Shown here one piece after another: positions 1 to 64,000 of a DNA stretch of 64,000 nt. The notes below the pieces were generated by a model. That model made no database searches. It was not told the origin of the DNA and saw only the letters and a program-made list of their open reading frames with translations. The translations under genes were made by a program, and so were the position numbers. Within the stretch, counting starts at the first letter, position 1, and every line of letters begins with the position of its first letter. The DNA comes from Pelagibacteraceae bacterium AG-349-L17 (GTDB taxonomy: Bacteria > Pseudomonadota > Alphaproteobacteria > Pelagibacterales > Pelagibacteraceae), in NCBI GenBank assembly GCA_003278805.1, contig QCDC01000007.1:1-64000 (forward strand), in the 5' to 3' direction.

Positions 1-479
1 TTTATTTTTGAACCAAATTCTTCTTTTACATCAGATGGTTTAACTGAACTTAATCTTGAGGATATATTTGCACTAGGTGCCGCTACCGGATAATCTAAAT
101 TTTTTAATAAATTTCTTAACAATTTATGTTTAGGGAAACGTACGGCAATACTCTTTTTATTATTAGTCACAAATTTTGAAATTTTTGAGTTATTTTTTAA
201 TTTCAGAACGTAAGTTATCGGACCGGGAGAAAATTTTTTGTAAAGTTTCACTAAATTATCATTTATATCACAGTCTTCTTTAAGTCTTTGAATATCGTAA
301 TAATGGACAATTAGAGGATTTTTTAATGGTCTTTTTTTAAGACTAAATATTTTCTTAACTGCACTGTTCGAGTAAGCGTTTGCAGCCAATCCATAAACAG
401 TTTCTGTTGGAACCGCTACACAATGATTATTATCTAAATACTTTTTTGCTTTTTTGATATTTGATTGAATAGATTTCAT
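1..479 (-). CDS. tsaC: Threonylcarbamoyl-AMP synthase (Sua5/YrdC/TsaC family), C-terminus truncated by window edge
   Basis: Manual reverse-strand translation from ATG at 479: MKSIQSNIKKAKKYLDNNHCVAVPTETVYGLAANAYSNSAVKKIFSLKKRPLKNPLIVH..., containing the Sua5/YrdC-type PTETVYGLA and KKRPLKNPL motifs; ORF runs off the window. Confidence 0.9.
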   Translation of the reverse strand, partial: MKSIQSNIKKAKKYLDNNHCVAVPTETVYGLAANAYSNSAVKKIFSLKKRPLKNPLIVHYYDIQRLKEDCDINDNLVKLYKKFSPGPITYVLKLKNNSKISKFVTNNKKSIAVRFPKHKLLRNLLKNLDYPVAAPSANISSRLSSVKPSDVKEEFGSKI

Positions 480-499
480 GTATTAATAATTATTATTAT

Positions 500-748
500 A
501 TGAAAGATAAAATATTACCACTTGATTATGATCAGTATTCAGTTGAGGAGCTTACAGAAAAAGCAAATAAGATTATAGAGTCTCTAGAGAAGGAAAACGA
601 TTTAAACAATTCAGTTGACAATTATCAAGAACTTCTAAAATTAAATAATATTATTGAAAAGAAATTTCATAAAAATTTTAAATCTATTGGTGAAGAGACA
701 AATAAAAAGATTAAAGAGATAACTAAAAAAAATGAAAAAACAGCTTAA
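500..748 (+). CDS. xseB: Exodeoxyribonuclease VII small subunit
   Basis: 82 aa, SVEELTEKANKIIESLE...; position directly upstream of ispA-dxs is typical. Confidence 0.8.
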   Translation: MKDKILPLDYDQYSVEELTEKANKIIESLEKENDLNNSVDNYQELLKLNNIIEKKFHKNFKSIGEETNKKIKEITKKNEKTA

Positions 749-1604
749 TAAAATAGCCAAGGATACAAATATATTCCTTAAAAAATATATTAATTCACAG
801 AAATATTCTCAGCTAATGTCGCCCATGAAGTATGGTTTGTTTCCGGGTGGAAAAAAAATAAGATCTAAAATCTTAATCGACTTAGGGTCATTATTTTCAA
901 TAGATTATAAAACATTGATAATAGTTGGGTCGGCCGTTGAATGTATTCATGCTTATTCTCTTATTCATGATGATCTACCCTGCATGGATGATGATGATAT
1001 AAGAAGAGGAAAACCTTCAGCTCACATTAAATTTGGTGAGTCTACAGCAGTCCTAGCAGGAAATTCATTACTGACTTTAGCTTTTGAAATTTTATCAAGT
1101 CCTAAATTGAAATTAAATGAAAAGATAAAGATCAACCTAATCAAAAAATTATCAGAATGTTCAGGACATTTAGGAATAGCTGGTGGGCAATATTTAGATT
1201 TAAGTTATGAGAGAAAGAAAATATCAAGGAATAAAATATTAGAAATGGAAATAAAAAAAACTGGAATGTTGTTTAGTTTTTGTTGTGCAGCTCCAGCAAT
1301 AATTAAGAAAAAAACAATCCAAGAAATTAAATTTTTTGAAAATATTGGATCAAAAATTGGTCTATTATTCCAAATAGCTGATGATTTAATTGATCTCAAA
1401 AGTAATTCTAAGCAAGCTGGAAAAAAAACAGGAAAAGATCAAAAAAAAGGCAAGGCAACACTTATAAATTTAATAGGCTATGATGACTCACTTAATTATT
1501 GTGATAAGATAATAAAAGATATTAATAAGAATTTAAGAAAATATGGTTCAAGATCTGAAAAAATAAATGAAACATTAAGCTATATATTGAATAGAAAAAA
1601 ATGA
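732..1604 (+). CDS. ispA: Farnesyl/geranyl diphosphate synthase
   Basis: Prenyl synthase motifs [10 protein letters not shown] and DDLID; GGKKIRS. Confidence 0.92.
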
Positions 1605-3517
1605 AAAAAAATTATCAATTTTTAAATAATATCAACTTTCCATCTGATTTAAGAAAAGTTTCTGAAAATAATTTACAAAAAGTAGCAGATGAGGTTAGGG
1701 CGGAAATGATAAGCGCTGTTTCAGAAACAGGAGGCCACCTTGGAGCTGGTTTGGGAGTTGTTGAATTGACAGTTGCACTTCATTATGTTTTTGATACCCC
1801 AAATGATAAATTAATATGGGATGTTGGCCATCAATCTTACCCACATAAAATTTTAACTGGAAGAAAAGATAAAATTAGAACTTTACGACAGGGTGATGGT
1901 TTATCAGGATTTACAAAAAGATCTGAAAGTGAGTATGACCCATTTGGAGCAGCACATAGTTCAACATCTATTTCATCTGCATTAGGAATTGCAGAGGCAA
2001 ATAAATTAGAAAATAAGTCTTCCAATGTAGTAGCTGTAATAGGTGATGGAGCAATTAGCGCAGGTATGGCTTATGAAGCCATGAATAATGCTGGGGCATC
2101 TAAAACAAAAATAATTGTTATTTTAAATGATAACGATATGTCAATTGCAAAACCAGTTGGAGCAATGAGGACTTACTTGGCAAAATTATTTACTGGTAAA
2201 ATATATTTTAGTCTTAGAGAAACCTTAAAATTAATTACATCTGCATTTTCAAAAAGATTTAGTGCTAAAGCAGGAAAAGCAGAAGATTTTTTCCGTTCAG
2301 CAGTTACTGGAGGTACATTGTTTAGTTCACTTGGTTTTTATTATGCAGGTCCTATAGATGGTCATGATTTATCAAGCTTAGTTCCAATTTTAAAAAATGC
2401 AAAAGAATCAAAACATGAGGGTCCTATAATGATTCATATCAAAACTCAAAAAGGAAAAGGTTATTCTTATGCAGAAAAAGCAAATGATCATTATCATGGA
2501 GTGTCAAAATTTAATGTTGAGACTGGCGAACAAGTAAAGAGCAAATCAAACCTTCCAACTTATACAAAAGTATTTGCAAACACGTTAGTTAAACATGCTA
2601 AAAAAGATAGCAAAATAGTAGGAATTACAGCAGCGATGCCGGGAGGGACTGGCATGGATATTTTTGGCAAGGAGTTTCCAAATAGAATGTTTGATGTTGG
2701 AATAGCCGAACAACATGCTGTAACTTTTGCAGCTGGTCTCGCAACCGAGGGATACAAACCATATGCTGCAATTTATTCTACATTTTTACAGAGAGCATAT
2801 GATCAAGTTGTCCACGATGTTGCCATTCAAAGTTTACCAGTAAGATTCGCGATAGATAGAGCAGGATTAGTTGGTGCTGATGGATCAACACATGCTGGTT
2901 CATTTGATATAACTTACTTATCAACTTTACCTAACTTTGTAGTAATGGCAGCAAGTGATGAAGCCGAACTTGTTAAAATGATTAATACTTCAGTAGACAT
3001 AAATGACAGACCTTCTGCAATTAGATATCCAAGAGGAACCGGAGTAGGTGTTGACCTCCCATCAATAGAAGAAAAAATTGAAATTGGTAAAGGGAGAGTC
3101 GTTCAACAAGGTACACAAGTTTGTATTTTAAACCTTGGCACTCGACTTGAGGAGTGCAAGTTAGCTGTAGAGGAATTAAAAGCAAAGGGAGTTTCAACAA
3201 CCTTGATAGATGCCAGATTTGCCAAGCCTTTAGACGAAGAACTTATAATAAAATCTGCTAAGGAACATGAGCTTATGATAACTATTGAAGAGGGATCAAT
3301 AGGTGGTTTCAGTTCTCATGTTAAAAATTTATTAGCTGAAAGAGGAGTATTTGACAAAGGTTTAAAATTTAGATCAATGACTTTACCAGATGAATTTATT
3401 GAACAAAATGATCCAAAAAAAATGTACGATAAAGCTGGATTAAACAGTTCTCAAATTTCTAAGAAAATTGCTGATATTTTGTTTCAAAAGGAAACAATAA
3501 GAGTTGTGAAAAATTAA
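1601..3517 (+). CDS. dxs: 1-deoxy-D-xylulose-5-phosphate synthase
   Basis: 638 aa; [50 protein letters not shown] motifs. Confidence 0.97.
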
Positions 3518-3523
3518 TTTAAG

Positions 3524-4606
3524 CTAACTACATTGGGCTTTATTCATTAAGTAGTGATCAAGTAAAACACAGTTCATCATAGCTTCACCAATTGGTACAG
3601 CTCTAATTCCTACACAAGGATCATGTCTACCTTTAACAGATATTGAAGTATTTTTCCCAAATTTATTTATTGTTTTTCTACTAGTTAAAATTGAAGATGT
3701 TGGTTTGACTGCAAAAGAAGCAATAATTTCTTGGCCTGTAGAAATTCCACCAAGAATTCCACCCGCTTTATTTGAATTGAAATTTAATTTATTTCCTTTT
3801 GAAGATATTTCATCTGAATTTTGTTCTCCACTTAATTGTGCTGAGTTCATTCCTGCACCAATATTTACACCTTTAACTGCATTAATACTCATTAGACCTG
3901 AAGCTATGTCAGTATCCAATTTTGAATAAATTGGAGCACCTAAACCAACTGGGACACCCCTTGCTCTTATTTCAATCACTGCTCCACATGAGGACCCTGA
4001 TTTTCTTACACCAAGCAAATATTTTTCCCATAATTTAATCATTGATTTATCTGGACAAAAAAATGGATTTTTTGAAATTACTTTATCGTTCCATTGATTT
4101 GTGTCACATCCAAGAATTCCTAGCTGAGTTACTGCACCAATTACTTTAAATTTTTTACCTAATTTTTTTTGAAGTACAACTTTAGCTATTGCACCAGCCG
4201 CAACTCTTGCTGCAGTTTCTCTAGCAGAAGATCTGCCACCACCTCTATAGTCTCTAATTCCATATTTTTTAAAATAAGTAAAATCTGCATGACCTGGCCT
4301 GAACTTATCTTTAATATTACTATAATCTTTAGATTTCATATCTTTGTTGTATATTATGAGAGAAATAGGTGTTCCTGTAGTTTTACCCTCAAATACTCCT
4401 GACAATATTTGAACTTTGTCATCCTCTTTTCTCTGGGTTGTAAATTTAGATTGTCCTGGTTTTCTTTTGTCTAATTCTATTTGAATATCTTGCTCTTTAA
4501 GATTTATGTTTGGAGGACAACCATCAACAATACAACCAATTGCAGGTCCATGAGACTCTCCCCAAGTTGTGAAACGAAATAGCTTTCCAAAAGTATTAAA
4601 TGACAT
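3524..4606 (-). CDS. aroC: Chorismate synthase
   Basis: [61 protein letters not shown]. Confidence 0.97.
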
Positions 4607-4639
4607 TATTTATATTATATAGATTATTTTGTTTAAATT

Positions 4640-5266
4640 ATGAATCAAAAAAACTCTTTAGGTCTTAATAGTTGCTTTCTTGATATAGATGATCCAATTC
4701 ATTTATTTCATGAATGGATGGAGGAGGCAAAGAAAACTGAGCCAAATGATCCAAACGCTGTTGCTTTGGCCACATCAGATAAAAATGGCATTCCTTCAGT
4801 TAGAATGGTTTTACTTAAAGATTTCAACAAAGATGGATTTATATTTTATACAAATTTAAATAGTCAAAAAGGAAATGAATTAAAAGAAAATTCTTATGCT
4901 GCGATGTGTTTCCATTGGAAAAGTCTCCTAAGACAAATAAGAATTAATGGGAAGGTGTCATTAGTTTCTGATCAGGTTGCAGATGAATATTATTCATCTA
5001 GAGCGTATGAAAGTCGGATAGGAGCATGGGCTTCTAAGCAAAGTGAAGAATTAAATTCGCGAGAACAATTGTTAAAATCCATAAAAGATTACAAAAAAAA
5101 ATATAGCAACAAATCAGATGTACCAAGACCAAGTCACTGGTCTGGATGGATTTTATCTCCAGATAATATTGAATTTTGGCTAGATGGTGAGAACAGAATC
5201 CACGAGAGATTAAAATATAGTAAAGAGAACTCCGGGAAGTGGAAAAAGTCTTTATTAAGTCCTTAA
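4640..5266 (+). CDS. pdxH: Pyridoxamine 5'-phosphate oxidase
   Basis: PNAVALATSDKNGIPSVRMVLLKDF, FYTNLNSQKGNEL, SRIGAWASKQS, RIHERLKY. Confidence 0.95.
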   Translation: MNQKNSLGLNSCFLDIDDPIHLFHEWMEEAKKTEPNDPNAVALATSDKNGIPSVRMVLLKDFNKDGFIFYTNLNSQKGNELKENSYAAMCFHWKSLLRQIRINGKVSLVSDQVADEYYSSRAYESRIGAWASKQSEELNSREQLLKSIKDYKKKYSNKSDVPRPSHWSGWILSPDNIEFWLDGENRIHERLKYSKENSGKWKKSLLSP

Positions 5267-6276
5267 AAATTTCTTGATAAACTAAATGATGTTAATCTTT
5301 TAAGAATATTTTTTTCTTCAGAATCTTTAAATACACTTAGAGAATTTGAGGCTAAATTTATATAGTGCTGTGCTTTTTGATAGCATTCCTGAATTATTTT
5401 ATACTTATTTATAAGAGCAATAATTTCATTAAAGTTATCTTTTGTTCTTAATTCTTTTTTAAACATATTTGATAAAATTTTCTTTTCATCATTTCCTAAT
5501 TTTTGAAAAAGTAAAATTATTGGTAAGGTAATTTTTCCTTCAAAAAAATCTTGTCCAATTTTTTTACCAAATAGTTTGAGCTCAGCATTATAGTCTAGTG
5601 TGTCGTCAGCTATTTGAAAAGTTAATCCCAAGTTTCTTCCATAAAATTCTAAAGCATCTTTTTCTTTATTTTCTGCATCTGATAAAATTGCACCAACTTT
5701 AGTTGCCGCTGCAAATAACTCAGCAGTTTTAGCTGAGATTATCTTTAAATATGTTTCTTCCAGCATATCAACTTCACCTTTGTGTTGAAGTTGCAAAACT
5801 TCTCCTTGAGCAATTTTAGATGAAGTGGAAGATAATAACTTTAAAACTTCTAAATTTCCGTCTTCTACCATCATTTCAAAACATCTACTCAATAGATAAT
5901 CTCCTATTAAAACTGAAGAATGATTATCCCAAACTTTATTTAAAGTTTCTTTTCCTCTTCTAACAGTGCCTTCATCGATTACGTCATCATGCATCAACGT
6001 TGCACTGTGAATTAATTCAACACACGCAGCTAAATTTATATCTCTAGAGCCTTTAGAGTAACCGCATAATTTTGCACTACCCAATGTTAGTAAAGCTCTT
6101 AGTCTTTTTCCTCCAGTTTCTATGTGATAATCTGTCATTTTTTGAACTAGCTGTACGTCACTAGATAATTTTGATTTTATTTTTTCTTCGGTTAAAACAA
6201 GTTTTTCTTCAACTGAGTCTTTGAGCTGAAAATATGAATTATTTATCTGATTTTTAAGCTGGACAACTGTTCCCAT
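5263..6276 (-). CDS. ispB: Long-chain polyprenyl (octaprenyl/decaprenyl) diphosphate synthase
   Basis: GGKRLRALLTLGSAKLCGY, LIHSATLMHDDVIDEGTVRRG, FQIADDTLDY. Confidence 0.88.
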   Translation of the reverse strand: MGTVVQLKNQINNSYFQLKDSVEEKLVLTEEKIKSKLSSDVQLVQKMTDYHIETGGKRLRALLTLGSAKLCGYSKGSRDINLAACVELIHSATLMHDDVIDEGTVRRGKETLNKVWDNHSSVLIGDYLLSRCFEMMVEDGNLEVLKLLSSTSSKIAQGEVLQLQHKGEVDMLEETYLKIISAKTAELFAAATKVGAILSDAENKEKDALEFYGRNLGLTFQIADDTLDYNAELKLFGKKIGQDFFEGKITLPIILLFQKLGNDEKKILSNMFKKELRTKDNFNEIIALINKYKIIQECYQKAQHYINLASNSLSVFKDSEEKNILKRLTSFSLSRNF

Positions 6277-6390
6277 AATATTTCTAAATTATTATAATTT
6301 GTTTATATATATTACTTATCAATTGACGCACCAGTTTCTTCAATTATAAGTAGTCTTTATATTCAATAAATAATTCTATAAGACTTAACT

Positions 6391-7197
6391 ATGTTCTCTT
6401 TTTTTAAAAAGAAAAAAATTGTTGCTCACTTAAAATTAATTGGAGTTATTGGTAATGCTGGAAAATTTAAACAAGGTATTGATTTTGCAGGTCAAGAACA
6501 ACTAATTAAAAAAGCTTTTTCTCTGAAAAAAGCAACATGTGTTGCTATATCAATCAATTCTCCAGGAGGATCACCAGTTCAATCTCATTTAATCTACAGT
6601 TTTATTAGACAACAAGCAAAAAAACACAAAAAAAAAGTTATTGTATTCGCTGAAGACGTAGCAGCTTCTGGAGGTTATTTGATTTCTTGTGCTGGGGACG
6701 AAATTTATGCAAATTCAAGTTCAATAATTGGATCTATAGGAGTGATATATTCTTCTTTTGGATTTACTGAGTTGATAAAAAAAATTGGGGTTGAAAGAAG
6801 AGTTCATACCGCTGGTAAAAACAAAAGTACACTTGATCCATTTTTAGAGGAAAAAAACGAGGATATTGAAAGATTAAAAAATATTCAATTGGATCTTCAT
6901 AAGGACTTTATAGAAGTTGTTGAAAAAAGCAGAGGATCAAAATTAAACAAATCTGATGTAGAACTTTTTTCAGGTGAGTTTTGGTCAGGCAGTAAAGCAA
7001 AAAATTTAGGATTGATTGATGGAATAGGTAATGCACACGAAATATTAAAAGATAAATTTGGTGAAGATGTAATTATTAAAAAATTTGAAAAATCAAAAGG
7101 ATGGTTAAGTCAAAAACTTTCTTCATCCAGCAATCAAGTAGATCAAATAGCAAGTATTTTAGATGAAAGATCAATTTGGCAAAGATATGGCTTTTAA
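6391..7197 (+). CDS. S49-family serine peptidase (SppA/SohB-like)
   Basis: [58 protein letters not shown]. Confidence 0.88.
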
Positions 7198-8068
7198 AAC
7201 AAAAAAAGAAAAAAAAAAAATTCAAACATTCCAAGATACAATTTTAAATCTTCAGAAATTTTGGAGTAAAAAGGGATGCATTATTCTTCAGCCTTATGAT
7301 ATGGAGGTTGGCGCAGGAACTTTTCATCCAGCTACTACCCTAAGATCACTTGGAAATAAACCATGGAAAGCAGCTTACGTACAACCATCAAGAAGACCTA
7401 CAGATGGAAGATATGGAGATAATCCAAACAGGCTGCAACACTATTATCAATTTCAAGTTTTAATAAAACCTTCCCCTGAAAATATAAAAAAACTTTATTT
7501 AAATAGTTTATCTACTATAGGAATAGATCATAATGATCATGATATAAGGTTTGTTGAAGATGATTGGGAAAGTCCAACATTAGGTGCTGCAGGATTGGGA
7601 TGGGAAGTATGGTGTGATGGAATGGAAATTACTCAATTCACCTATTTTCAACAAATGGCTGGATTTGATTGTAAACCTATATCAGTTGAAATCACTTATG
7701 GTTTAGAAAGAATTTGTATGTTCACTCAAAAAGAAAAAAACGTTTATGATTTATTGTGGAATGATGAAGGCGTAAAATATCAGGAAGTATTTCATCAAGC
7801 TGAAAAAGAATTTTCAGCATACAATTTTGAACACGCGAATGTTGAAACACTTTTGAAAATGTTTGAAATGCATGAGTCCGAGGCAAAAGATTTGGTAGAA
7901 AAAAAAGTTTCTTTACCAGCATATGATCAATGTTTAAAAGCCAGTCACGTGTTTAATATTTTAGATGCAAGAGGTGCAATTAGTGTTGCACAAAGAGCAG
8001 GTTATATCGCTAGAATAAGAGATATTACAAAATCTGCAGCAGGTGTTTGGTTAGATAGTCAAAAATAA
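7187..8068 (+). CDS. glyQ: Glycyl-tRNA synthetase alpha subunit (start re-assigned to ATG 7187, MAFKTKK...)
   Basis: [43 protein letters not shown]; the longer track ORF from 7163 extends further into the S49 gene. Confidence 0.95.
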
Positions 8069-10134
8069 TGTCAGAGTTTTTTTTAGAATTATTTAGTGAA
8101 GAAATACCTTCAAATCTTCAACAAAATTTAAGGGTAGATTTACTTAAAAGTTTTAATGATTTTTTTTTAGAAAAATCAATTTTATTTAAAAAAAACTCAT
8201 CATACTCAACACCAAACAGACTGGTGGTATTGTTTGAAGGTGTTCAAAAAAATGTTGTATTAAAATCTGAGGAAATTAAAGGCCCAAATATCAAGTCACC
8301 AGAGGTAGCACTAAAGGGGTTTGTGAGGTCAAATAAAATCGTAAAAAAGGATCTCTACCAAAAGAAAACCGACAAAGGAGAATTTTATTTTTTCAAGACA
8401 AAATCAAAAAAATTGCACACACATGAATTGCTAGAGGAATTCATCCCAATATTGTTAAGTAAAGTTCAATGGAAAAAATCAATGTATTGGGGAACTTTTG
8501 ACCTAAATTGGGGGAGACCGTTAAAATCAATTCTAGCTGTGTTTGATAAAAAAAAATTAAATTTTAATTTTCATCACCTAACATCTTCTAACTCAACTTT
8601 TATTGATAAAGAATTTGAGGAAAATAAAAAGTCATTCTTAGAATTTAAAAATTATAAAAGTTTTTTTAAAAAAATTGACATTATCGTTGATCACAACGAA
8701 AGAAAAAAGTTAATAGAAAAAAAATTCAACAATCTATTAAAAAATAAAAATATTAAGATTCAACATAATCCTAGATTGCTAAATGAGGTTGTAGATTTAA
8801 CAGATCAACCAAATATCCTTCTTTGTGAATTTGATAAGAAATTTTTGAATATTCCAAAAGAAATATTAATTATTACTATGCAATATCATCAAAAATATTT
8901 CCCTATATTTGATAATAAAGAAAATATTACCAATGAGTTTTTAGTGGTTGCAAACAAAAAAGATAAAAAAGGATTAATTAAATTAGGAAATGAAAGAGTG
9001 GTTGAAGCGAGATTAAGTGATGCAGAATTTTTTTGGAAAAAAGATAAATCTCAAAATATGGTTAAAAAAGTTACTGATTTAAAATCAATGAATTATTTTA
9101 AAGGATTAGGAAGTTATTTTGATAAAGCCCAAAGAATGAGAAAATTGGGTGGAATGATATCAGATGAACTTTTAATCAGTAAAGAAAAAGTTGAATTGTC
9201 AGCATCAATTTGTAAAGTTGATTTATTATCAGAGTTAGTGGGTGAATTCCCAGAACTCCAAGGTGTGATGGGAGGTTATTTTGCTGATGCACAAGGTTTT
9301 GATAAAGATTTGGCTTTGGCCATAAGTGAGCAATATTTACCCGCAGGTTCTGGTTCAAGAGTCCCCAAGAAACCATTTAGTATAGCTCTTTCTTTGGCTG
9401 ATAAGATAGATACTTTGGTTGGTTTTTTTGGTTTAAATCAAAAACCAACAAGTTCTAAAGATCCATATGCTCTACGAAGATTAGCATTAGGAGTAATAAG
9501 AATAATAGTTGAAAATAAAAAAGATTTTAAAATAAAAGATTTAATTAATTATTCTTTAAGCCTGTATTTAGATCAAGGTTTTGAAATTGATAATAAATCT
9601 TTACAAAATGAATTATCAGATTTTTTAATGGATAGATTAAAATATCACATGAAGGAAGAAAATATTAGAAATGATATAATTCAAGCATCAACCAGTTCTT
9701 TTAATTTAGATCAATCTGTTATTATTTTTAATAAAGCTAAACATTTAAATAAAATTATTAACAAACCAGATGGCTTAGATATTATTGCAAGCTATAAAAG
9801 AGCTTCCAATATTTTAGACGGTGCATTAAAAAATAATAAAATAGAATTATCAAATACAACTGACCCTGGTATTTTTAAAACTGAGTTAGAAAAAAACTTA
9901 TTTAAAAAAATTAGTGAATTAAGAAAATATTTTTCGGGCATTAATAAAGATGAAAATTATGTTCAAACATTGGACAATTTAGCTAGTGTTAAAAGTGAGG
10001 TTTTTGATTTTTTTGATAATGTAATTGTGAATGAAGATGATCCGGTTATAAAGAAGAATAGGTTAGAGCTAATCCAAATGATGTGTAAAACGTTCAATAA
10101 TTATGTTAATTTTTCTTTAATCGACTCCCATTAA
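8068..10134 (+). CDS. glyS: Glycyl-tRNA synthetase beta subunit
   Basis: FLELFSEEIPSNLQ, VVEARLSDAEFFWKKD, DLLSELVGEFPELQGVMGGYFA, DPYALRRLALGVIRI. Confidence 0.96.
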   Translation: MSEFFLELFSEEIPSNLQQNLRVDLLKSFNDFFLEKSILFKKNSSYSTPNRLVVLFEGVQKNVVLKSEEIKGPNIKSPEVALKGFVRSNKIVKKDLYQKKTDKGEFYFFKTKSKKLHTHELLEEFIPILLSKVQWKKSMYWGTFDLNWGRPLKSILAVFDKKKLNFNFHHLTSSNSTFIDKEFEENKKSFLEFKNYKSFFKKIDIIVDHNERKKLIEKKFNNLLKNKNIKIQHNPRLLNEVVDLTDQPNILLCEFDKKFLNIPKEILIITMQYHQKYFPIFDNKENITNEFLVVANKKDKKGLIKLGNERVVEARLSDAEFFWKKDKSQNMVKKVTDLKSMNYFKGLGSYFDKAQRMRKLGGMISDELLISKEKVELSASICKVDLLSELVGEFPELQGVMGGYFADAQGFDKDLALAISEQYLPAGSGSRVPKKPFSIALSLADKIDTLVGFFGLNQKPTSSKDPYALRRLALGVIRIIVENKKDFKIKDLINYSLSLYLDQGFEIDNKSLQNELSDFLMDRLKYHMKEENIRNDIIQASTSSFNLDQSVIIFNKAKHLNKIINKPDGLDIIASYKRASNILDGALKNNKIELSNTTDPGIFKTELEKNLFKKISELRKYFSGINKDENYVQTLDNLASVKSEVFDFFDNVIVNEDDPVIKKNRLELIQMMCKTFNNYVNFSLIDSH

Positions 10135-12794
10135 TGAAAAAACTTATATTAAATTTTAATTCTAAGGATAGTAAAAAAATTAAAAATCCTAAAAACTTTT
10201 TAGGAGGAAAAGGTGCCAATCTTTCTGAAATGGGAAGAATGGGTCTTCCAGTGCCTCCTGGTTTTACAATATCTACAAAAGTTTGTGAAATTTTTTATAA
10301 GTATAAAAAAAAATTAAATAAAAATTTAATTTCGCAAATTAAAAAAGAATTGAAATTAATTGAAAAAGATGTTTCTAAGAAATTTGGGGACCTAAAAAAT
10401 CCACTTTTGTTGTCTGTGCGTTCTGGTGCAAGAGTATCAATGCCAGGTATGATGGATACTATACTAAATCTGGGTCTGAACGATAAAACAGTCAAAGCTC
10501 TAGCAAATAAAACTTCAAATGGAAGATTTGCTAAAGACAGTTATAGAAGATTCATTCAAATGTACGGCAATGTTGTAATGGGTGTAGAAGGTTATCATTT
10601 TGAGGAATTAATTGAAAATTATAAACTTACGAAAGGAGTTTTGTTAGATACAGATTTAGATGAAAGTGATTGGGATGGATTAATTGAAGATTTTAAAAGA
10701 ACAGTAAAAGAAAAGGCAAAAAAAGATTTTCCTCAAGATGTTCATGAACAATTGCTGGGAGCAATAAGTGCAGTATTTTTATCGTGGGAAAGCAATAGAG
10801 CAAAAATTTATAGAAAATTAAATCAAATTCCAGCCGAGTGGGGCACCGCTGTAAATGTTCAATCAATGGTTTTTGGAAATATGGGTGATGATTGTGCAAC
10901 AGGAGTTGTGTTTACTAGAAATCCATCAGATGGATCAAAAGAAATTTATGGTGAGTATTTAATTAATGCGCAAGGCGAAGATGTTGTAGCGGGCACAAGA
11001 ACTCCTCAATATATAACAAAAAAAGCTAGGAGAGATGCTAGAGTAAAAGAATTATCGATGGAAGAGTCTATGCCTAAAGTTTTTAAAGAACTTCAAAAAA
11101 TTTTGAAGAAATTAGAGATGCATTACAAAGATATGCAAGACGTAGAGTTTACAGTTGAAAATAGTAAACTATGGATGCTTCAAACAAGATCAGGAAAAAG
11201 AACAGCAAAATCAGCAGTTAAGATTGCAGTTGATATGGTTAAAGAAAAATTAATTTCAAAAAAAGAGGCTGTATTAAGAATTGACCCAAACTCTCTGGAT
11301 ACACTTTTACACCCTACTTTGAATGAAAAAAGCACAATTAATGTAATAGCAAATGGATTGCCAGCATCACCTGGTGCAGCTAGTGGTAAAGTTGTATTTA
11401 CATCAGAGGAAGCTGAAAGACTAACTGCAATGATGCAGGATACAATTTTAGTAAGAGTAGAGACCTCACCAGAAGATATACAAGGAATGCATGCTGCGAA
11501 AGGAATTCTGACAGCTAGAGGAGGAATGACAAGTCATGCAGCTGTTGTGGCTAGGGGTATGGGAAGACCCTGCGTATCTGGATCAAGTGAAATTGATATA
11601 AACTATGAAAATAAATCTTTTAAAACTTCGTCGATAGAGATTAATGAAGGGGATATAATTACTATAGATGGCTCAACTGGAAGAGTTATTGCCGGAAGTG
11701 TTTCAACTGTGAAACCAGAAATATCTGGTGATTTTTCGATGTTAATGTCTTGGGCTGACAGTTTTAGAAAATTAAAAGTAAGAACAAATTCAGAGACACC
11801 AAAGGATACTAAAACAGCAAGAGACTTCGGTGCAGAGGGTATTGGACTATGCAGAACTGAACATATGTTTTTTGATGAAGAACGAATTTTGTCTGTAAGA
11901 GAAATGATATTGTCAAAAACAAAAGAAGACAGAGCAATAGCATTAGAAAAACTGTTGCCACACCAAAGAAAAGATTTTATTGATATTTTTAAAATTATGA
12001 GCGGACTACCAGTCACAGTAAGATTGTTGGACCCACCATTACATGAATTTTTACCACGCACAGAAAAAGAAGTTAATGAAGTTGCAAGTGTAGTTAATCT
12101 CCCTGTTAAAGAGGTTGAATCTAGAATTGAAGAGCTGCATGAGCAAAATCCTATGTTAGGTCATAGAGGATGTCGTCTGGGTATATCTTTTCCCGAAATT
12201 TATGAAATGCAATGTAAAGCAATATTTGAAGCTTTAACACAACTTAAAAAAAGTAAAATTAAATCTGCATTCCCTGAAATAATGATACCTTTAGTCTCTA
12301 CAGAAGCTGAGATAAAAATAATGAAAGATTTAGTGATTAGAACCGCAAGTCAAGTCCAACAAGAACATAAATTGAAAATAGAATTTTTAGTAGGCACGAT
12401 GATTGAATTACCCAGAGCAGCAATTAAAGCAAAGGAAATAGCAAAGCATGCTGAATTTTTTAGTTTTGGGACTAATGATTTAACACAAACTACTTTTGGG
12501 ATTAGTAGAGATGATAGTGGAAAATTCTTAAATGATTATTTAGAAAACAAAATATTTTCTGTTGATCCTTTTGTTTCAATAGATGAAGGAGTTTCAGATT
12601 TGGTTGAAATAGCAGTAGAAAAAGGATTAAAACAAAACAAAAATCTTAAATTAGGTATCTGTGGAGAGCATGGGGGAGATCCACGTAGTATATCTTTTTG
12701 TTCTAAAGCAGGATTGAATTATGTTTCTTGTTCACCTTATAGAGTTCCTGTAGCCAGGTTAGCTGCTGCTCAGGCTGAAATTAAAAAAAATTAA
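10134..12794 (+). CDS. ppdK: Pyruvate, phosphate dikinase
   Basis: GGKGANLSEMGRMGLPVPPGFTIST, LTARGGMTSHAAVVARGMGRPCVSG, GICGEHGGDPRSISFC. Confidence 0.97.
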   Translation: MKKLILNFNSKDSKKIKNPKNFLGGKGANLSEMGRMGLPVPPGFTISTKVCEIFYKYKKKLNKNLISQIKKELKLIEKDVSKKFGDLKNPLLLSVRSGARVSMPGMMDTILNLGLNDKTVKALANKTSNGRFAKDSYRRFIQMYGNVVMGVEGYHFEELIENYKLTKGVLLDTDLDESDWDGLIEDFKRTVKEKAKKDFPQDVHEQLLGAISAVFLSWESNRAKIYRKLNQIPAEWGTAVNVQSMVFGNMGDDCATGVVFTRNPSDGSKEIYGEYLINAQGEDVVAGTRTPQYITKKARRDARVKELSMEESMPKVFKELQKILKKLEMHYKDMQDVEFTVENSKLWMLQTRSGKRTAKSAVKIAVDMVKEKLISKKEAVLRIDPNSLDTLLHPTLNEKSTINVIANGLPASPGAASGKVVFTSEEAERLTAMMQDTILVRVETSPEDIQGMHAAKGILTARGGMTSHAAVVARGMGRPCVSGSSEIDINYENKSFKTSSIEINEGDIITIDGSTGRVIAGSVSTVKPEISGDFSMLMSWADSFRKLKVRTNSETPKDTKTARDFGAEGIGLCRTEHMFFDEERILSVREMILSKTKEDRAIALEKLLPHQRKDFIDIFKIMSGLPVTVRLLDPPLHEFLPRTEKEVNEVASVVNLPVKEVESRIEELHEQNPMLGHRGCRLGISFPEIYEMQCKAIFEALTQLKKSKIKSAFPEIMIPLVSTEAEIKIMKDLVIRTASQVQQEHKLKIEFLVGTMIELPRAAIKAKEIAKHAEFFSFGTNDLTQTTFGISRDDSGKFLNDYLENKIFSVDPFVSIDEGVSDLVEIAVEKGLKQNKNLKLGICGEHGGDPRSISFCSKAGLNYVSCSPYRVPVARLAAAQAEIKKN

Positions 12795-12808
12795 ATAAAT
12801 TAGAGAGT

Positions 12809-12821
12809 GTTCTGTTGCCAG
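12809..12821. repeat. Distal copy of GTTCTGTTGCCAG (matches 16024-16036 within the tmRNA coding-piece 3' end); putative att remnant
   Basis: 13-nt perfect match read directly at both positions. Confidence 0.55.
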
Positions 12822-12911
12822 ATATTATTATCATTATTTGATCATTCATTTTTGATTGCTATTTGTAAGTAATTAAAATTTAAAAACTTTGAGAGAAATT
12901 TCGTAATAAAA

Positions 12912-13496
12912 TTGGCAAGATTTATGCTAAGATCGTTCTTTATGAGAAAAACTTTACAGCAAGACAAAAAATTTACTTTAATCTCTCTAAAAACGGGAGA
13001 TTTAAATAAGAAACAAATATTATCTATATGCAAACTAAAAAATTTATACTGGTCTTGGACAATTCCGAAACAATTTGAATGGTATAAAAAAACAGTAAAA
13101 AAAACAGATATTAATAATATGTTGCTAATTGAAAAAAAATTAGTTGGTTACACTTTGTTAAGAAAAAGAAAAGCATTCGAAAATAGTAAATCTTTTATTT
13201 ACTATTATTTTGACAGTTTTATTTTACACAAAAAGTTTAGAAACAAAGGTTTAGGAAAAATTTTAATATTATTTAATAATAAAGTTTTAAATAAGCTTAA
13301 ACCACATTCTTTTTTGACTTGCTCAAAAAAAACGGTTCCTTTTTATTTGAAATATAATTGGAAAATACTACCAAAAAATAAGTTTAAGATAATGGATCAC
13401 AAACCTGCTTGGTTCAATAGCATGACTAGTATAAATGGGATGACATACAATTTAGATAAAAAAATTAAGAAAAAAATATTCTATTATTTTAATTAA
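12912..13496 (+). CDS. GNAT-family N-acetyltransferase
   Basis: FILHKKFRNKGLGKILILFNNKVL resembles the GNAT acetyl-CoA-binding motif (R-x-x-G-x-G/A). Confidence 0.6.
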   Translation: MARFMLRSFFMRKTLQQDKKFTLISLKTGDLNKKQILSICKLKNLYWSWTIPKQFEWYKKTVKKTDINNMLLIEKKLVGYTLLRKRKAFENSKSFIYYYFDSFILHKKFRNKGLGKILILFNNKVLNKLKPHSFLTCSKKTVPFYLKYNWKILPKNKFKIMDHKPAWFNSMTSINGMTYNLDKKIKKKIFYYFN

Positions 13497-13509
13497 AATA
13501 CTTCATTTT

Positions 13510-13528
13510 AAAAAAAAAAGGGGGGGGG
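13510..13528. repeat. A10G9 homopolymer tract
   Basis: aaaaaaaaaaggggggggg read directly. Confidence 0.9.
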
Positions 13529-13536
13529 TCTGTTAC

Positions 13537-13671
13537 ATGTCATTAGATAAGAAAATGGAATTTTTGCTTACTTATCAAAACTACTTTGTTGTCAACTTAG
13601 TTGTAAGAATGATTTATTCTTTTTTGGTTGGATTTTTAATTTTACACTTTGCTCTAAATCTTTATATATAG
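13537..13671 (+). CDS. Candidate 44-aa single-pass membrane microprotein
   Basis: Not in ORF track; MSLDKKMEFLLTYQNYFVVNLVVRMIYSFLVGFLILHFALNLYI*, hydrophobic C-terminal half, stop 5 nt before the next ATG (13677). Confidence 0.4.
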   Translation: MSLDKKMEFLLTYQNYFVVNLVVRMIYSFLVGFLILHFALNLYI

Positions 13672-13676
13672 CATTT

Positions 13677-14543
13677 ATGAAAAAAACAAACGCTTTCCAA
13701 TTTTTTAATAAAGACACTTCAGTTAAACACTATTCTGATATGTATAAAGAATTAAGATTAGATATTAGATATCCTGCCAATGTAAAAAGAGAGCAGATTT
13801 TTGTAAAACTTTTACAAAAACATAAATCTAAAAAAATTGTAGACGCTGGTTGTGGTACTGGAATGCCACTTATTGATATTAAAAAAAAAGGTTTTAATAT
13901 CATAGGTTATGATAAAGCAAGAAATATGGTTTCTGAGGCAAAAGAAAATCTTATCAAAAATAGATTATCCCCTGATTTAGTATTTTATGATGATTTTGAA
14001 AATCCAAAAAAAATTAAAAATAATTCAGTAGATTGTATACTTGGTATGGGGGCTTTTTATTATGCTAAAGATGTTAATAAAACTCTTTTAAAACAGAAAA
14101 GAAAATTAAAAAAAAATGGTAGATTAATTTTTTCATTAAGAAATAGGCTATTTGATGTTATTACATTAAATAATTATACTAAAAATTTCTTAGATGAAAT
14201 TTATGAAGTTAAAAAGTTAAAAAAAGAATGGAAAAATAAATATAAAGATTTAACAAAAAACTTTACCGATAGAAAAAAAATAAAGTCAAAAATAAATATA
14301 GATGAAGCAGGTGTTTATAACCACACACCTCACAATCCCTTGACCGTAACAGATGAAATGGCAAAATTAGGTTTATCTGTTGAGGGTATATATTTTTATC
14401 ACTTCCATGCATTTCCACCAGTATTTGATGCATTTGATCCATATTATTATAGAAAAAATTCCTGGAAAATAGAAAACCCATCAGATTGGCGAGGTTATTT
14501 CTTAGCATCTGCTTTTGTAATTGATTGTAAAAAAATTTTTTAA
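13677..14543 (+). CDS. SAM-dependent class I methyltransferase
   Basis: KKIVDAGCGTGMPLIDIKKKGFNIIGYDKARNMV (motif I), NSVDCILGMGAFYYAKD, LKKNGRLIFSLRN. Confidence 0.85.
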   Translation: MKKTNAFQFFNKDTSVKHYSDMYKELRLDIRYPANVKREQIFVKLLQKHKSKKIVDAGCGTGMPLIDIKKKGFNIIGYDKARNMVSEAKENLIKNRLSPDLVFYDDFENPKKIKNNSVDCILGMGAFYYAKDVNKTLLKQKRKLKKNGRLIFSLRNRLFDVITLNNYTKNFLDEIYEVKKLKKEWKNKYKDLTKNFTDRKKIKSKINIDEAGVYNHTPHNPLTVTDEMAKLGLSVEGIYFYHFHAFPPVFDAFDPYYYRKNSWKIENPSDWRGYFLASAFVIDCKKIF

Positions 14544-14557
14544 ATAACTTTTTTCTA

Positions 14558-14577
14558 GGGGCGTTCTAATTCCCCCT
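14558..14577. repeat. GGGGCGTTCT (10-nt match to 16019-16028) in a short GGGG...CCCC inverted repeat; putative att remnant or terminator
   Basis: aggggcgttctaattccccct read directly. Confidence 0.4.
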
Positions 14578-14619
14578 ATAATTTAAATACTAACAGAAAA
14601 TAAAGACTTTTTGAAACAC

Positions 14620-14686
14620 TTCAATGTATTCTTCAATGTAAGTTAGGCGTATTTGGCGGGAACCTTGTTTCTCGACTTCATTGTAA
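14620..14686. repeat. TTCAATGTA-type short repeats (14620-14628, 14632-14640, variant TTCATTGTA 14677-14685)
   Basis: Direct reading; first two copies spaced 12 bp. Confidence 0.7.
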
Positions 14687-14706
14687 ATCAGAGTTAAATT
14701 TAATCC

Positions 14707-15213
14707 ATGAGTAAACAAAAAAGAGTTAAAACTAACAAAAATGCTAGGGGAAACTCTGCACAATTTTTTGTTGCTGGTGAGTTATGTAGGAGAGAATTAG
14801 TTGCTGTTGTTACTATGGGTAACACACCTAACACTGATGTATTATGTAGTAATATTGAGGGAACCAAGTTCGTTCACATTCAAGTAAAAACTTTTCCACC
14901 AGGAAATAGAAAAGTTACTGTTGGTATGAAAGCAGAAAAAGATTTTGGAAAAAACTTCATTTGGGTATTGGCAGGAATACCAACTAAAGGAGATAAAAGT
15001 GAATTTGTATATTATATAATTCCATCAAGTGAGGTCTCCAAAAATGTTAAAAGAATGCATTTAGATTACATATCTAAACCAGGAAAAAAAGGTCAACAAA
15101 GAAAAGACTCTAGTATGAGAATTATTTTCATACCACCGTATAAAGATCCATCTGGTTGGTCGATTGAGAGGTATAAAAATAGATGGGATATAATTGAAGA
15201 TTTGTTAAAATAA
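14707..15213 (+). CDS. PD-(D/E)XK nuclease-fold-like protein of unknown function
   Basis: GNSAQFFVAGELCRRELVAVVTMGNTPNTDVLCSNIEGTKFVHIQVKTF: E...TDVL...IQVKT arrangement typical of PD-(D/E)XK proteins. Confidence 0.6.
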   Translation: MSKQKRVKTNKNARGNSAQFFVAGELCRRELVAVVTMGNTPNTDVLCSNIEGTKFVHIQVKTFPPGNRKVTVGMKAEKDFGKNFIWVLAGIPTKGDKSEFVYYIIPSSEVSKNVKRMHLDYISKPGKKGQQRKDSSMRIIFIPPYKDPSGWSIERYKNRWDIIEDLLK

Positions 15214-15214
15214 A

Positions 15215-15242
15215 CGTTATAGACGCATCTGCGCGTATAACG
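15215..15242. terminator. Imperfect hairpin between convergent ORFs, candidate bidirectional terminator
   Basis: CGTTATA gacgc atct gcgcg TATAACG. Confidence 0.45.
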
Positions 15243-15254
15243 GTTTAAATTTAA

Positions 15255-15587
15255 TTAATCGCTATTCCAAGTAAATAAATCTGCATCAAAGGGTATGTTT
15301 CTAAATTTAAGTAGGATTTTATATTTTTCTAATCTTTCCTCTTTCTTAAATTTTCCTAAGTAGTTAAGTATTTGGTCATAAGTTAAATCTTTTAAGTATT
15401 TCTTTTTGACATCAACATACTCTTCATAATCCATACCACATATAGAAAATTTTTTTTTTGGATCTATATGTTCAGCATAACTTATCCCATCTTCACTTTC
15501 GCTTAGTACATCATAAAAGTGAGCGATTTGATTATCTTTTTCAAAAAGAATATCTCTCCTGAAATCAAATAGTTCTAGTTGTTGCAT
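15255..15587 (-). CDS. Orphan protein of unknown function (110 aa)
   Basis: ORF MQQLELFDFRRDILFEKDNQIAHFYDVLSESEDG..., no recognised family. Confidence 0.55.
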   Translation of the reverse strand: MQQLELFDFRRDILFEKDNQIAHFYDVLSESEDGISYAEHIDPKKKFSICGMDYEEYVDVKKKYLKDLTYDQILNYLGKFKKEERLEKYKILLKFRNIPFDADLFTWNSD

Positions 15588-15743
15588 AGTTTGGAGTTAT
15601 TAAAGTTTTGAAAATTAACTTTAACAATTCAATTTTACTAAATAATAATGGCAAAATTTTGTATATTTGTTATTATTAATTCAGTCTTGATTTAGAAAAA
15701 ACTCTACTTGCTAGGACTTTAAACAAAACGCTAAAGGAGGCAT

Positions 15744-15917
15744 ATGAAACTTAAAATACAATCTATAAAAGACTATTTTAAATCAAAAAAAGATAGAGGT
15801 TTAAAACCAATATTTTTTAAAAAAATAGGTGACCGAAAAACATCTAGGGACCAAATGTTAATTAATTTGATTAAAATATTAGAGTCTCAAGGATTTAAGA
15901 TAAAAAATAAGAAGTAA
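15744..15917 (+). CDS. Candidate 57-aa basic small protein
   Basis: Not in ORF track; MKLKIQSIKDYFKSKKDRGLKPIFFKKIGDRKTSRDQMLINLIKILESQGFKIKNKK*, preceded by consensus Shine-Dalgarno AAAGGAGG. Confidence 0.6.
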   Translation: MKLKIQSIKDYFKSKKDRGLKPIFFKKIGDRKTSRDQMLINLIKILESQGFKIKNKK

Positions 15918-15923
15918 AACTTA

Positions 15924-16008
15924 TTTCCGTTGTTTTCAGACTTCATTGTAACTTCAATGTAAACTTCAATGTAAATTCCTTTTGGAAAATAACTGAGGAC
16001 AACGGAAA
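15924..16008. repeat. 16-nt inverted repeat (TTTCCGTTGTTTTCAG / CTGAGGACAACGGAAA) enclosing TTCAWTGTA repeats
   Basis: Arms 15924-15939 and 15993-16008; fully paired in + strand RNA allowing two G-U pairs. Confidence 0.75.
15942..15973. repeat. TTCAWTGTA short tandem repeats (15942-15950 variant, 15953-15961, 15965-15973)
   Basis: Direct reading; starts spaced 11 and 12 bp. Confidence 0.75.
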
Positions 16009-16018
16009 CCTTTGGAAA

Positions 16019-16262
16019 GGGGCGTTCTGTTGCCAGGTGCCCCATACCCCGTTTGCTTAATTAACTAAGTTAATTAGGCAGCAAGTGCATAACTTTCGTT
16101 AGCAATTATAAATTAGCCCGTTACGGTGGAACAATCCCGAACGAAAGAATAGCCTTTAGTCACCCGTCGATTCTATTTCACCCCCATAAGTTGTAATGGT
16201 GGAGGTGGTGGGTACTGCCCCCACGTCCGCAATGGTTATTACGAAATTCGTTTATCGTCGTA
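16019..16262 (-). ncRNA. ssrA: tmRNA, circularly permuted two-piece type (alphaproteobacterial form)
   Basis: Minus strand: acceptor piece ...GCGGACGTGGGGGCAGTACCCACCACCTCCACCA (16262->16197), 11-nt spacer TTACAACTTAT, coding piece GGGGGTGAAATAGAATCGACGGG... (from 16185). Acceptor stem GGGGGUG/CACCUCC with G3-U pair; tag ORF GCTAACGAAAGTTATGCACTTGCTGCCTAA (16103->16074) = ANESYALAA*. Outer limits approximate. Confidence 0.93.
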
Positions 16263-16318
16263 GTTGGAAAACCAACATTATTAATATAAAAGTAATTACA
16301 ACAGATTCAATAACAATC

Positions 16319-17266
16319 ATGAAATTAACCAAAGAACAACAAGATGAAATAAAGAATCAACAATCTCAAAGCAATCAAACAAAAAGAGTTACTGCTTCTG
16401 AGCTTGAAAAAATCCTATATGAAGCAATTCCAGCTTTAGATCATGGCTTTGTAAGAGTTGTTGATTATATGGGCGATGACACATCCATAGTTCAATCAGC
16501 CAGAGTATCGTACGGAAAAGGGACCAAACAAGTATCAACTGACAAAGGTTTAATAAAATATTTGATGAGGCATTGGCACAGTACTCCATTTGAAATGTGT
16601 GAAATTAAATATCATGTTAAACTTCCAATATTTATTGCAAGACAATGGATTAGGCATAGAACTGCAAATGTTAATGAATACTCTGCAAGATATTCAATTT
16701 TAGATAAAGAATTTTATTTGCCATCACAAGAAAATTTAGCTGCTCAATCAACTAGTAACCGACAGGGTAGGGGAGATGTCTTGCAAGGAAAACAGGCAGA
16801 GGAAGTTTTGGAAATTTTAAAAAGTGATGCAGAAAGAACTTATGATAATTATGAGACTATGCTAAATGAAAGATTTGATGGATCAACTATTGATGAAAAT
16901 AAAAAAGGTTTAGCAAGAGAACTGGCAAGAATGAATTTAACACTAAATACTTACACCCAATGGTATTGGAAAACTGATTTATTAAACTTAATGAATTTTT
17001 TAAGATTAAGAGCTGATAGTCATGCTCAATATGAAATAAGAGTTTATGCAGACATAATGCTGGATACTGTAAAAAAATGGGTGCCTATAACTTATGATGC
17101 TTTTATGGATTATAGAGTTGGTGGCACTGAGGTTTCTGCAAAAGGAAAATTAATTGTTCAAAAACTTATTAAAGGTGAGAATGTAGATGTTGAAAGTTCT
17201 GGCCTGTCTAAAAGAGAGTGGAATGAATTAATGACTGCTTTTGATCTTAAAGATAAGTTGATTTAA
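16319..17266 (+). CDS. thyX: Flavin-dependent thymidylate synthase (start re-assigned to ATG 16319)
   Basis: ThyX motif [15 protein letters not shown]; the track ORF start at 16196 overlaps the tmRNA and is probably not real. Confidence 0.95.
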
Positions 17267-18071
17267 TTTTTTCAGCAAAATTTAAATATATCTTAGAAAT
17301 TTCATGTTCAGGGTTAGCCTCCACGATTGGCTTTCCTTCATCTCCAGTTTTACCAACTTCTGGATTGATTGGAATTTCACCCAAAAATTCTTTTTGGAAT
17401 TCTTCTGCGGTTTTTTTAACCCCACCTTCTCCAAAAATTTTATATTTTTTTCCATCATCTCCAATAAAAAAACTCATGTTATCAATTAAACCTAAAATTT
17501 TAACTCCAAGTTTATCAAACATTTTAATACCTCTTTTAACATCTAAAAGAGCCACTTCTTGAGGTGTACTTACAATTATTGCACCATCCATTTTTATTTC
17601 TTGAGAAAATGTAAGTTGAGTATCACCAGTTCCTGGAGGCATATCAACGATAATAAAATCTAAATCTTTCCAATTTACTTTCTGAGTAAAAGTTTTAATT
17701 GCACTTGTTACCATAGGTCCACGCCATATCATTGGAGTTTGTTGATCAGCTAAAAAACCAATCGACATACATTGAATATCATATTTTGTAATTGGATCTA
17801 ATTTTTGACCATCACTTTTTGGTTTTTCATTAATATCAAACATTTTAGGAATTGATGGACCATAAATATCTGCATCTAAAAGACCAACTTTGCATCCAAC
17901 TTTTTTCAAAGCTAAAGCAAGATTCGTTGCGAATGTAGATTTACCAACACCGCCTTTTGCACTAGAAATTGCAATTGTAAATTTGGTTCCAAGAATTGGA
18001 TTTTTACTGAATTTTTTAGGCTCTAGCTTACTTTTCATTGCGGCACTAAGTTCAGGTTTTTTATCAGCCAT
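17247..18071 (-). CDS. mrp: Mrp/ApbC-family P-loop iron-sulfur carrier ATPase
   Basis: [50 protein letters not shown]. Confidence 0.93.
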
Positions 18072-18122
18072 AAAACTATCATTACTTGTTTTTTACAATA
18101 AAGACACTATATACTTTGGCAT

Positions 18123-19223
18123 ATGCCAGACGATTTTAAAGGTCAAAGTCCTTGGGGAGCACCTCCTGGTGGAGGTGGTAGTGGTAACGGATCAGGTAGA
18201 GGTCCAACACCGCCAAATATCGACGAATTAATTAGAGATCTGCAGGATAAAATTAAAAAATTTTTACCTGGTGGAAAAACTTCAGGAGGAAAATCAATAA
18301 GTCTAATTTTATTAGTTTTAGTTTTTGTATGGTTAGCAAGTGGACTTTATAGAGTATTGCCCGATGAACAAGGTGTTGTATTAAGATTTGGTAAGTTTGT
18401 AAAAACTACTCAGCCTGGTTTAAACTATCATATACCTTTTCCTGTTGAGACTGTGCAAACTCCAAAGGTAACTAAAGTTAATAGAATGGATATAGGATTC
18501 AGATCTGAAAGAGATAGTGGCTTCTCTACAGGTGGTGGTGTTGCTGATGTTCCACAGGAAAGTTTGATGTTAACTGGAGATGAAAACATTGTTAACATAG
18601 ATTTTTCAGTATTTTGGGTAATTAAAGATGCTGGTAATTTTCTATTTAAAATTCAAGACCCAGAAGGCACAGTTAAAGCAGCTGCTGAAACTGCAATGAG
18701 AGAAGTAATTGCAAAGAGTGATATCCAGCCAATTTTAACAGAAGGTAGATCTAAAATTGAGCTTGAAACTCAAGAAATTATTCAAACTATTTTAGATGAT
18801 TATGAAAGTGGAATTCAAATTACACAAGTTCAAACTCAAAAGGCTGACCCACCTGATCAAGTAATTGACGCATTTAGAGATGTACAAGCTGCAAGGGCAG
18901 ATATGGAAAGGTCTAAAAACGAGGCCGAAGCCTATGCTAATGATGTTATTCCAAGAGCACGAGGGGAAGCACAAAAAATTTTACAAGCTGCAGAAGCGTA
19001 TAAAAAAGAAGTTGTTGCAAAAGCAGAGGGTGAGGCAAGTAGATTTATAGCTATCTACAATGAGTATAAAAATGCGAAAGCAGTTACCCAAGAGAGAATG
19101 TATCTAGAAACTATGGAAAAAGTTTTAGCTGATATAGATAAAGTAATTATAGAAAAAAATGCAGGTTCAGGAGTAGTTCCATATTTACCTTTACCTGAAC
19201 TAAAAAAGAAAGCGACAAATTAA
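18123..19223 (+). CDS. hflK: FtsH protease modulator HflK
   Basis: SPHF/band-7 protein with Gly-rich N-terminus, YRVLPDEQGVVLRFGKFVKTTQPGLNYHIPFPVE; followed by hflC. Confidence 0.93.
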   Translation: MPDDFKGQSPWGAPPGGGGSGNGSGRGPTPPNIDELIRDLQDKIKKFLPGGKTSGGKSISLILLVLVFVWLASGLYRVLPDEQGVVLRFGKFVKTTQPGLNYHIPFPVETVQTPKVTKVNRMDIGFRSERDSGFSTGGGVADVPQESLMLTGDENIVNIDFSVFWVIKDAGNFLFKIQDPEGTVKAAAETAMREVIAKSDIQPILTEGRSKIELETQEIIQTILDDYESGIQITQVQTQKADPPDQVIDAFRDVQAARADMERSKNEAEAYANDVIPRARGEAQKILQAAEAYKKEVVAKAEGEASRFIAIYNEYKNAKAVTQERMYLETMEKVLADIDKVIIEKNAGSGVVPYLPLPELKKKATN

Positions 19224-19224
19224 T

Positions 19225-20097
19225 ATGAAAGCTGGAAAAGTATTAGTAGGAGTATTAGTTGCAATTGGTGTTGTAGCTTTTTTATCAGTAATTATAGTTA
19301 AAGAGGTAAATCAGGCAATTATCTTGCAATTTGGTGATCCAAAAAGAATTATAATGAAACCAGGTTTAAACTTTAAAATTCCTTTCATTCAAAATGTTGT
19401 TTATTTAGATAAAAGAATTTTAAATTTAGACGCTCCGCCAGAAGAGGTTATTGCATCAGATCAGAAGCGTTTGATTGTGGACGCATTTGCAAGATTTCAA
19501 ATCGTAGACCCACTTAAATTTTATATTTCAGTTGGAAATGAAAGAGTTGCAAGATCAAGATTATCTACAATTATAAATTCAAGAATTAGAAATGTATTAG
19601 GTCAAGAAGAATTACAAACATTGTTATCTAAAGATAGATCTAAGCAAATGGCTTTAATTAAAGAAGGTGTAAACAACGAAGCACAAAACTTTGGGATTAA
19701 TATTGTCGATGTCAGAATTAAAAGAGCAGATTTACCTCAAGCTAACAGTGATGCAATATATAGAAGAATGCAGACTGAAAGGGAAAGAGAAGCAAAAGAA
19801 TTTAGAGCAAAAGGTGCGGAGATGGCAGTTACAATTACATCAACTGCAGACAAAGAAGTTACTGTAATATTAGCAGATGCTCAAAAGCAATCTGAGATTA
19901 TGAAAGGGGAAGGCGACGGAGAAAGAAATAAAATTTTTGCTGACGCCTTTGGTCAAGATCCAGAATTTTTTGCTTTCTATAGAGCTATGCAAGCATATGA
20001 AAAAGCTCTTATTGGTGGTGAAACTTCTTTAATTTTATCACCTGATAGTGAATTTTTTAAATTTTTTGGAAATATAAAACCTGAAATCCAACAATAA
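19225..20097 (+). CDS. hflC: FtsH protease modulator HflC
   Basis: Band-7 protein; VNQAIILQFGDPKRIIMKPGLNFKIPF, RMQTEREREAKEFRAKG. Confidence 0.92.
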   Translation: MKAGKVLVGVLVAIGVVAFLSVIIVKEVNQAIILQFGDPKRIIMKPGLNFKIPFIQNVVYLDKRILNLDAPPEEVIASDQKRLIVDAFARFQIVDPLKFYISVGNERVARSRLSTIINSRIRNVLGQEELQTLLSKDRSKQMALIKEGVNNEAQNFGINIVDVRIKRADLPQANSDAIYRRMQTEREREAKEFRAKGAEMAVTITSTADKEVTVILADAQKQSEIMKGEGDGERNKIFADAFGQDPEFFAFYRAMQAYEKALIGGETSLILSPDSEFFKFFGNIKPEIQQ

Positions 20098-20104
20098 TTC
20101 TTAA

Positions 20105-20290
20105 ATGCGTGAGCTAGTTATAGCTTTTGGTCTTTTCTTATTTATTGAGGGAATTTTGTACGCCTTATTTCCAGCAAAAATGAAAAGTATGTTGAAAAAA
20201 TTAGAACTTGTTAAAGATAGTCAGCTTAGATCAGGTGGACTTATTTTTGCTGTAATAGGTTTTATGATAATTTATTTCATTAAGAGTTAA
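20105..20290 (+). CDS. DUF2065-like small membrane protein
   Basis: 61 aa two-TM protein located between hflC and degP, where DUF2065 proteins commonly occur. Confidence 0.6.
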   Translation: MRELVIAFGLFLFIEGILYALFPAKMKSMLKKLELVKDSQLRSGGLIFAVIGFMIIYFIKS

Positions 20291-20291
20291 T

Positions 20292-21707
20292 ATGAATAAG
20301 ATTAAACTTATATTCTTAAACCTTGTAATATTATTTAGCTTTTCGTTAAATGTAAACTCCAAACCAGTTCCTGCTTCTTTTGCAGATCTTGCAGAAAAAT
20401 TAATGCCATCTGTGGTAAATATTTCTACTACAACAACTGTTGTAACTAACACTAATCCTTTTCCTTTTCAATTTCCTCCAGGCTCTCCTTTTGAGGATAT
20501 GTTTAAAGAATTTGGAACACCTCAGGAAAGACAATCAGCTGCACTAGGTTCTGGATTTATAATTGATGAAAAAGGAATTGTGGTCACGAATAATCACGTT
20601 ATCCAAGATGCTGACGACATTATTGTTAGGGTAAATGGAGACCAAGAATTTAAAGCTAAGGTTTTAGGTGCTGACCCTCTTATGGATATTGCTGTTTTAC
20701 AATTAGAAACAGATGAAAAGTTTATCCCGGTTGCATTCGGAGACTCTGATAAAGCAAGAATTGGTGATTGGGTTTTAGCAATTGGAAATCCGTTTGGTTT
20801 AGGTGGAACGGTAACAGCTGGAATTATTTCAGCAAGAAATCGATCAATTGGTTTATCAAGATATGAAGATTTTATACAGACTGATGCATCTATTAATTCT
20901 GGAAATTCTGGTGGGCCCTTGTTTGATATGGAAGGAAATGTAATTGGAATTAATACAGCAATTCTTGGACGTAATGGTTCTATTGGAATTGGATTTTCTA
21001 TACCATCCAATAGTGCACAAATCGTAATTAAACAATTAATTGAATTTGGTGAAACAAAAAGAGGTTGGTTAGGAGTTAGAATTCAAGATGTAACAAAAGA
21101 AATTGCGGAAGTTGAAAAATTAGACAAAGCACGAGGAGCATTAGTTGCGAGCGTCGCAGAAAATAGTCCATCAGAAAAAGCAGGAATACAAGCTGGTGAT
21201 ATTATTTTAGAATTTAACGGTGAAAAAATAAATCAAATGAAAGAACTTCCAGCGATCGTTGCACGAACAGAAGTTGGAAAAAAAGTTGAGGTTAAAATTT
21301 GGAGAGAGAAAAAAGAGATTATTAAAAATGTTATTTTAGGAAGATTAGAAACTTCAGATGATTTTAAAATAAGTAAAAATCAAGAAACTGAAAAACAAAA
21401 TAATGAAGAGATAATTGAGAGTTTAAGAATAGCAGTAAGACCATTGACTAAAGAAGATATTAAAAATAGAAAATTACCAAACCAATTAACAGGAGTGGTA
21501 ATAACAAAAATTGCAAATAATAGTCCTGTAGTAAATTCAATAGAACTTAATAGTATTATTATTGAAGCTCAGAAGAAAAAAATTAGATCAGCTGATGACT
21601 TAAGAGATATTACTAAAGAAGTTCTTAATTCAAATCAGAAAACTATTTTATTTGCAATTTATAACAATAAAAATCAACGAAGATACATCGGTGTTAAGTT
21701 AGACTGA
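20292..21707 (+). CDS. degP: Do/DegP-family periplasmic serine protease with PDZ domains
   Basis: GSGFIIDEKGIVVTNNHVIQDAD, ADPLMDIAVLQ, TDASINSGNSGGPLFDMEGNVIGINTAI. Confidence 0.93.
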   Translation: MNKIKLIFLNLVILFSFSLNVNSKPVPASFADLAEKLMPSVVNISTTTTVVTNTNPFPFQFPPGSPFEDMFKEFGTPQERQSAALGSGFIIDEKGIVVTNNHVIQDADDIIVRVNGDQEFKAKVLGADPLMDIAVLQLETDEKFIPVAFGDSDKARIGDWVLAIGNPFGLGGTVTAGIISARNRSIGLSRYEDFIQTDASINSGNSGGPLFDMEGNVIGINTAILGRNGSIGIGFSIPSNSAQIVIKQLIEFGETKRGWLGVRIQDVTKEIAEVEKLDKARGALVASVAENSPSEKAGIQAGDIILEFNGEKINQMKELPAIVARTEVGKKVEVKIWREKKEIIKNVILGRLETSDDFKISKNQETEKQNNEEIIESLRIAVRPLTKEDIKNRKLPNQLTGVVITKIANNSPVVNSIELNSIIIEAQKKKIRSADDLRDITKEVLNSNQKTILFAIYNNKNQRRYIGVKLD

Positions 21708-21709
21708 TC

Positions 21710-22618
21710 ATGGATTTAAAATCCAAGATTATATTAATCTCAGGTCCAACAGCTTCTGGTAAATCAAGTTTTGCGATTAAGTTTGCAAAAAAAGTTAATG
21801 GAGAGATTATTAATGCAGACAGTATGCAAGTATATAAACAGCTTAAAATTTTATCAGCAAGACCAGATCCAAAAAAATACCAGAAAATAAAACATCATTT
21901 ATATGGTTTTCATAATGTTACAAAAAACTTCTCTGCAGGTGATTGGCTTAAGTTAGTAATTAAAAAAATTAATGAAGTCCAAAAAAGAAAAAACACCCCA
22001 ATTCTTGTTGGAGGCACGGGTTTGTACTTTAAAGCTTTGACTGATGGTTTAGTTAAAATACCTAATATTTCATTAAAATTAAGAACTCAAATCAGAGATT
22101 TGCAAAAAAAAATAGGACAAAAAAAGTTTTATGAAAAATTATTAAAATTAGATCCACTCTCAAGTGGAAAAATAAACCCTACAGACACTCAAAGATCCAT
22201 CAGAGCCTATGAAGTAAAAAAGTTTACAAGAAAATCTCTACATGAGTGGTTTAAAAACACAAAATCAAATTTCGTGGAAGATGATTTTTTTAAAGTTTAT
22301 ATTGATTACCCTAGACAAGAATTAATTGAGCGTATTAATATAAGAACATCAGAGATGATAGAAAAGGGAGCAATAAAAGAAGTAAAAAATTTCATAAAGC
22401 TAAGGGTTAAAAAAGATAAAACTGCCTATAAGGCTATTGGAGTTAATGAAATAAGAGAATATTTAAAAAAAGAAAAAAATTTGAATGATACTAAAGAAAA
22501 AATAGCCATAAAAACTAGACAATACGCCAAAAGACAAAGCACTTGGGCTAGAGGTAATATGATGAACTGGATGAAACTAAAGCCACAAGACATAAATAAA
22601 TTTTTGAAAAAAATTTAA
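21710..22618 (+). CDS. miaA: tRNA dimethylallyltransferase
   Basis: ISGPTASGKSSFAIKFAKKVNGEIINADSMQVYKQLKILSARP, RQYAKRQSTWARG. Confidence 0.96.
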   Translation: MDLKSKIILISGPTASGKSSFAIKFAKKVNGEIINADSMQVYKQLKILSARPDPKKYQKIKHHLYGFHNVTKNFSAGDWLKLVIKKINEVQKRKNTPILVGGTGLYFKALTDGLVKIPNISLKLRTQIRDLQKKIGQKKFYEKLLKLDPLSSGKINPTDTQRSIRAYEVKKFTRKSLHEWFKNTKSNFVEDDFFKVYIDYPRQELIERINIRTSEMIEKGAIKEVKNFIKLRVKKDKTAYKAIGVNEIREYLKKEKNLNDTKEKIAIKTRQYAKRQSTWARGNMMNWMKLKPQDINKFLKKI

Positions 22619-22670
22619 AATTTTCACTCTTAAACTTGACCAATGAGCACAACTTCAGCTAGATTGCCTA

Positions 22671-24437
22671 ATGCCAAAATTATTAACTGGAGCAGAAATT
22701 GTATTTAAGTGTCTTGAAGACCAAAAGGTAGAACATATCTTTGGTTATCCAGGTGGCGCAGTGTTACCGATTTATGATGAATTAAAAAATCATCCTTCTA
22801 TAAAACATATTTTAGTTAGACACGAGCAAGGTGCAGGTCATGCAGCTGAAGGTTATGCAAGATCATCAGGAAAACCAGGCGTAGTTTTAGTTACATCAGG
22901 TCCTGGAGCTACTAATGTTGTTACAGCATTAACTGATGCGTATATGGACTCCGTACCATTAGTTTGTATTTCTGGACAAGTTCCAACACATTTAATTGGA
23001 ACAGACGCATTTCAAGAATGTGACACCACAGGAATTACAAGACCTTGCACGAAACATAATTGGTTAGTTAAAGATATAAATGATCTTTCAAAAGTTATGC
23101 ATGAAGCTTTTAGAGTTGCAACGACAGGAAGGCCTGGACCGGTTTTAATTGATATTCCAAAAGATATTCAGTTTGCAAAAGCAAAATATAAAAAACCAAA
23201 TAAAGAAAAAAAATTAAATGGAAAATCTCATAATAAATTTTCTCAAGATCAAATTGATGAATTAGTAAAATTATTAAGCAAAGCTAAAAAACCAATAATT
23301 TATAGTGGTGGAGGAGTAATTAATTCAGGACCAAAAGCAAGTCAGGCTCTAAGAGAATTTGTTGAGCTAACTGGTTTTCCTATAACTTCTACACTTCAGG
23401 GATTAGGTGCGTACCCTGGAGATGATAATCAATTTTTAGGAATGCTAGGTATGCATGGTACGTATGAAGCAAATAATGCTATGCATGATTGTGATCTTTT
23501 AATTAATATTGGTGCAAGATTTGATGATCGTATTACTGGAAAAATTGATGAGTTTTCACCAAATTCAAAAAAGGTTCATATAGATATAGATCCATCATCA
23601 ATTAATAAAATTATCAAAGTAGATCTTGCAATAGTTGGGGACGTTACGAGTGTTATCAGTAAAATTAATAAGACAATTGCTAAAAGAAAAAATGGTCATA
23701 GCAAATCAAATAAATCAAATATAGCTAAGTGGTGGGAACAAATCGAAAAATGGAGAGAAAAAGACTCTCTTAATTTTGTAAACAGCAATGAAAGTATAAA
23801 GCCTCAACACGCCGTTCAAAGACTTTATGAATTAACTAAGAATAAAGATACTTATGTTACTACCGAGGTCGGACAACATCAAATGTGGGCTGCGCAGCAT
23901 TATAAATTTAATAAACCAAATAGATGGATGACATCTGGTGGCTTAGGAACTATGGGGTATGGATTGCCAGCAGCAGTCGGTGTTCAAATTGCTCATCCTG
24001 AAAAATTAGTAATTGATATTGCTGGAGAAGCTTCAGTTTTAATGACTATGCAAGAGATGTCTACTGCAGTTCAATATAATCTTCCTATAAAAATATTTAT
24101 TTTAAATAATCAATATATGGGAATGGTTAGACAATGGCAGGAATTGCTGCATGAAAAAAATTATTCTGAAAGTTATTCTGAAGCATTACCTGATTTTATG
24201 AAAATGGCAGAAGCTTATGGATGTAAAGGAATTAAAGCAGATAGCCCATCTGAGCTTGATGATAAAATTCAAGAAATGATTGATTATGATGGACCAGTTA
24301 TATTTGATTGTCACGTGGATCCTAACGAGAATTGCTTCCCAATGATACCATCTGGAAAACCTCATAACCAAATGATCTTGGGCCCAAATGATCAAGAGGA
24401 AAACAAAATCAAAGGAAAAGACAAAGCTTTAGTATAA
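22671..24437 (+). CDS. ilvB: Acetolactate synthase large subunit
   Basis: [52 protein letters not shown]-binding C-terminus; followed by ilvH and ilvC. Confidence 0.95.
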
Positions 24438-24442
24438 TCATA

Positions 24443-24991
24443 ATGCCGAAATCAAAATCAGCTTATAGCATTCCTACAAAGAAACAAAAATCAGATACAT
24501 ATATATTTGTTGTTTGGGTAGATAATGAGGCTGGAGTTCTTGCAAGAGTAGTTGGTTTATTTTCTGGTCGAGGTTATAACATCGAGTCCTTAGCTGTTGC
24601 AGAGATTGATGCGGTTAAAAATATTTCAAGAATAACAATTGTTACTACCGGAACACCTCAAGTAATTGATCAAATAAGACTCCAGTTAACTAAATTAGTG
24701 CCTGTTCATAAAGTTGCTGAGTTTAAAAGAGAGGACAAAGACGTAATATTTAAAGAAATGGCTTTATTTAAAGTAGTAGGCAAAAGAAATAAAATTGAAA
24801 AATGCTTAAATGCTTGTAAAAAATTTAATCCCGTAATATTAGATGAAACAAAATCTTCAGCTGTGATTCAAATAACTGCTTTAAGAAGAGAAATTGATGT
24901 AATGAATAAAAAATTGAAGCCTTTGGGACTTATAAGTACTTCGAGAACAGGGGCAGTAGCTATGACGAGAGGTGCTAAAATATTTAATTAA
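24443..24991 (+). CDS. ilvH: Acetolactate synthase small subunit
   Basis: ACT domain NEAGVLARVVGLFSGRGYNIESLAVAEID; downstream of ilvB. Confidence 0.94.
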   Translation: MPKSKSAYSIPTKKQKSDTYIFVVWVDNEAGVLARVVGLFSGRGYNIESLAVAEIDAVKNISRITIVTTGTPQVIDQIRLQLTKLVPVHKVAEFKREDKDVIFKEMALFKVVGKRNKIEKCLNACKKFNPVILDETKSSAVIQITALRREIDVMNKKLKPLGLISTSRTGAVAMTRGAKIFN

Positions 24992-26032
<1,041 letters not shown>

Positions 26033-26113
26033 ATTTTTATCAGTAAATTATTGCTACAATAATTCGATTATTTCACCTATACTTTTTAAATAAATTTAAA
26101 AACGAGGGAAATA

Positions 26114-27676
26114 ATGAAGACTAAAAATATATTAAGAATACTATTGTCATTAGTTCTAGTATTTGGATTTTCTTCTGCGTGGGCAAAAACAATTAAGTGG
26201 TCTATGCAAGGAGACAGTTTAACACTAGATCCACATGCACAAAATGAAGGTCCAACTACACAAGTATCTAGACAAGTTTACGAAGCTCTAGTTCAAAGAG
26301 GCTTGGACATGAAAATAGGACCTGCTTTATCAACAAAATGGAGAGCAATGGATCCTAATAATTGGGAATTTACATTAAGAAAAGGTGTAAAATTTTCTGA
26401 TGGTTCTGATATGACATCAGAAGATGTTGTATTTAGTATTTTAAGAGCTAAACAAAGAACGTCAGACTTTAAAGAGTACATAAGTACTATCTCAGGAGTT
26501 AAAGCTGTTGGTGATCATACTGTTATCATTACAACAAGTAAACCAAATCCTATTCTTTTAAACCAATTATCTAACATTTTTATAATGTCAAAAGCTTGGT
26601 CAGAGAAAAATTTTGCAATGTCACCACAAAACTGGGATGCAGGTCAAGAGACATTCTCTGCTACTAATGCATTGGGAACTGGTCCTTTCAAAATTACATT
26701 GAGAGAACCAAATACAAAAACGGTGTTTAAAAGAAATAAACACTGGTGGGGTGAAATGAAAGATAAGAGTGTAACTCAAATCGAATTAATGCCTATTAAA
26801 AATGCAGCAACTAGAGTCGCGGCTTTATTATCTGGTGAGATTGATTTAGTTACTGATGCTCCTGTTCAAGACTTAAAAAGAATTGGATCTTCTTCAGGTC
26901 ACAAAGTTGAAAGCACAGCTCAAATGAGAACAATTTTCTTAGGTATGGATCAAGCAGCTGATAAATTAAGAACTGGTAACACAGGTGATAATCCATTTAA
27001 GAAAAAAGAGGTAAGGCAAGCACTTTATCAAGCAATTGATATTGAAGCGATCAAGAAAAAAGTTATGAGAGGTTTAAGTGAACCAGCAGGAATTATAACT
27101 TTCCCTGGTGTAAATGGATACACAGCTGATCTTGATAAAAGATTACCTTATGATGTTAATGCTGCAAAAAAACTTTTAGCTGATGCAGGTTATCCTAATG
27201 GTTTTGATGTTGAACTTAGATGTCCTAACGACAGATATGTAAACGATGAAGCAATTTGTACTGCTGTTGTTGGAATGTTAGGTAAAATTGGTGTTAACGT
27301 TAACTTATTTGCTCAAACCAAAAGTAAACACTTCAAAGAGCTTAAAGATGATCAAGGTGATTTCTATATGCTAGGATGGGGTGTTCCAACTTTAGATAGT
27401 CACTATGTTTTCCATTACTTATATGAAACTGGTGCTAGCTGGAACAAAGTTAACTTTAGTAACGCAGACGTTGATGCTGCTATTAGAGTTATGGAAGGTG
27501 AAGTTGATTTAGATAAAAGAAATGCTGCAATTGCAAAAGCTTGGAAAATTGTAAAAGATGATATTTCTTATCTTCCTTTACATCACCAAGTAATTTCTTG
27601 GGCGTCTAAAAGTAATGTTGATGTTCCTATCAGACCGAATAATGAACCGTTATTCAGAACTGCTAGTTTTAAATAA
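26114..27676 (+). CDS. Peptide ABC transporter substrate-binding protein (SBP family 5, DppA/OppA-like)
   Basis: Signal peptide; LTLDPHAQNEGPTTQVSRQVYEALVQ, WEFTLRKGVKFSDGS. Confidence 0.9.
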   Translation: MKTKNILRILLSLVLVFGFSSAWAKTIKWSMQGDSLTLDPHAQNEGPTTQVSRQVYEALVQRGLDMKIGPALSTKWRAMDPNNWEFTLRKGVKFSDGSDMTSEDVVFSILRAKQRTSDFKEYISTISGVKAVGDHTVIITTSKPNPILLNQLSNIFIMSKAWSEKNFAMSPQNWDAGQETFSATNALGTGPFKITLREPNTKTVFKRNKHWWGEMKDKSVTQIELMPIKNAATRVAALLSGEIDLVTDAPVQDLKRIGSSSGHKVESTAQMRTIFLGMDQAADKLRTGNTGDNPFKKKEVRQALYQAIDIEAIKKKVMRGLSEPAGIITFPGVNGYTADLDKRLPYDVNAAKKLLADAGYPNGFDVELRCPNDRYVNDEAICTAVVGMLGKIGVNVNLFAQTKSKHFKELKDDQGDFYMLGWGVPTLDSHYVFHYLYETGASWNKVNFSNADVDAAIRVMEGEVDLDKRNAAIAKAWKIVKDDISYLPLHHQVISWASKSNVDVPIRPNNEPLFRTASFK

Positions 27677-27686
27677 TTAAAAATTA

Positions 27687-27720
27687 TTACAAGCCCTTTA
27701 CAAATTTAAAGGGCTTGTAA
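27687..27720. terminator. 13-bp perfect stem-loop between SBP and permease genes (partial terminator or mRNA stabiliser)
   Basis: TTACAAGCCCTTT acaaattt AAAGGGCTTGTAA; no strong U-tract follows. Confidence 0.7.
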
Positions 27721-27737
27721 GTTTAAACCTTCACAAA

Positions 27738-28721
27738 TTGATTAAATATTTTTTTAAAAGGCTGTTTCAATCTGCTTTGGTGATGCTGGTTGTCGCCTTT
27801 GTGTCTTTCTCATTATTTAATTTTGTTGGAGATCCAATTAATAACATGGTTGGAGAGGAAACTTCTGACGAAGAAAGAGCAGAATTGAGAGAAACACTTG
27901 GTTTAATGGATCCAATTCATATACAGTTTTCAAGATTTATAGTTAATGCTTCAAAAGGTGAATTTGGAATTTCATATCAATTAAGAAGACCTGTTTCAGA
28001 ATTAATAGTTGAAAGATTGCCTGCAACTATTGAACTTGTGGTTATTTCAGCACTTATTGCACTTATAACTGGTACATTATTGGGAGTTTATACAGGCATA
28101 AATCGAAAAGGTTTTTTAAGTGATTTTGTTTTAGCCATCTCTTTATTGGGGGTTTCACTCCCCACGTTTGTAATTGGTATATTATTTATATATTTGTTTG
28201 CAGTAATCTTAGGAATATTACCTTCTTTTGGAAGAGGAGAAGTTATTGATTTAGGTTTTTGGACTACAGGTTTTTTAACAGTTTCAGGACTTAAAGCAAT
28301 TATACTTCCTTCAGTAACATTAAGTCTTTTCCAAATGACTTATATCATCAGACTTGTGCGAGCAGAGATGATGGAAATACTACAAACAGACTATATTAAA
28401 TTTGCACGTGCTCGGGGTATTAGTGAAAATAGTATTAAATATAAACATGCATTAAAAAATGGACTAATACCTGTAATAACCATTGCAGGAATAAATATAG
28501 GAACACTAATTGCGTTTTCAATCATTACTGAAACCGTTTTTCAATGGCCTGGAATGGGTTTCTTATTTATTCAAGCAGTTCAGTTCGTTGATATACCAAT
28601 AATGTCAGCTTATTTAGTATTTATAGCTTTTGTTTTCGTGATGATAAATTTTATAGTTGATATTCTTTATTATCTAATTGATCCAAGAATAAGAGTTAAA
28701 GGAGATACTGCAAGTGGATAA
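27738..28721 (+). CDS. Dipeptide/oligopeptide ABC transporter permease (DppB-like), TTG start
   Basis: MIKYFFKRLFQSALVMLVVAFVSF..., binding-protein-dependent permease loop EMMEILQTDYIKFARARGIS. Confidence 0.88.
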   Translation: MIKYFFKRLFQSALVMLVVAFVSFSLFNFVGDPINNMVGEETSDEERAELRETLGLMDPIHIQFSRFIVNASKGEFGISYQLRRPVSELIVERLPATIELVVISALIALITGTLLGVYTGINRKGFLSDFVLAISLLGVSLPTFVIGILFIYLFAVILGILPSFGRGEVIDLGFWTTGFLTVSGLKAIILPSVTLSLFQMTYIIRLVRAEMMEILQTDYIKFARARGISENSIKYKHALKNGLIPVITIAGINIGTLIAFSIITETVFQWPGMGFLFIQAVQFVDIPIMSAYLVFIAFVFVMINFIVDILYYLIDPRIRVKGDTASG

Positions 28722-29643
28722 CAAATCTTTAAGTACTTGGGAAAGAATTAAAGATAGTGATATTTATCATAGCTTTATTAAATCTCCTACTGCAATTGGA
28801 TCATCTACTATTTTGTTTATAATTTTTTTCTGCTCTTTCTTTGTTGAGCTAATAACACCTTACAATCCTTTTGACCCATCCTCTCTCTCACTGATGGATG
28901 CATTTACACCACCATCGTGGACAGAAGATGGTCTTGCTAAATTTATTCTAGGTACTGATGGACAAGGAAGAGATATGTTATCGACAATTTTGTATGGATG
29001 TAGGATTTCTTTAATTGTAGGTTTCTCTGCGATAATTTTTAGTTTAATCCTTGGAGTCGGATTGGGATTAACAGCTGGATTTTTTGGTGGAAAATATGAA
29101 ATGATAGTAATGAGGTTAACCGATGTTCAATTAACAGTACCAAGTATTTTGATGGCATTGTTAGTAGACGGAATAGCAAGAGGATTAATCTCAAGAGAAA
29201 TGCATGATGAAATGGCAATTTATGTTTTAATATTTGCAATCGGTATTTCAGAGTGGCCACAATTTGCAAGAGTTTCTAGAGCTGCAACTTTGGTAGAAAA
29301 AAATAAAGATTATGTTTCAGCATCAACAATAATCGGAGTTTCAAATTTAATTATTATGTTTAAGCATATTTTACCAAATATTTTAAGACCAGTTTTAGTA
29401 ATTGGAACTATTGGTTTAGCCCTTGCTATTTTAGCTGAGTCTACTTTAAGCTTTTTAGGAGTTGGTGTACCTCCAACAACACCTTCTTTAGGGACATTGA
29501 TAAGACTTGGTAATGACTTTTTATTTTCAGGAGAATGGTGGATAACTTTTTTTCCAGCAATTTTCCTAGTTATTTTAGCATTTTCAATAAATTTATTAGG
29601 GGATTGGATGAGGGACACTTTAAATCCAAAATTAAAAAAATGA
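28714..29643 (+). CDS. Dipeptide/oligopeptide ABC transporter permease (DppC-like), GTG start
   Basis: LGTDGQGRDMLSTILYGCRISLIVGF, KDYVSASTIIGVSNLIIMFKHILPN. Confidence 0.88.
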   Translation: MDNKSLSTWERIKDSDIYHSFIKSPTAIGSSTILFIIFFCSFFVELITPYNPFDPSSLSLMDAFTPPSWTEDGLAKFILGTDGQGRDMLSTILYGCRISLIVGFSAIIFSLILGVGLGLTAGFFGGKYEMIVMRLTDVQLTVPSILMALLVDGIARGLISREMHDEMAIYVLIFAIGISEWPQFARVSRAATLVEKNKDYVSASTIIGVSNLIIMFKHILPNILRPVLVIGTIGLALAILAESTLSFLGVGVPPTTPSLGTLIRLGNDFLFSGEWWITFFPAIFLVILAFSINLLGDWMRDTLNPKLKK

Positions 29644-31322
29644 CATTTTTAAAAATAAACAATCTTAGTGTTGATTATCAAATGAGAAAAGAAACAGTTT
29701 ATGCTGCTAAGAATGTAAATATTGAGGTTAACAAAGGAGAAATTTTAGGATTAGTTGGAGAATCTGGATCAGGAAAAAGCACTTTAGGAAACGCTATTAT
29801 AAATTTAATTGATGAACCAGGTAAGGTTTCTAGTGGCTCAGTTATTTTGGGCGATCTAAACATTCATGAAAATTCTGAGAGTATTGTTAAATATAGGGGA
29901 AATAAAATTGGATTGATATTTCAAGATCCTCAAACTTCACTTAATCCAATTCTTACAGTAGGTGAACAGTTAATTGAGACAATTCAAACCCATCTTAAAT
30001 TGAGCAAAGAAGAAGCAAAAAATAAATCTATAAATTTATTAAAAGAGGTTGGTATAAAAGATGCAGAAATAAGATTTGATAATTATCCTCACCAATTCTC
30101 AGGTGGAATGAGACAGCGAGTAGTAATTTCTTTAGCTTTATGTTGCGAGCCAGAATTATTAATTGCAGATGAGCCAACAACAGCATTAGATGTATCAATT
30201 CAATCTCAGATTTTAGAACTAATTAAAAAATTAACAAAAGAAAGAAATCTTGCGGTTATCTTAATTACTCATGACATGGGAGTTATAGCTGAGACAGCTG
30301 ATCGTGTAGCAGTTATGAAAAGTGGTAATTTGGTTGAAATAGGTGAAACCAAAAAAATATTAACTAATCCACAAGAAAATTATACCAAAAGTTTAGTAAG
30401 TTCAGTTCCACCAACTAACAAAAAAATTTCAAGATTTGTGATCGTAGAAAAAGAAAACAATAATAAAAAAGAAAATAATATTAAAATATTAAATAGATGG
30501 TCAAAGAAAGAAATTATAAATCAGGATTTAGTTCAGATAAAAAATTTGAATAAAAGTTTTGATGATAATTTTTTTACGGAAAATTCCAAAAATTCTGTAA
30601 AGGCAGTTAATGATGTTTCGTTTGAAATAAAAGAGGGCGAATCTTTTGGTTTAGTAGGAGAAAGTGGGAGTGGAAAATCTACAATTGCTAAAATGATTGT
30701 AAATTTATTTAAACCTACATCTGGTGATATTTTTTTTGACAGTGTTTGTATAACAAAAATTAAACAGAAATCTGAGTTAATGAAATTTAGAAAACAAATT
30801 CAAATGATATTTCAAGATCCTTACTCTTCATTAAATGGAAGATTAAAAGTAAAAGACATAATTGCAGAACCAATTACACTTCACAATCCATCTATATCTA
30901 CTTTAGACTTAAATGATTATATTTATGATTTACTAGAATCTGTGGAATTAACTCAAAAATCTGCTGACAGATATCCACATGAATTTTCAGGAGGACAGAG
31001 ACAGAGAATATCAATTGCAAGAGCACTTGCCACACAACCAAGACTTTTAGTTTGTGACGAACCTACCTCTGCTTTGGACGTAAGTATCCAAGCTCAAATA
31101 TTAAATTTACTTAAAGATCTTCAAGAACAATTAAATTTAACAATATTGTTTATAAGTCACGACCTACCTGTTGTTAGACAAATGTGCGATAGAATTGGCG
31201 TCTTAAAAGATGGCAAATTATGTGAAGTCTCAAACACTGAAGGTTTATTTTTAAAACCAACACATGAATATACAAAGGAACTTTTAAAGTTAATGCCTAA
31301 AATTGAGTCTATTTATAATTAA
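29640..31322 (+). CDS. Dipeptide ABC transporter ATP-binding protein, fused DppD-DppF-type tandem ATPase (start re-assigned to 29640)
   Basis: Two Walker A motifs (GESGSGKSTLGNA, GESGSGKSTIAKM) and two signature motifs (FSGGMRQR, FSGGQRQR) in one ORF. Confidence 0.9.
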   Translation: MTFLKINNLSVDYQMRKETVYAAKNVNIEVNKGEILGLVGESGSGKSTLGNAIINLIDEPGKVSSGSVILGDLNIHENSESIVKYRGNKIGLIFQDPQTSLNPILTVGEQLIETIQTHLKLSKEEAKNKSINLLKEVGIKDAEIRFDNYPHQFSGGMRQRVVISLALCCEPELLIADEPTTALDVSIQSQILELIKKLTKERNLAVILITHDMGVIAETADRVAVMKSGNLVEIGETKKILTNPQENYTKSLVSSVPPTNKKISRFVIVEKENNNKKENNIKILNRWSKKEIINQDLVQIKNLNKSFDDNFFTENSKNSVKAVNDVSFEIKEGESFGLVGESGSGKSTIAKMIVNLFKPTSGDIFFDSVCITKIKQKSELMKFRKQIQMIFQDPYSSLNGRLKVKDIIAEPITLHNPSISTLDLNDYIYDLLESVELTQKSADRYPHEFSGGQRQRISIARALATQPRLLVCDEPTSALDVSIQAQILNLLKDLQEQLNLTILFISHDLPVVRQMCDRIGVLKDGKLCEVSNTEGLFLKPTHEYTKELLKLMPKIESIYN

Positions 31323-31425
31323 TTTTCGTAAGCCTAAAATGGTCCATTAAAAAAATGATAATTTTACTAATTATTTTGCAATCTCTCTCATAGATTGTAT
31401 TATAGATTTTCTAAAAACTTTAGTT

Positions 31426-34031
<2,606 letters not shown>

Positions 34032-34036
34032 GAAAA

Positions 34037-34885
34037 ATGGCTACTGGCAGAGATGATTTTGTAATTGCCATTAGGTCAGCTTTTTTAAAAAAAAAAGATA
34101 AACAAAAATTTTCTTTACTAACTTTAATTGTTTTATCGATTTTTGTAATTGTTTTAAGTAATTTTAATTTTAAAGCAATACAATTTGTTAAATTAGGAAT
34201 TAATGAAGTAATTTATAGATCATCTCATATTGCTTCAATCCCAGAAAATAAATTAAAAGAAATAACTTTAAAATTCAAATCACATATGGATTTATATGAA
34301 AGTCTTCAGAAAGAACTAATTAAAATAGAAAATTCTGACCAACTTAAATTACAAAATGAGTTTTTAACTGCAGAAAATAAAAAGCTTAGAGAGTTACTTG
34401 ATGAAAGTATAAATTCACAAGAAATATTTGCCAGAGTTTTAATCGATAAAGATAGCCCATATTTAAAATCAGTAGTATTAAATAAAGGTACAAAAGATAA
34501 AGTAAAAATTGGAATGGCTGTTATTGATGATGTTTATCTAGTTGGTCAAATAATTGAAGTAAATTATACAAATTCAAGGGCATTACTATTGTCAGATCTT
34601 AATAGCAAAATACCATCCGTTTTAGAGCCAGATGATATACAAGCTGTAATTTCTGGTACAGGAAGTGATTATGGAAAAATTGAACATACTCAAGAAGAAT
34701 TTAGAGAAGATTTTAAAAATAAAGAAATTTTTGCTTACACCTCAGGTCTTGGTGGTTTGTTTAAGCCTGGTATACCAATTGGAAAAATTAACAACATATC
34801 AGAAGGAAAAATTAATTTTTTTTCTGATTTTACACAACTCAACTATGTAAAAATAGTTTCTTATAAAATAGGTGGAGAAGAATAA
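34037..34885 (+). CDS. mreC: Rod shape-determining protein MreC
   Basis: Position after mreB; TM plus coiled coil, ARVLIDKDSPYLKSVVLNKGTKDKVKIGMAVI. Confidence 0.9.
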   Translation: MATGRDDFVIAIRSAFLKKKDKQKFSLLTLIVLSIFVIVLSNFNFKAIQFVKLGINEVIYRSSHIASIPENKLKEITLKFKSHMDLYESLQKELIKIENSDQLKLQNEFLTAENKKLRELLDESINSQEIFARVLIDKDSPYLKSVVLNKGTKDKVKIGMAVIDDVYLVGQIIEVNYTNSRALLLSDLNSKIPSVLEPDDIQAVISGTGSDYGKIEHTQEEFREDFKNKEIFAYTSGLGGLFKPGIPIGKINNISEGKINFFSDFTQLNYVKIVSYKIGGEE

Positions 34886-35403
34886 TGTCATCACTTAATA
34901 AAAGTCCTTTTTTAAAAATATTCTTATCCTACGTACCGTTTATAATGTTATTTTTTTCTGTATTTAATGAATTTGATTTTAATTACTTAAAACTTGATTA
35001 TTTTGCTTTTAATTTCGTTCATCTATTAATTTTCTTTTGGACTTTAAGAAATCCTGATCAATTAGGTTATCTAGCAATTTTCTTTGCAGGAATAATTAAT
35101 GACGTTGTAATAGGTATACCAGTAGGAATTAGTAGTTTTTGCTACCTTATTCTTTGCTCAGTAACAGCTTATATAAGAAATATTACTTTAACTCCAAACT
35201 TTATGAAGGACTGGATATCATTATTATTCACAATTTTATTAATTAATTCAATTCAAGTAATTATTTTGGATTTAGTCTTTTTAATTAAAGTTGATTATAC
35301 TAATTATTTGATTAACTCAGGTTTTACTTTTTTATTTTATCCAATATTTTTTTTATTTTTTAATTTTTTGAACGAAAGAATTTCATATCAAACAAATGAT
35401 TAA
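34885..35403 (+). CDS. mreD: Rod shape-determining protein MreD
   Basis: Polytopic membrane protein between mreC and mrdA. Confidence 0.75.
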   Translation: MSSLNKSPFLKIFLSYVPFIMLFFSVFNEFDFNYLKLDYFAFNFVHLLIFFWTLRNPDQLGYLAIFFAGIINDVVIGIPVGISSFCYLILCSVTAYIRNITLTPNFMKDWISLLFTILLINSIQVIILDLVFLIKVDYTNYLINSGFTFLFYPIFFLFFNFLNERISYQTND

Positions 35404-37318
35404 ATCTAATTCAGGAATAAGAAAAACAGATGTAATTAATAGAAGGATGTTCATAATCGGAGCAGCAAAAGTAGTAGTTTTTGTTGGTATCATCGCTCGT
35501 TTATTTTCTCTTCAAATAAACGAAAATAAAAAATATTTAACACTTTCAGACAAAAATAGAATTAGAGAATGGAAACTCCCTCCAACAAGGGGAAATATTG
35601 TTGATTATTTTGGAAATGTAATTGCGGGGAATTTAAAAGTTTATCAATTACATATAATTCCAGAGCAAGTTGAGAATTTTAATTATTTATTAGTAAGATT
35701 AAAGAATCTTTTGAATCTTAGCGATAAAAAAATTGCTAAGATAAATAAATTAAAAGCAGAGCTAAAACCGTGGGATAGTATTATTGTTTCTGAAAACTTA
35801 AGCTGGAGTCAATTTGTAAAAATTAATAATTATTTATACGATCTTGTTGGTGTTAAACCAGTAATGACAATCTCTAGAAACTATCCATTTAATGATGTAT
35901 ACACACATGTTCTTGGATATGTGAGTCAACCAAATGAACAAGAAATTTTAGAAAATGAAATTATCCAAGAAAGATTTGTACCAGGAATGAAAATTGGAAA
36001 ACTGGGCTTAGAGAAAAGACTTGAAAATCATTTAATTGGAACAAATGCTATTCAAAGATACGAAGTAAATGCTTACGGCAAAAGAATTAATCAACTCGAG
36101 CATCAAAAAGGTGAGCAAGGATCAAAAATACGTTTAACTGTAGACACAGAAATACAAAAAGCTTGTGGAGAATTGTTAAATCAAAAAGCAGGATCTATAA
36201 GTGTAATGGATATCTATACTGGAGATATAATAGCAATGTATTCATCTCCATCATATAATCCAAATTTATTTTTATTCGGAATAAGTCAAGATGAGTGGCA
36301 ATTAATTAGAAATAATCCATTAAAACCACTAATAAACAAAACTCTTTCAGGTCTATACTCACCAGGTTCAACAATAAAACCTATCGTTGCGCTTTCAGCT
36401 TTAGAAAACAAAGTAATAGATACAAAGTTTAAAGTTAAATGCACAGGAAAAATGGAGTTATATGGACAAACATTTCACTGTTGGAAGGAAAAGGGACATG
36501 GTTGGGTTAGTCTGAAAAATGCAATGAAACAATCTTGTGATACATATTTTTATGAGGTTGCTAGGTTATTAGGTGTTGATAGATTAAATATTACGGCTGA
36601 AAAGTTTGGCTTAGGTAAAAAAGTTCTCGGCAATTATTTCGATAATGAAAAAAAAGGATTATTTCCAAATACTAAATGGAAAAAAAATAATCTTGGTAAA
36701 GGCTGGGTATTAGGAGAGACCTTAATAACAGGTATCGGACAAGGCTATATACAATCAACTCCTTTACAACTTTGTATGATGACTGCACAAATTGCAAATG
36801 GAGGCTTTGCTGTAAAACCGAAAATAATTGTTGATAGTAATCCAATTTCTTATGAAGATGCAAAACAATCAATGGAAAGTGGATTATTATTTGATACTGA
36901 CTCTGAGCAATTGTTAGACAAAAAGTTATTTAAAAACCAAAGAAATATTAAGATTGTTCAAGAGGCAATGTTCGCTTCGACCAATGAAAGATTTGGAACT
37001 TCTTACAAATCAAGAATTGATGACCCCAAATATCAATTTGCAGGGAAAACTGGAACAGCCCAGGTCAAGAGAATTAGTAAAAGAGAGAGGGAATTGGATT
37101 TAGAATTAGAGCAAATACCATACAAAGATAGAGATCATGCTTTGTATGTTGCTTATGGACCATATGTTAACCCGCGATATGCACTTAGTATAATTGTTGA
37201 GCATGGTGGTTCAGGAAGTAAGGCGGCGGCACCAATTGCAAAAAAATTATTTAAATTAATCATCGACAGACATGATTTAAGAAATAAACAATCTAATTTT
37301 GAGAGGATTACTGTTTAA
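35396..37318 (+). CDS. mrdA: Penicillin-binding protein 2 (peptidoglycan transpeptidase)
   Basis: SGLYSPGSTIKPIVALSAL (SxxK), KQSCDTYFYEVA (SxN region), FAGKTGTAQV (KTG). Confidence 0.95.
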   Translation: MIKSNSGIRKTDVINRRMFIIGAAKVVVFVGIIARLFSLQINENKKYLTLSDKNRIREWKLPPTRGNIVDYFGNVIAGNLKVYQLHIIPEQVENFNYLLVRLKNLLNLSDKKIAKINKLKAELKPWDSIIVSENLSWSQFVKINNYLYDLVGVKPVMTISRNYPFNDVYTHVLGYVSQPNEQEILENEIIQERFVPGMKIGKLGLEKRLENHLIGTNAIQRYEVNAYGKRINQLEHQKGEQGSKIRLTVDTEIQKACGELLNQKAGSISVMDIYTGDIIAMYSSPSYNPNLFLFGISQDEWQLIRNNPLKPLINKTLSGLYSPGSTIKPIVALSALENKVIDTKFKVKCTGKMELYGQTFHCWKEKGHGWVSLKNAMKQSCDTYFYEVARLLGVDRLNITAEKFGLGKKVLGNYFDNEKKGLFPNTKWKKNNLGKGWVLGETLITGIGQGYIQSTPLQLCMMTAQIANGGFAVKPKIIVDSNPISYEDAKQSMESGLLFDTDSEQLLDKKLFKNQRNIKIVQEAMFASTNERFGTSYKSRIDDPKYQFAGKTGTAQVKRISKRERELDLELEQIPYKDRDHALYVAYGPYVNPRYALSIIVEHGGSGSKAAAPIAKKLFKLIIDRHDLRNKQSNFERITV

Positions 37319-38443
37319 ATGTTTCAGCACGATAGATTGAGTTATGAGATTACATTATTTCAAAAAATAAAAAACTTAGATTACATACTATTGATTTCTG
37401 TCATCCTTCTTTCTGTATTAAGTGTTTTTGTTATGTATTCTACAGATGGTGGTGAAATACTTTTTCATACAAAAAATCATTTTGTAAAACTTGCAGTTTT
37501 TTTTCCCTTAATGATTTTTGTAGCTTTCTTTAACATAAAATTTTGGCATAACTTTTCTTATATAATCTACTTTATAGTAATACTTTTATTAATTTATGTT
37601 TCATTTTTTGGAATAAAGTCCTCTGGTTCACAAAGATGGATGGATCTTTATTTATTTGTTCTGCAACCTTCAGAACTTATGAAAATAGCAATTATAATGT
37701 GTCTTGCAAAATACTTTCATAGAATAAAAATAGAAAATGTTAATTCATTTACTAGTATAACTATTGTGTTATCGATTATAATAATTCCAATAATTTTTGT
37801 AATTTCTCAACCTGATCTTGGTACATCTATATTAATTGCTTTAAGTGGATTAATTATATTGTGGTTAGGAGGCATGAAAATTAAATATTTTATATACTCA
37901 TTTATCACTTTCTTAATTTCGCTTCCATTTATAATCTCATTTCTTAAACCATATCAAAAATTAAGAATATTAACTTTTTTAGATCCAGATAGAGATCCAT
38001 TGGGTGCTGGATATCAAATTATACAGTCAAAAATAGCTATTGGTTCAGGCGGCCTTAACGGAAAAGGTTTTTTAAAAGGAACTCAGAGCTACCTAGATTT
38101 TTTACCTGAGAAACATACAGATTTTATATTCACTTTATTTTCAGAAGAGTTTGGTTTTATAGGCTCAGTTGGTCTTTTGATATTATACTCAATAATAATT
38201 TTTAGAATTTTAAGAATAGGAGCAATTTCGAGAAGTAATTTTGCTAGACTTTTTTGTTTTGGTTATGCTTTTGCAATCTTTATTTATATTGTGGTAAACT
38301 TATCTATGGTTTTGGGTCTGCTACCTATAGTTGGATCTCCATTACCTATTATGTCGTATGGAGGTTCTTCAATGTTGGCCACTATGATTGGTTTTGGCAT
38401 AGTATTAAGCGCAAAAATTAATCATAAACAAATGATTGCATAA
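37319..38443 (+). CDS. mrdB: Rod shape-determining protein RodA (SEDS glycosyltransferase)
   Basis: SEDS motifs: QPSELMKIAIIMCLAKYF, LPIVGSPLPIMSYGGSSML. Confidence 0.95.
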   Translation: MFQHDRLSYEITLFQKIKNLDYILLISVILLSVLSVFVMYSTDGGEILFHTKNHFVKLAVFFPLMIFVAFFNIKFWHNFSYIIYFIVILLLIYVSFFGIKSSGSQRWMDLYLFVLQPSELMKIAIIMCLAKYFHRIKIENVNSFTSITIVLSIIIIPIIFVISQPDLGTSILIALSGLIILWLGGMKIKYFIYSFITFLISLPFIISFLKPYQKLRILTFLDPDRDPLGAGYQIIQSKIAIGSGGLNGKGFLKGTQSYLDFLPEKHTDFIFTLFSEEFGFIGSVGLLILYSIIIFRILRIGAISRSNFARLFCFGYAFAIFIYIVVNLSMVLGLLPIVGSPLPIMSYGGSSMLATMIGFGIVLSAKINHKQMIA

Positions 38444-38471
38444 TTTGTCACTCTGAAAATTAAATATTTAC

Positions 38472-39728
38472 TTGTATAAGAATTTTATGAACAAAAATCT
38501 TAAAGTAGGAATTGTTGGAGCAGGAATTCAAGGTGTATCTAATGCTTTGTTTCTTCAAAAAAAAGGTTTCAATGTAACTATTTTTGATAGAGATAATCCA
38601 GGGAGCCAAGCCGCCTCTTATGGTAATGCAGGTCATTTTTCACCTTATGCATCTCTTTCTTTAAACAGAACTGATGTTCTAGCAGATGTGCCTGCAATGT
38701 TGCTTAGTTCTTCAGGTCCCCTTGCTTTAAAATGGAATTATGTTCCTAAAATGATTCCATGGTTTATAAAATTTATAATGAATACTACTAAAACTAAGAT
38801 GATGCATACTGCTAAAAATATGCATCAAATTTTAGATCTAGCTTTGCCTGCATATGATGAATTATTTGAAGAGGTAGATCTGGAAGGTTTGGTAGAAAAT
38901 AAAGGAATTCTTTATATATGGAATGACAAAGATTTAAAAAGTAGAGAATTAGAAATTAAAGTAAGAGAAGAATTGGGTGTTGAACAACAATTAGTTACAA
39001 AAGCTGAAATACACGATCTTGAACCACATATAAAACCATTTTACCATGCTGGCGTATATTATCCTTATGCAAGACATGCAAGAAATCCAAAAAGAATTCT
39101 TTTAAAATTATTTGATTTATTTTTGAAAAAAGGTGGAAAATTTAACAAAGTAAATATTAAAGAAATTAGTTTTGATGAAGAAAAACCAGTTTTTAAAACT
39201 GAAACTCAAAGTTACGTTTTTGATAAAGCAGTAATAGCTTGTGGAGCTTTTTCAAAAAAATTAACAGATAATCTTGGTGAAAAAATACCTTTAGATACAG
39301 AGCGTGGTTATCATGTTCATTTTAAAAATTGCGATCATTTACTAACTAGACCTGTAATATTTTCCAACCGTGGATTTGGAATTACACCGATGGAACAAGG
39401 TTTAAGAGTTGTTGGAACTGTAGAATTTGGCGGATTAGATAATCCATTATCTAAATCAAGAGTTAAAAATTTGATAAATAATGCAAAATATATGCTTGGT
39501 GATTTACCTGAGCATGAGGATGAGTGGTTAGGATTTAGACCAACTTTACCAGATTTTTTACCTGTTATGGGGCCATCAAAAAATTACAAAAATATTTACT
39601 ATTGTTTTGGGCATCATCATTTAGGATGGACTTTAGGTCCGATTTCTGGAAAGATTGTTTCAGGGATGATTGCGAACGAAAATACAAATTTAGATTTAAA
39701 ACCTTATAGTTCGCTTAGATTTAGTTAA
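38472..39728 (+). CDS. FAD-dependent D-amino-acid dehydrogenase-like oxidoreductase (DadA family)
   Basis: GIVGAGIQGVSNALFLQKKGFNVTIFDRDNPGSQAASYGNAGHFSP, GFRPTLPDFLPVMGPS. Confidence 0.82.
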   Translation: MYKNFMNKNLKVGIVGAGIQGVSNALFLQKKGFNVTIFDRDNPGSQAASYGNAGHFSPYASLSLNRTDVLADVPAMLLSSSGPLALKWNYVPKMIPWFIKFIMNTTKTKMMHTAKNMHQILDLALPAYDELFEEVDLEGLVENKGILYIWNDKDLKSRELEIKVREELGVEQQLVTKAEIHDLEPHIKPFYHAGVYYPYARHARNPKRILLKLFDLFLKKGGKFNKVNIKEISFDEEKPVFKTETQSYVFDKAVIACGAFSKKLTDNLGEKIPLDTERGYHVHFKNCDHLLTRPVIFSNRGFGITPMEQGLRVVGTVEFGGLDNPLSKSRVKNLINNAKYMLGDLPEHEDEWLGFRPTLPDFLPVMGPSKNYKNIYYCFGHHHLGWTLGPISGKIVSGMIANENTNLDLKPYSSLRFS

Positions 39729-40649
39729 GTGACTAAAGATAATAATTTTTTAGCTTATTTATATCTATTTTTAACAGTAACTTTCTGGGCAGGAAATTTT
39801 GTAGTAGGTAAACTTGCAAGTTTTTATGAAGTTCCACCTTTTTCACTAAATTTTTATAGATGGCTTTTTGCTTGGTTGATTTTAGCACCTTTTACAATTT
39901 CTGAAATATTAGAGAAAAGAAACTATATAATTAAAAACTATAAGCTTTTCATTGTTTTGGGAGTTACAAGTATTACAGTATTTAATTCAATTGTTTACTA
40001 TTCATTAAATTTTACTCAGGTGATTAGTGGAGTTTTAATGATTTCAACGATACCTGTGATGATCTTGTTGTTTTCGTCAATTTTAAAAATTGAAAAGACA
40101 AACATTTTTCAAATTATAGGAGTATTATTCTCTTTTGTGGGTGTAATTATGATTATAACAAAAGCAAATATAGAGATATTGAAAAATTTAGATTTTAATA
40201 AAGGAGACATAACTATGGTTATAGCAATGTTCTCATGGGCTTTATATTCTACATTGTTAAAAGGAAAAAAATATGAATTAACTCAAATATCATTACTTCA
40301 AGTAGTAATTACTTTTGGTTTAATATTTTTGATACCAGTTTATTTTATTGAATATCAAATTGGATTTAGAATTAATTTAGAATTACCATTTATTTTAATT
40401 CTATCTTATGTAGTTTTGTTTCCAGGTTTAGCATCTTTTATTTTATGGATAAAAGGAATATCTATGATTGGTGCTAATCGATCTGGTGTTTTTTTACACC
40501 TAATGCCAATTTTGAGCGCAATAATGGCGATGATTTTTTTTAGTGAAAAATTTATGTTTTATCATATTTTAGGCGCTTGTTTTATTATTACAGGAATATT
40601 GTTATCAAATAAGAAAGTTAAAAATGTTCAAAGTCGCTATATTAGATGA
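39729..40649 (+). CDS. EamA/DMT-superfamily transporter (GTG start)
   Basis: Ten-TM pattern, TFWAGNFVVGKLASFYEVPPFSLNFYRWLFAWLIL. Confidence 0.85.
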   Translation: MTKDNNFLAYLYLFLTVTFWAGNFVVGKLASFYEVPPFSLNFYRWLFAWLILAPFTISEILEKRNYIIKNYKLFIVLGVTSITVFNSIVYYSLNFTQVISGVLMISTIPVMILLFSSILKIEKTNIFQIIGVLFSFVGVIMIITKANIEILKNLDFNKGDITMVIAMFSWALYSTLLKGKKYELTQISLLQVVITFGLIFLIPVYFIEYQIGFRINLELPFILILSYVVLFPGLASFILWIKGISMIGANRSGVFLHLMPILSAIMAMIFFSEKFMFYHILGACFIITGILLSNKKVKNVQSRYIR

Positions 40650-41574
40650 TTATCAAAATGTTGCTCAACAATTTGTAGATTTAGAAAAACTATCTGGAAA
40701 ATATGAATTCAAGATTTTTAGTGAACCTTTTGTAGATGAAGCAGACGCAATTGATCAGTTAGCTGATTTCGAAGCTTTGTTAATAATGAGAGAAAGAACT
40801 CCTATAACAAAAAATTTAATTGATAATTTAAATGATTTAAAATTTGTAATTACAAGTGGATTGCGTAATAGATCTATTGATTTAGAGGCTGCTAAGAAAA
40901 GAAAAATTATAGTTTGTGGAACAGATATAAATATCAACCCAACGCCTGAATTAACTTGGGCACTAATTCTTGGCTTGGCAAGAAACTTTAAAGAAGAGTT
41001 CGATAATATGTATCAAGGATATTGGCAAACTACTATTGGTGTAGAACTAAAAGGAAAAATTTTAGGTTTAATTGGATTAGGCAGAGTAGGTAGTGAAGTT
41101 GCTAAAATTGGAAAAGCTTTTGGTATGCAAGTAATGGCTTGGAGTGAAAATCTTAACTTAGATAAGTGTAAAGAATTAGACGTACTACCTTGCAGTAAAG
41201 AAGATTTAATTACAAATTCTGATGTTCTCTCAATTCATGTTCAAGGAGGTGAAAGATACAAAGACTGCATTACTTTAAAAGAATTAGATAAAATGAAAAA
41301 AACAGCTTTTTTGATAAACACATCACGTGGACCTATTGTAAATGAGGATGATTTAATTATTGCTTTATCAACTAATGTAATTGCTGGTGCAGGAATTGAT
41401 GTATATGAAAAAGAACCTTTACCAGACAATAATAAGCTTAGATTTTTACCAAATGCATTGCTTACTCCACACATTGGTTATGTTACAGCTGAAAATTATA
41501 GTATTTTTTATAATCAAATGATCGAAGGATTAGAGGCTTGTGTAAATGGAAAGCCTATCAGAGTTCTAGAGTAA
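40624..41574 (+). CDS. D-isomer-specific 2-hydroxyacid dehydrogenase family
   Basis: GKILGLIGLGRVGSEVAKIGKAFGMQVMAWS, TAFLINTSRGPIVNEDDLI, AGIDVYEKEPLP. Confidence 0.9.
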   Translation: MFKVAILDDYQNVAQQFVDLEKLSGKYEFKIFSEPFVDEADAIDQLADFEALLIMRERTPITKNLIDNLNDLKFVITSGLRNRSIDLEAAKKRKIIVCGTDININPTPELTWALILGLARNFKEEFDNMYQGYWQTTIGVELKGKILGLIGLGRVGSEVAKIGKAFGMQVMAWSENLNLDKCKELDVLPCSKEDLITNSDVLSIHVQGGERYKDCITLKELDKMKKTAFLINTSRGPIVNEDDLIIALSTNVIAGAGIDVYEKEPLPDNNKLRFLPNALLTPHIGYVTAENYSIFYNQMIEGLEACVNGKPIRVLE

Positions 41575-41577
41575 AAA

Positions 41578-42477
41578 ATGGAGTTACCTATTGTTAATCA
41601 TGAGGATTATTTTGCTAAAATTGGTGATGATCATAAATTTCCTATTAATAAATTTGGAGAATTAGCAAACTATTTAATCCAAAATAAAATAGTAAAAAAA
41701 TTTCATAAACCATCAGCCTGTTCATTTGAAACATTAAGTTATGCACATTCAAAAAATTATATTTTAGATATTCAAAACAAAACTTTAAGTAAAGAGGGAG
41801 TAAAAAAAATTGGATTCCCTCTTGTAGATAGTGTTGTACAAAGATCTTTAGTTGCTACTGGTGGAACTGTGCTAGCATCTAAACTTGCAATAAATTATGG
41901 CATCTCATGTAATACCGCAGGTGGGAGTCACCATGCAAGTTATGATGGAGGCGCAGGCTATTGTGTATTTAATGATGTTGCAGTTGCATCACATTATTTA
42001 CTTAATAGAGGTCTAGCTAATAAAATTTTAATCGTTGATTTAGATGTTCATCAAGGAAATGGAAATTCAGAAATTTTTAAAGATAATAGAAGTGTTTTTA
42101 CATTTAGTATGCATTCAAAAACTAATTACCCAGCAAAAAAATCAAATAGCAATTTAGATGTAGAACTTGAGGATAATTTAGAGGATGATGCTTATATAAA
42201 GACTCTCAAACATTATTTAAAAGAGTTAAATCAAGAAAATTTTGATTTTGTTTTTTATATTGCTGGCGTAGATATTCATTTTAATGACAGATTAGGAAAA
42301 TTAAAAATCTCTGATGAGGGAATTAAAGTAAGGGATGAGCTTGTGGTAGAAAACTTTTTTTCAAGACGAATACCATTTTGTGGGGTTTTGGGCGGAGGTT
42401 ACAACAAGGACTTCAATAAACTTGTTGAATTACATTCAATGTTACATCAATCTTGTGCTAAATATATAAGTTCATGA
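41578..42477 (+). CDS. Histone deacetylase/acetylpolyamine amidohydrolase superfamily protein
   Basis: AGGSHHASYDGGAGYCVFNDVAVAS, ILIVDLDVHQGNGNSEIF. Confidence 0.88.
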   Translation: MELPIVNHEDYFAKIGDDHKFPINKFGELANYLIQNKIVKKFHKPSACSFETLSYAHSKNYILDIQNKTLSKEGVKKIGFPLVDSVVQRSLVATGGTVLASKLAINYGISCNTAGGSHHASYDGGAGYCVFNDVAVASHYLLNRGLANKILIVDLDVHQGNGNSEIFKDNRSVFTFSMHSKTNYPAKKSNSNLDVELEDNLEDDAYIKTLKHYLKELNQENFDFVFYIAGVDIHFNDRLGKLKISDEGIKVRDELVVENFFSRRIPFCGVLGGGYNKDFNKLVELHSMLHQSCAKYISS

Positions 42478-42848
42478 CAAAAAAAATAAATCCAAATTTA
42501 TCAGCAGAGCAAAAATTAATCTTATTTGAAGAAGGAACAGAGCTTCCGGGTTCTAGTGAACTTAATCATGAAAAAAGAGAAGGAAGTTTTCATTGTGCAA
42601 ATTGCGAAGAAAAATTATTTGATTCAAAAACAAAATATGAGAGTGGTTCTGGTTGGCCTTCTTTTTATGAGTCTCTACCAGATGTGTTTGAAACAAAAAC
42701 AGATCACCATTTAGGTTATGCAAGAACTGAATATCATTGTAAAAAATGTGGAGGTCATCATGGTCATATATTTGATGATGGGCCCAAACCTACAGGAAAG
42801 CGATTTTGTAATAATGGAGTATGTTTAGTCTTTAAACCTAAGGGCTAA
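42474..42848 (+). CDS. msrB: Peptide-methionine (R)-S-oxide reductase
   Basis: FHCANCEEKLFDSKTKYESGSGWPSFYE, Zn CxxC pairs, GKRFCNNGVCLVF. Confidence 0.92.
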   Translation: MTKKINPNLSAEQKLILFEEGTELPGSSELNHEKREGSFHCANCEEKLFDSKTKYESGSGWPSFYESLPDVFETKTDHHLGYARTEYHCKKCGGHHGHIFDDGPKPTGKRFCNNGVCLVFKPKG

Positions 42849-42853
42849 ATATT

Positions 42854-44086
42854 ATGTTCGAAAATATTGATATTAAAAAAATCAAAGAAGAACTCAGAAA
42901 TCATTCAAAAAATTACAGAGAAAATTTCTCTAAAATTGAAAAATTTATAGAAGCTGAAATACAAGAAATATTAAATTTCAAAAAAAACAATAAATCCATA
43001 ATTCCAGAAATTAGTATTAATGAAATAGATCAAGACAAAACAAGAGTAATAGAAGATATAAAAAAAAGAGGATGTGTAATAATCCGAGATGTTTTTGAAG
43101 ACAAATTTATTGAAAATTTAAATCTTCAATTAGAGAATTATATTGACGAAAATAATTATTATGAAGATCAAAAGAAGAAAGCTGATCTAGATAAATATTT
43201 TAGTGATCTTAAATCAGGCAAACCTCAAATATTCGGCCTTTATTGGTCCAAAGCACAAATAGAAATTAGACATTCAGAGCAAATGGCTAAAGTAAAAAAA
43301 TGGCTTAATAATCTTTGGGTTTATAAAAATGAAGAATATGAGGTTTTTGATCCTAATAAAGAATTATCTTATGCAGATAGAGTTAGAAGAAGAGAACCAG
43401 GTGATGATACTTTGGGGCTTTCTCCTCATTGCGATGCTGGATCTATTGAAAGATGGACTGATAGTTATTATCAAAAAATTTATACAGATATATTTTCTGA
43501 TAATTTTGAAAAATATAATCCATTTGAAGCAAAATATAGAGATAAAACAATAGAGTTTGAGTCTCCTGCAGTTGCACATGTTTTTAGAACTTTTCAAGGT
43601 TGGACAGCTTTAACAGAACAAGGTCCAAACGATGGAACTTTACAATTAATACCAATTGCTAAAGCAATGACATATGTTTTAACAAGAGCATTGCAAGACG
43701 ATGTTCCTGAAAATGAATTGTGCGGATCAAAACTTGGTAGAGCATTATCTGTAAATAAAGATTATCATTCATTACTTTTAAAAGGTTTAGTTTCAATTCC
43801 AAAAATGAAACCAGGTGATACTGTTTGGTGGCATCCAGACGTCATCCATGCTGTTGAAGACAAACATTCAGGAAAAAATTATTCTAATGTTGTTTACGTT
43901 GGTGCAACACCTTATTGTAAAAAAAATCTTGATTATACAATAAAACAATCAAAAAAATTTCTAGAAGGTAAAAGCCCACCAGATTTTTCTGCTGAAGATT
44001 ATGAAATAAATTATAAAGGAAGAGTTAAGTTAGAAGATTTAAGTTTATTGGCAAAGAAACAGTTAGCTTTAGAGGAATGGAGTTAA
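42854..44086 (+). CDS. DUF1479 (YbiU-like) putative 2OG/Fe(II)-type oxygenase
   Basis: RGCVIIRDVF, LGLSPHCDAGSIERW, KPGDTVWWHPDVIHAVED. Confidence 0.78.
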   Translation: MFENIDIKKIKEELRNHSKNYRENFSKIEKFIEAEIQEILNFKKNNKSIIPEISINEIDQDKTRVIEDIKKRGCVIIRDVFEDKFIENLNLQLENYIDENNYYEDQKKKADLDKYFSDLKSGKPQIFGLYWSKAQIEIRHSEQMAKVKKWLNNLWVYKNEEYEVFDPNKELSYADRVRRREPGDDTLGLSPHCDAGSIERWTDSYYQKIYTDIFSDNFEKYNPFEAKYRDKTIEFESPAVAHVFRTFQGWTALTEQGPNDGTLQLIPIAKAMTYVLTRALQDDVPENELCGSKLGRALSVNKDYHSLLLKGLVSIPKMKPGDTVWWHPDVIHAVEDKHSGKNYSNVVYVGATPYCKKNLDYTIKQSKKFLEGKSPPDFSAEDYEINYKGRVKLEDLSLLAKKQLALEEWS

Positions 44087-44340
44087 TTATTTAAAAGATC
44101 TTTAAGTTTATTTTCTTTTTCTAAAGCTCTAACCTCATCATAACCACCAATATGTTGGTCATCAAAAAAAATTTGTGGAATAGTTCTTTTACCATTAGCT
44201 TTTTTAATCATTTCATCCATTGCACCATCTACTTTTGAAATATCAATTTCATTATAGGGGGCATTATTTCTAGCTAATAATCTTTTTGCTGCTTCGCAAT
44301 AATTACATAGAGGACCTGTGTACATAGTAATTTTTTTCAT
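44083..44340 (-). CDS. grxC: Glutaredoxin (GrxC type) with CNYC active site
   Basis: MYTGPLCNYCEAAKRLL, RTIPQIFFDDQHIGGYDEV. Confidence 0.88.
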   Translation of the reverse strand: MKKITMYTGPLCNYCEAAKRLLARNNAPYNEIDISKVDGAMDEMIKKANGKRTIPQIFFDDQHIGGYDEVRALEKENKLKDLLNN

Positions 44341-44343
44341 AAG

Positions 44344-44640
44344 CTATAGATAGTCACCTTTTTTAATTTTACTAGTTATTTCTTTTCTAGAGTACTCGAA
44401 TTTTTTTCGATGTTTAATACTTTTTTGGTTTACTCTTTTTCTCCACAATCTAAATGATGATGGTTTTAAAGATCTTCGCATAATTTTAATTACATCAGAC
44501 TCTTTCTTCCCAGTTTTTTTTTCGATTTCCTCGAAGGTTATCCTGTCTGCCCAGGCTGCCCAAATGATCCAATCGGGATCGTCCATTTTGGGCTCTGGGT
44601 TTTTGACTCTAGTGACTGGTCTGTGACCTTTTTTTTTCAT
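44344..44640 (-). CDS. DUF2805/TIGR03643-like family protein
   Basis: PDWIIWAAWADRITFEEIEKKTGKKESDVIKIMRRSLKPSSFRLWRKRV. Confidence 0.7.
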   Translation of the reverse strand: MKKKGHRPVTRVKNPEPKMDDPDWIIWAAWADRITFEEIEKKTGKKESDVIKIMRRSLKPSSFRLWRKRVNQKSIKHRKKFEYSRKEITSKIKKGDYL

Positions 44641-44681
44641 AAATCCTTTATATTTGAAAAAAAAATTTAATGCATTTTTTT

Positions 44682-44723
44682 TTACCCTCTGATATGATGT
44701 ATCAGATAGTCCTTCTTAGCCAT
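44682..44723 (-). CDS. Candidate 13-aa leader peptide MAKKDYLIHHIRG
   Basis: Minus strand GGGAGctaaagATGGCTAAGAAGGACTATCTGATACATCATATCAGAGGGTAA, with SD-like GGGAG. Confidence 0.3.
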   Translation of the reverse strand: MAKKDYLIHHIRG

Positions 44724-44757
44724 CTTTAGCTCCCGGTTTTTAAGGACTATCTTTTTT
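44704..44757 (+). promoter_or_regulatory. Terminator-like stem-loop ending in a U-tract immediately before the LysE-family start codon (candidate attenuator)
   Basis: AGATAGTCCTT ... AAGGACTATCT TTTTTT (11-bp perfect stem) directly before ATG 44759; preceded by hairpin CTGATAtgatgTATCAG. Confidence 0.55.
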
Positions 44758-44758
44758 T

Positions 44759-45373
44759 ATGCTCCCCTTAGATTTCATCCTTTATCTGCAGATAATAATT
44801 TTTCTATTCATTACACCAGGAACTCCTAGAGTTGTGATTATCTCGTATTCAATGAATTATGGAGTTGGAAAATGTGTCTGGTCAGCATTAGGGGATGTAA
44901 CAGCAAATTTTATTCAAGCAACTTTAGTAATTTTTGTAATAGGATCTTTTTTTTCTGAGAACTCAACAATATTAAATGTATTTAAATGGATAGGAATAAT
45001 TTATATTTTATATCTTGCTTATGATATTTATAAATCACGTCCAAAAACTATTTCAAGTGAAGGTGAAATAAAAAAAAGTAACTTGTCTTTCTTTCGAGAC
45101 GGTTTCTTGGTTGCCGGAACAAGTCCAAAAGCTTGGATGTTTTTTCCTTTTATATTTCCACAATTTATTGACTTTAATTCGAATTTATTGGCACAATTTG
45201 TAATTTTAATAACAACATACATCGTTTTAGATTTTTTATCTTTGATTGGTTACGCAATGCTTGCACAGAAGTTAATTAAGTGGATTACTGCAAATCCAAA
45301 AACAATTAATACAATTTCTGCGAGTGTTTTAGTAATTATTGCTGGAATAATTGTCATAACTCAACAATATTAA
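44759..45373 (+). CDS. LysE-family amino-acid exporter
   Basis: Polytopic; FLFITPGTPRVVIISYSMNYGVGKCVWSALGDVTAN, FLVAGTSPKAWMFF. Confidence 0.85.
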   Translation: MLPLDFILYLQIIIFLFITPGTPRVVIISYSMNYGVGKCVWSALGDVTANFIQATLVIFVIGSFFSENSTILNVFKWIGIIYILYLAYDIYKSRPKTISSEGEIKKSNLSFFRDGFLVAGTSPKAWMFFPFIFPQFIDFNSNLLAQFVILITTYIVLDFLSLIGYAMLAQKLIKWITANPKTINTISASVLVIIAGIIVITQQY

Positions 45374-45459
45374 ATTAGTTTGGTCTTTATTGCTACTTGC
45401 ATAAAATTAAATTTCTTTATTTAATCATTTTATAATTAATTAATTAAAGAGGAAATAAA

Positions 45460-46698
45460 ATGAGATTAAATAAAATAATTTTAAGTTTTGTTTCTGCATT
45501 AGTAATTTTATTTTCAACTTCTGTTGCATCTTTTGCAAAAGTAGTTGGTGATAAAATTATTTTAGGTGCTGCGATTTCCTTAACTGGTAAATACTCATCT
45601 AATGGTGTTCATACTCAAAATGGTTACAATATGGCCGTTGATAGAATTAACAGCATGGGTGGTGTTAAAGTTGGTGGAAAGACTTATAAGTTTGACATTA
45701 TTTATTATGATGATGAATCAAACCCTAAGAGAGCTGCACAGCTTGCAGAAAGATTAATATCACAAGATGGTGTTGAGTTTATGCTTGGCCCTTACAGTTC
45801 TGGTTTAACTAAAGCGATTGCGCCAGTGACTGAAAAATATGGTGTTCCAATGGTTGAAGCGAATGGTGCATCTAGATCTTTGTTTACAAAAGGTTACAAA
45901 TATCTATTTGCTGTATTAGCTCCAGCGAACTTATATCTTGATGTAGCAATTGAGACAGCAGTTGAGTTAAATGGTGGAAAAGGGGTTAGAATTGCTCAAG
46001 CGTTTGAACAAGATGCTTTTTCACAGGACGTTAGATTAGGCATTTTAGATGCTGCAGAAAGAACTGGTTCTAAAATCATAATCGACGATAAATTGCCTAA
46101 AGAGCTAAATGATATGGCTGCTACTTTGGTTAAAGTAAAACAAATGAAACCAGATGTGCTTGTTGTATCAGGTCATACAAAAGGTGCATTAACAGCGATC
46201 AGACAAATTGCTGAAATGAAAGTTGATGTTCCAATGCTAGCTATGACACACTGTGATGCAGCTAAACTATCTAAACAGCATGGTAAAAATTCACAGTATG
46301 CACTTTGTGCTTCTCAATGGCACAAGTCACTAACTTATAAAGATGATTTCTTTAAAGATGGTATGACTTATGCTGCAGACTTTGAGAAAGAGTTTGGATA
46401 CGATCCACCTTACCAATCTGCTGAATCTTCAGCTGCTTTATTGGTATTCAAAGATGCATTTGAAAGAGCAAATTCTTTCGATCAAAAGAAAGTAAGAGAT
46501 GCTCTTGCAGCAACTAATATGCAAACATTCTATGGAAATATTAAATTTGCACCTGGTGGCCAGAACGTTGACAAGCCAATGGTACTTTTCCAAGTAATGT
46601 GTGATGCTTCAGGAAAATGTGAAAACAAAGTTGTTGCTCCTTTAAAATGGGCTTCTGCTAAGTTGATACATCCCGTTCCTAAGTGGTCGGAAAGATAA
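45460..46698 (+). CDS. Branched-chain amino acid/amide ABC transporter substrate-binding protein
   Basis: Signal peptide; ILGAAISLTGKYSSNGVHTQNGYNMAVDRIN, YYDDESNPKRAAQLAERLI. Confidence 0.9.
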   Translation: MRLNKIILSFVSALVILFSTSVASFAKVVGDKIILGAAISLTGKYSSNGVHTQNGYNMAVDRINSMGGVKVGGKTYKFDIIYYDDESNPKRAAQLAERLISQDGVEFMLGPYSSGLTKAIAPVTEKYGVPMVEANGASRSLFTKGYKYLFAVLAPANLYLDVAIETAVELNGGKGVRIAQAFEQDAFSQDVRLGILDAAERTGSKIIIDDKLPKELNDMAATLVKVKQMKPDVLVVSGHTKGALTAIRQIAEMKVDVPMLAMTHCDAAKLSKQHGKNSQYALCASQWHKSLTYKDDFFKDGMTYAADFEKEFGYDPPYQSAESSAALLVFKDAFERANSFDQKKVRDALAATNMQTFYGNIKFAPGGQNVDKPMVLFQVMCDASGKCENKVVAPLKWASAKLIHPVPKWSER

Positions 46699-46710
46699 AT
46701 TAAAATATTA

Positions 46711-46740
46711 AAGCCCCCTAGTCATAGGGGGCTTTTTTTT
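46711..46740 (+). terminator. Rho-independent terminator (or attenuator between SBP and permease genes)
   Basis: AAGCCCCCTAgtcaTAGGGGGCTTTTTTTT. Confidence 0.93.
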
Positions 46741-46762
46741 ATATAAACCAAAAATATTTTTT

Positions 46763-47656
46763 ATGGATTTTCTTGTATTTCAATATCCTATGATAACTGT
46801 TCAAGCTTGCTTGGATGGTATTTTACTTGGAGTTTTGTTTGCATTGATTGCATATGGAATGGCACTTCAATGGGGTGTAATGAATATTATTAATATTGCA
46901 CAAGGAGATCTTGTTATTTTAGGTGGATACATTGCATATTTTATGTACCTATATGGTATTCATCCAGCATGGGGAGTAATTGTTGCGCCTGTAATAATGT
47001 ACTTTGTTGGTATAGCGATTTACAAACTAGTAATTAATAAAGTAGTAGATAGGGATTTATTTATCTCTATTTTGGCGACTTTTGGAATAAGTATTCTTTT
47101 CATGCAATTAATGAATTTTGCATTTGGTGCAGATGTTGTACTTGCAAACTCTGGTTATGGAACAACTATGTTGTTTGATAGCAATGTTGTGTTACCTAAT
47201 TCAAAAATATTTTCAGCATTTATAAGTATTTTGTTTGCAGTTTGTTTAGTAATTTATATGAAAAAATCTAAGCTTGGCCGAGCTATTAGAGCTACAGCTC
47301 AAAATGCAAGAGCTGCAAAGATTTTAGGCGTTGATACAGAAAAAGTTTATGCAGCAACATTTGGAATAAATGCTGCTCTTTGTGGTGTTGCTGGAGCATT
47401 AATTTCAATAACATTTACTATTCATCCTTACATGGGCTTACCATATACGATTAGATCTTTTATGATTGTGATTGTAGCAGGATTAGGAAACTTGCCTGGT
47501 GTTGCAATGTCAGGAATGGGATTAGGAGTTTTTGAAGAGTTTGCAGATTATATTTTAGGAACAGAATTTAGAATTGGTTCAGTGTTTTTATTATTAGTTT
47601 TAATCCTAGTTTACAGAAGATTTAAACTTTCTAGAAAAAGAGAGTATTTAAAATGA
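46763..47656 (+). CDS. LIV-type ABC transporter permease (LivH-like)
   Basis: DGILLGVLFALIAYGMALQWGVMNIINIAQGDLVILGGYIAY. Confidence 0.92.
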   Translation: MDFLVFQYPMITVQACLDGILLGVLFALIAYGMALQWGVMNIINIAQGDLVILGGYIAYFMYLYGIHPAWGVIVAPVIMYFVGIAIYKLVINKVVDRDLFISILATFGISILFMQLMNFAFGADVVLANSGYGTTMLFDSNVVLPNSKIFSAFISILFAVCLVIYMKKSKLGRAIRATAQNARAAKILGVDTEKVYAATFGINAALCGVAGALISITFTIHPYMGLPYTIRSFMIVIVAGLGNLPGVAMSGMGLGVFEEFADYILGTEFRIGSVFLLLVLILVYRRFKLSRKREYLK

Positions 47657-48246
47657 AAAAAATATTCTTTTTAATATTCATATTTATTTTTACTAATTCT
47701 TCATATGCTAAAGAGAGGTTTATTCCCATAGAATTATGGCTTGGAATACCATCAACAGGATCAAATGAGCTTAAATTTTATGAGGTAAATAACAAACAAC
47801 ATGGTGGTAAATTAAAGGTTACAGGACCGATTAATTGGAAAAATGAAAAAACAGGCAAAACAATCCAAGTTTATGAAAGAAAAAGAGGTTCAAAAATTCA
47901 GTACTTCACAATCACAAATAATGGTCAATGTTTAGGTAGAGTTTGGGACAGTCGAAAAAGAAGTAATGGTGTTGTAATTGCTATAGATAGAGGATGTAAA
48001 TTTCCTCTTGGAGTTTGGAAAGAAGGAGAAACACGTGAATTTTTTTCAGGTTATGATTATCCAAAAAAAAGAATTGGTATGAAGAAAAAATTAACTATCA
48101 AAAAGATAGGAGATGAAAAAAAATGTCTTACTTTTAGATGGGTTCTTGTTCCTATGGGAGGAAAAAAATCAGGAAAAATAATAGATGATAATGATTACAC
48201 TTACTGTCCAAATAAAGGATTTACAAAACTGGTATCTAGAAAATAA
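47653..48246 (+). CDS. Predicted secreted/periplasmic protein of unknown function embedded in the Liv operon
   Basis: Signal peptide MKKIFFLIFIFIFTNSSYA; 4-bp overlap with livH-like ORF and 1-bp overlap with livM-like ORF. Confidence 0.75.
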   Translation: MKKIFFLIFIFIFTNSSYAKERFIPIELWLGIPSTGSNELKFYEVNNKQHGGKLKVTGPINWKNEKTGKTIQVYERKRGSKIQYFTITNNGQCLGRVWDSRKRSNGVVIAIDRGCKFPLGVWKEGETREFFSGYDYPKKRIGMKKKLTIKKIGDEKKCLTFRWVLVPMGGKKSGKIIDDNDYTYCPNKGFTKLVSRK

Positions 48247-49295
48247 TGAATAGAAATATAATATTATACGCTGCAATTTTAATATTTGGATTGGCTGCTC
48301 CATTTATTTTCCCAGCATTTAAAGTTCAATTATCAATTCTTTGTATATTGATTGTACTTGCAATCACTTGGAATATTCAAGGTGGTGAAATGGGATATAA
48401 CACTTTTGGAAATATATTATTTTATGGACTAGGAATGTATTTATGTGCCTCGGTTCAAGTTGGAATGTTTTTCCCGTTAGCTGAATGGACTGAAAGTGGT
48501 GGTGAAAAAACATTTGTTCATACTCCTACACAATTTTTTCAAGGAATGGCAGTTGGACTAGTTGTAGCTGCTGTAGTTCCAACTATTGTAGCTGGTTTAA
48601 TAGGATATTCTATTCTTGGACTTAGAGGACATTATTTTGCAATTTGTACATTAGGTTTAGGTGTAGCTGCAGGTGAAATTTCTGGTGGAATAGAAATTAT
48701 TGGAGCAGGACAAGGGTTTACAACTCCTCCTTTTCCTAATGTAGGAAGTTTAGAGGCCAGAGGTGAATTTTTTTATTTTTTAAGTTTCTTAGTTTTGATT
48801 TTAACTTTTCTTGCTGTCAAAGCAATTTACTCTACAAGATTTAAATTAATTTTGAATGCTATTAGAGATAACGAAGATAAAGCAGAGGCGATGGGAATAG
48901 AGACCATGAAATATAAAATTATTGGTTGGATGATATCTGCTTTCTTCTGTGGTTTAGCGGGAGGTATTATGGGTGGTTTAGTTGGTTATATAGACTCAAC
49001 TGATGTTGCATTTGATGGAAGAGAAATGGGAGTATTCATGGTTCTAATGGCAATATTAGGCGGTAAAGGAACTTTATGGGGACCAGTTATTGGAGCAACT
49101 GTATTTCACATATTTAAAGAAGGTTTTTGGACATTCTTCTTAGGTTGGCAGTATGTAGCTTTAGGAGTTTTGATTGTTGTAATTGTAATTTATTTCCCAG
49201 AAGGAATTATGGGATGGTTAAGAGAAAAATATCCAGAACGATTTGGAGAAGTTGTTGATGAAGCAGACCGAAAGGCACAGGTAGAAATAAAATGA
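48246..49295 (+). CDS. LIV-type ABC transporter permease (LivM-like)
   Basis: NTFGNILFYGLGMYLCASVQVG, NAIRDNEDKAEAMGIETMKYKIIGWMISAFFCGLAGG. Confidence 0.92.
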   Translation: MNRNIILYAAILIFGLAAPFIFPAFKVQLSILCILIVLAITWNIQGGEMGYNTFGNILFYGLGMYLCASVQVGMFFPLAEWTESGGEKTFVHTPTQFFQGMAVGLVVAAVVPTIVAGLIGYSILGLRGHYFAICTLGLGVAAGEISGGIEIIGAGQGFTTPPFPNVGSLEARGEFFYFLSFLVLILTFLAVKAIYSTRFKLILNAIRDNEDKAEAMGIETMKYKIIGWMISAFFCGLAGGIMGGLVGYIDSTDVAFDGREMGVFMVLMAILGGKGTLWGPVIGATVFHIFKEGFWTFFLGWQYVALGVLIVVIVIYFPEGIMGWLREKYPERFGEVVDEADRKAQVEIK

Positions 49296-50032
49296 GTATT
49301 CTTGAAGTAACTAACGTTAGTAAATCTTTTGGAGGAGTGAAAGCTAACGTTGATATTTCTATGTCGGTTGAAAAAGGAAAAATAGTGGGGTTAATCGGTC
49401 CGAATGGATCTGGAAAAACTACATTATTTAATTCTATTGTTGGAACGTATCCTATTGATCAAGGGTCAATTAAATTTAATGGTAAGGAAGTATCAGAGCT
49501 TCCAGTACCAGTTATAGCTAAACTTGGTTTATTAAGAACTTTTCAACAAACAAGAATTTATGGAAAATTAAATTGTATAGACAACATGCTTATCAGTCAC
49601 AAAGGTAGCGATGAAAGTATGTTAAAATTATTCTCAAAGATCCCACAGGAATTAACTGAAAAAGCAGAAAATTTATTGAATTTTGTTGGACTTTATCAAA
49701 AGAGAAAATTAAGAGCTGGAGACTTATCTTTTGGGCAACAAAAGCTTCTTGAGCTTGCTATGGCATTAATGAATGAGCCGGAGATGCTTTTGTTAGATGA
49801 GCCTACCGCAGGAATTAATCCTACTTTGATCAATGGAATTATAGATAGATTAATAAAAGTAAATCAAGACTTTGGAATTACTCTTTTAGTTATCGAGCAC
49901 AATATGAGAGTAATTATGCAATTAGCAGAGAATATTTTTTGTTTAGCTCACGGTAAAATGTTAGCTAATGGTTCGCCAGATGAAATTAAAAATGATAAGC
50001 GTGTTATCGATGCTTATTTAGGAGCTCAATAA
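49292..50032 (+). CDS. LIV-type ABC transporter ATPase (LivG-like)
   Basis: GLIGPNGSGKTTLFNSIVG, LSFGQQKLLELAMALMNEPEMLLLDEPTAGINP. Confidence 0.92.
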   Translation: MSILEVTNVSKSFGGVKANVDISMSVEKGKIVGLIGPNGSGKTTLFNSIVGTYPIDQGSIKFNGKEVSELPVPVIAKLGLLRTFQQTRIYGKLNCIDNMLISHKGSDESMLKLFSKIPQELTEKAENLLNFVGLYQKRKLRAGDLSFGQQKLLELAMALMNEPEMLLLDEPTAGINPTLINGIIDRLIKVNQDFGITLLVIEHNMRVIMQLAENIFCLAHGKMLANGSPDEIKNDKRVIDAYLGAQ

Positions 50033-50817
50033 TGTCAAATCAATATGAAGTTTTAGGTAAAGCTCCAACACCAGAAGATTTAAAAATACTCTCTCCTAAT
50101 GAAATTCATTTAACAATTAAAAATTTAAGTGCTGGTTATGGAAAAATGGAAATTTTGCATAACTTTGATTTATTTGTAAATAAAGCACAATCATTATGTT
50201 TAATTGGCCCAAATGGAGCAGGTAAATCTACAATACTTCATTCAATATATGGTTTTACAAATATTTTTTCTGGTCAAATAGAAATAGATGGAAAAGAAAT
50301 TACCAACTTAACACCAGCTGAAAAACTAAAGTCAGTTGGTATAGCATATATTTTACAAGATAATTCAGTTTTTCCGGACATGACGGTCGAAGAAAACTTA
50401 TTAATGGGTGGATATATTAAAGATAAAACAGAAGAATCATTTCAAGAAGCAGAAAGAATTTTAGAAAAATATGAAAGATTAAGAAATAGAAGAAACCAGC
50501 CTGCAAAAGTGCTGTCTGGCGGTGAAAGAAGATTATTAGAAATATCTAGAGCTTTAGTTATGAAACCATCAGTATTATTGGTAGATGAACCATCAATTGG
50601 GTTAGAACCAAGATACATTGATATGGTGTTTGAAATTTTAAGAGATCTTCAACAGAATGAAAAGAAAACTATAATTCTAGTTGAGCAAAATGCCAAAAAA
50701 GGTTTAGAGTTTGCAGACATAGGATACGTTTTGGTATCAGGTCAAACTGCAATCGCCGGCAAAGGAGATGAGTTATTACAAAATCCAGATGTCGGTAGAC
50801 TATTCCTTGGTGGTTAA
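50032..50817 (+). CDS. LIV-type ABC transporter ATPase (LivF-like)
   Basis: LIGPNGAGKSTILHSIYGF, LSGGERRLLEISRALVMKPSVLLVDEPSIGL. Confidence 0.92.
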   Translation: MSNQYEVLGKAPTPEDLKILSPNEIHLTIKNLSAGYGKMEILHNFDLFVNKAQSLCLIGPNGAGKSTILHSIYGFTNIFSGQIEIDGKEITNLTPAEKLKSVGIAYILQDNSVFPDMTVEENLLMGGYIKDKTEESFQEAERILEKYERLRNRRNQPAKVLSGGERRLLEISRALVMKPSVLLVDEPSIGLEPRYIDMVFEILRDLQQNEKKTIILVEQNAKKGLEFADIGYVLVSGQTAIAGKGDELLQNPDVGRLFLGG

Positions 50818-51521
50818 TGATTAATAAAAAAATTTTCTTTAAGGGATATAAATCAATTTTAGCACATGACAGTCCTGCAATTGCTTTAGGTTTTTGTTTT
50901 GTTGCTATTGGTGCACTTCTTAAAAATTTAGGATTTAATATTCAGGAAAGTATTTTTTCAACAATGTTGACTTATGCCTTGCCAGGATCTTTAGTAATGG
51001 CAGAGTCTTTATTAGTTGGAGCATCATTGTTAAATATTTTTTTAGCAGTTTGGTTTGTAAATGCTCGTCTATATCCAATGGCTGTCTCTCTATTTCCATT
51101 AATGATGCATAAAAACCAACCAAAATGGAAATATTACTTCTCATGTCATTTTATAGCTGTCTCTGCTTGGTTGATTATGAAAAGTAATTACAAATCAATC
51201 CCTAAAGAACAAAGAATTGATTATTGGATAGGAATAGGAAGCGCCACTTGGAGTGTTGCTGTCTTAGGTACTTTTCTCGGTTTTTATTTTTCAGAATTTC
51301 TCAATAAAGAAATAATGATGGGTTTAGCAATTTTAAATCCTATTTATTTTTTATGCATGATGGTTGGAGCGTCTAAAACAATTCAAATTACACTTTCAGT
51401 TTTGTTAGGGGCTATATTAGGACCAATTTTTTATTTTTTTTCACCAGAGTGGTCAATTTTATTAGGTGGTGTAGTAGGTGGAACAGTAGCTTATTTAATT
51501 GGAGAAACAAATGTCAGTTAG
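50817..51521 (+). CDS. azlC: AzlC-family branched-chain amino acid exporter, large subunit
   Basis: SPAIALGFCFVAIGALLKNLGFNIQESIFSTMLTYALPGSLVMAESLLVGASLLNIFLAVWFVNARLYPMAVSLFPLM. Confidence 0.85.
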   Translation: MINKKIFFKGYKSILAHDSPAIALGFCFVAIGALLKNLGFNIQESIFSTMLTYALPGSLVMAESLLVGASLLNIFLAVWFVNARLYPMAVSLFPLMMHKNQPKWKYYFSCHFIAVSAWLIMKSNYKSIPKEQRIDYWIGIGSATWSVAVLGTFLGFYFSEFLNKEIMMGLAILNPIYFLCMMVGASKTIQITLSVLLGAILGPIFYFFSPEWSILLGGVVGGTVAYLIGETNVS

Positions 51522-51837
51522 TGTAGTTTATGCAATTTTAGTTACTTCACTTGCAACTTTTTTATCAAGATTTCTTGGCGCCATAAGTTCTCAAGGAATA
51601 AAAGAAACTTCAAAAATATTTAAGTGGTTTAATTGCCTAGCCTATGCAACTTTAGCTGCTTTGATAGCAAGAACAATTATTTTTCCAGTAGGAGTTTTAA
51701 ACGAAGCAGGGCATTCATTAAGATTTGTAGTTGTTATATTATCTCTAGCTGTTTTTTTTCTTTCAAAAAGAAACTATGTATATCCAACAATTTTTTCTGC
51801 AGTCTGTATGGCTGTATTAGTAAGTTTTTTTAAATAA
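51511..51837 (+). CDS. azlD: AzlD-family branched-chain amino acid exporter, small subunit (start likely 51511)
   Basis: Small polytopic protein overlapping azlC; LVTSLATFLSRFLGA. Confidence 0.75.
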   Translation: MSVSVVYAILVTSLATFLSRFLGAISSQGIKETSKIFKWFNCLAYATLAALIARTIIFPVGVLNEAGHSLRFVVVILSLAVFFLSKRNYVYPTIFSAVCMAVLVSFFK

Positions 51838-51872
51838 AATTGATTAATTAACTAATTTAGTTATTATTTATT

Positions 51873-52784
51873 ATGGAAAAAATATCTGGCATAGATGTGC
51901 AAGAGCACGAAAAATCAAAAAGAATTTTAAATATTAGATTAAATGATAAAATAATCGAAAAACTAATTTCCCCTTTTAATAAATTTGATTTAACTGCATT
52001 AGAATTAAAACCATTTACAAGATTTACTATTGCTAAGAACTTAGATGATTTAACAGAAAATAAACTTAGTAAATTAATGAATACTATAATTAGAGATAGA
52101 TCTACTGGTTGCTTTATAATTGGTCCAAGTAATATTTCCTCAAAAATAAACGATAAATTTTTAGTTAAATTATCTACAGCTGTTGCTTATTTGATTGGTA
52201 TTCCAAATTATGACTCTATGACAGGCAAATATTATGCAAGATTTTATGTAAAACATGAGGATAATAGCGACTCATATTTAAGAAAAGCTTATAGAAATAT
52301 GGATCTTCATACTGATGGCACCTTTGTTAAAGAGGTAACTGATTGGTTGGTTATGACTAAATTAGAGGAGAAAAATGTTGAAGGTGGAGAAACAGCCATG
52401 CTTCATTTAGATGATTGGGAACATTGTGAAGATTTATCGAATGATCCTGTTGGTAAACAAGATTTTATTTGGGGATCCCCAAAAAGCAAGAATGTAGACT
52501 ACAAAGTTGAACATTCAGTATTTTCATCAGATGAAAAAGGTAGACCACAAATTTCATATATCGATCAATTTCCAGAACCAAAAAATATGGAACAAGGTAA
52601 TTTCTTACAAAGGTTATCGGATGCTTTAGAGGAAAGTAAAAATAAAGTAATAATAAAACTACCAGTAGGTTGTTCTATAATTGCAAACAACTATTTTTGG
52701 CTTCATGGGAGAAAACCATTTAAAGAGAATAAAGACCTAAGTAGAGAACTCTTAAGAATCAGGGGTAAATTTTTTCAAACATAA
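51873..52784 (+). CDS. glaH: CsiD/GlaH-family glutarate 2-hydroxylase (2OG/Fe(II) dioxygenase)
   Basis: Strong resemblance to E. coli CsiD/GlaH: LATAVAHLIG-like STAVAYLIGIPNYDSMTGKYYARFYVKHEDNSDSYLRKAYRNMDLHTDGTFVKEVTDWLVMTKLEEKNVEGGETAMLHLDDWEH, YIDQFPEPKN, NNYFWLHGRKPF. Confidence 0.9.
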   Translation: MEKISGIDVQEHEKSKRILNIRLNDKIIEKLISPFNKFDLTALELKPFTRFTIAKNLDDLTENKLSKLMNTIIRDRSTGCFIIGPSNISSKINDKFLVKLSTAVAYLIGIPNYDSMTGKYYARFYVKHEDNSDSYLRKAYRNMDLHTDGTFVKEVTDWLVMTKLEEKNVEGGETAMLHLDDWEHCEDLSNDPVGKQDFIWGSPKSKNVDYKVEHSVFSSDEKGRPQISYIDQFPEPKNMEQGNFLQRLSDALEESKNKVIIKLPVGCSIIANNYFWLHGRKPFKENKDLSRELLRIRGKFFQT

Positions 52785-52984
52785 ATAAAGCAATATATGA
52801 GAGTTATTTGATACAATTTAAGAGGGAAGATAAAAAAAGTAGCGTAAAATATGATTTTTTTTGTGATAATTATGCAACATTAATATTTTTATTATTAAAT
52901 AACTTTTTTTATTTTACAATTTTTACAGTATTCAGATATATATAGCTCTAAGTTAACTTAAATAATTAAGATAAGGTATTAAAA

Positions 52985-53638
52985 ATGAAGAAAATAATTA
53001 TTGCAATAAGCTCAGCTATGCTTCTGGCAACAAGTGCTTATAGTATGGATATAAGACCATCTATAGGTATTTCTGGAAATCTAGCGGGATATGCTGCGAC
53101 CGGTACAGAGGAAAACTTTAATGAAGCTGGTACCGCAGTAGATACTACTACTGACGAACATGGTGCGTTTGCTACTGAATATGGATCAATCTTTTTGGAA
53201 GCTTCTATAAATGATGTGATTTCTATTGGTTTAGATTATGTACCGCAGGACTTCGAGACACCACAAAACGTTTCACAGGAAAACGAATCAAACGAAAAGA
53301 AGGTTTCAGCTCGTTTTGATGATTTAACAACATTGTATGCAAAACTTAATGTTCCATTAGGTGGCACATACTTGAAAGTTGGATATTCTGAGGTTGATAT
53401 TACTCCAAGAACAAATGGTGGATCAGGTAATACTTATGGAAGTGCTTCTACTAACGGTTTCACTGTTGGTTTAGGTTACAATCATGAAGTTTCCAATGGT
53501 GTATCTGTAAGATTAGAAGTTTCTGCATCAGAATTTGATGATGTTAAAGTTAATAACGGACAAACAAATAAAACTCAAATTACGGTGAAAGATATTATAG
53601 GTGCAAGAGGCACTCTATCAATTGTTAAGTCATTTTAA
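52985..53638 (+). CDS. Outer-membrane beta-barrel protein
   Basis: Signal peptide, alternating amphipathic strands, terminal ...LSIVKSF with C-terminal Phe. Confidence 0.75.
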   Translation: MKKIIIAISSAMLLATSAYSMDIRPSIGISGNLAGYAATGTEENFNEAGTAVDTTTDEHGAFATEYGSIFLEASINDVISIGLDYVPQDFETPQNVSQENESNEKKVSARFDDLTTLYAKLNVPLGGTYLKVGYSEVDITPRTNGGSGNTYGSASTNGFTVGLGYNHEVSNGVSVRLEVSASEFDDVKVNNGQTNKTQITVKDIIGARGTLSIVKSF

Positions 53639-53661
53639 TTAAGTTTTAATAAAAAATTTTG

Positions 53662-53692
53662 AAGCCCCCATTAATGTGGGGGCTTTTTTTTT
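53662..53692 (+). terminator. Rho-independent terminator
   Basis: AAGCCCCCATTAATGTGGGGGCTTTTTTTTT. Confidence 0.93.
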
Positions 53693-53713
53693 ACACACTG
53701 TTATAATATCAAT

Positions 53714-54481
53714 ATGAATTTAGGTTTTATTGGTACAGGAAAAATTGCATCTTCAGTAATTATAGGAATATGTAAATCAAAAATTTCTTTTAAAAAAATA
53801 GTTATCTCTTCAAGAAACAAAAAAATAGCACAAAGTTTAAAAAGAAAGTTTAAAAAAGTTGAAATAGCTAAAAACAATCAGCAAATTGTAGATAAATGTA
53901 ATTGGGTATTTTTATCAGTTACTCCTAGTGTAGGAGAAAAGATAATCAAAGATTTAAAATTTAAATCAAAACAAACTATTATTAGTTTTATTTCTACAAT
54001 AACTCTATCTCAATTAAAGAAAGCAATTAAAGTAAAAGCAAAAATTGTACGAGCAATACCTTTGCCTCCGATTTCATTAAAAAAAGGTCCTGTACCTATT
54101 TGTCCTCCCAATCCAAAAGTAAAAAAATTTTTTAATAATCTAGGAACAACTGTAGAAATAAAAAATGAAAAATCTTCAATAAATTTTTGGTCAACATCTG
54201 GAATGATGGCACCATTTTACGAGGTGTTGAGGGTTATGACTGATTGGTTGGTCAAAAGAGGAGTAAAAAGAAATAATGCTCAAAAATATATAACATCTTT
54301 ATTTTTAGCTTTATCTGAAGACGCAGTTATAAATTCAAAAGAAAATTTAAAAAATTTAGTCAAGGAATCTCAAACACCTAAAGGATTAAATGAACAGGGT
54401 GTTAAAGAATTAACTAAAGCTGGATTTTATAAATCTCTAGAAAAAACTTTAAATAGTATTCACAAAAGACTAAACAAATAA
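53714..54481 (+). CDS. Pyrroline-5-carboxylate reductase-like (ProC family) oxidoreductase
   Basis: NLGFIGTGKIASSVIIGI, ISFISTITLSQLKKAI, KIVRAIPLPPISLKKGP. Confidence 0.78.
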   Translation: MNLGFIGTGKIASSVIIGICKSKISFKKIVISSRNKKIAQSLKRKFKKVEIAKNNQQIVDKCNWVFLSVTPSVGEKIIKDLKFKSKQTIISFISTITLSQLKKAIKVKAKIVRAIPLPPISLKKGPVPICPPNPKVKKFFNNLGTTVEIKNEKSSINFWSTSGMMAPFYEVLRVMTDWLVKRGVKRNNAQKYITSLFLALSEDAVINSKENLKNLVKESQTPKGLNEQGVKELTKAGFYKSLEKTLNSIHKRLNK

Positions 54482-54486
54482 TTCAA

Positions 54487-55275
54487 ATGTCTGAAAATAT
54501 TTTAGAGATTAATAATTTAAGTAAATATTTTGGTGGATTAGCTGCTGTTTCAGATTGTTCAATTAAAGTTAAAAGAGGAACAATCACTGGTATAATCGGA
54601 CCTAATGGATCTGGCAAAACAACTTTATTTAATTTAATTGCTGGAAACCTAAAATCTTCAGGAGGAAGCGTAACTTTTGATGATGAAAATATTACCGATG
54701 TTCCTTCCTATGAATTATTTTCTAAAGGGTTGTTAAGAACTTTTCAAATTGCCCATGAGTTTTCAAATTTATCTGTTCTAGAAAACTTAATGATGGTTCC
54801 AGGAAATCAATCAGGTGAAAAGCTAATGACAGCATTATTTAAACCAGGTTTAGTTGCAGAGGAAGAAGCCGTAGTTAAAGAAAAAGCAAAAGAAGTCGTT
54901 AAATTTTTAAATCTCGCACATCTTTCTAATGAACTCGCAGGAAATCTTTCAGGGGGACAAAAGAAATTATTAGAACTTGGAAGAACAATGATGGTGGATG
55001 CTAAATTAGTATTATTAGATGAGGTTGGGGCTGGCGTTAATAGAACTTTACTTAAAGATCTTGGAACCGCAATAGAAAAACTTAATAAAGAAAAAGGTTA
55101 TACTTTTTGTATGATCGAACATGATATGGATTTTATTGGAAGATTATGTGACCCAGTGATTGTAATGGCTGAAGGTTCGGTTTTGTTTGAAGGAACAGTT
55201 GAAGAAGCAAAAAAAGATGAAAAAGTAATAGAAAGTTATCTTGGAAGAGGATCAAAATTAAAGGATAAAAACTAA
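54487..55275 (+). CDS. LIV-type ABC transporter ATPase (LivG-like), second system
   Basis: GIIGPNGSGKTTLFNLIAG, LSGGQKKLLELGRTMMVDAKLVLLDEVGAGVN. Confidence 0.92.
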   Translation: MSENILEINNLSKYFGGLAAVSDCSIKVKRGTITGIIGPNGSGKTTLFNLIAGNLKSSGGSVTFDDENITDVPSYELFSKGLLRTFQIAHEFSNLSVLENLMMVPGNQSGEKLMTALFKPGLVAEEEAVVKEKAKEVVKFLNLAHLSNELAGNLSGGQKKLLELGRTMMVDAKLVLLDEVGAGVNRTLLKDLGTAIEKLNKEKGYTFCMIEHDMDFIGRLCDPVIVMAEGSVLFEGTVEEAKKDEKVIESYLGRGSKLKDKN

Positions 55276-55982
55276 TGGCTTACTTTGAAGGAATAGAAAT
55301 GACAGGTGGTTATGGAAATGGTCCAGACATTATTATTTCTTGTTCTGTAAATGTTAATAAAGGAGAAATAGTTTCTATTCTAGGACCCAATGGTGCCGGT
55401 AAATCAACTGCTATGAAAGCAATGCTGGGTTTATTAAATTTAAAATCTGGATCAGTTATGATTGATGGTAAAGATATTTCAAAATTATCACCACAAGACA
55501 GAGTTAAAGAGGGTATTTCTTTCGTGCCTCAAACAAAAAATGTTTTTGCAGGTATGACTGTTGAGGAGAATTTAGAAATGGGTGCATTTCTCATTAAGGA
55601 TGAAATTCAGAACATTATTGAAGAAATCTATGAATTGTTTCCAATTTTAAGAGAGAAAAGAAATCAAATGGTTGGAGAACTTTCAGGAGGACAAAGACAA
55701 CAAGTTGCTCTTGGTCGAGCGTTAATGATTAAGCCGAGTGTTTTAATGTTAGATGAACCAACTGCTGGTGTATCACCAATTGTAATGGATGAATTATTTG
55801 ATCATATTGTAAAAGTTAAAAGAACGAACGTTGCTATTTTAATGGTAGAGCAAAATGCAAAACAAGCCTTAAGCATATCTGATAGAGGATATGTATTAGT
55901 TACTGGGGAAAATCGTTATTCAGGAACTGGAAAAGAATTATTAGACGATCCAAGAGTAAGAAGCTCTTTCTTAGGAGGATAA
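55275..55982 (+). CDS. LIV-type ABC transporter ATPase (LivF-like), second system
   Basis: ILGPNGAGKSTAMKAMLGLL, LSGGQRQQVALGRALMIKPSVLMLDEPTAGVSP. Confidence 0.92.
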   Translation: MAYFEGIEMTGGYGNGPDIIISCSVNVNKGEIVSILGPNGAGKSTAMKAMLGLLNLKSGSVMIDGKDISKLSPQDRVKEGISFVPQTKNVFAGMTVEENLEMGAFLIKDEIQNIIEEIYELFPILREKRNQMVGELSGGQRQQVALGRALMIKPSVLMLDEPTAGVSPIVMDELFDHIVKVKRTNVAILMVEQNAKQALSISDRGYVLVTGENRYSGTGKELLDDPRVRSSFLGG

Positions 55983-55983
55983 T

Positions 55984-56994
55984 ATGGATTTTTTAAATGC
56001 CATAATTCTTTTATTAAATTATATTTTTATCCCCGCATTAACATACGGCTCTCAGTTAGCACTGGGTGCAATCTTCGTTACTCTTATTTATGGAATTTTA
56101 AGATTTGCGAATTTTGCAACTGGAGACATGATGTCTTTTGGAACCATGGCTACAATTTTATTTACATGGTACTTTCAATCTTTAGGTGTTTCATTAGGTG
56201 TGTTGCCCTCTGCTTTGATTGCTATTCCATTCGGAATTATTTTGATGATTCTATATATGCTTTTAATAGATAAATTTGTCTTCAAATACTATAGAAATCA
56301 AAAAAGCCCTCCAGTTCAATTCGCAATGGTAAGTATTGGTGTCATGTTTGTAACACAAGCTGTTGTAAGAATAATAATTGGACCCGGAGATAGAAGATTT
56401 TTTGATGGAGAAAAATTTATTATTAAAGCTCGTGAATTTAAAGATATGACAGGTTTAAATGAAGGTCTTGCATTAAAATCAACTCAAGTAATAACTATTT
56501 TTGTAACAATAGTTTTAGTTTCTTTATTGTTTTGGTTTTTAAATAGAACAAAAACCGGAAAGAGTATGAAAGCCTATTCGGATAATGAGGATCTTGCATT
56601 ACTTTCAGGTATTGATCCAAAAAAAATAGTTTTAGTGACTTGGGTAATTGCAGGAATTTTAGCTACTATAGGTGGTGTTTTGTATGGTTTAGACAAAAGT
56701 TTCAAACCATTTACTTATTTTAACAATATGCTTCCTATCTTTGCTGCTGCAATAGTAGGTGGAATTGGAAATCCTTTTGGAGCTTTTTTAGGAGGATACG
56801 TTATAGCTTTTTCTGAAATTTTATTAACTTATGCTTATAAAAAATTCTTTATGTATATTTTACCAGAAAACATGGAACCAAATAGTTTAGTTCAACTGCT
56901 GTCTACAGATTACAAGTTTGCAGTCTCGTTCTCAATCCTGGTAATGGTTTTAATTTACAGGCCTTCAGGAATATTTAAAGGGAAAGTTTTGTGA
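55984..56994 (+). CDS. LIV-type ABC transporter permease (LivH-like), second system
   Basis: GSQLALGAIFVTLIYGILRFANFATGDMMSFGTMA. Confidence 0.9.
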   Translation: MDFLNAIILLLNYIFIPALTYGSQLALGAIFVTLIYGILRFANFATGDMMSFGTMATILFTWYFQSLGVSLGVLPSALIAIPFGIILMILYMLLIDKFVFKYYRNQKSPPVQFAMVSIGVMFVTQAVVRIIIGPGDRRFFDGEKFIIKAREFKDMTGLNEGLALKSTQVITIFVTIVLVSLLFWFLNRTKTGKSMKAYSDNEDLALLSGIDPKKIVLVTWVIAGILATIGGVLYGLDKSFKPFTYFNNMLPIFAAAIVGGIGNPFGAFLGGYVIAFSEILLTYAYKKFFMYILPENMEPNSLVQLLSTDYKFAVSFSILVMVLIYRPSGIFKGKVL

Positions 56995-58361
56995 GAAAAA
57001 ATCTAAATGTAATAGCAGCTTATAGTATCATGATGATGCTTATTCTTATGGTTGGGATATTTCAATCTTGGAATATAGCTTTATCAATATTTAATCTTTG
57101 TTTGATCTCAGCGGTAATGACGATGGGTGCAAATATTCAATGGGGGTACGCAGGTTTAATTAATTTTGGAATTATGGGCTATACAGCTTTAGGTGGTTTA
57201 GCTGCTGTTTTGATATCAGTAGACCCTGTTCAAGAAGCTTGGAGAGCAGGAGGTTTTGATATTTTAATGTGTTTATGGCTAATCATTGTAATGGTTCTGG
57301 TTATTAGATTTATTTTGAAAAATTTTGAAAAATCAAAATTAAGAACTTATAGTATTGCAACTCTTATAATAACAGGGATAATAATTATTAGAGTAACAGC
57401 AGAACCAGGTATTGAAAAAATTGAAGCTGTAAATCCTGCAACAACTGGTTTTCTTGGAGGATTTGGTTTACCAATAATTTTTTCATGGGTAGTTGGAGCT
57501 CTTTTTGCAGGCGGCTTAGCATTTATAGTGGGAAAAGTTGCTCTTGGTCTTAGAGCTGATTATTTAGCTATTGCAACACTTCTTATTTCAGAAATCGTTA
57601 TTGCGATTATTAAACACGAAGACTGGCTCACAAGAGGTGTGAAAAACGTTATTGGATTAAAAAGACCAGCACCATATGAGGTAGACCTACAAACCACAGA
57701 TTGGTTTATAAGCTTTGTTGAAAAGTTTAATTCAGGAAAATTAAGTGTAATTGATAATTTGGCTGATCGACAAGCTGCTTTAAACCAACTTGTTATTGAA
57801 GGTTCATCAGTATTTGTAAAGCTGTGTTATTCAGGATTATTCTTAGTAGTAGTAATTATTCTTTTAATTTTAACTCAAAAAGCTCTTTATTCTCCTTGGG
57901 GAAGAATGATGAGAGCAATAAGAGATAATGAGGAAGCTGCAAATGCAATGGGTAAAAATGTTGTTAAACAACATTTACTAATTTTTATTTTAGGTTCAGC
58001 AATTGTTGGAATTGCAGGCGCGATGCTTGTCACACAAGATGGACTATTTACTCCAGGAAGTTATAGACCTATGAGATATACTTTTTTGATTTGGGTGATG
58101 GTAATTGTTGGAGGAAGTGGAAATAATTTCGGGGCAATTTTAGGAGGATTTGTTGTTTGGTTCTTATGGATTGAAGCTGCACCAATATCATTATTCCTAA
58201 TAAACTTTTTCACTGCTGGAATTCCAGAAACAAATGCACTTAAAGCTCATTTAATTGAAAGCGTTCCTTATTTCAGATTTTTACTGATGGGATTAGGATT
58301 GTTGTTTATAATGAGGTATCGACCTAAAGGTATACTTCCTGAAAAAATAGAAATAAAGTAA
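56991..58361 (+). CDS. LIV-type ABC transporter permease (LivM-like), second system (GTG start)
   Basis: GANIQWGYAGLINFGIMGYTALGGLAA, RAIRDNEEAANAMGKNV. Confidence 0.9.
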   Translation: MRKNLNVIAAYSIMMMLILMVGIFQSWNIALSIFNLCLISAVMTMGANIQWGYAGLINFGIMGYTALGGLAAVLISVDPVQEAWRAGGFDILMCLWLIIVMVLVIRFILKNFEKSKLRTYSIATLIITGIIIIRVTAEPGIEKIEAVNPATTGFLGGFGLPIIFSWVVGALFAGGLAFIVGKVALGLRADYLAIATLLISEIVIAIIKHEDWLTRGVKNVIGLKRPAPYEVDLQTTDWFISFVEKFNSGKLSVIDNLADRQAALNQLVIEGSSVFVKLCYSGLFLVVVIILLILTQKALYSPWGRMMRAIRDNEEAANAMGKNVVKQHLLIFILGSAIVGIAGAMLVTQDGLFTPGSYRPMRYTFLIWVMVIVGGSGNNFGAILGGFVVWFLWIEAAPISLFLINFFTAGIPETNALKAHLIESVPYFRFLLMGLGLLFIMRYRPKGILPEKIEIK

Positions 58362-58366
58362 ACGTA

Positions 58367-58438
58367 ATGAAATATATTATATTAGGTGCTGCTGCTGCTT
58401 GGGCTCTGTATATGGCTGACAAGTATTTATTCTTTTAA
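58367..58438 (+). CDS. Candidate 23-aa membrane microprotein MKYIILGAAAAWALYMADKYLFF
   Basis: Not in ORF track; TAATG stop/start overlap with the MFS gene at 58438. Confidence 0.5.
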   Translation: MKYIILGAAAAWALYMADKYLFF

Positions 58439-59607
58439 TGAATAAAAATCTCTCGTTACTCATTTTAAGCCAGATCTTTGCTTTTACTGCTGCCCCAGTC
58501 ACCGTTTTTTTAAGTGGTATAATTGGATCGAAATTTAGTCCAATAAAATCTTTAGCAACTCTTCCAATGGCTTTGTCGGTTGTTGGAATTGCGTTATTCG
58601 CTTTTTTTGCAGCAAAGATAATGAGTTTGATTGGACGAAAATTAGGATTTATTTATGCATCAATAGGTACATGCTTTGCATCTCTTTTAACTGCGTACTC
58701 TATAATTATAGAAAGTTTTGTTTTATATAATTTAGGATGCTTTTTAATTGGCGGAGGAATAGCTTTCAGTCATCAATATCGTTTTGCAGCAGTCGAGGTT
58801 GTAGATAAAGATTATGCACCAAAAGCAATTTCTATCATTTTGCTAGCAGGAATAGGTTCGGCGTTTATTGGCCCAAATATTGCAAACATTTCGAAAGGGT
58901 TTATTTCAGATCATATGTATGCAGGTTCTTATCTTGCTCTTGCAGCATTATCTATTTCATCAACAATATTTTTATTTTTTTTTCAGGAAGCTAAAAAGAA
59001 ATCAAACAATCAATATAAAACTGGAAGAAGTTTTTTAGAACTTATGTCACAACCAAGATTTCTACAAGCACTTGTGGCTTCAGCTTTTGCTTATGCTGTA
59101 ATGACTTTTTTAATGACAGCTACACCTATAAGTATGCACCTGATGGATAAAATGAGTTTGTCCAAGACTGGATTTGTTATTCAGCTTCATATAGCAGCCA
59201 TGTTTTTACCTTCACTAGTTACTGGAAATTTAATTAAAAGGTTTGGTTATAGTAAAATTATGTATATGGGAGTTTTATTGTTTTTAGTCACAATTATTAC
59301 TAGTTTATTTGAACAAAACTTTATTAATTATTTGATTGCTCTTATTTTTCTTGGTCTAGGATGGAATTTTTTATTTATTTCAGGAACAAGCTTACTTGTG
59401 TTGTGTTACAGAGAAGAGGAAAAATTTAGAGCTCAAGGATATAATGATTTGATTGTTTACACCATACAAGCAGCAGCGAGTTTATCTGCTGGACTATTTC
59501 TTAGCTTAACTAGCTGGAAAACTATGAATTTAATATGTTCGATTTTTTTAATTATAATAGTTCTTTCTACTATAAGAGCTGATTTAAAAAAAAACCCCAG
59601 TAATTAA
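58438..59607 (+). CDS. MFS transporter
   Basis: Polytopic; IGRKLGFIYASIGTCFASLLTAYSI; SFAYAVMTFLMTATPISMH. Confidence 0.85.
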   Translation: MNKNLSLLILSQIFAFTAAPVTVFLSGIIGSKFSPIKSLATLPMALSVVGIALFAFFAAKIMSLIGRKLGFIYASIGTCFASLLTAYSIIIESFVLYNLGCFLIGGGIAFSHQYRFAAVEVVDKDYAPKAISIILLAGIGSAFIGPNIANISKGFISDHMYAGSYLALAALSISSTIFLFFFQEAKKKSNNQYKTGRSFLELMSQPRFLQALVASAFAYAVMTFLMTATPISMHLMDKMSLSKTGFVIQLHIAAMFLPSLVTGNLIKRFGYSKIMYMGVLLFLVTIITSLFEQNFINYLIALIFLGLGWNFLFISGTSLLVLCYREEEKFRAQGYNDLIVYTIQAAASLSAGLFLSLTSWKTMNLICSIFLIIIVLSTIRADLKKNPSN

Positions 59608-59623
59608 ATTACTGGGGTTTTTT
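59595..59623. terminator. Bidirectional intrinsic terminator between convergent MFS and SBP genes
   Basis: AAAAACCCCAGTAATTAAATTACTGGGGTTTTTT. Confidence 0.93.
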
Positions 59624-59638
59624 GAATTAAGATAAAAA

Positions 59639-60829
59639 TTATCTTTGTTTTTTTGTTTTGAATTTTCCGCCTTTAACTTCTTGTTCTAAGAAAGAACCTT
59701 CAGCTTCACCAACTTCAGTAAAAGTTACTCCAGTAGCACCTTCGTAATTAATCTTTTTACCTTTTGCTAGTAAATCTAAACCTTTCTTAAGTTCACCTGG
59801 ATAAATTTTAGTTCCAGGAGCGTTAGCAACATCCATTACATTTTTTGCAATTGATGCTCTATCAGCAGAGTTACCTGCTTGCATTGCAAGAATAATTAAA
59901 GCAGCTGCATCGTAAGATTCACCTGTGTAAGGACCAGAAGCTTCAACACCTCCAGCTTTTGCAACTTCAGCAAATATACCTGCTCCTTTACCAGTAGAAC
60001 CTGGTAATGATCCAAATGATTTGCTTAAATCTTTTCCGAATGCATCAACTAAAGATTGACCGATCATACCATCTGATAAAATAAATCTATCAAATGCACC
60101 AGAGTCTAAAGAAGCTTGAATAATTCCTTTTCCTCCTTGGTCAAGGTAACCAATAACTGCTACAGCATCACCACCAGCAGAAGCAAGAGTTGCTACTTCA
60201 GATGAGTAATCTGCTTTTCCATCTTCGTGAGCAGTTACAGTTGTAACTTTAATACCATGAGCTTCAACTGCTGCTTTGTAAACATCAGCTAAACCTTTAC
60301 CATAGTCATTGTTAGTATAAGTGATTGCAACACTTTTTACTTTTCTATCTTTAGTTATATCAGCTAAAATTTGACCACCCCTAGCATCAGATGGAGCAGT
60401 TCTAAAGAAGTACCCATTGTCATCTAGAGTTGTTAATCCTGGAGAAGTAGCTGAAGGTGAAATCATTACTACACCATTTGGTACAGCAACGTTAGTTGCG
60501 ATAGCACCAGTTACACCTGAACAGTCTGCTCCCATAATCGCAGCCACACCACCTGAAATTAAACCTTCAGCTGCAGCTGTTGCCGCTGCTGAGTCAACAC
60601 AAGTTGAGTCTGCTCTTACTGGCTCAATTTTTTTTCCACCTAATAGAGAACCTGAATCAGAAGCTTCTTTAAATGCAAGCTCTGCAGATGCAGCCATAGC
60701 TGGAGTTAGAGATTCAATAGGACCCGTGAATCCTAGAATGATCCCCATTTTAATCGAATGTCCGTCTGCCATTACATTTGAACCAAAAGTCGATACAAAC
60801 ATAAATACAGCGATAAATAGTTTTCTCAT
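59639..60829 (-). CDS. LIV-type ABC transporter substrate-binding protein (LivK-like)
   Basis: Signal peptide; IKMGIILGFTGPIESLTPAMAASAELAFKEA, GVAAIMGADCSGVTGAI. Confidence 0.9.
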   Translation of the reverse strand: MRKLFIAVFMFVSTFGSNVMADGHSIKMGIILGFTGPIESLTPAMAASAELAFKEASDSGSLLGGKKIEPVRADSTCVDSAAATAAAEGLISGGVAAIMGADCSGVTGAIATNVAVPNGVVMISPSATSPGLTTLDDNGYFFRTAPSDARGGQILADITKDRKVKSVAITYTNNDYGKGLADVYKAAVEAHGIKVTTVTAHEDGKADYSSEVATLASAGGDAVAVIGYLDQGGKGIIQASLDSGAFDRFILSDGMIGQSLVDAFGKDLSKSFGSLPGSTGKGAGIFAEVAKAGGVEASGPYTGESYDAAALIILAMQAGNSADRASIAKNVMDVANAPGTKIYPGELKKGLDLLAKGKKINYEGATGVTFTEVGEAEGSFLEQEVKGGKFKTKKQR

Positions 60830-60965
60830 TATCTTCCTCTATATTGTTAACATTTATAAAAAGTTAATTTAATTATGAATATGATTAAGATTCAATGACA
60901 AAATAGTCCTTATTATTATTGAATAAGCACAACTTTAAGGAATTTTTTAATACTATTGCTAAGTT

Positions 60966-61577
60966 TTAAAAATATTTTTTAAATTCTTCATTAATTTTAA
61001 GTATTTCTAGGTCGACTAATCCGCCAATTACCAATTGTAGACCAACAATTAAAATAAATATTAACCCAACATATGCAATCCATATATGTCGTTGAATATA
61101 ACTTGCCATATAAGTTGCTAAAGCACCAGTTAGAACAACCGATAAAATTAATCCAAATATCATAAATCCAAAATATCCTTTAGCTGCAGCCACAACACCT
61201 ATCACATTATCAAAACTAATCATAATATCTGCAAATAAAACTTTTCCAATGCTGCTAATGTATGAAGGTTCTTTACTTTTTTTAGTAGTTGGTTTTATTT
61301 TTTTAATATCCAATAAATCTTTTCTTAAATCATTAACAATCCAAATTAAAAGCAAACCACCTAAAATCTTTATAAAATAAAATTCAAAAAGAAAAGTTGC
61401 AAATATTGCAAAAAAGATTTTAAAAACAAAGGCTCCAATTACACCCCAAAGAATTATTTGTTTTCTATTTTTTGGAACAAAGTTTGAAGCGATAGAACCA
61501 ACAATCACAGCATTATCTGCTGTTAATATAATAGTGATAAATATTATGTTGGTTAAAATAATGAGTTCTTCAATCAA
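60966..61577 (-). CDS. TerC-family (YjbE-type) integral membrane protein
   Basis: IIILTADNAVIVGSIASNFVPKNRKQIILWGVIGAFVFKI, ADIMISFDNVIGVVAAAKG. Confidence 0.88.
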   Translation of the reverse strand: MIEELIILTNIIFITIILTADNAVIVGSIASNFVPKNRKQIILWGVIGAFVFKIFFAIFATFLFEFYFIKILGGLLLIWIVNDLRKDLLDIKKIKPTTKKSKEPSYISSIGKVLFADIMISFDNVIGVVAAAKGYFGFMIFGLILSVVLTGALATYMASYIQRHIWIAYVGLIFILIVGLQLVIGGLVDLEILKINEEFKKYF

Positions 61578-61583
61578 GATATT

Positions 61584-62081
61584 TTAATATTTAGATTTTT
61601 TGGTTCCTTCTATAATTTCTTTTAACTCATTATACTCTTCACAATTACAACTTTCTAATACTTTTAATCTTTCTTTTGCTAAATCTAATCTATTTGTCAC
61701 AACATATAGTTCACCTAAATATTCATTAATACCTATGTGATTTGGTTCAATTTCTAAACCTAAAAGATAATATTTTTCTCCATTTTCAAAATCTCCAAGT
61801 TTTCTAGTGGTGAAACCTAAATAGTTTAAAGTGTCAGCCTGATTTGGTTTCTTTATGTTTGATTTTATTAATAAGGCTTGAGCCTTTTCAAATCTTTTAT
61901 TAGCTTTTTCTATTTTACCTTTTTTTTCATATTTCTTAGCTGCTTTAATTAAAGTAACTGCTTTATCGTAGTTTGATTTAATTTTACTTGAATCTCCTCC
62001 ATCGTTCGAACTTCCAGCTGAATAAGAATTAGCTGATAATAAAATTAATGTTAATAGCGTCAAAAAAGTTTTTTTAATCAT
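61584..62081 (-). CDS. Secreted tetratricopeptide-repeat protein
   Basis: Signal peptide; ADTLNYLGFTTRKLGDFENGEKYYLLGLEIEPNHIGINEYLGELYV. Confidence 0.82.
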   Translation of the reverse strand: MIKKTFLTLLTLILLSANSYSAGSSNDGGDSSKIKSNYDKAVTLIKAAKKYEKKGKIEKANKRFEKAQALLIKSNIKKPNQADTLNYLGFTTRKLGDFENGEKYYLLGLEIEPNHIGINEYLGELYVVTNRLDLAKERLKVLESCNCEEYNELKEIIEGTKKSKY

Positions 62082-62875
62082 ATAAATTTTTTCATTTGGT
62101 TAAGTGGTTTTAATTTAAGCCCATTTGCAATTAAATTCTTTCTAATTGATTTTGCAGTAGACAATGAACTTTCATTGTCTCCATGTATACACACAGAGTC
62201 TATTTCACAAGGTATCTGCTTTCCACTGTGACAATTAAGTGACTGATTTTTAACCATATTAAATACGTGTTTTTTAGCTTCTTCTGGATCAGTTATAAGA
62301 GCGTGTGGTTTTTTTCTAGAAACCAAATTACCATCATCCTCGTAATTCCTGTCAGCAAATATTTCACAAGCTATGCGCATGTTTAGTTTTTTGGCTGCTT
62401 CTTCCATTTTAGATCCTGTAGGAACCAAATAAATTAAATCTTTATCAATTTCGTTAATAGCTTTTGCTAAAATAGTAGCTAAATCTATATCCTCACAAGC
62501 CATATTGTTTAAAGCACCGTGTGGTTTTATGTGAGTAACATTCTCCCCATGATCTTGAGCAATTTTTTGAAGAATTTCATATTGATCAATAATTAATTGC
62601 CTTACCTCATTAGGTGCAAGATTCATTCTTTGTCTTCCAAAATTTTCAGGGTCATTAAATGAAGGATGCGCTCCAATACTAACACCATTTTTTTTTGAAA
62701 TTTGAACTACTTGATTCATTGACTCATTATCACCTGCATGATAACCACATGCAACATTTGCAGAATTAACAATTTCTAGTAAATCTGGATCATACTTATT
62801 TGAATGATGTTTTGATTTTTCACCTAAATCGCAATTTATATTAATTTCCATAGTCTCTAATGTTAAGTATAACAT
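62078..62875 (-). CDS. pxpA: 5-oxoprolinase subunit A (LamB/YcsF family)
   Basis: ININCDLGEK, SANVACGYHAGDNESM, GVSIGAHPSFNDPENFGRQRM, HIKPHGALNNMA. Confidence 0.95.
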   Translation of the reverse strand: MLYLTLETMEININCDLGEKSKHHSNKYDPDLLEIVNSANVACGYHAGDNESMNQVVQISKKNGVSIGAHPSFNDPENFGRQRMNLAPNEVRQLIIDQYEILQKIAQDHGENVTHIKPHGALNNMACEDIDLATILAKAINEIDKDLIYLVPTGSKMEEAAKKLNMRIACEIFADRNYEDDGNLVSRKKPHALITDPEEAKKHVFNMVKNQSLNCHSGKQIPCEIDSVCIHGDNESSLSTAKSIRKNLIANGLKLKPLNQMKKFI

Positions 62876-62878
62876 GAC

Positions 62879-63556
62879 ATGATAAAAAATATATCAAATC
62901 TTGGTGATGCAGCTTTATACTGTGATTTTGGTAATGAAGTAAATAAATCAATTAATTCACAAGTTATAAAATATTTTAAAACGATTAAAGAAAAAAAATA
63001 TAAAGGGATAAATAATTTAACACCTTCTTATAATAAATTAATTATTTCTTATGATCTAAAAAAAACAAATTTTAAAGAAGTAAAAAATTATATCGAAAAT
63101 ATAAATGCTGAAGACTCAATAGATGTAAATTCTAAAAGATTAGAAATACCAGTTTGTTGTCATGGAAATTTCTCAATAGACATTAAAAGATTGGAAGAAA
63201 TATTAAAATTAAGTAGAGAAAAAATTTTAGAGAATTTTTTAAATAAGGAATATTTTTGCTACATGACAGGGTTTATTGCTGGTATGCCTTTTCTTGGTGA
63301 CTTAGATGAGAATTTGAGAGCTCAACGTTTGGAAACTCCAAGAGTAAAAGTGCCCAAAGGATCTGTTGCGTTAACTGAACAATTTGCAAATATTTATACA
63401 TTCGAAAGTCCAGGGGGATGGAATATTTTAGGAAATACGCCTTTGGATGTTTTTGATAGTTCAAAAGAAGACAAACCAAATCTAATTAACCCAGGAGATA
63501 CAGTAGTTTTTAAGGAAATTACTTTAGATCAGTATATAAATTATAATGAGCAATAA
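62879..63556 (+). CDS. pxpB: 5-oxoprolinase subunit B (KipI/allophanate hydrolase subunit 1 family)
   Basis: FIAGMPFLGDLDENLRAQRLETPRVKVPKGSVALTEQFANIYTFESPGGWNILGNTPLDVFD. Confidence 0.95.
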   Translation: MIKNISNLGDAALYCDFGNEVNKSINSQVIKYFKTIKEKKYKGINNLTPSYNKLIISYDLKKTNFKEVKNYIENINAEDSIDVNSKRLEIPVCCHGNFSIDIKRLEEILKLSREKILENFLNKEYFCYMTGFIAGMPFLGDLDENLRAQRLETPRVKVPKGSVALTEQFANIYTFESPGGWNILGNTPLDVFDSSKEDKPNLINPGDTVVFKEITLDQYINYNEQ

Positions 63557-64000
63557 TTATTTAGATATAATCAGACCTGGAATTAATACTACCTTTCAAG
63601 ACAAAGGTAGGGATCATCTTTATCATATTGGTATTCCGTTTAGTGGTGCTATGGATAATAGAAATTACCTAATAGCTAATAAACTTGTTAATAATAATTT
63701 AGACTCTGCAGTGATAGAGTTTGCATATCAAGGTCCTCATATAAAATATTCAGGAGAAAAAATTAATTGTGCCATCACTGGAGATGTAATTTTTTCAATT
63801 AAAAAAAAAGATACAGAAATTGAGGGCAAATGTTACGAAAGTTATGAAATTGAAAATGGAGATGAGATAAATATCATATCTACAAATAAATCAGTTTATG
63901 GATATTTAGCATTAGGTGGAGAGTTTGATTTAAAATTTCAATGGAATAGTTGTTCTGTAAATACAAAAGCAAATATTGGATCTAATGATGGAAAAAAATT
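63546..64000 (+). CDS. pxpC: 5-oxoprolinase subunit C (KipA/allophanate hydrolase subunit 2 family), truncated by window edge
   Basis: Manual translation MSNNYLDIIRPGINTTFQDKGRDHLYHIGIPFSGAMDNRNYLIANKLVNN... Confidence 0.93.
   Translation, partial: MSNNYLDIIRPGINTTFQDKGRDHLYHIGIPFSGAMDNRNYLIANKLVNNNLDSAVIEFAYQGPHIKYSGEKINCAITGDVIFSIKKKDTEIEGKCYESYEIENGDEINIISTNKSVYGYLALGGEFDLKFQWNSCSVNTKANIGSNDGKK

Follow-up and report, generated by a model that had tools for sequence, protein, structure and literature searches.

The window, by which we mean the whole stretch of 64,000 nucleotides that was analysed, carries at least three tandem elements (E1, E2 and E3) between ppdK and a tmRNA gene. The tmRNA gene (ssrA) is of the permuted two-piece, alphaproteobacterial type and lies at 16016..16314 on the minus strand (Rfam RF01849, E 7e-65; ARAGORN). 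The permuted tmRNA model matches as well. Since the tmRNA runs from 16314 to 16016 on the minus strand, the repeat noticed in the original prediction is the 3' hairpin of the coding piece, and this hairpin is the attachment site. An intact core hairpin, AGGGGCGTTCTGTTGCCAGGTGCCCC (16018..16043, plus strand), is where the right end of E3 joins the tmRNA. The full core reads AGGGGC-GTTCTGTTGCCAG-GTGCCCC and has a folding energy of -13 kcal/mol on the tmRNA strand. The 13-mer GTTCTGTTGCCAG is found exactly where it was predicted, at 12809-12821 and at the tmRNA 3' end (16024-16036), and the partial copy GGGGCGTTCT is indeed at 14558-14567, matching 16019-16028. The 13-mer is not common in this genome: it occurs twice in 1.22 Mb, once at each end of the segment, even when one mismatch is allowed. 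The outermost copy (12809..12821, plus strand) has decayed flanks. It lies 15 bp after ppdK and is the left boundary of E1. A direct repeat of the RNA gene's 3' end is present at both borders, as in a tmRNA island, but no tyrosine integrase is encoded within an element and, as was originally noted, the segment has no integrase at all.

E1 (12809..13522) has a GNAT-like ORF at 12912-13496. The GNAT assignment is borderline, with a Pfam score of 21.2 bits against a cut-off of 20.7. A different genus has, at its tmRNA locus (L005), the 3' end of a GNAT gene that is 84-85% identical. On its left side the core of E1 is reduced to the 13-mer, and no arm sites are recognisable in this element, so it does not display the core-plus-arm architecture. 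E2 (13522..14558) has an ORF at 13677-14543 that is clearly a SAM-dependent methyltransferase (Methyltransf_31, 5e-13). Its match to PADLOC mad2 covers the SAM domain only. The left end of E2 (13520..13640, plus strand) is decayed and consists of GGGGGGGTCTGTTACATGTCATTAGATAAGAAAA followed by the arm-like ACTTTGTTGT (13583) and ACTTAGTTGT (13595). It aligns with intact AGGGGCGTTCTGTTGCC[CT]GGCA... ends at four other loci (L034, L044, L165, L219), and the arms are decayed too. The ORFs are where the original prediction placed them. That prediction joined the GNAT and methyltransferase genes in one module; the methyltransferase holds and the GNAT is borderline, but the decayed element end at about 13522 splits the module into E1 and E2.

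E3 is complete with both ends intact (14558 to 16024-16031). Its left end (14557..14700, plus strand) has the core AGGGGCGTTCTAATTCCCCCTATAATTT. The copy at 14558 had been read as a partial copy of the tmRNA end; it is instead the native left end of E3, of the GGGGCGTTCTGTTTCCCCC type. Starting at the core and as far as the second arm site, this end is identical to the ends at L211 and L135, bar two core bases. Two arm-type sites CTTCAATGTA are 12 bp apart on the left (14619..14640, plus strand), and a third, CTTCATTGTA, is at 14676-14685 on the same strand. The right end has CTTCATTGTA, CTTCAATGTA and CTTCAATGTA at spacings of 11 and 12 bp (15941..15973, plus strand). Both ends of E3 therefore have a core and arm-type direct repeats, which is the layout of lambda-type att sites. 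The same two ends flank other cargo at the prx/rnhA site in L211, and in L135 they occur with no cargo, as a 139-bp element at fabI/pnp. The right end recurs at L138 and, with DNA methyltransferase cargo at a tmRNA site, at L209. Identity with E3 begins at the left core and ceases after GGGGCGTTCTGTT on the right.

Three genes make up the E3 cargo. The first encodes a 168-aa protein with a nuclease-like DVL...HIQVK motif, fold unconfirmed (14707..15213, plus strand). The PD-(D/E)XK assignment originally given to it found no confirmation: there is no Pfam or NCBIfam match and only a weak match to phrog_29029, the AlphaFold model has a pLDDT of 45, and a sequence comparison with solved structures gave no useful match. 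Close relatives (88-90% identical) are in 2 of 299 other genomes of the genus, one at prx (L401) and one at tmRNA (L402), so this one cargo gene type is found at two sites. The second gene encodes a 110-aa orphan (15255..15587, minus strand). Copies 89-94% identical lie beside core sites at 6 other loci, whereas the neighbouring thyX is 56% identical in L091. The third encodes a 57-aa orphan (15744..15917, plus strand) that is 83-89% identical within cassettes at other loci.

The distribution of the core was examined across the family. The 13-mer is present in 219 of 297 family genomes, with 0-7 copies each and often in direct-repeat arrays; the reversed 13-mer, used as a control, has zero occurrences in all 297. 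At least two copies are found in 46 of 101 same-genus genomes (our own count of the copy table), and many of these are direct repeats 0.3-4 kb apart. When arrays were sought beyond the order, a 17-mer was found in 17 of 190 genomes sampled across the class, once each, and one of the 17 is the window's own genome. The titled loci are mostly from Pelagibacteraceae, and it is on such named near relatives that the assignment to SAR11 is based. Many come from single-cell genomes, so metagenome binning does not account for the arrays. A breakdown of 188 loci gives 151 at tmRNA, about 14 in the prx/rnhA intergenic region, 6 at fabI/pnp and 17 elsewhere. The same elements use sites other than tmRNA, and the system is widespread in the Pelagibacteraceae.

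The original prediction expected relatives with an empty site and others with different cargo, and both were found. The ppdK-tmRNA site is empty with a single core at 11 loci, where the core begins 17-26 bp after ppdK. L076 and L089 are among these, with ppdK 91-96% identical to that of the window; in L089 the 13-mer recurs at 22 bp beyond ppdK. In L035 and L044 (ppdK again 91-96% identical) the cargo is entirely unlike that of the window, and loci whose ppdK is 95-96% identical can thus differ strongly in cargo. The genes of this segment are not shared by all relatives, since the interval is empty or holds other cargo. The number of insertions varies at a single RNA-gene site with a repeated 3' end, which is the pattern of an additive island. 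The exact crossover can be narrowed from two directions. At prx/rnhA, comparing an empty locus (L052) with a filled one (L042) places it within GTTCTGTTGCCAGGTG, and the E3 ends put it in GGGGCGTTCTGTT. Together these point to a crossover in about GTTCTGTT. One can imagine that the repeats are not attachment sites but working transcription terminators that selection or chance has multiplied. The core hairpin is stable and often lies between convergent genes, both of which suit a terminator. However, the empty sites, the exact boundaries, the arm repeats at fixed distances and the cargo turnover are left unaccounted for, and we regard this scenario as extremely improbable.

Arm-type sites were surveyed in 73 cassettes whose cores are intact and whose lengths range over 0.33-4.2 kb, with a median of 1.25 kb. 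A direct repeat was found at the left end in 32 of these. It starts 76-91 bp inside the core and has a spacing of 10-12 bp that is nearly always 11; the other 41 cassettes had no left repeat that passed the test. The background of 7-mer repeats spaced by 11 bp is 0.025 per kb. In 27 of the 32 the same 6-mer is present at the cassette's own right end, 57-84 bp inside the right core. When right ends were dealt at random 2000 times, matching ends averaged 4.3 and never exceeded 11. The motif itself varies by cassette and includes TGTGCC, ATCCCG, GACGAG, TGCGTC, ATTCCG, CTTCAATGTA and others.

These arms also bear on whether the cassettes arrived a single time and today are shuffled solely by homologous recombination, through the hairpins, the shared ends and the flanking core genes. 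Recombination is frequent in SAR11, many cassettes have like ends, and the cargo-free L135 element looks like the product of a deletion from one of its arm repeats to another, all of which count for shuffling. Still, arms match within a cassette and differ between cassettes whose ends are otherwise similar. Insertion has also been precise at sites other than tmRNA that offer no further homology (L042 versus L052; L211; L135). We consider shuffling alone to be very unlikely.

No integrase targeting the tmRNA hairpin was found in the genomes, IMG/VR or INPHARED, and the cassette ends are absent from both of those databases. In about 200 SAR11 loci the core had no integrase in its vicinity, nor did any of 28 integrase loci have a core close by. 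No serine recombinase was found in 9 genomes. All of the phage-type integrases examined in SAR11 are at tRNA genes and none is at tmRNA. Several viral leads were rejected. Viral contigs with a 21-mer of the core (L123-L130) were considered as attP, but they are T4-like phages with their own tmRNA. Matches of 14 bp in viral contigs are due to chance; where integrases are close to them, the contigs are unrelated and GC-rich. Viral contigs also contain the CTTCAATGTA arm pair, but by coincidence within coding sequence.

There is one chromosomal candidate, a conserved 317-aa tyrosine recombinase that lies beside a polysaccharide region and is the single one in nearly all Pelagibacteraceae genomes. 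It is unlike XerC and XerD in score; NCBIfam calls it XerD-like at 75 bits against a cut-off of 330. It could mobilise the cassettes as an integron-like function of the host, and it is present in the window's genome and in nearly all array genomes, where it is usually the sole PF00589 protein. But it is equally present where the site is empty, and its gene is far from the arrays. Its length and sequence indicate that a separate N-terminal arm-binding domain is missing, whereas arms are present in the cassettes. Being the only Xer-like protein, it probably acts in chromosome resolution. We think it unlikely that this enzyme drives the system.

A precedent comes from SAR11 elements that have an integrase and are inserted at tRNA-Met or tRNA-Arg genes. 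These have arms spaced by 11 bp between the tRNA and the integrase. The tRNA-Met elements (L466, L469, L474, L484) have arm pairs of the TTGTGACA type, and the tRNA-Arg element (L411) has TCGTCAT pairs at both ends. In genome G056 (L410) two elements lie in tandem: one with an integrase and CTGACACA arms and, beyond a duplicated 3' end of tRNA-Met, an integrase-less cassette. This cassette has the same tRNA-Met core, the same CTGACACA arms and the same layout as its integrase-bearing neighbour. The tandem is the clearest sequence evidence that such cassettes depend on an integrase acting in trans. By analogy with these sister elements, which are the only precedent, a heterobivalent tyrosine integrase could recombine the tmRNA cassettes.

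We argue that the window probably has a tandem array of at least three integrase-less integrative cassettes at the tmRNA 3' hairpin, moved in trans by lambda-type tyrosine integrases. Sequence comparison establishes the repeats, empty sites, boundaries, cargo turnover, use of several sites, matching arms and tRNA-element architecture. Each element would consist of 1-5 short cargo genes between two ends. Each end would combine a core, itself a copy of the tmRNA 3' hairpin, with short arm-type sites that, where intact, are spaced by about 11 bp. A lambda-type (heterobivalent) integrase, probably supplied by a transient phage or island, is predicted to bind arms and core, with crossover inside about GTTCTGTT. 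A circular cassette would be the likely intermediate. It would enter the core nearest the tmRNA and regenerate the tmRNA end, and older cassettes would be displaced outward and then decay. Decay in the window grows with distance from the tmRNA, which is expected if new insertions always enter beside it. The original prediction proposed two sequential insertions that each regenerated the tmRNA end; they do appear to be sequential, but there are at least three. Its suggestion of an integrase supplied in trans fits the evidence. To this we add that E3 has its own arm-type sites and that integrase-less elements are widespread in the Pelagibacteraceae. It must be noted that the arm motifs are so diverse that many different helpers would be needed, which is a point against integrases in trans. 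The missing arms of E1, the decayed arms of E2, the 41 cassettes whose left repeat did not pass and the failure to find an integrase for the tmRNA hairpin count against the model too.

A literature search found no account of such cassettes in SAR11, though this is weak evidence given that subscription papers were mostly outside its reach. Genomic islands integrated at tmRNA (ssrA) genes were reportedly described by Williams in 2003 as 'Traffic at the tmRNA gene'. Integron cassettes, like the SAR11 arrays, are small cargo units in direct-repeat arrays with an integrase in trans and rapid cargo turnover. The SAR11 arrays differ in having no adjacent intI and no attC, and their cassettes are multi-gene with lambda-type arms. 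There is no integrase beside the arrays, and inspection shows a core hairpin of 25 bp with arm sites after it. Tycheposons are 4-200 kb, use tRNA genes and have a tyrosine recombinase, whereas these cassettes are 0.33-4.2 kb, at tmRNA and without one. Tycheposons and small phage satellites (PICMI, PMC10803314) are likewise marine, site-specific and cargo-carrying, but have recombinase or satellite genes. The ssrA islands (Islander, PMC4383910) share with the window the duplicated target 3' end, the regenerated gene end and tandem arrays. They have their own tyrosine integrase and are usually far larger, and the site in the window, unlike theirs, is the 3' hairpin in which a permuted tmRNA ends, a structure that is not tRNA-like. 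The closest system, going by excerpts of its description, is the additive island fGI-2 of 'Ca. Methylopumilus', which has repeated tRNA-Lys ends, a streamlined aquatic host, islands from 330 bp and mostly unknown genes (PMC10872708). It uses tRNA-Lys rather than tmRNA, and those excerpts report no arm sites, secondary sites or helper pairing.

The cassettes carry varied cargo. Among 108 distinct proteins the matches include type II methyltransferases, DpnI, Mrr, HNH, MrcB_N, the candidate defence families PDC-S02, S11 and S36, DUF805, DUF1330 and others, and most of the 108 have no listed family. The window's own genes had no confident defence match. Few cells in the ocean are as abundant as SAR11, whose genomes are streamlined and have almost no recognised mobile elements. 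A precisely delimited cassette system that recurs across genomes would explain the turnover of their accessory genes, among them those for restriction-modification and candidate defence. Arm sites that vary in concert over a fixed core would be a natural data set for the evolution of integrase arm specificity and for helper-cassette pairs. We tentatively suggest, as a possibility somewhat less likely than not, a decentralised integron-like system in the Pelagibacteraceae. A common docking core, provided by the 3' hairpin of the tmRNA and by a small number of sites resembling terminators, would serve a family-wide pool of integrase-less cassettes, the arms would be exchangeable addresses, and many transient integrases would each mobilise their own subset. 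If true, this would be a main route by which the ocean's most abundant bacteria acquire genes.

At the tRNA-Met site of one relative (G056), an integrase island stands in tandem with cassettes that have no integrase (L410, 9667-16900). Copies of the tRNA 3' end are common to the island and the integrase-less cassettes, and so are the CTGACACA arms, the short direct repeats found inside cassette ends. A 139-bp element without cargo consists of just the two ends of a cassette of the E3 type, the integrase-less kind that lies beside tmRNA in the window (L135, 5305-5443). The outer end of the L045 array carries a second tmRNA copy, degenerate yet nearly full-length (6676-6850), which gives the impression of an older tmRNA pushed out of its place. 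The core hairpins, the repeated attachment sites, have at several sites the same small secreted protein (AGSCPMM... LLNKAL) as their immediate neighbour (L070, L087, L092, L173 and L217).

T4-like phage contigs (L123-L130, IMG/VR) encode a permuted tmRNA of their own, adjoined by ribonucleotide reductase genes. The 21-base tmRNA 3' end is identical in these phages and the SAR11 host. In the window the thyX reading frame stays open backwards into the tmRNA gene (16196-16320); this is an annotation trap that relatives show as well. The window also has an Rfam match to the rhtB sRNA (44687-44769, 78.8 bits).

A XerC/XerD-like pair is present in the sister family of Pelagibacteraceae. The 317-aa tyrosine recombinase, an unlikely candidate for mobiliser of the cassettes, is usually encoded where an MGMT-like gene meets a variable glycosyltransferase region. 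Across L097-L122, the Pelagibacteraceae seem to lack XerC and XerD (L114 included) and to have retained this one recombinase (L114, 1456-2409).
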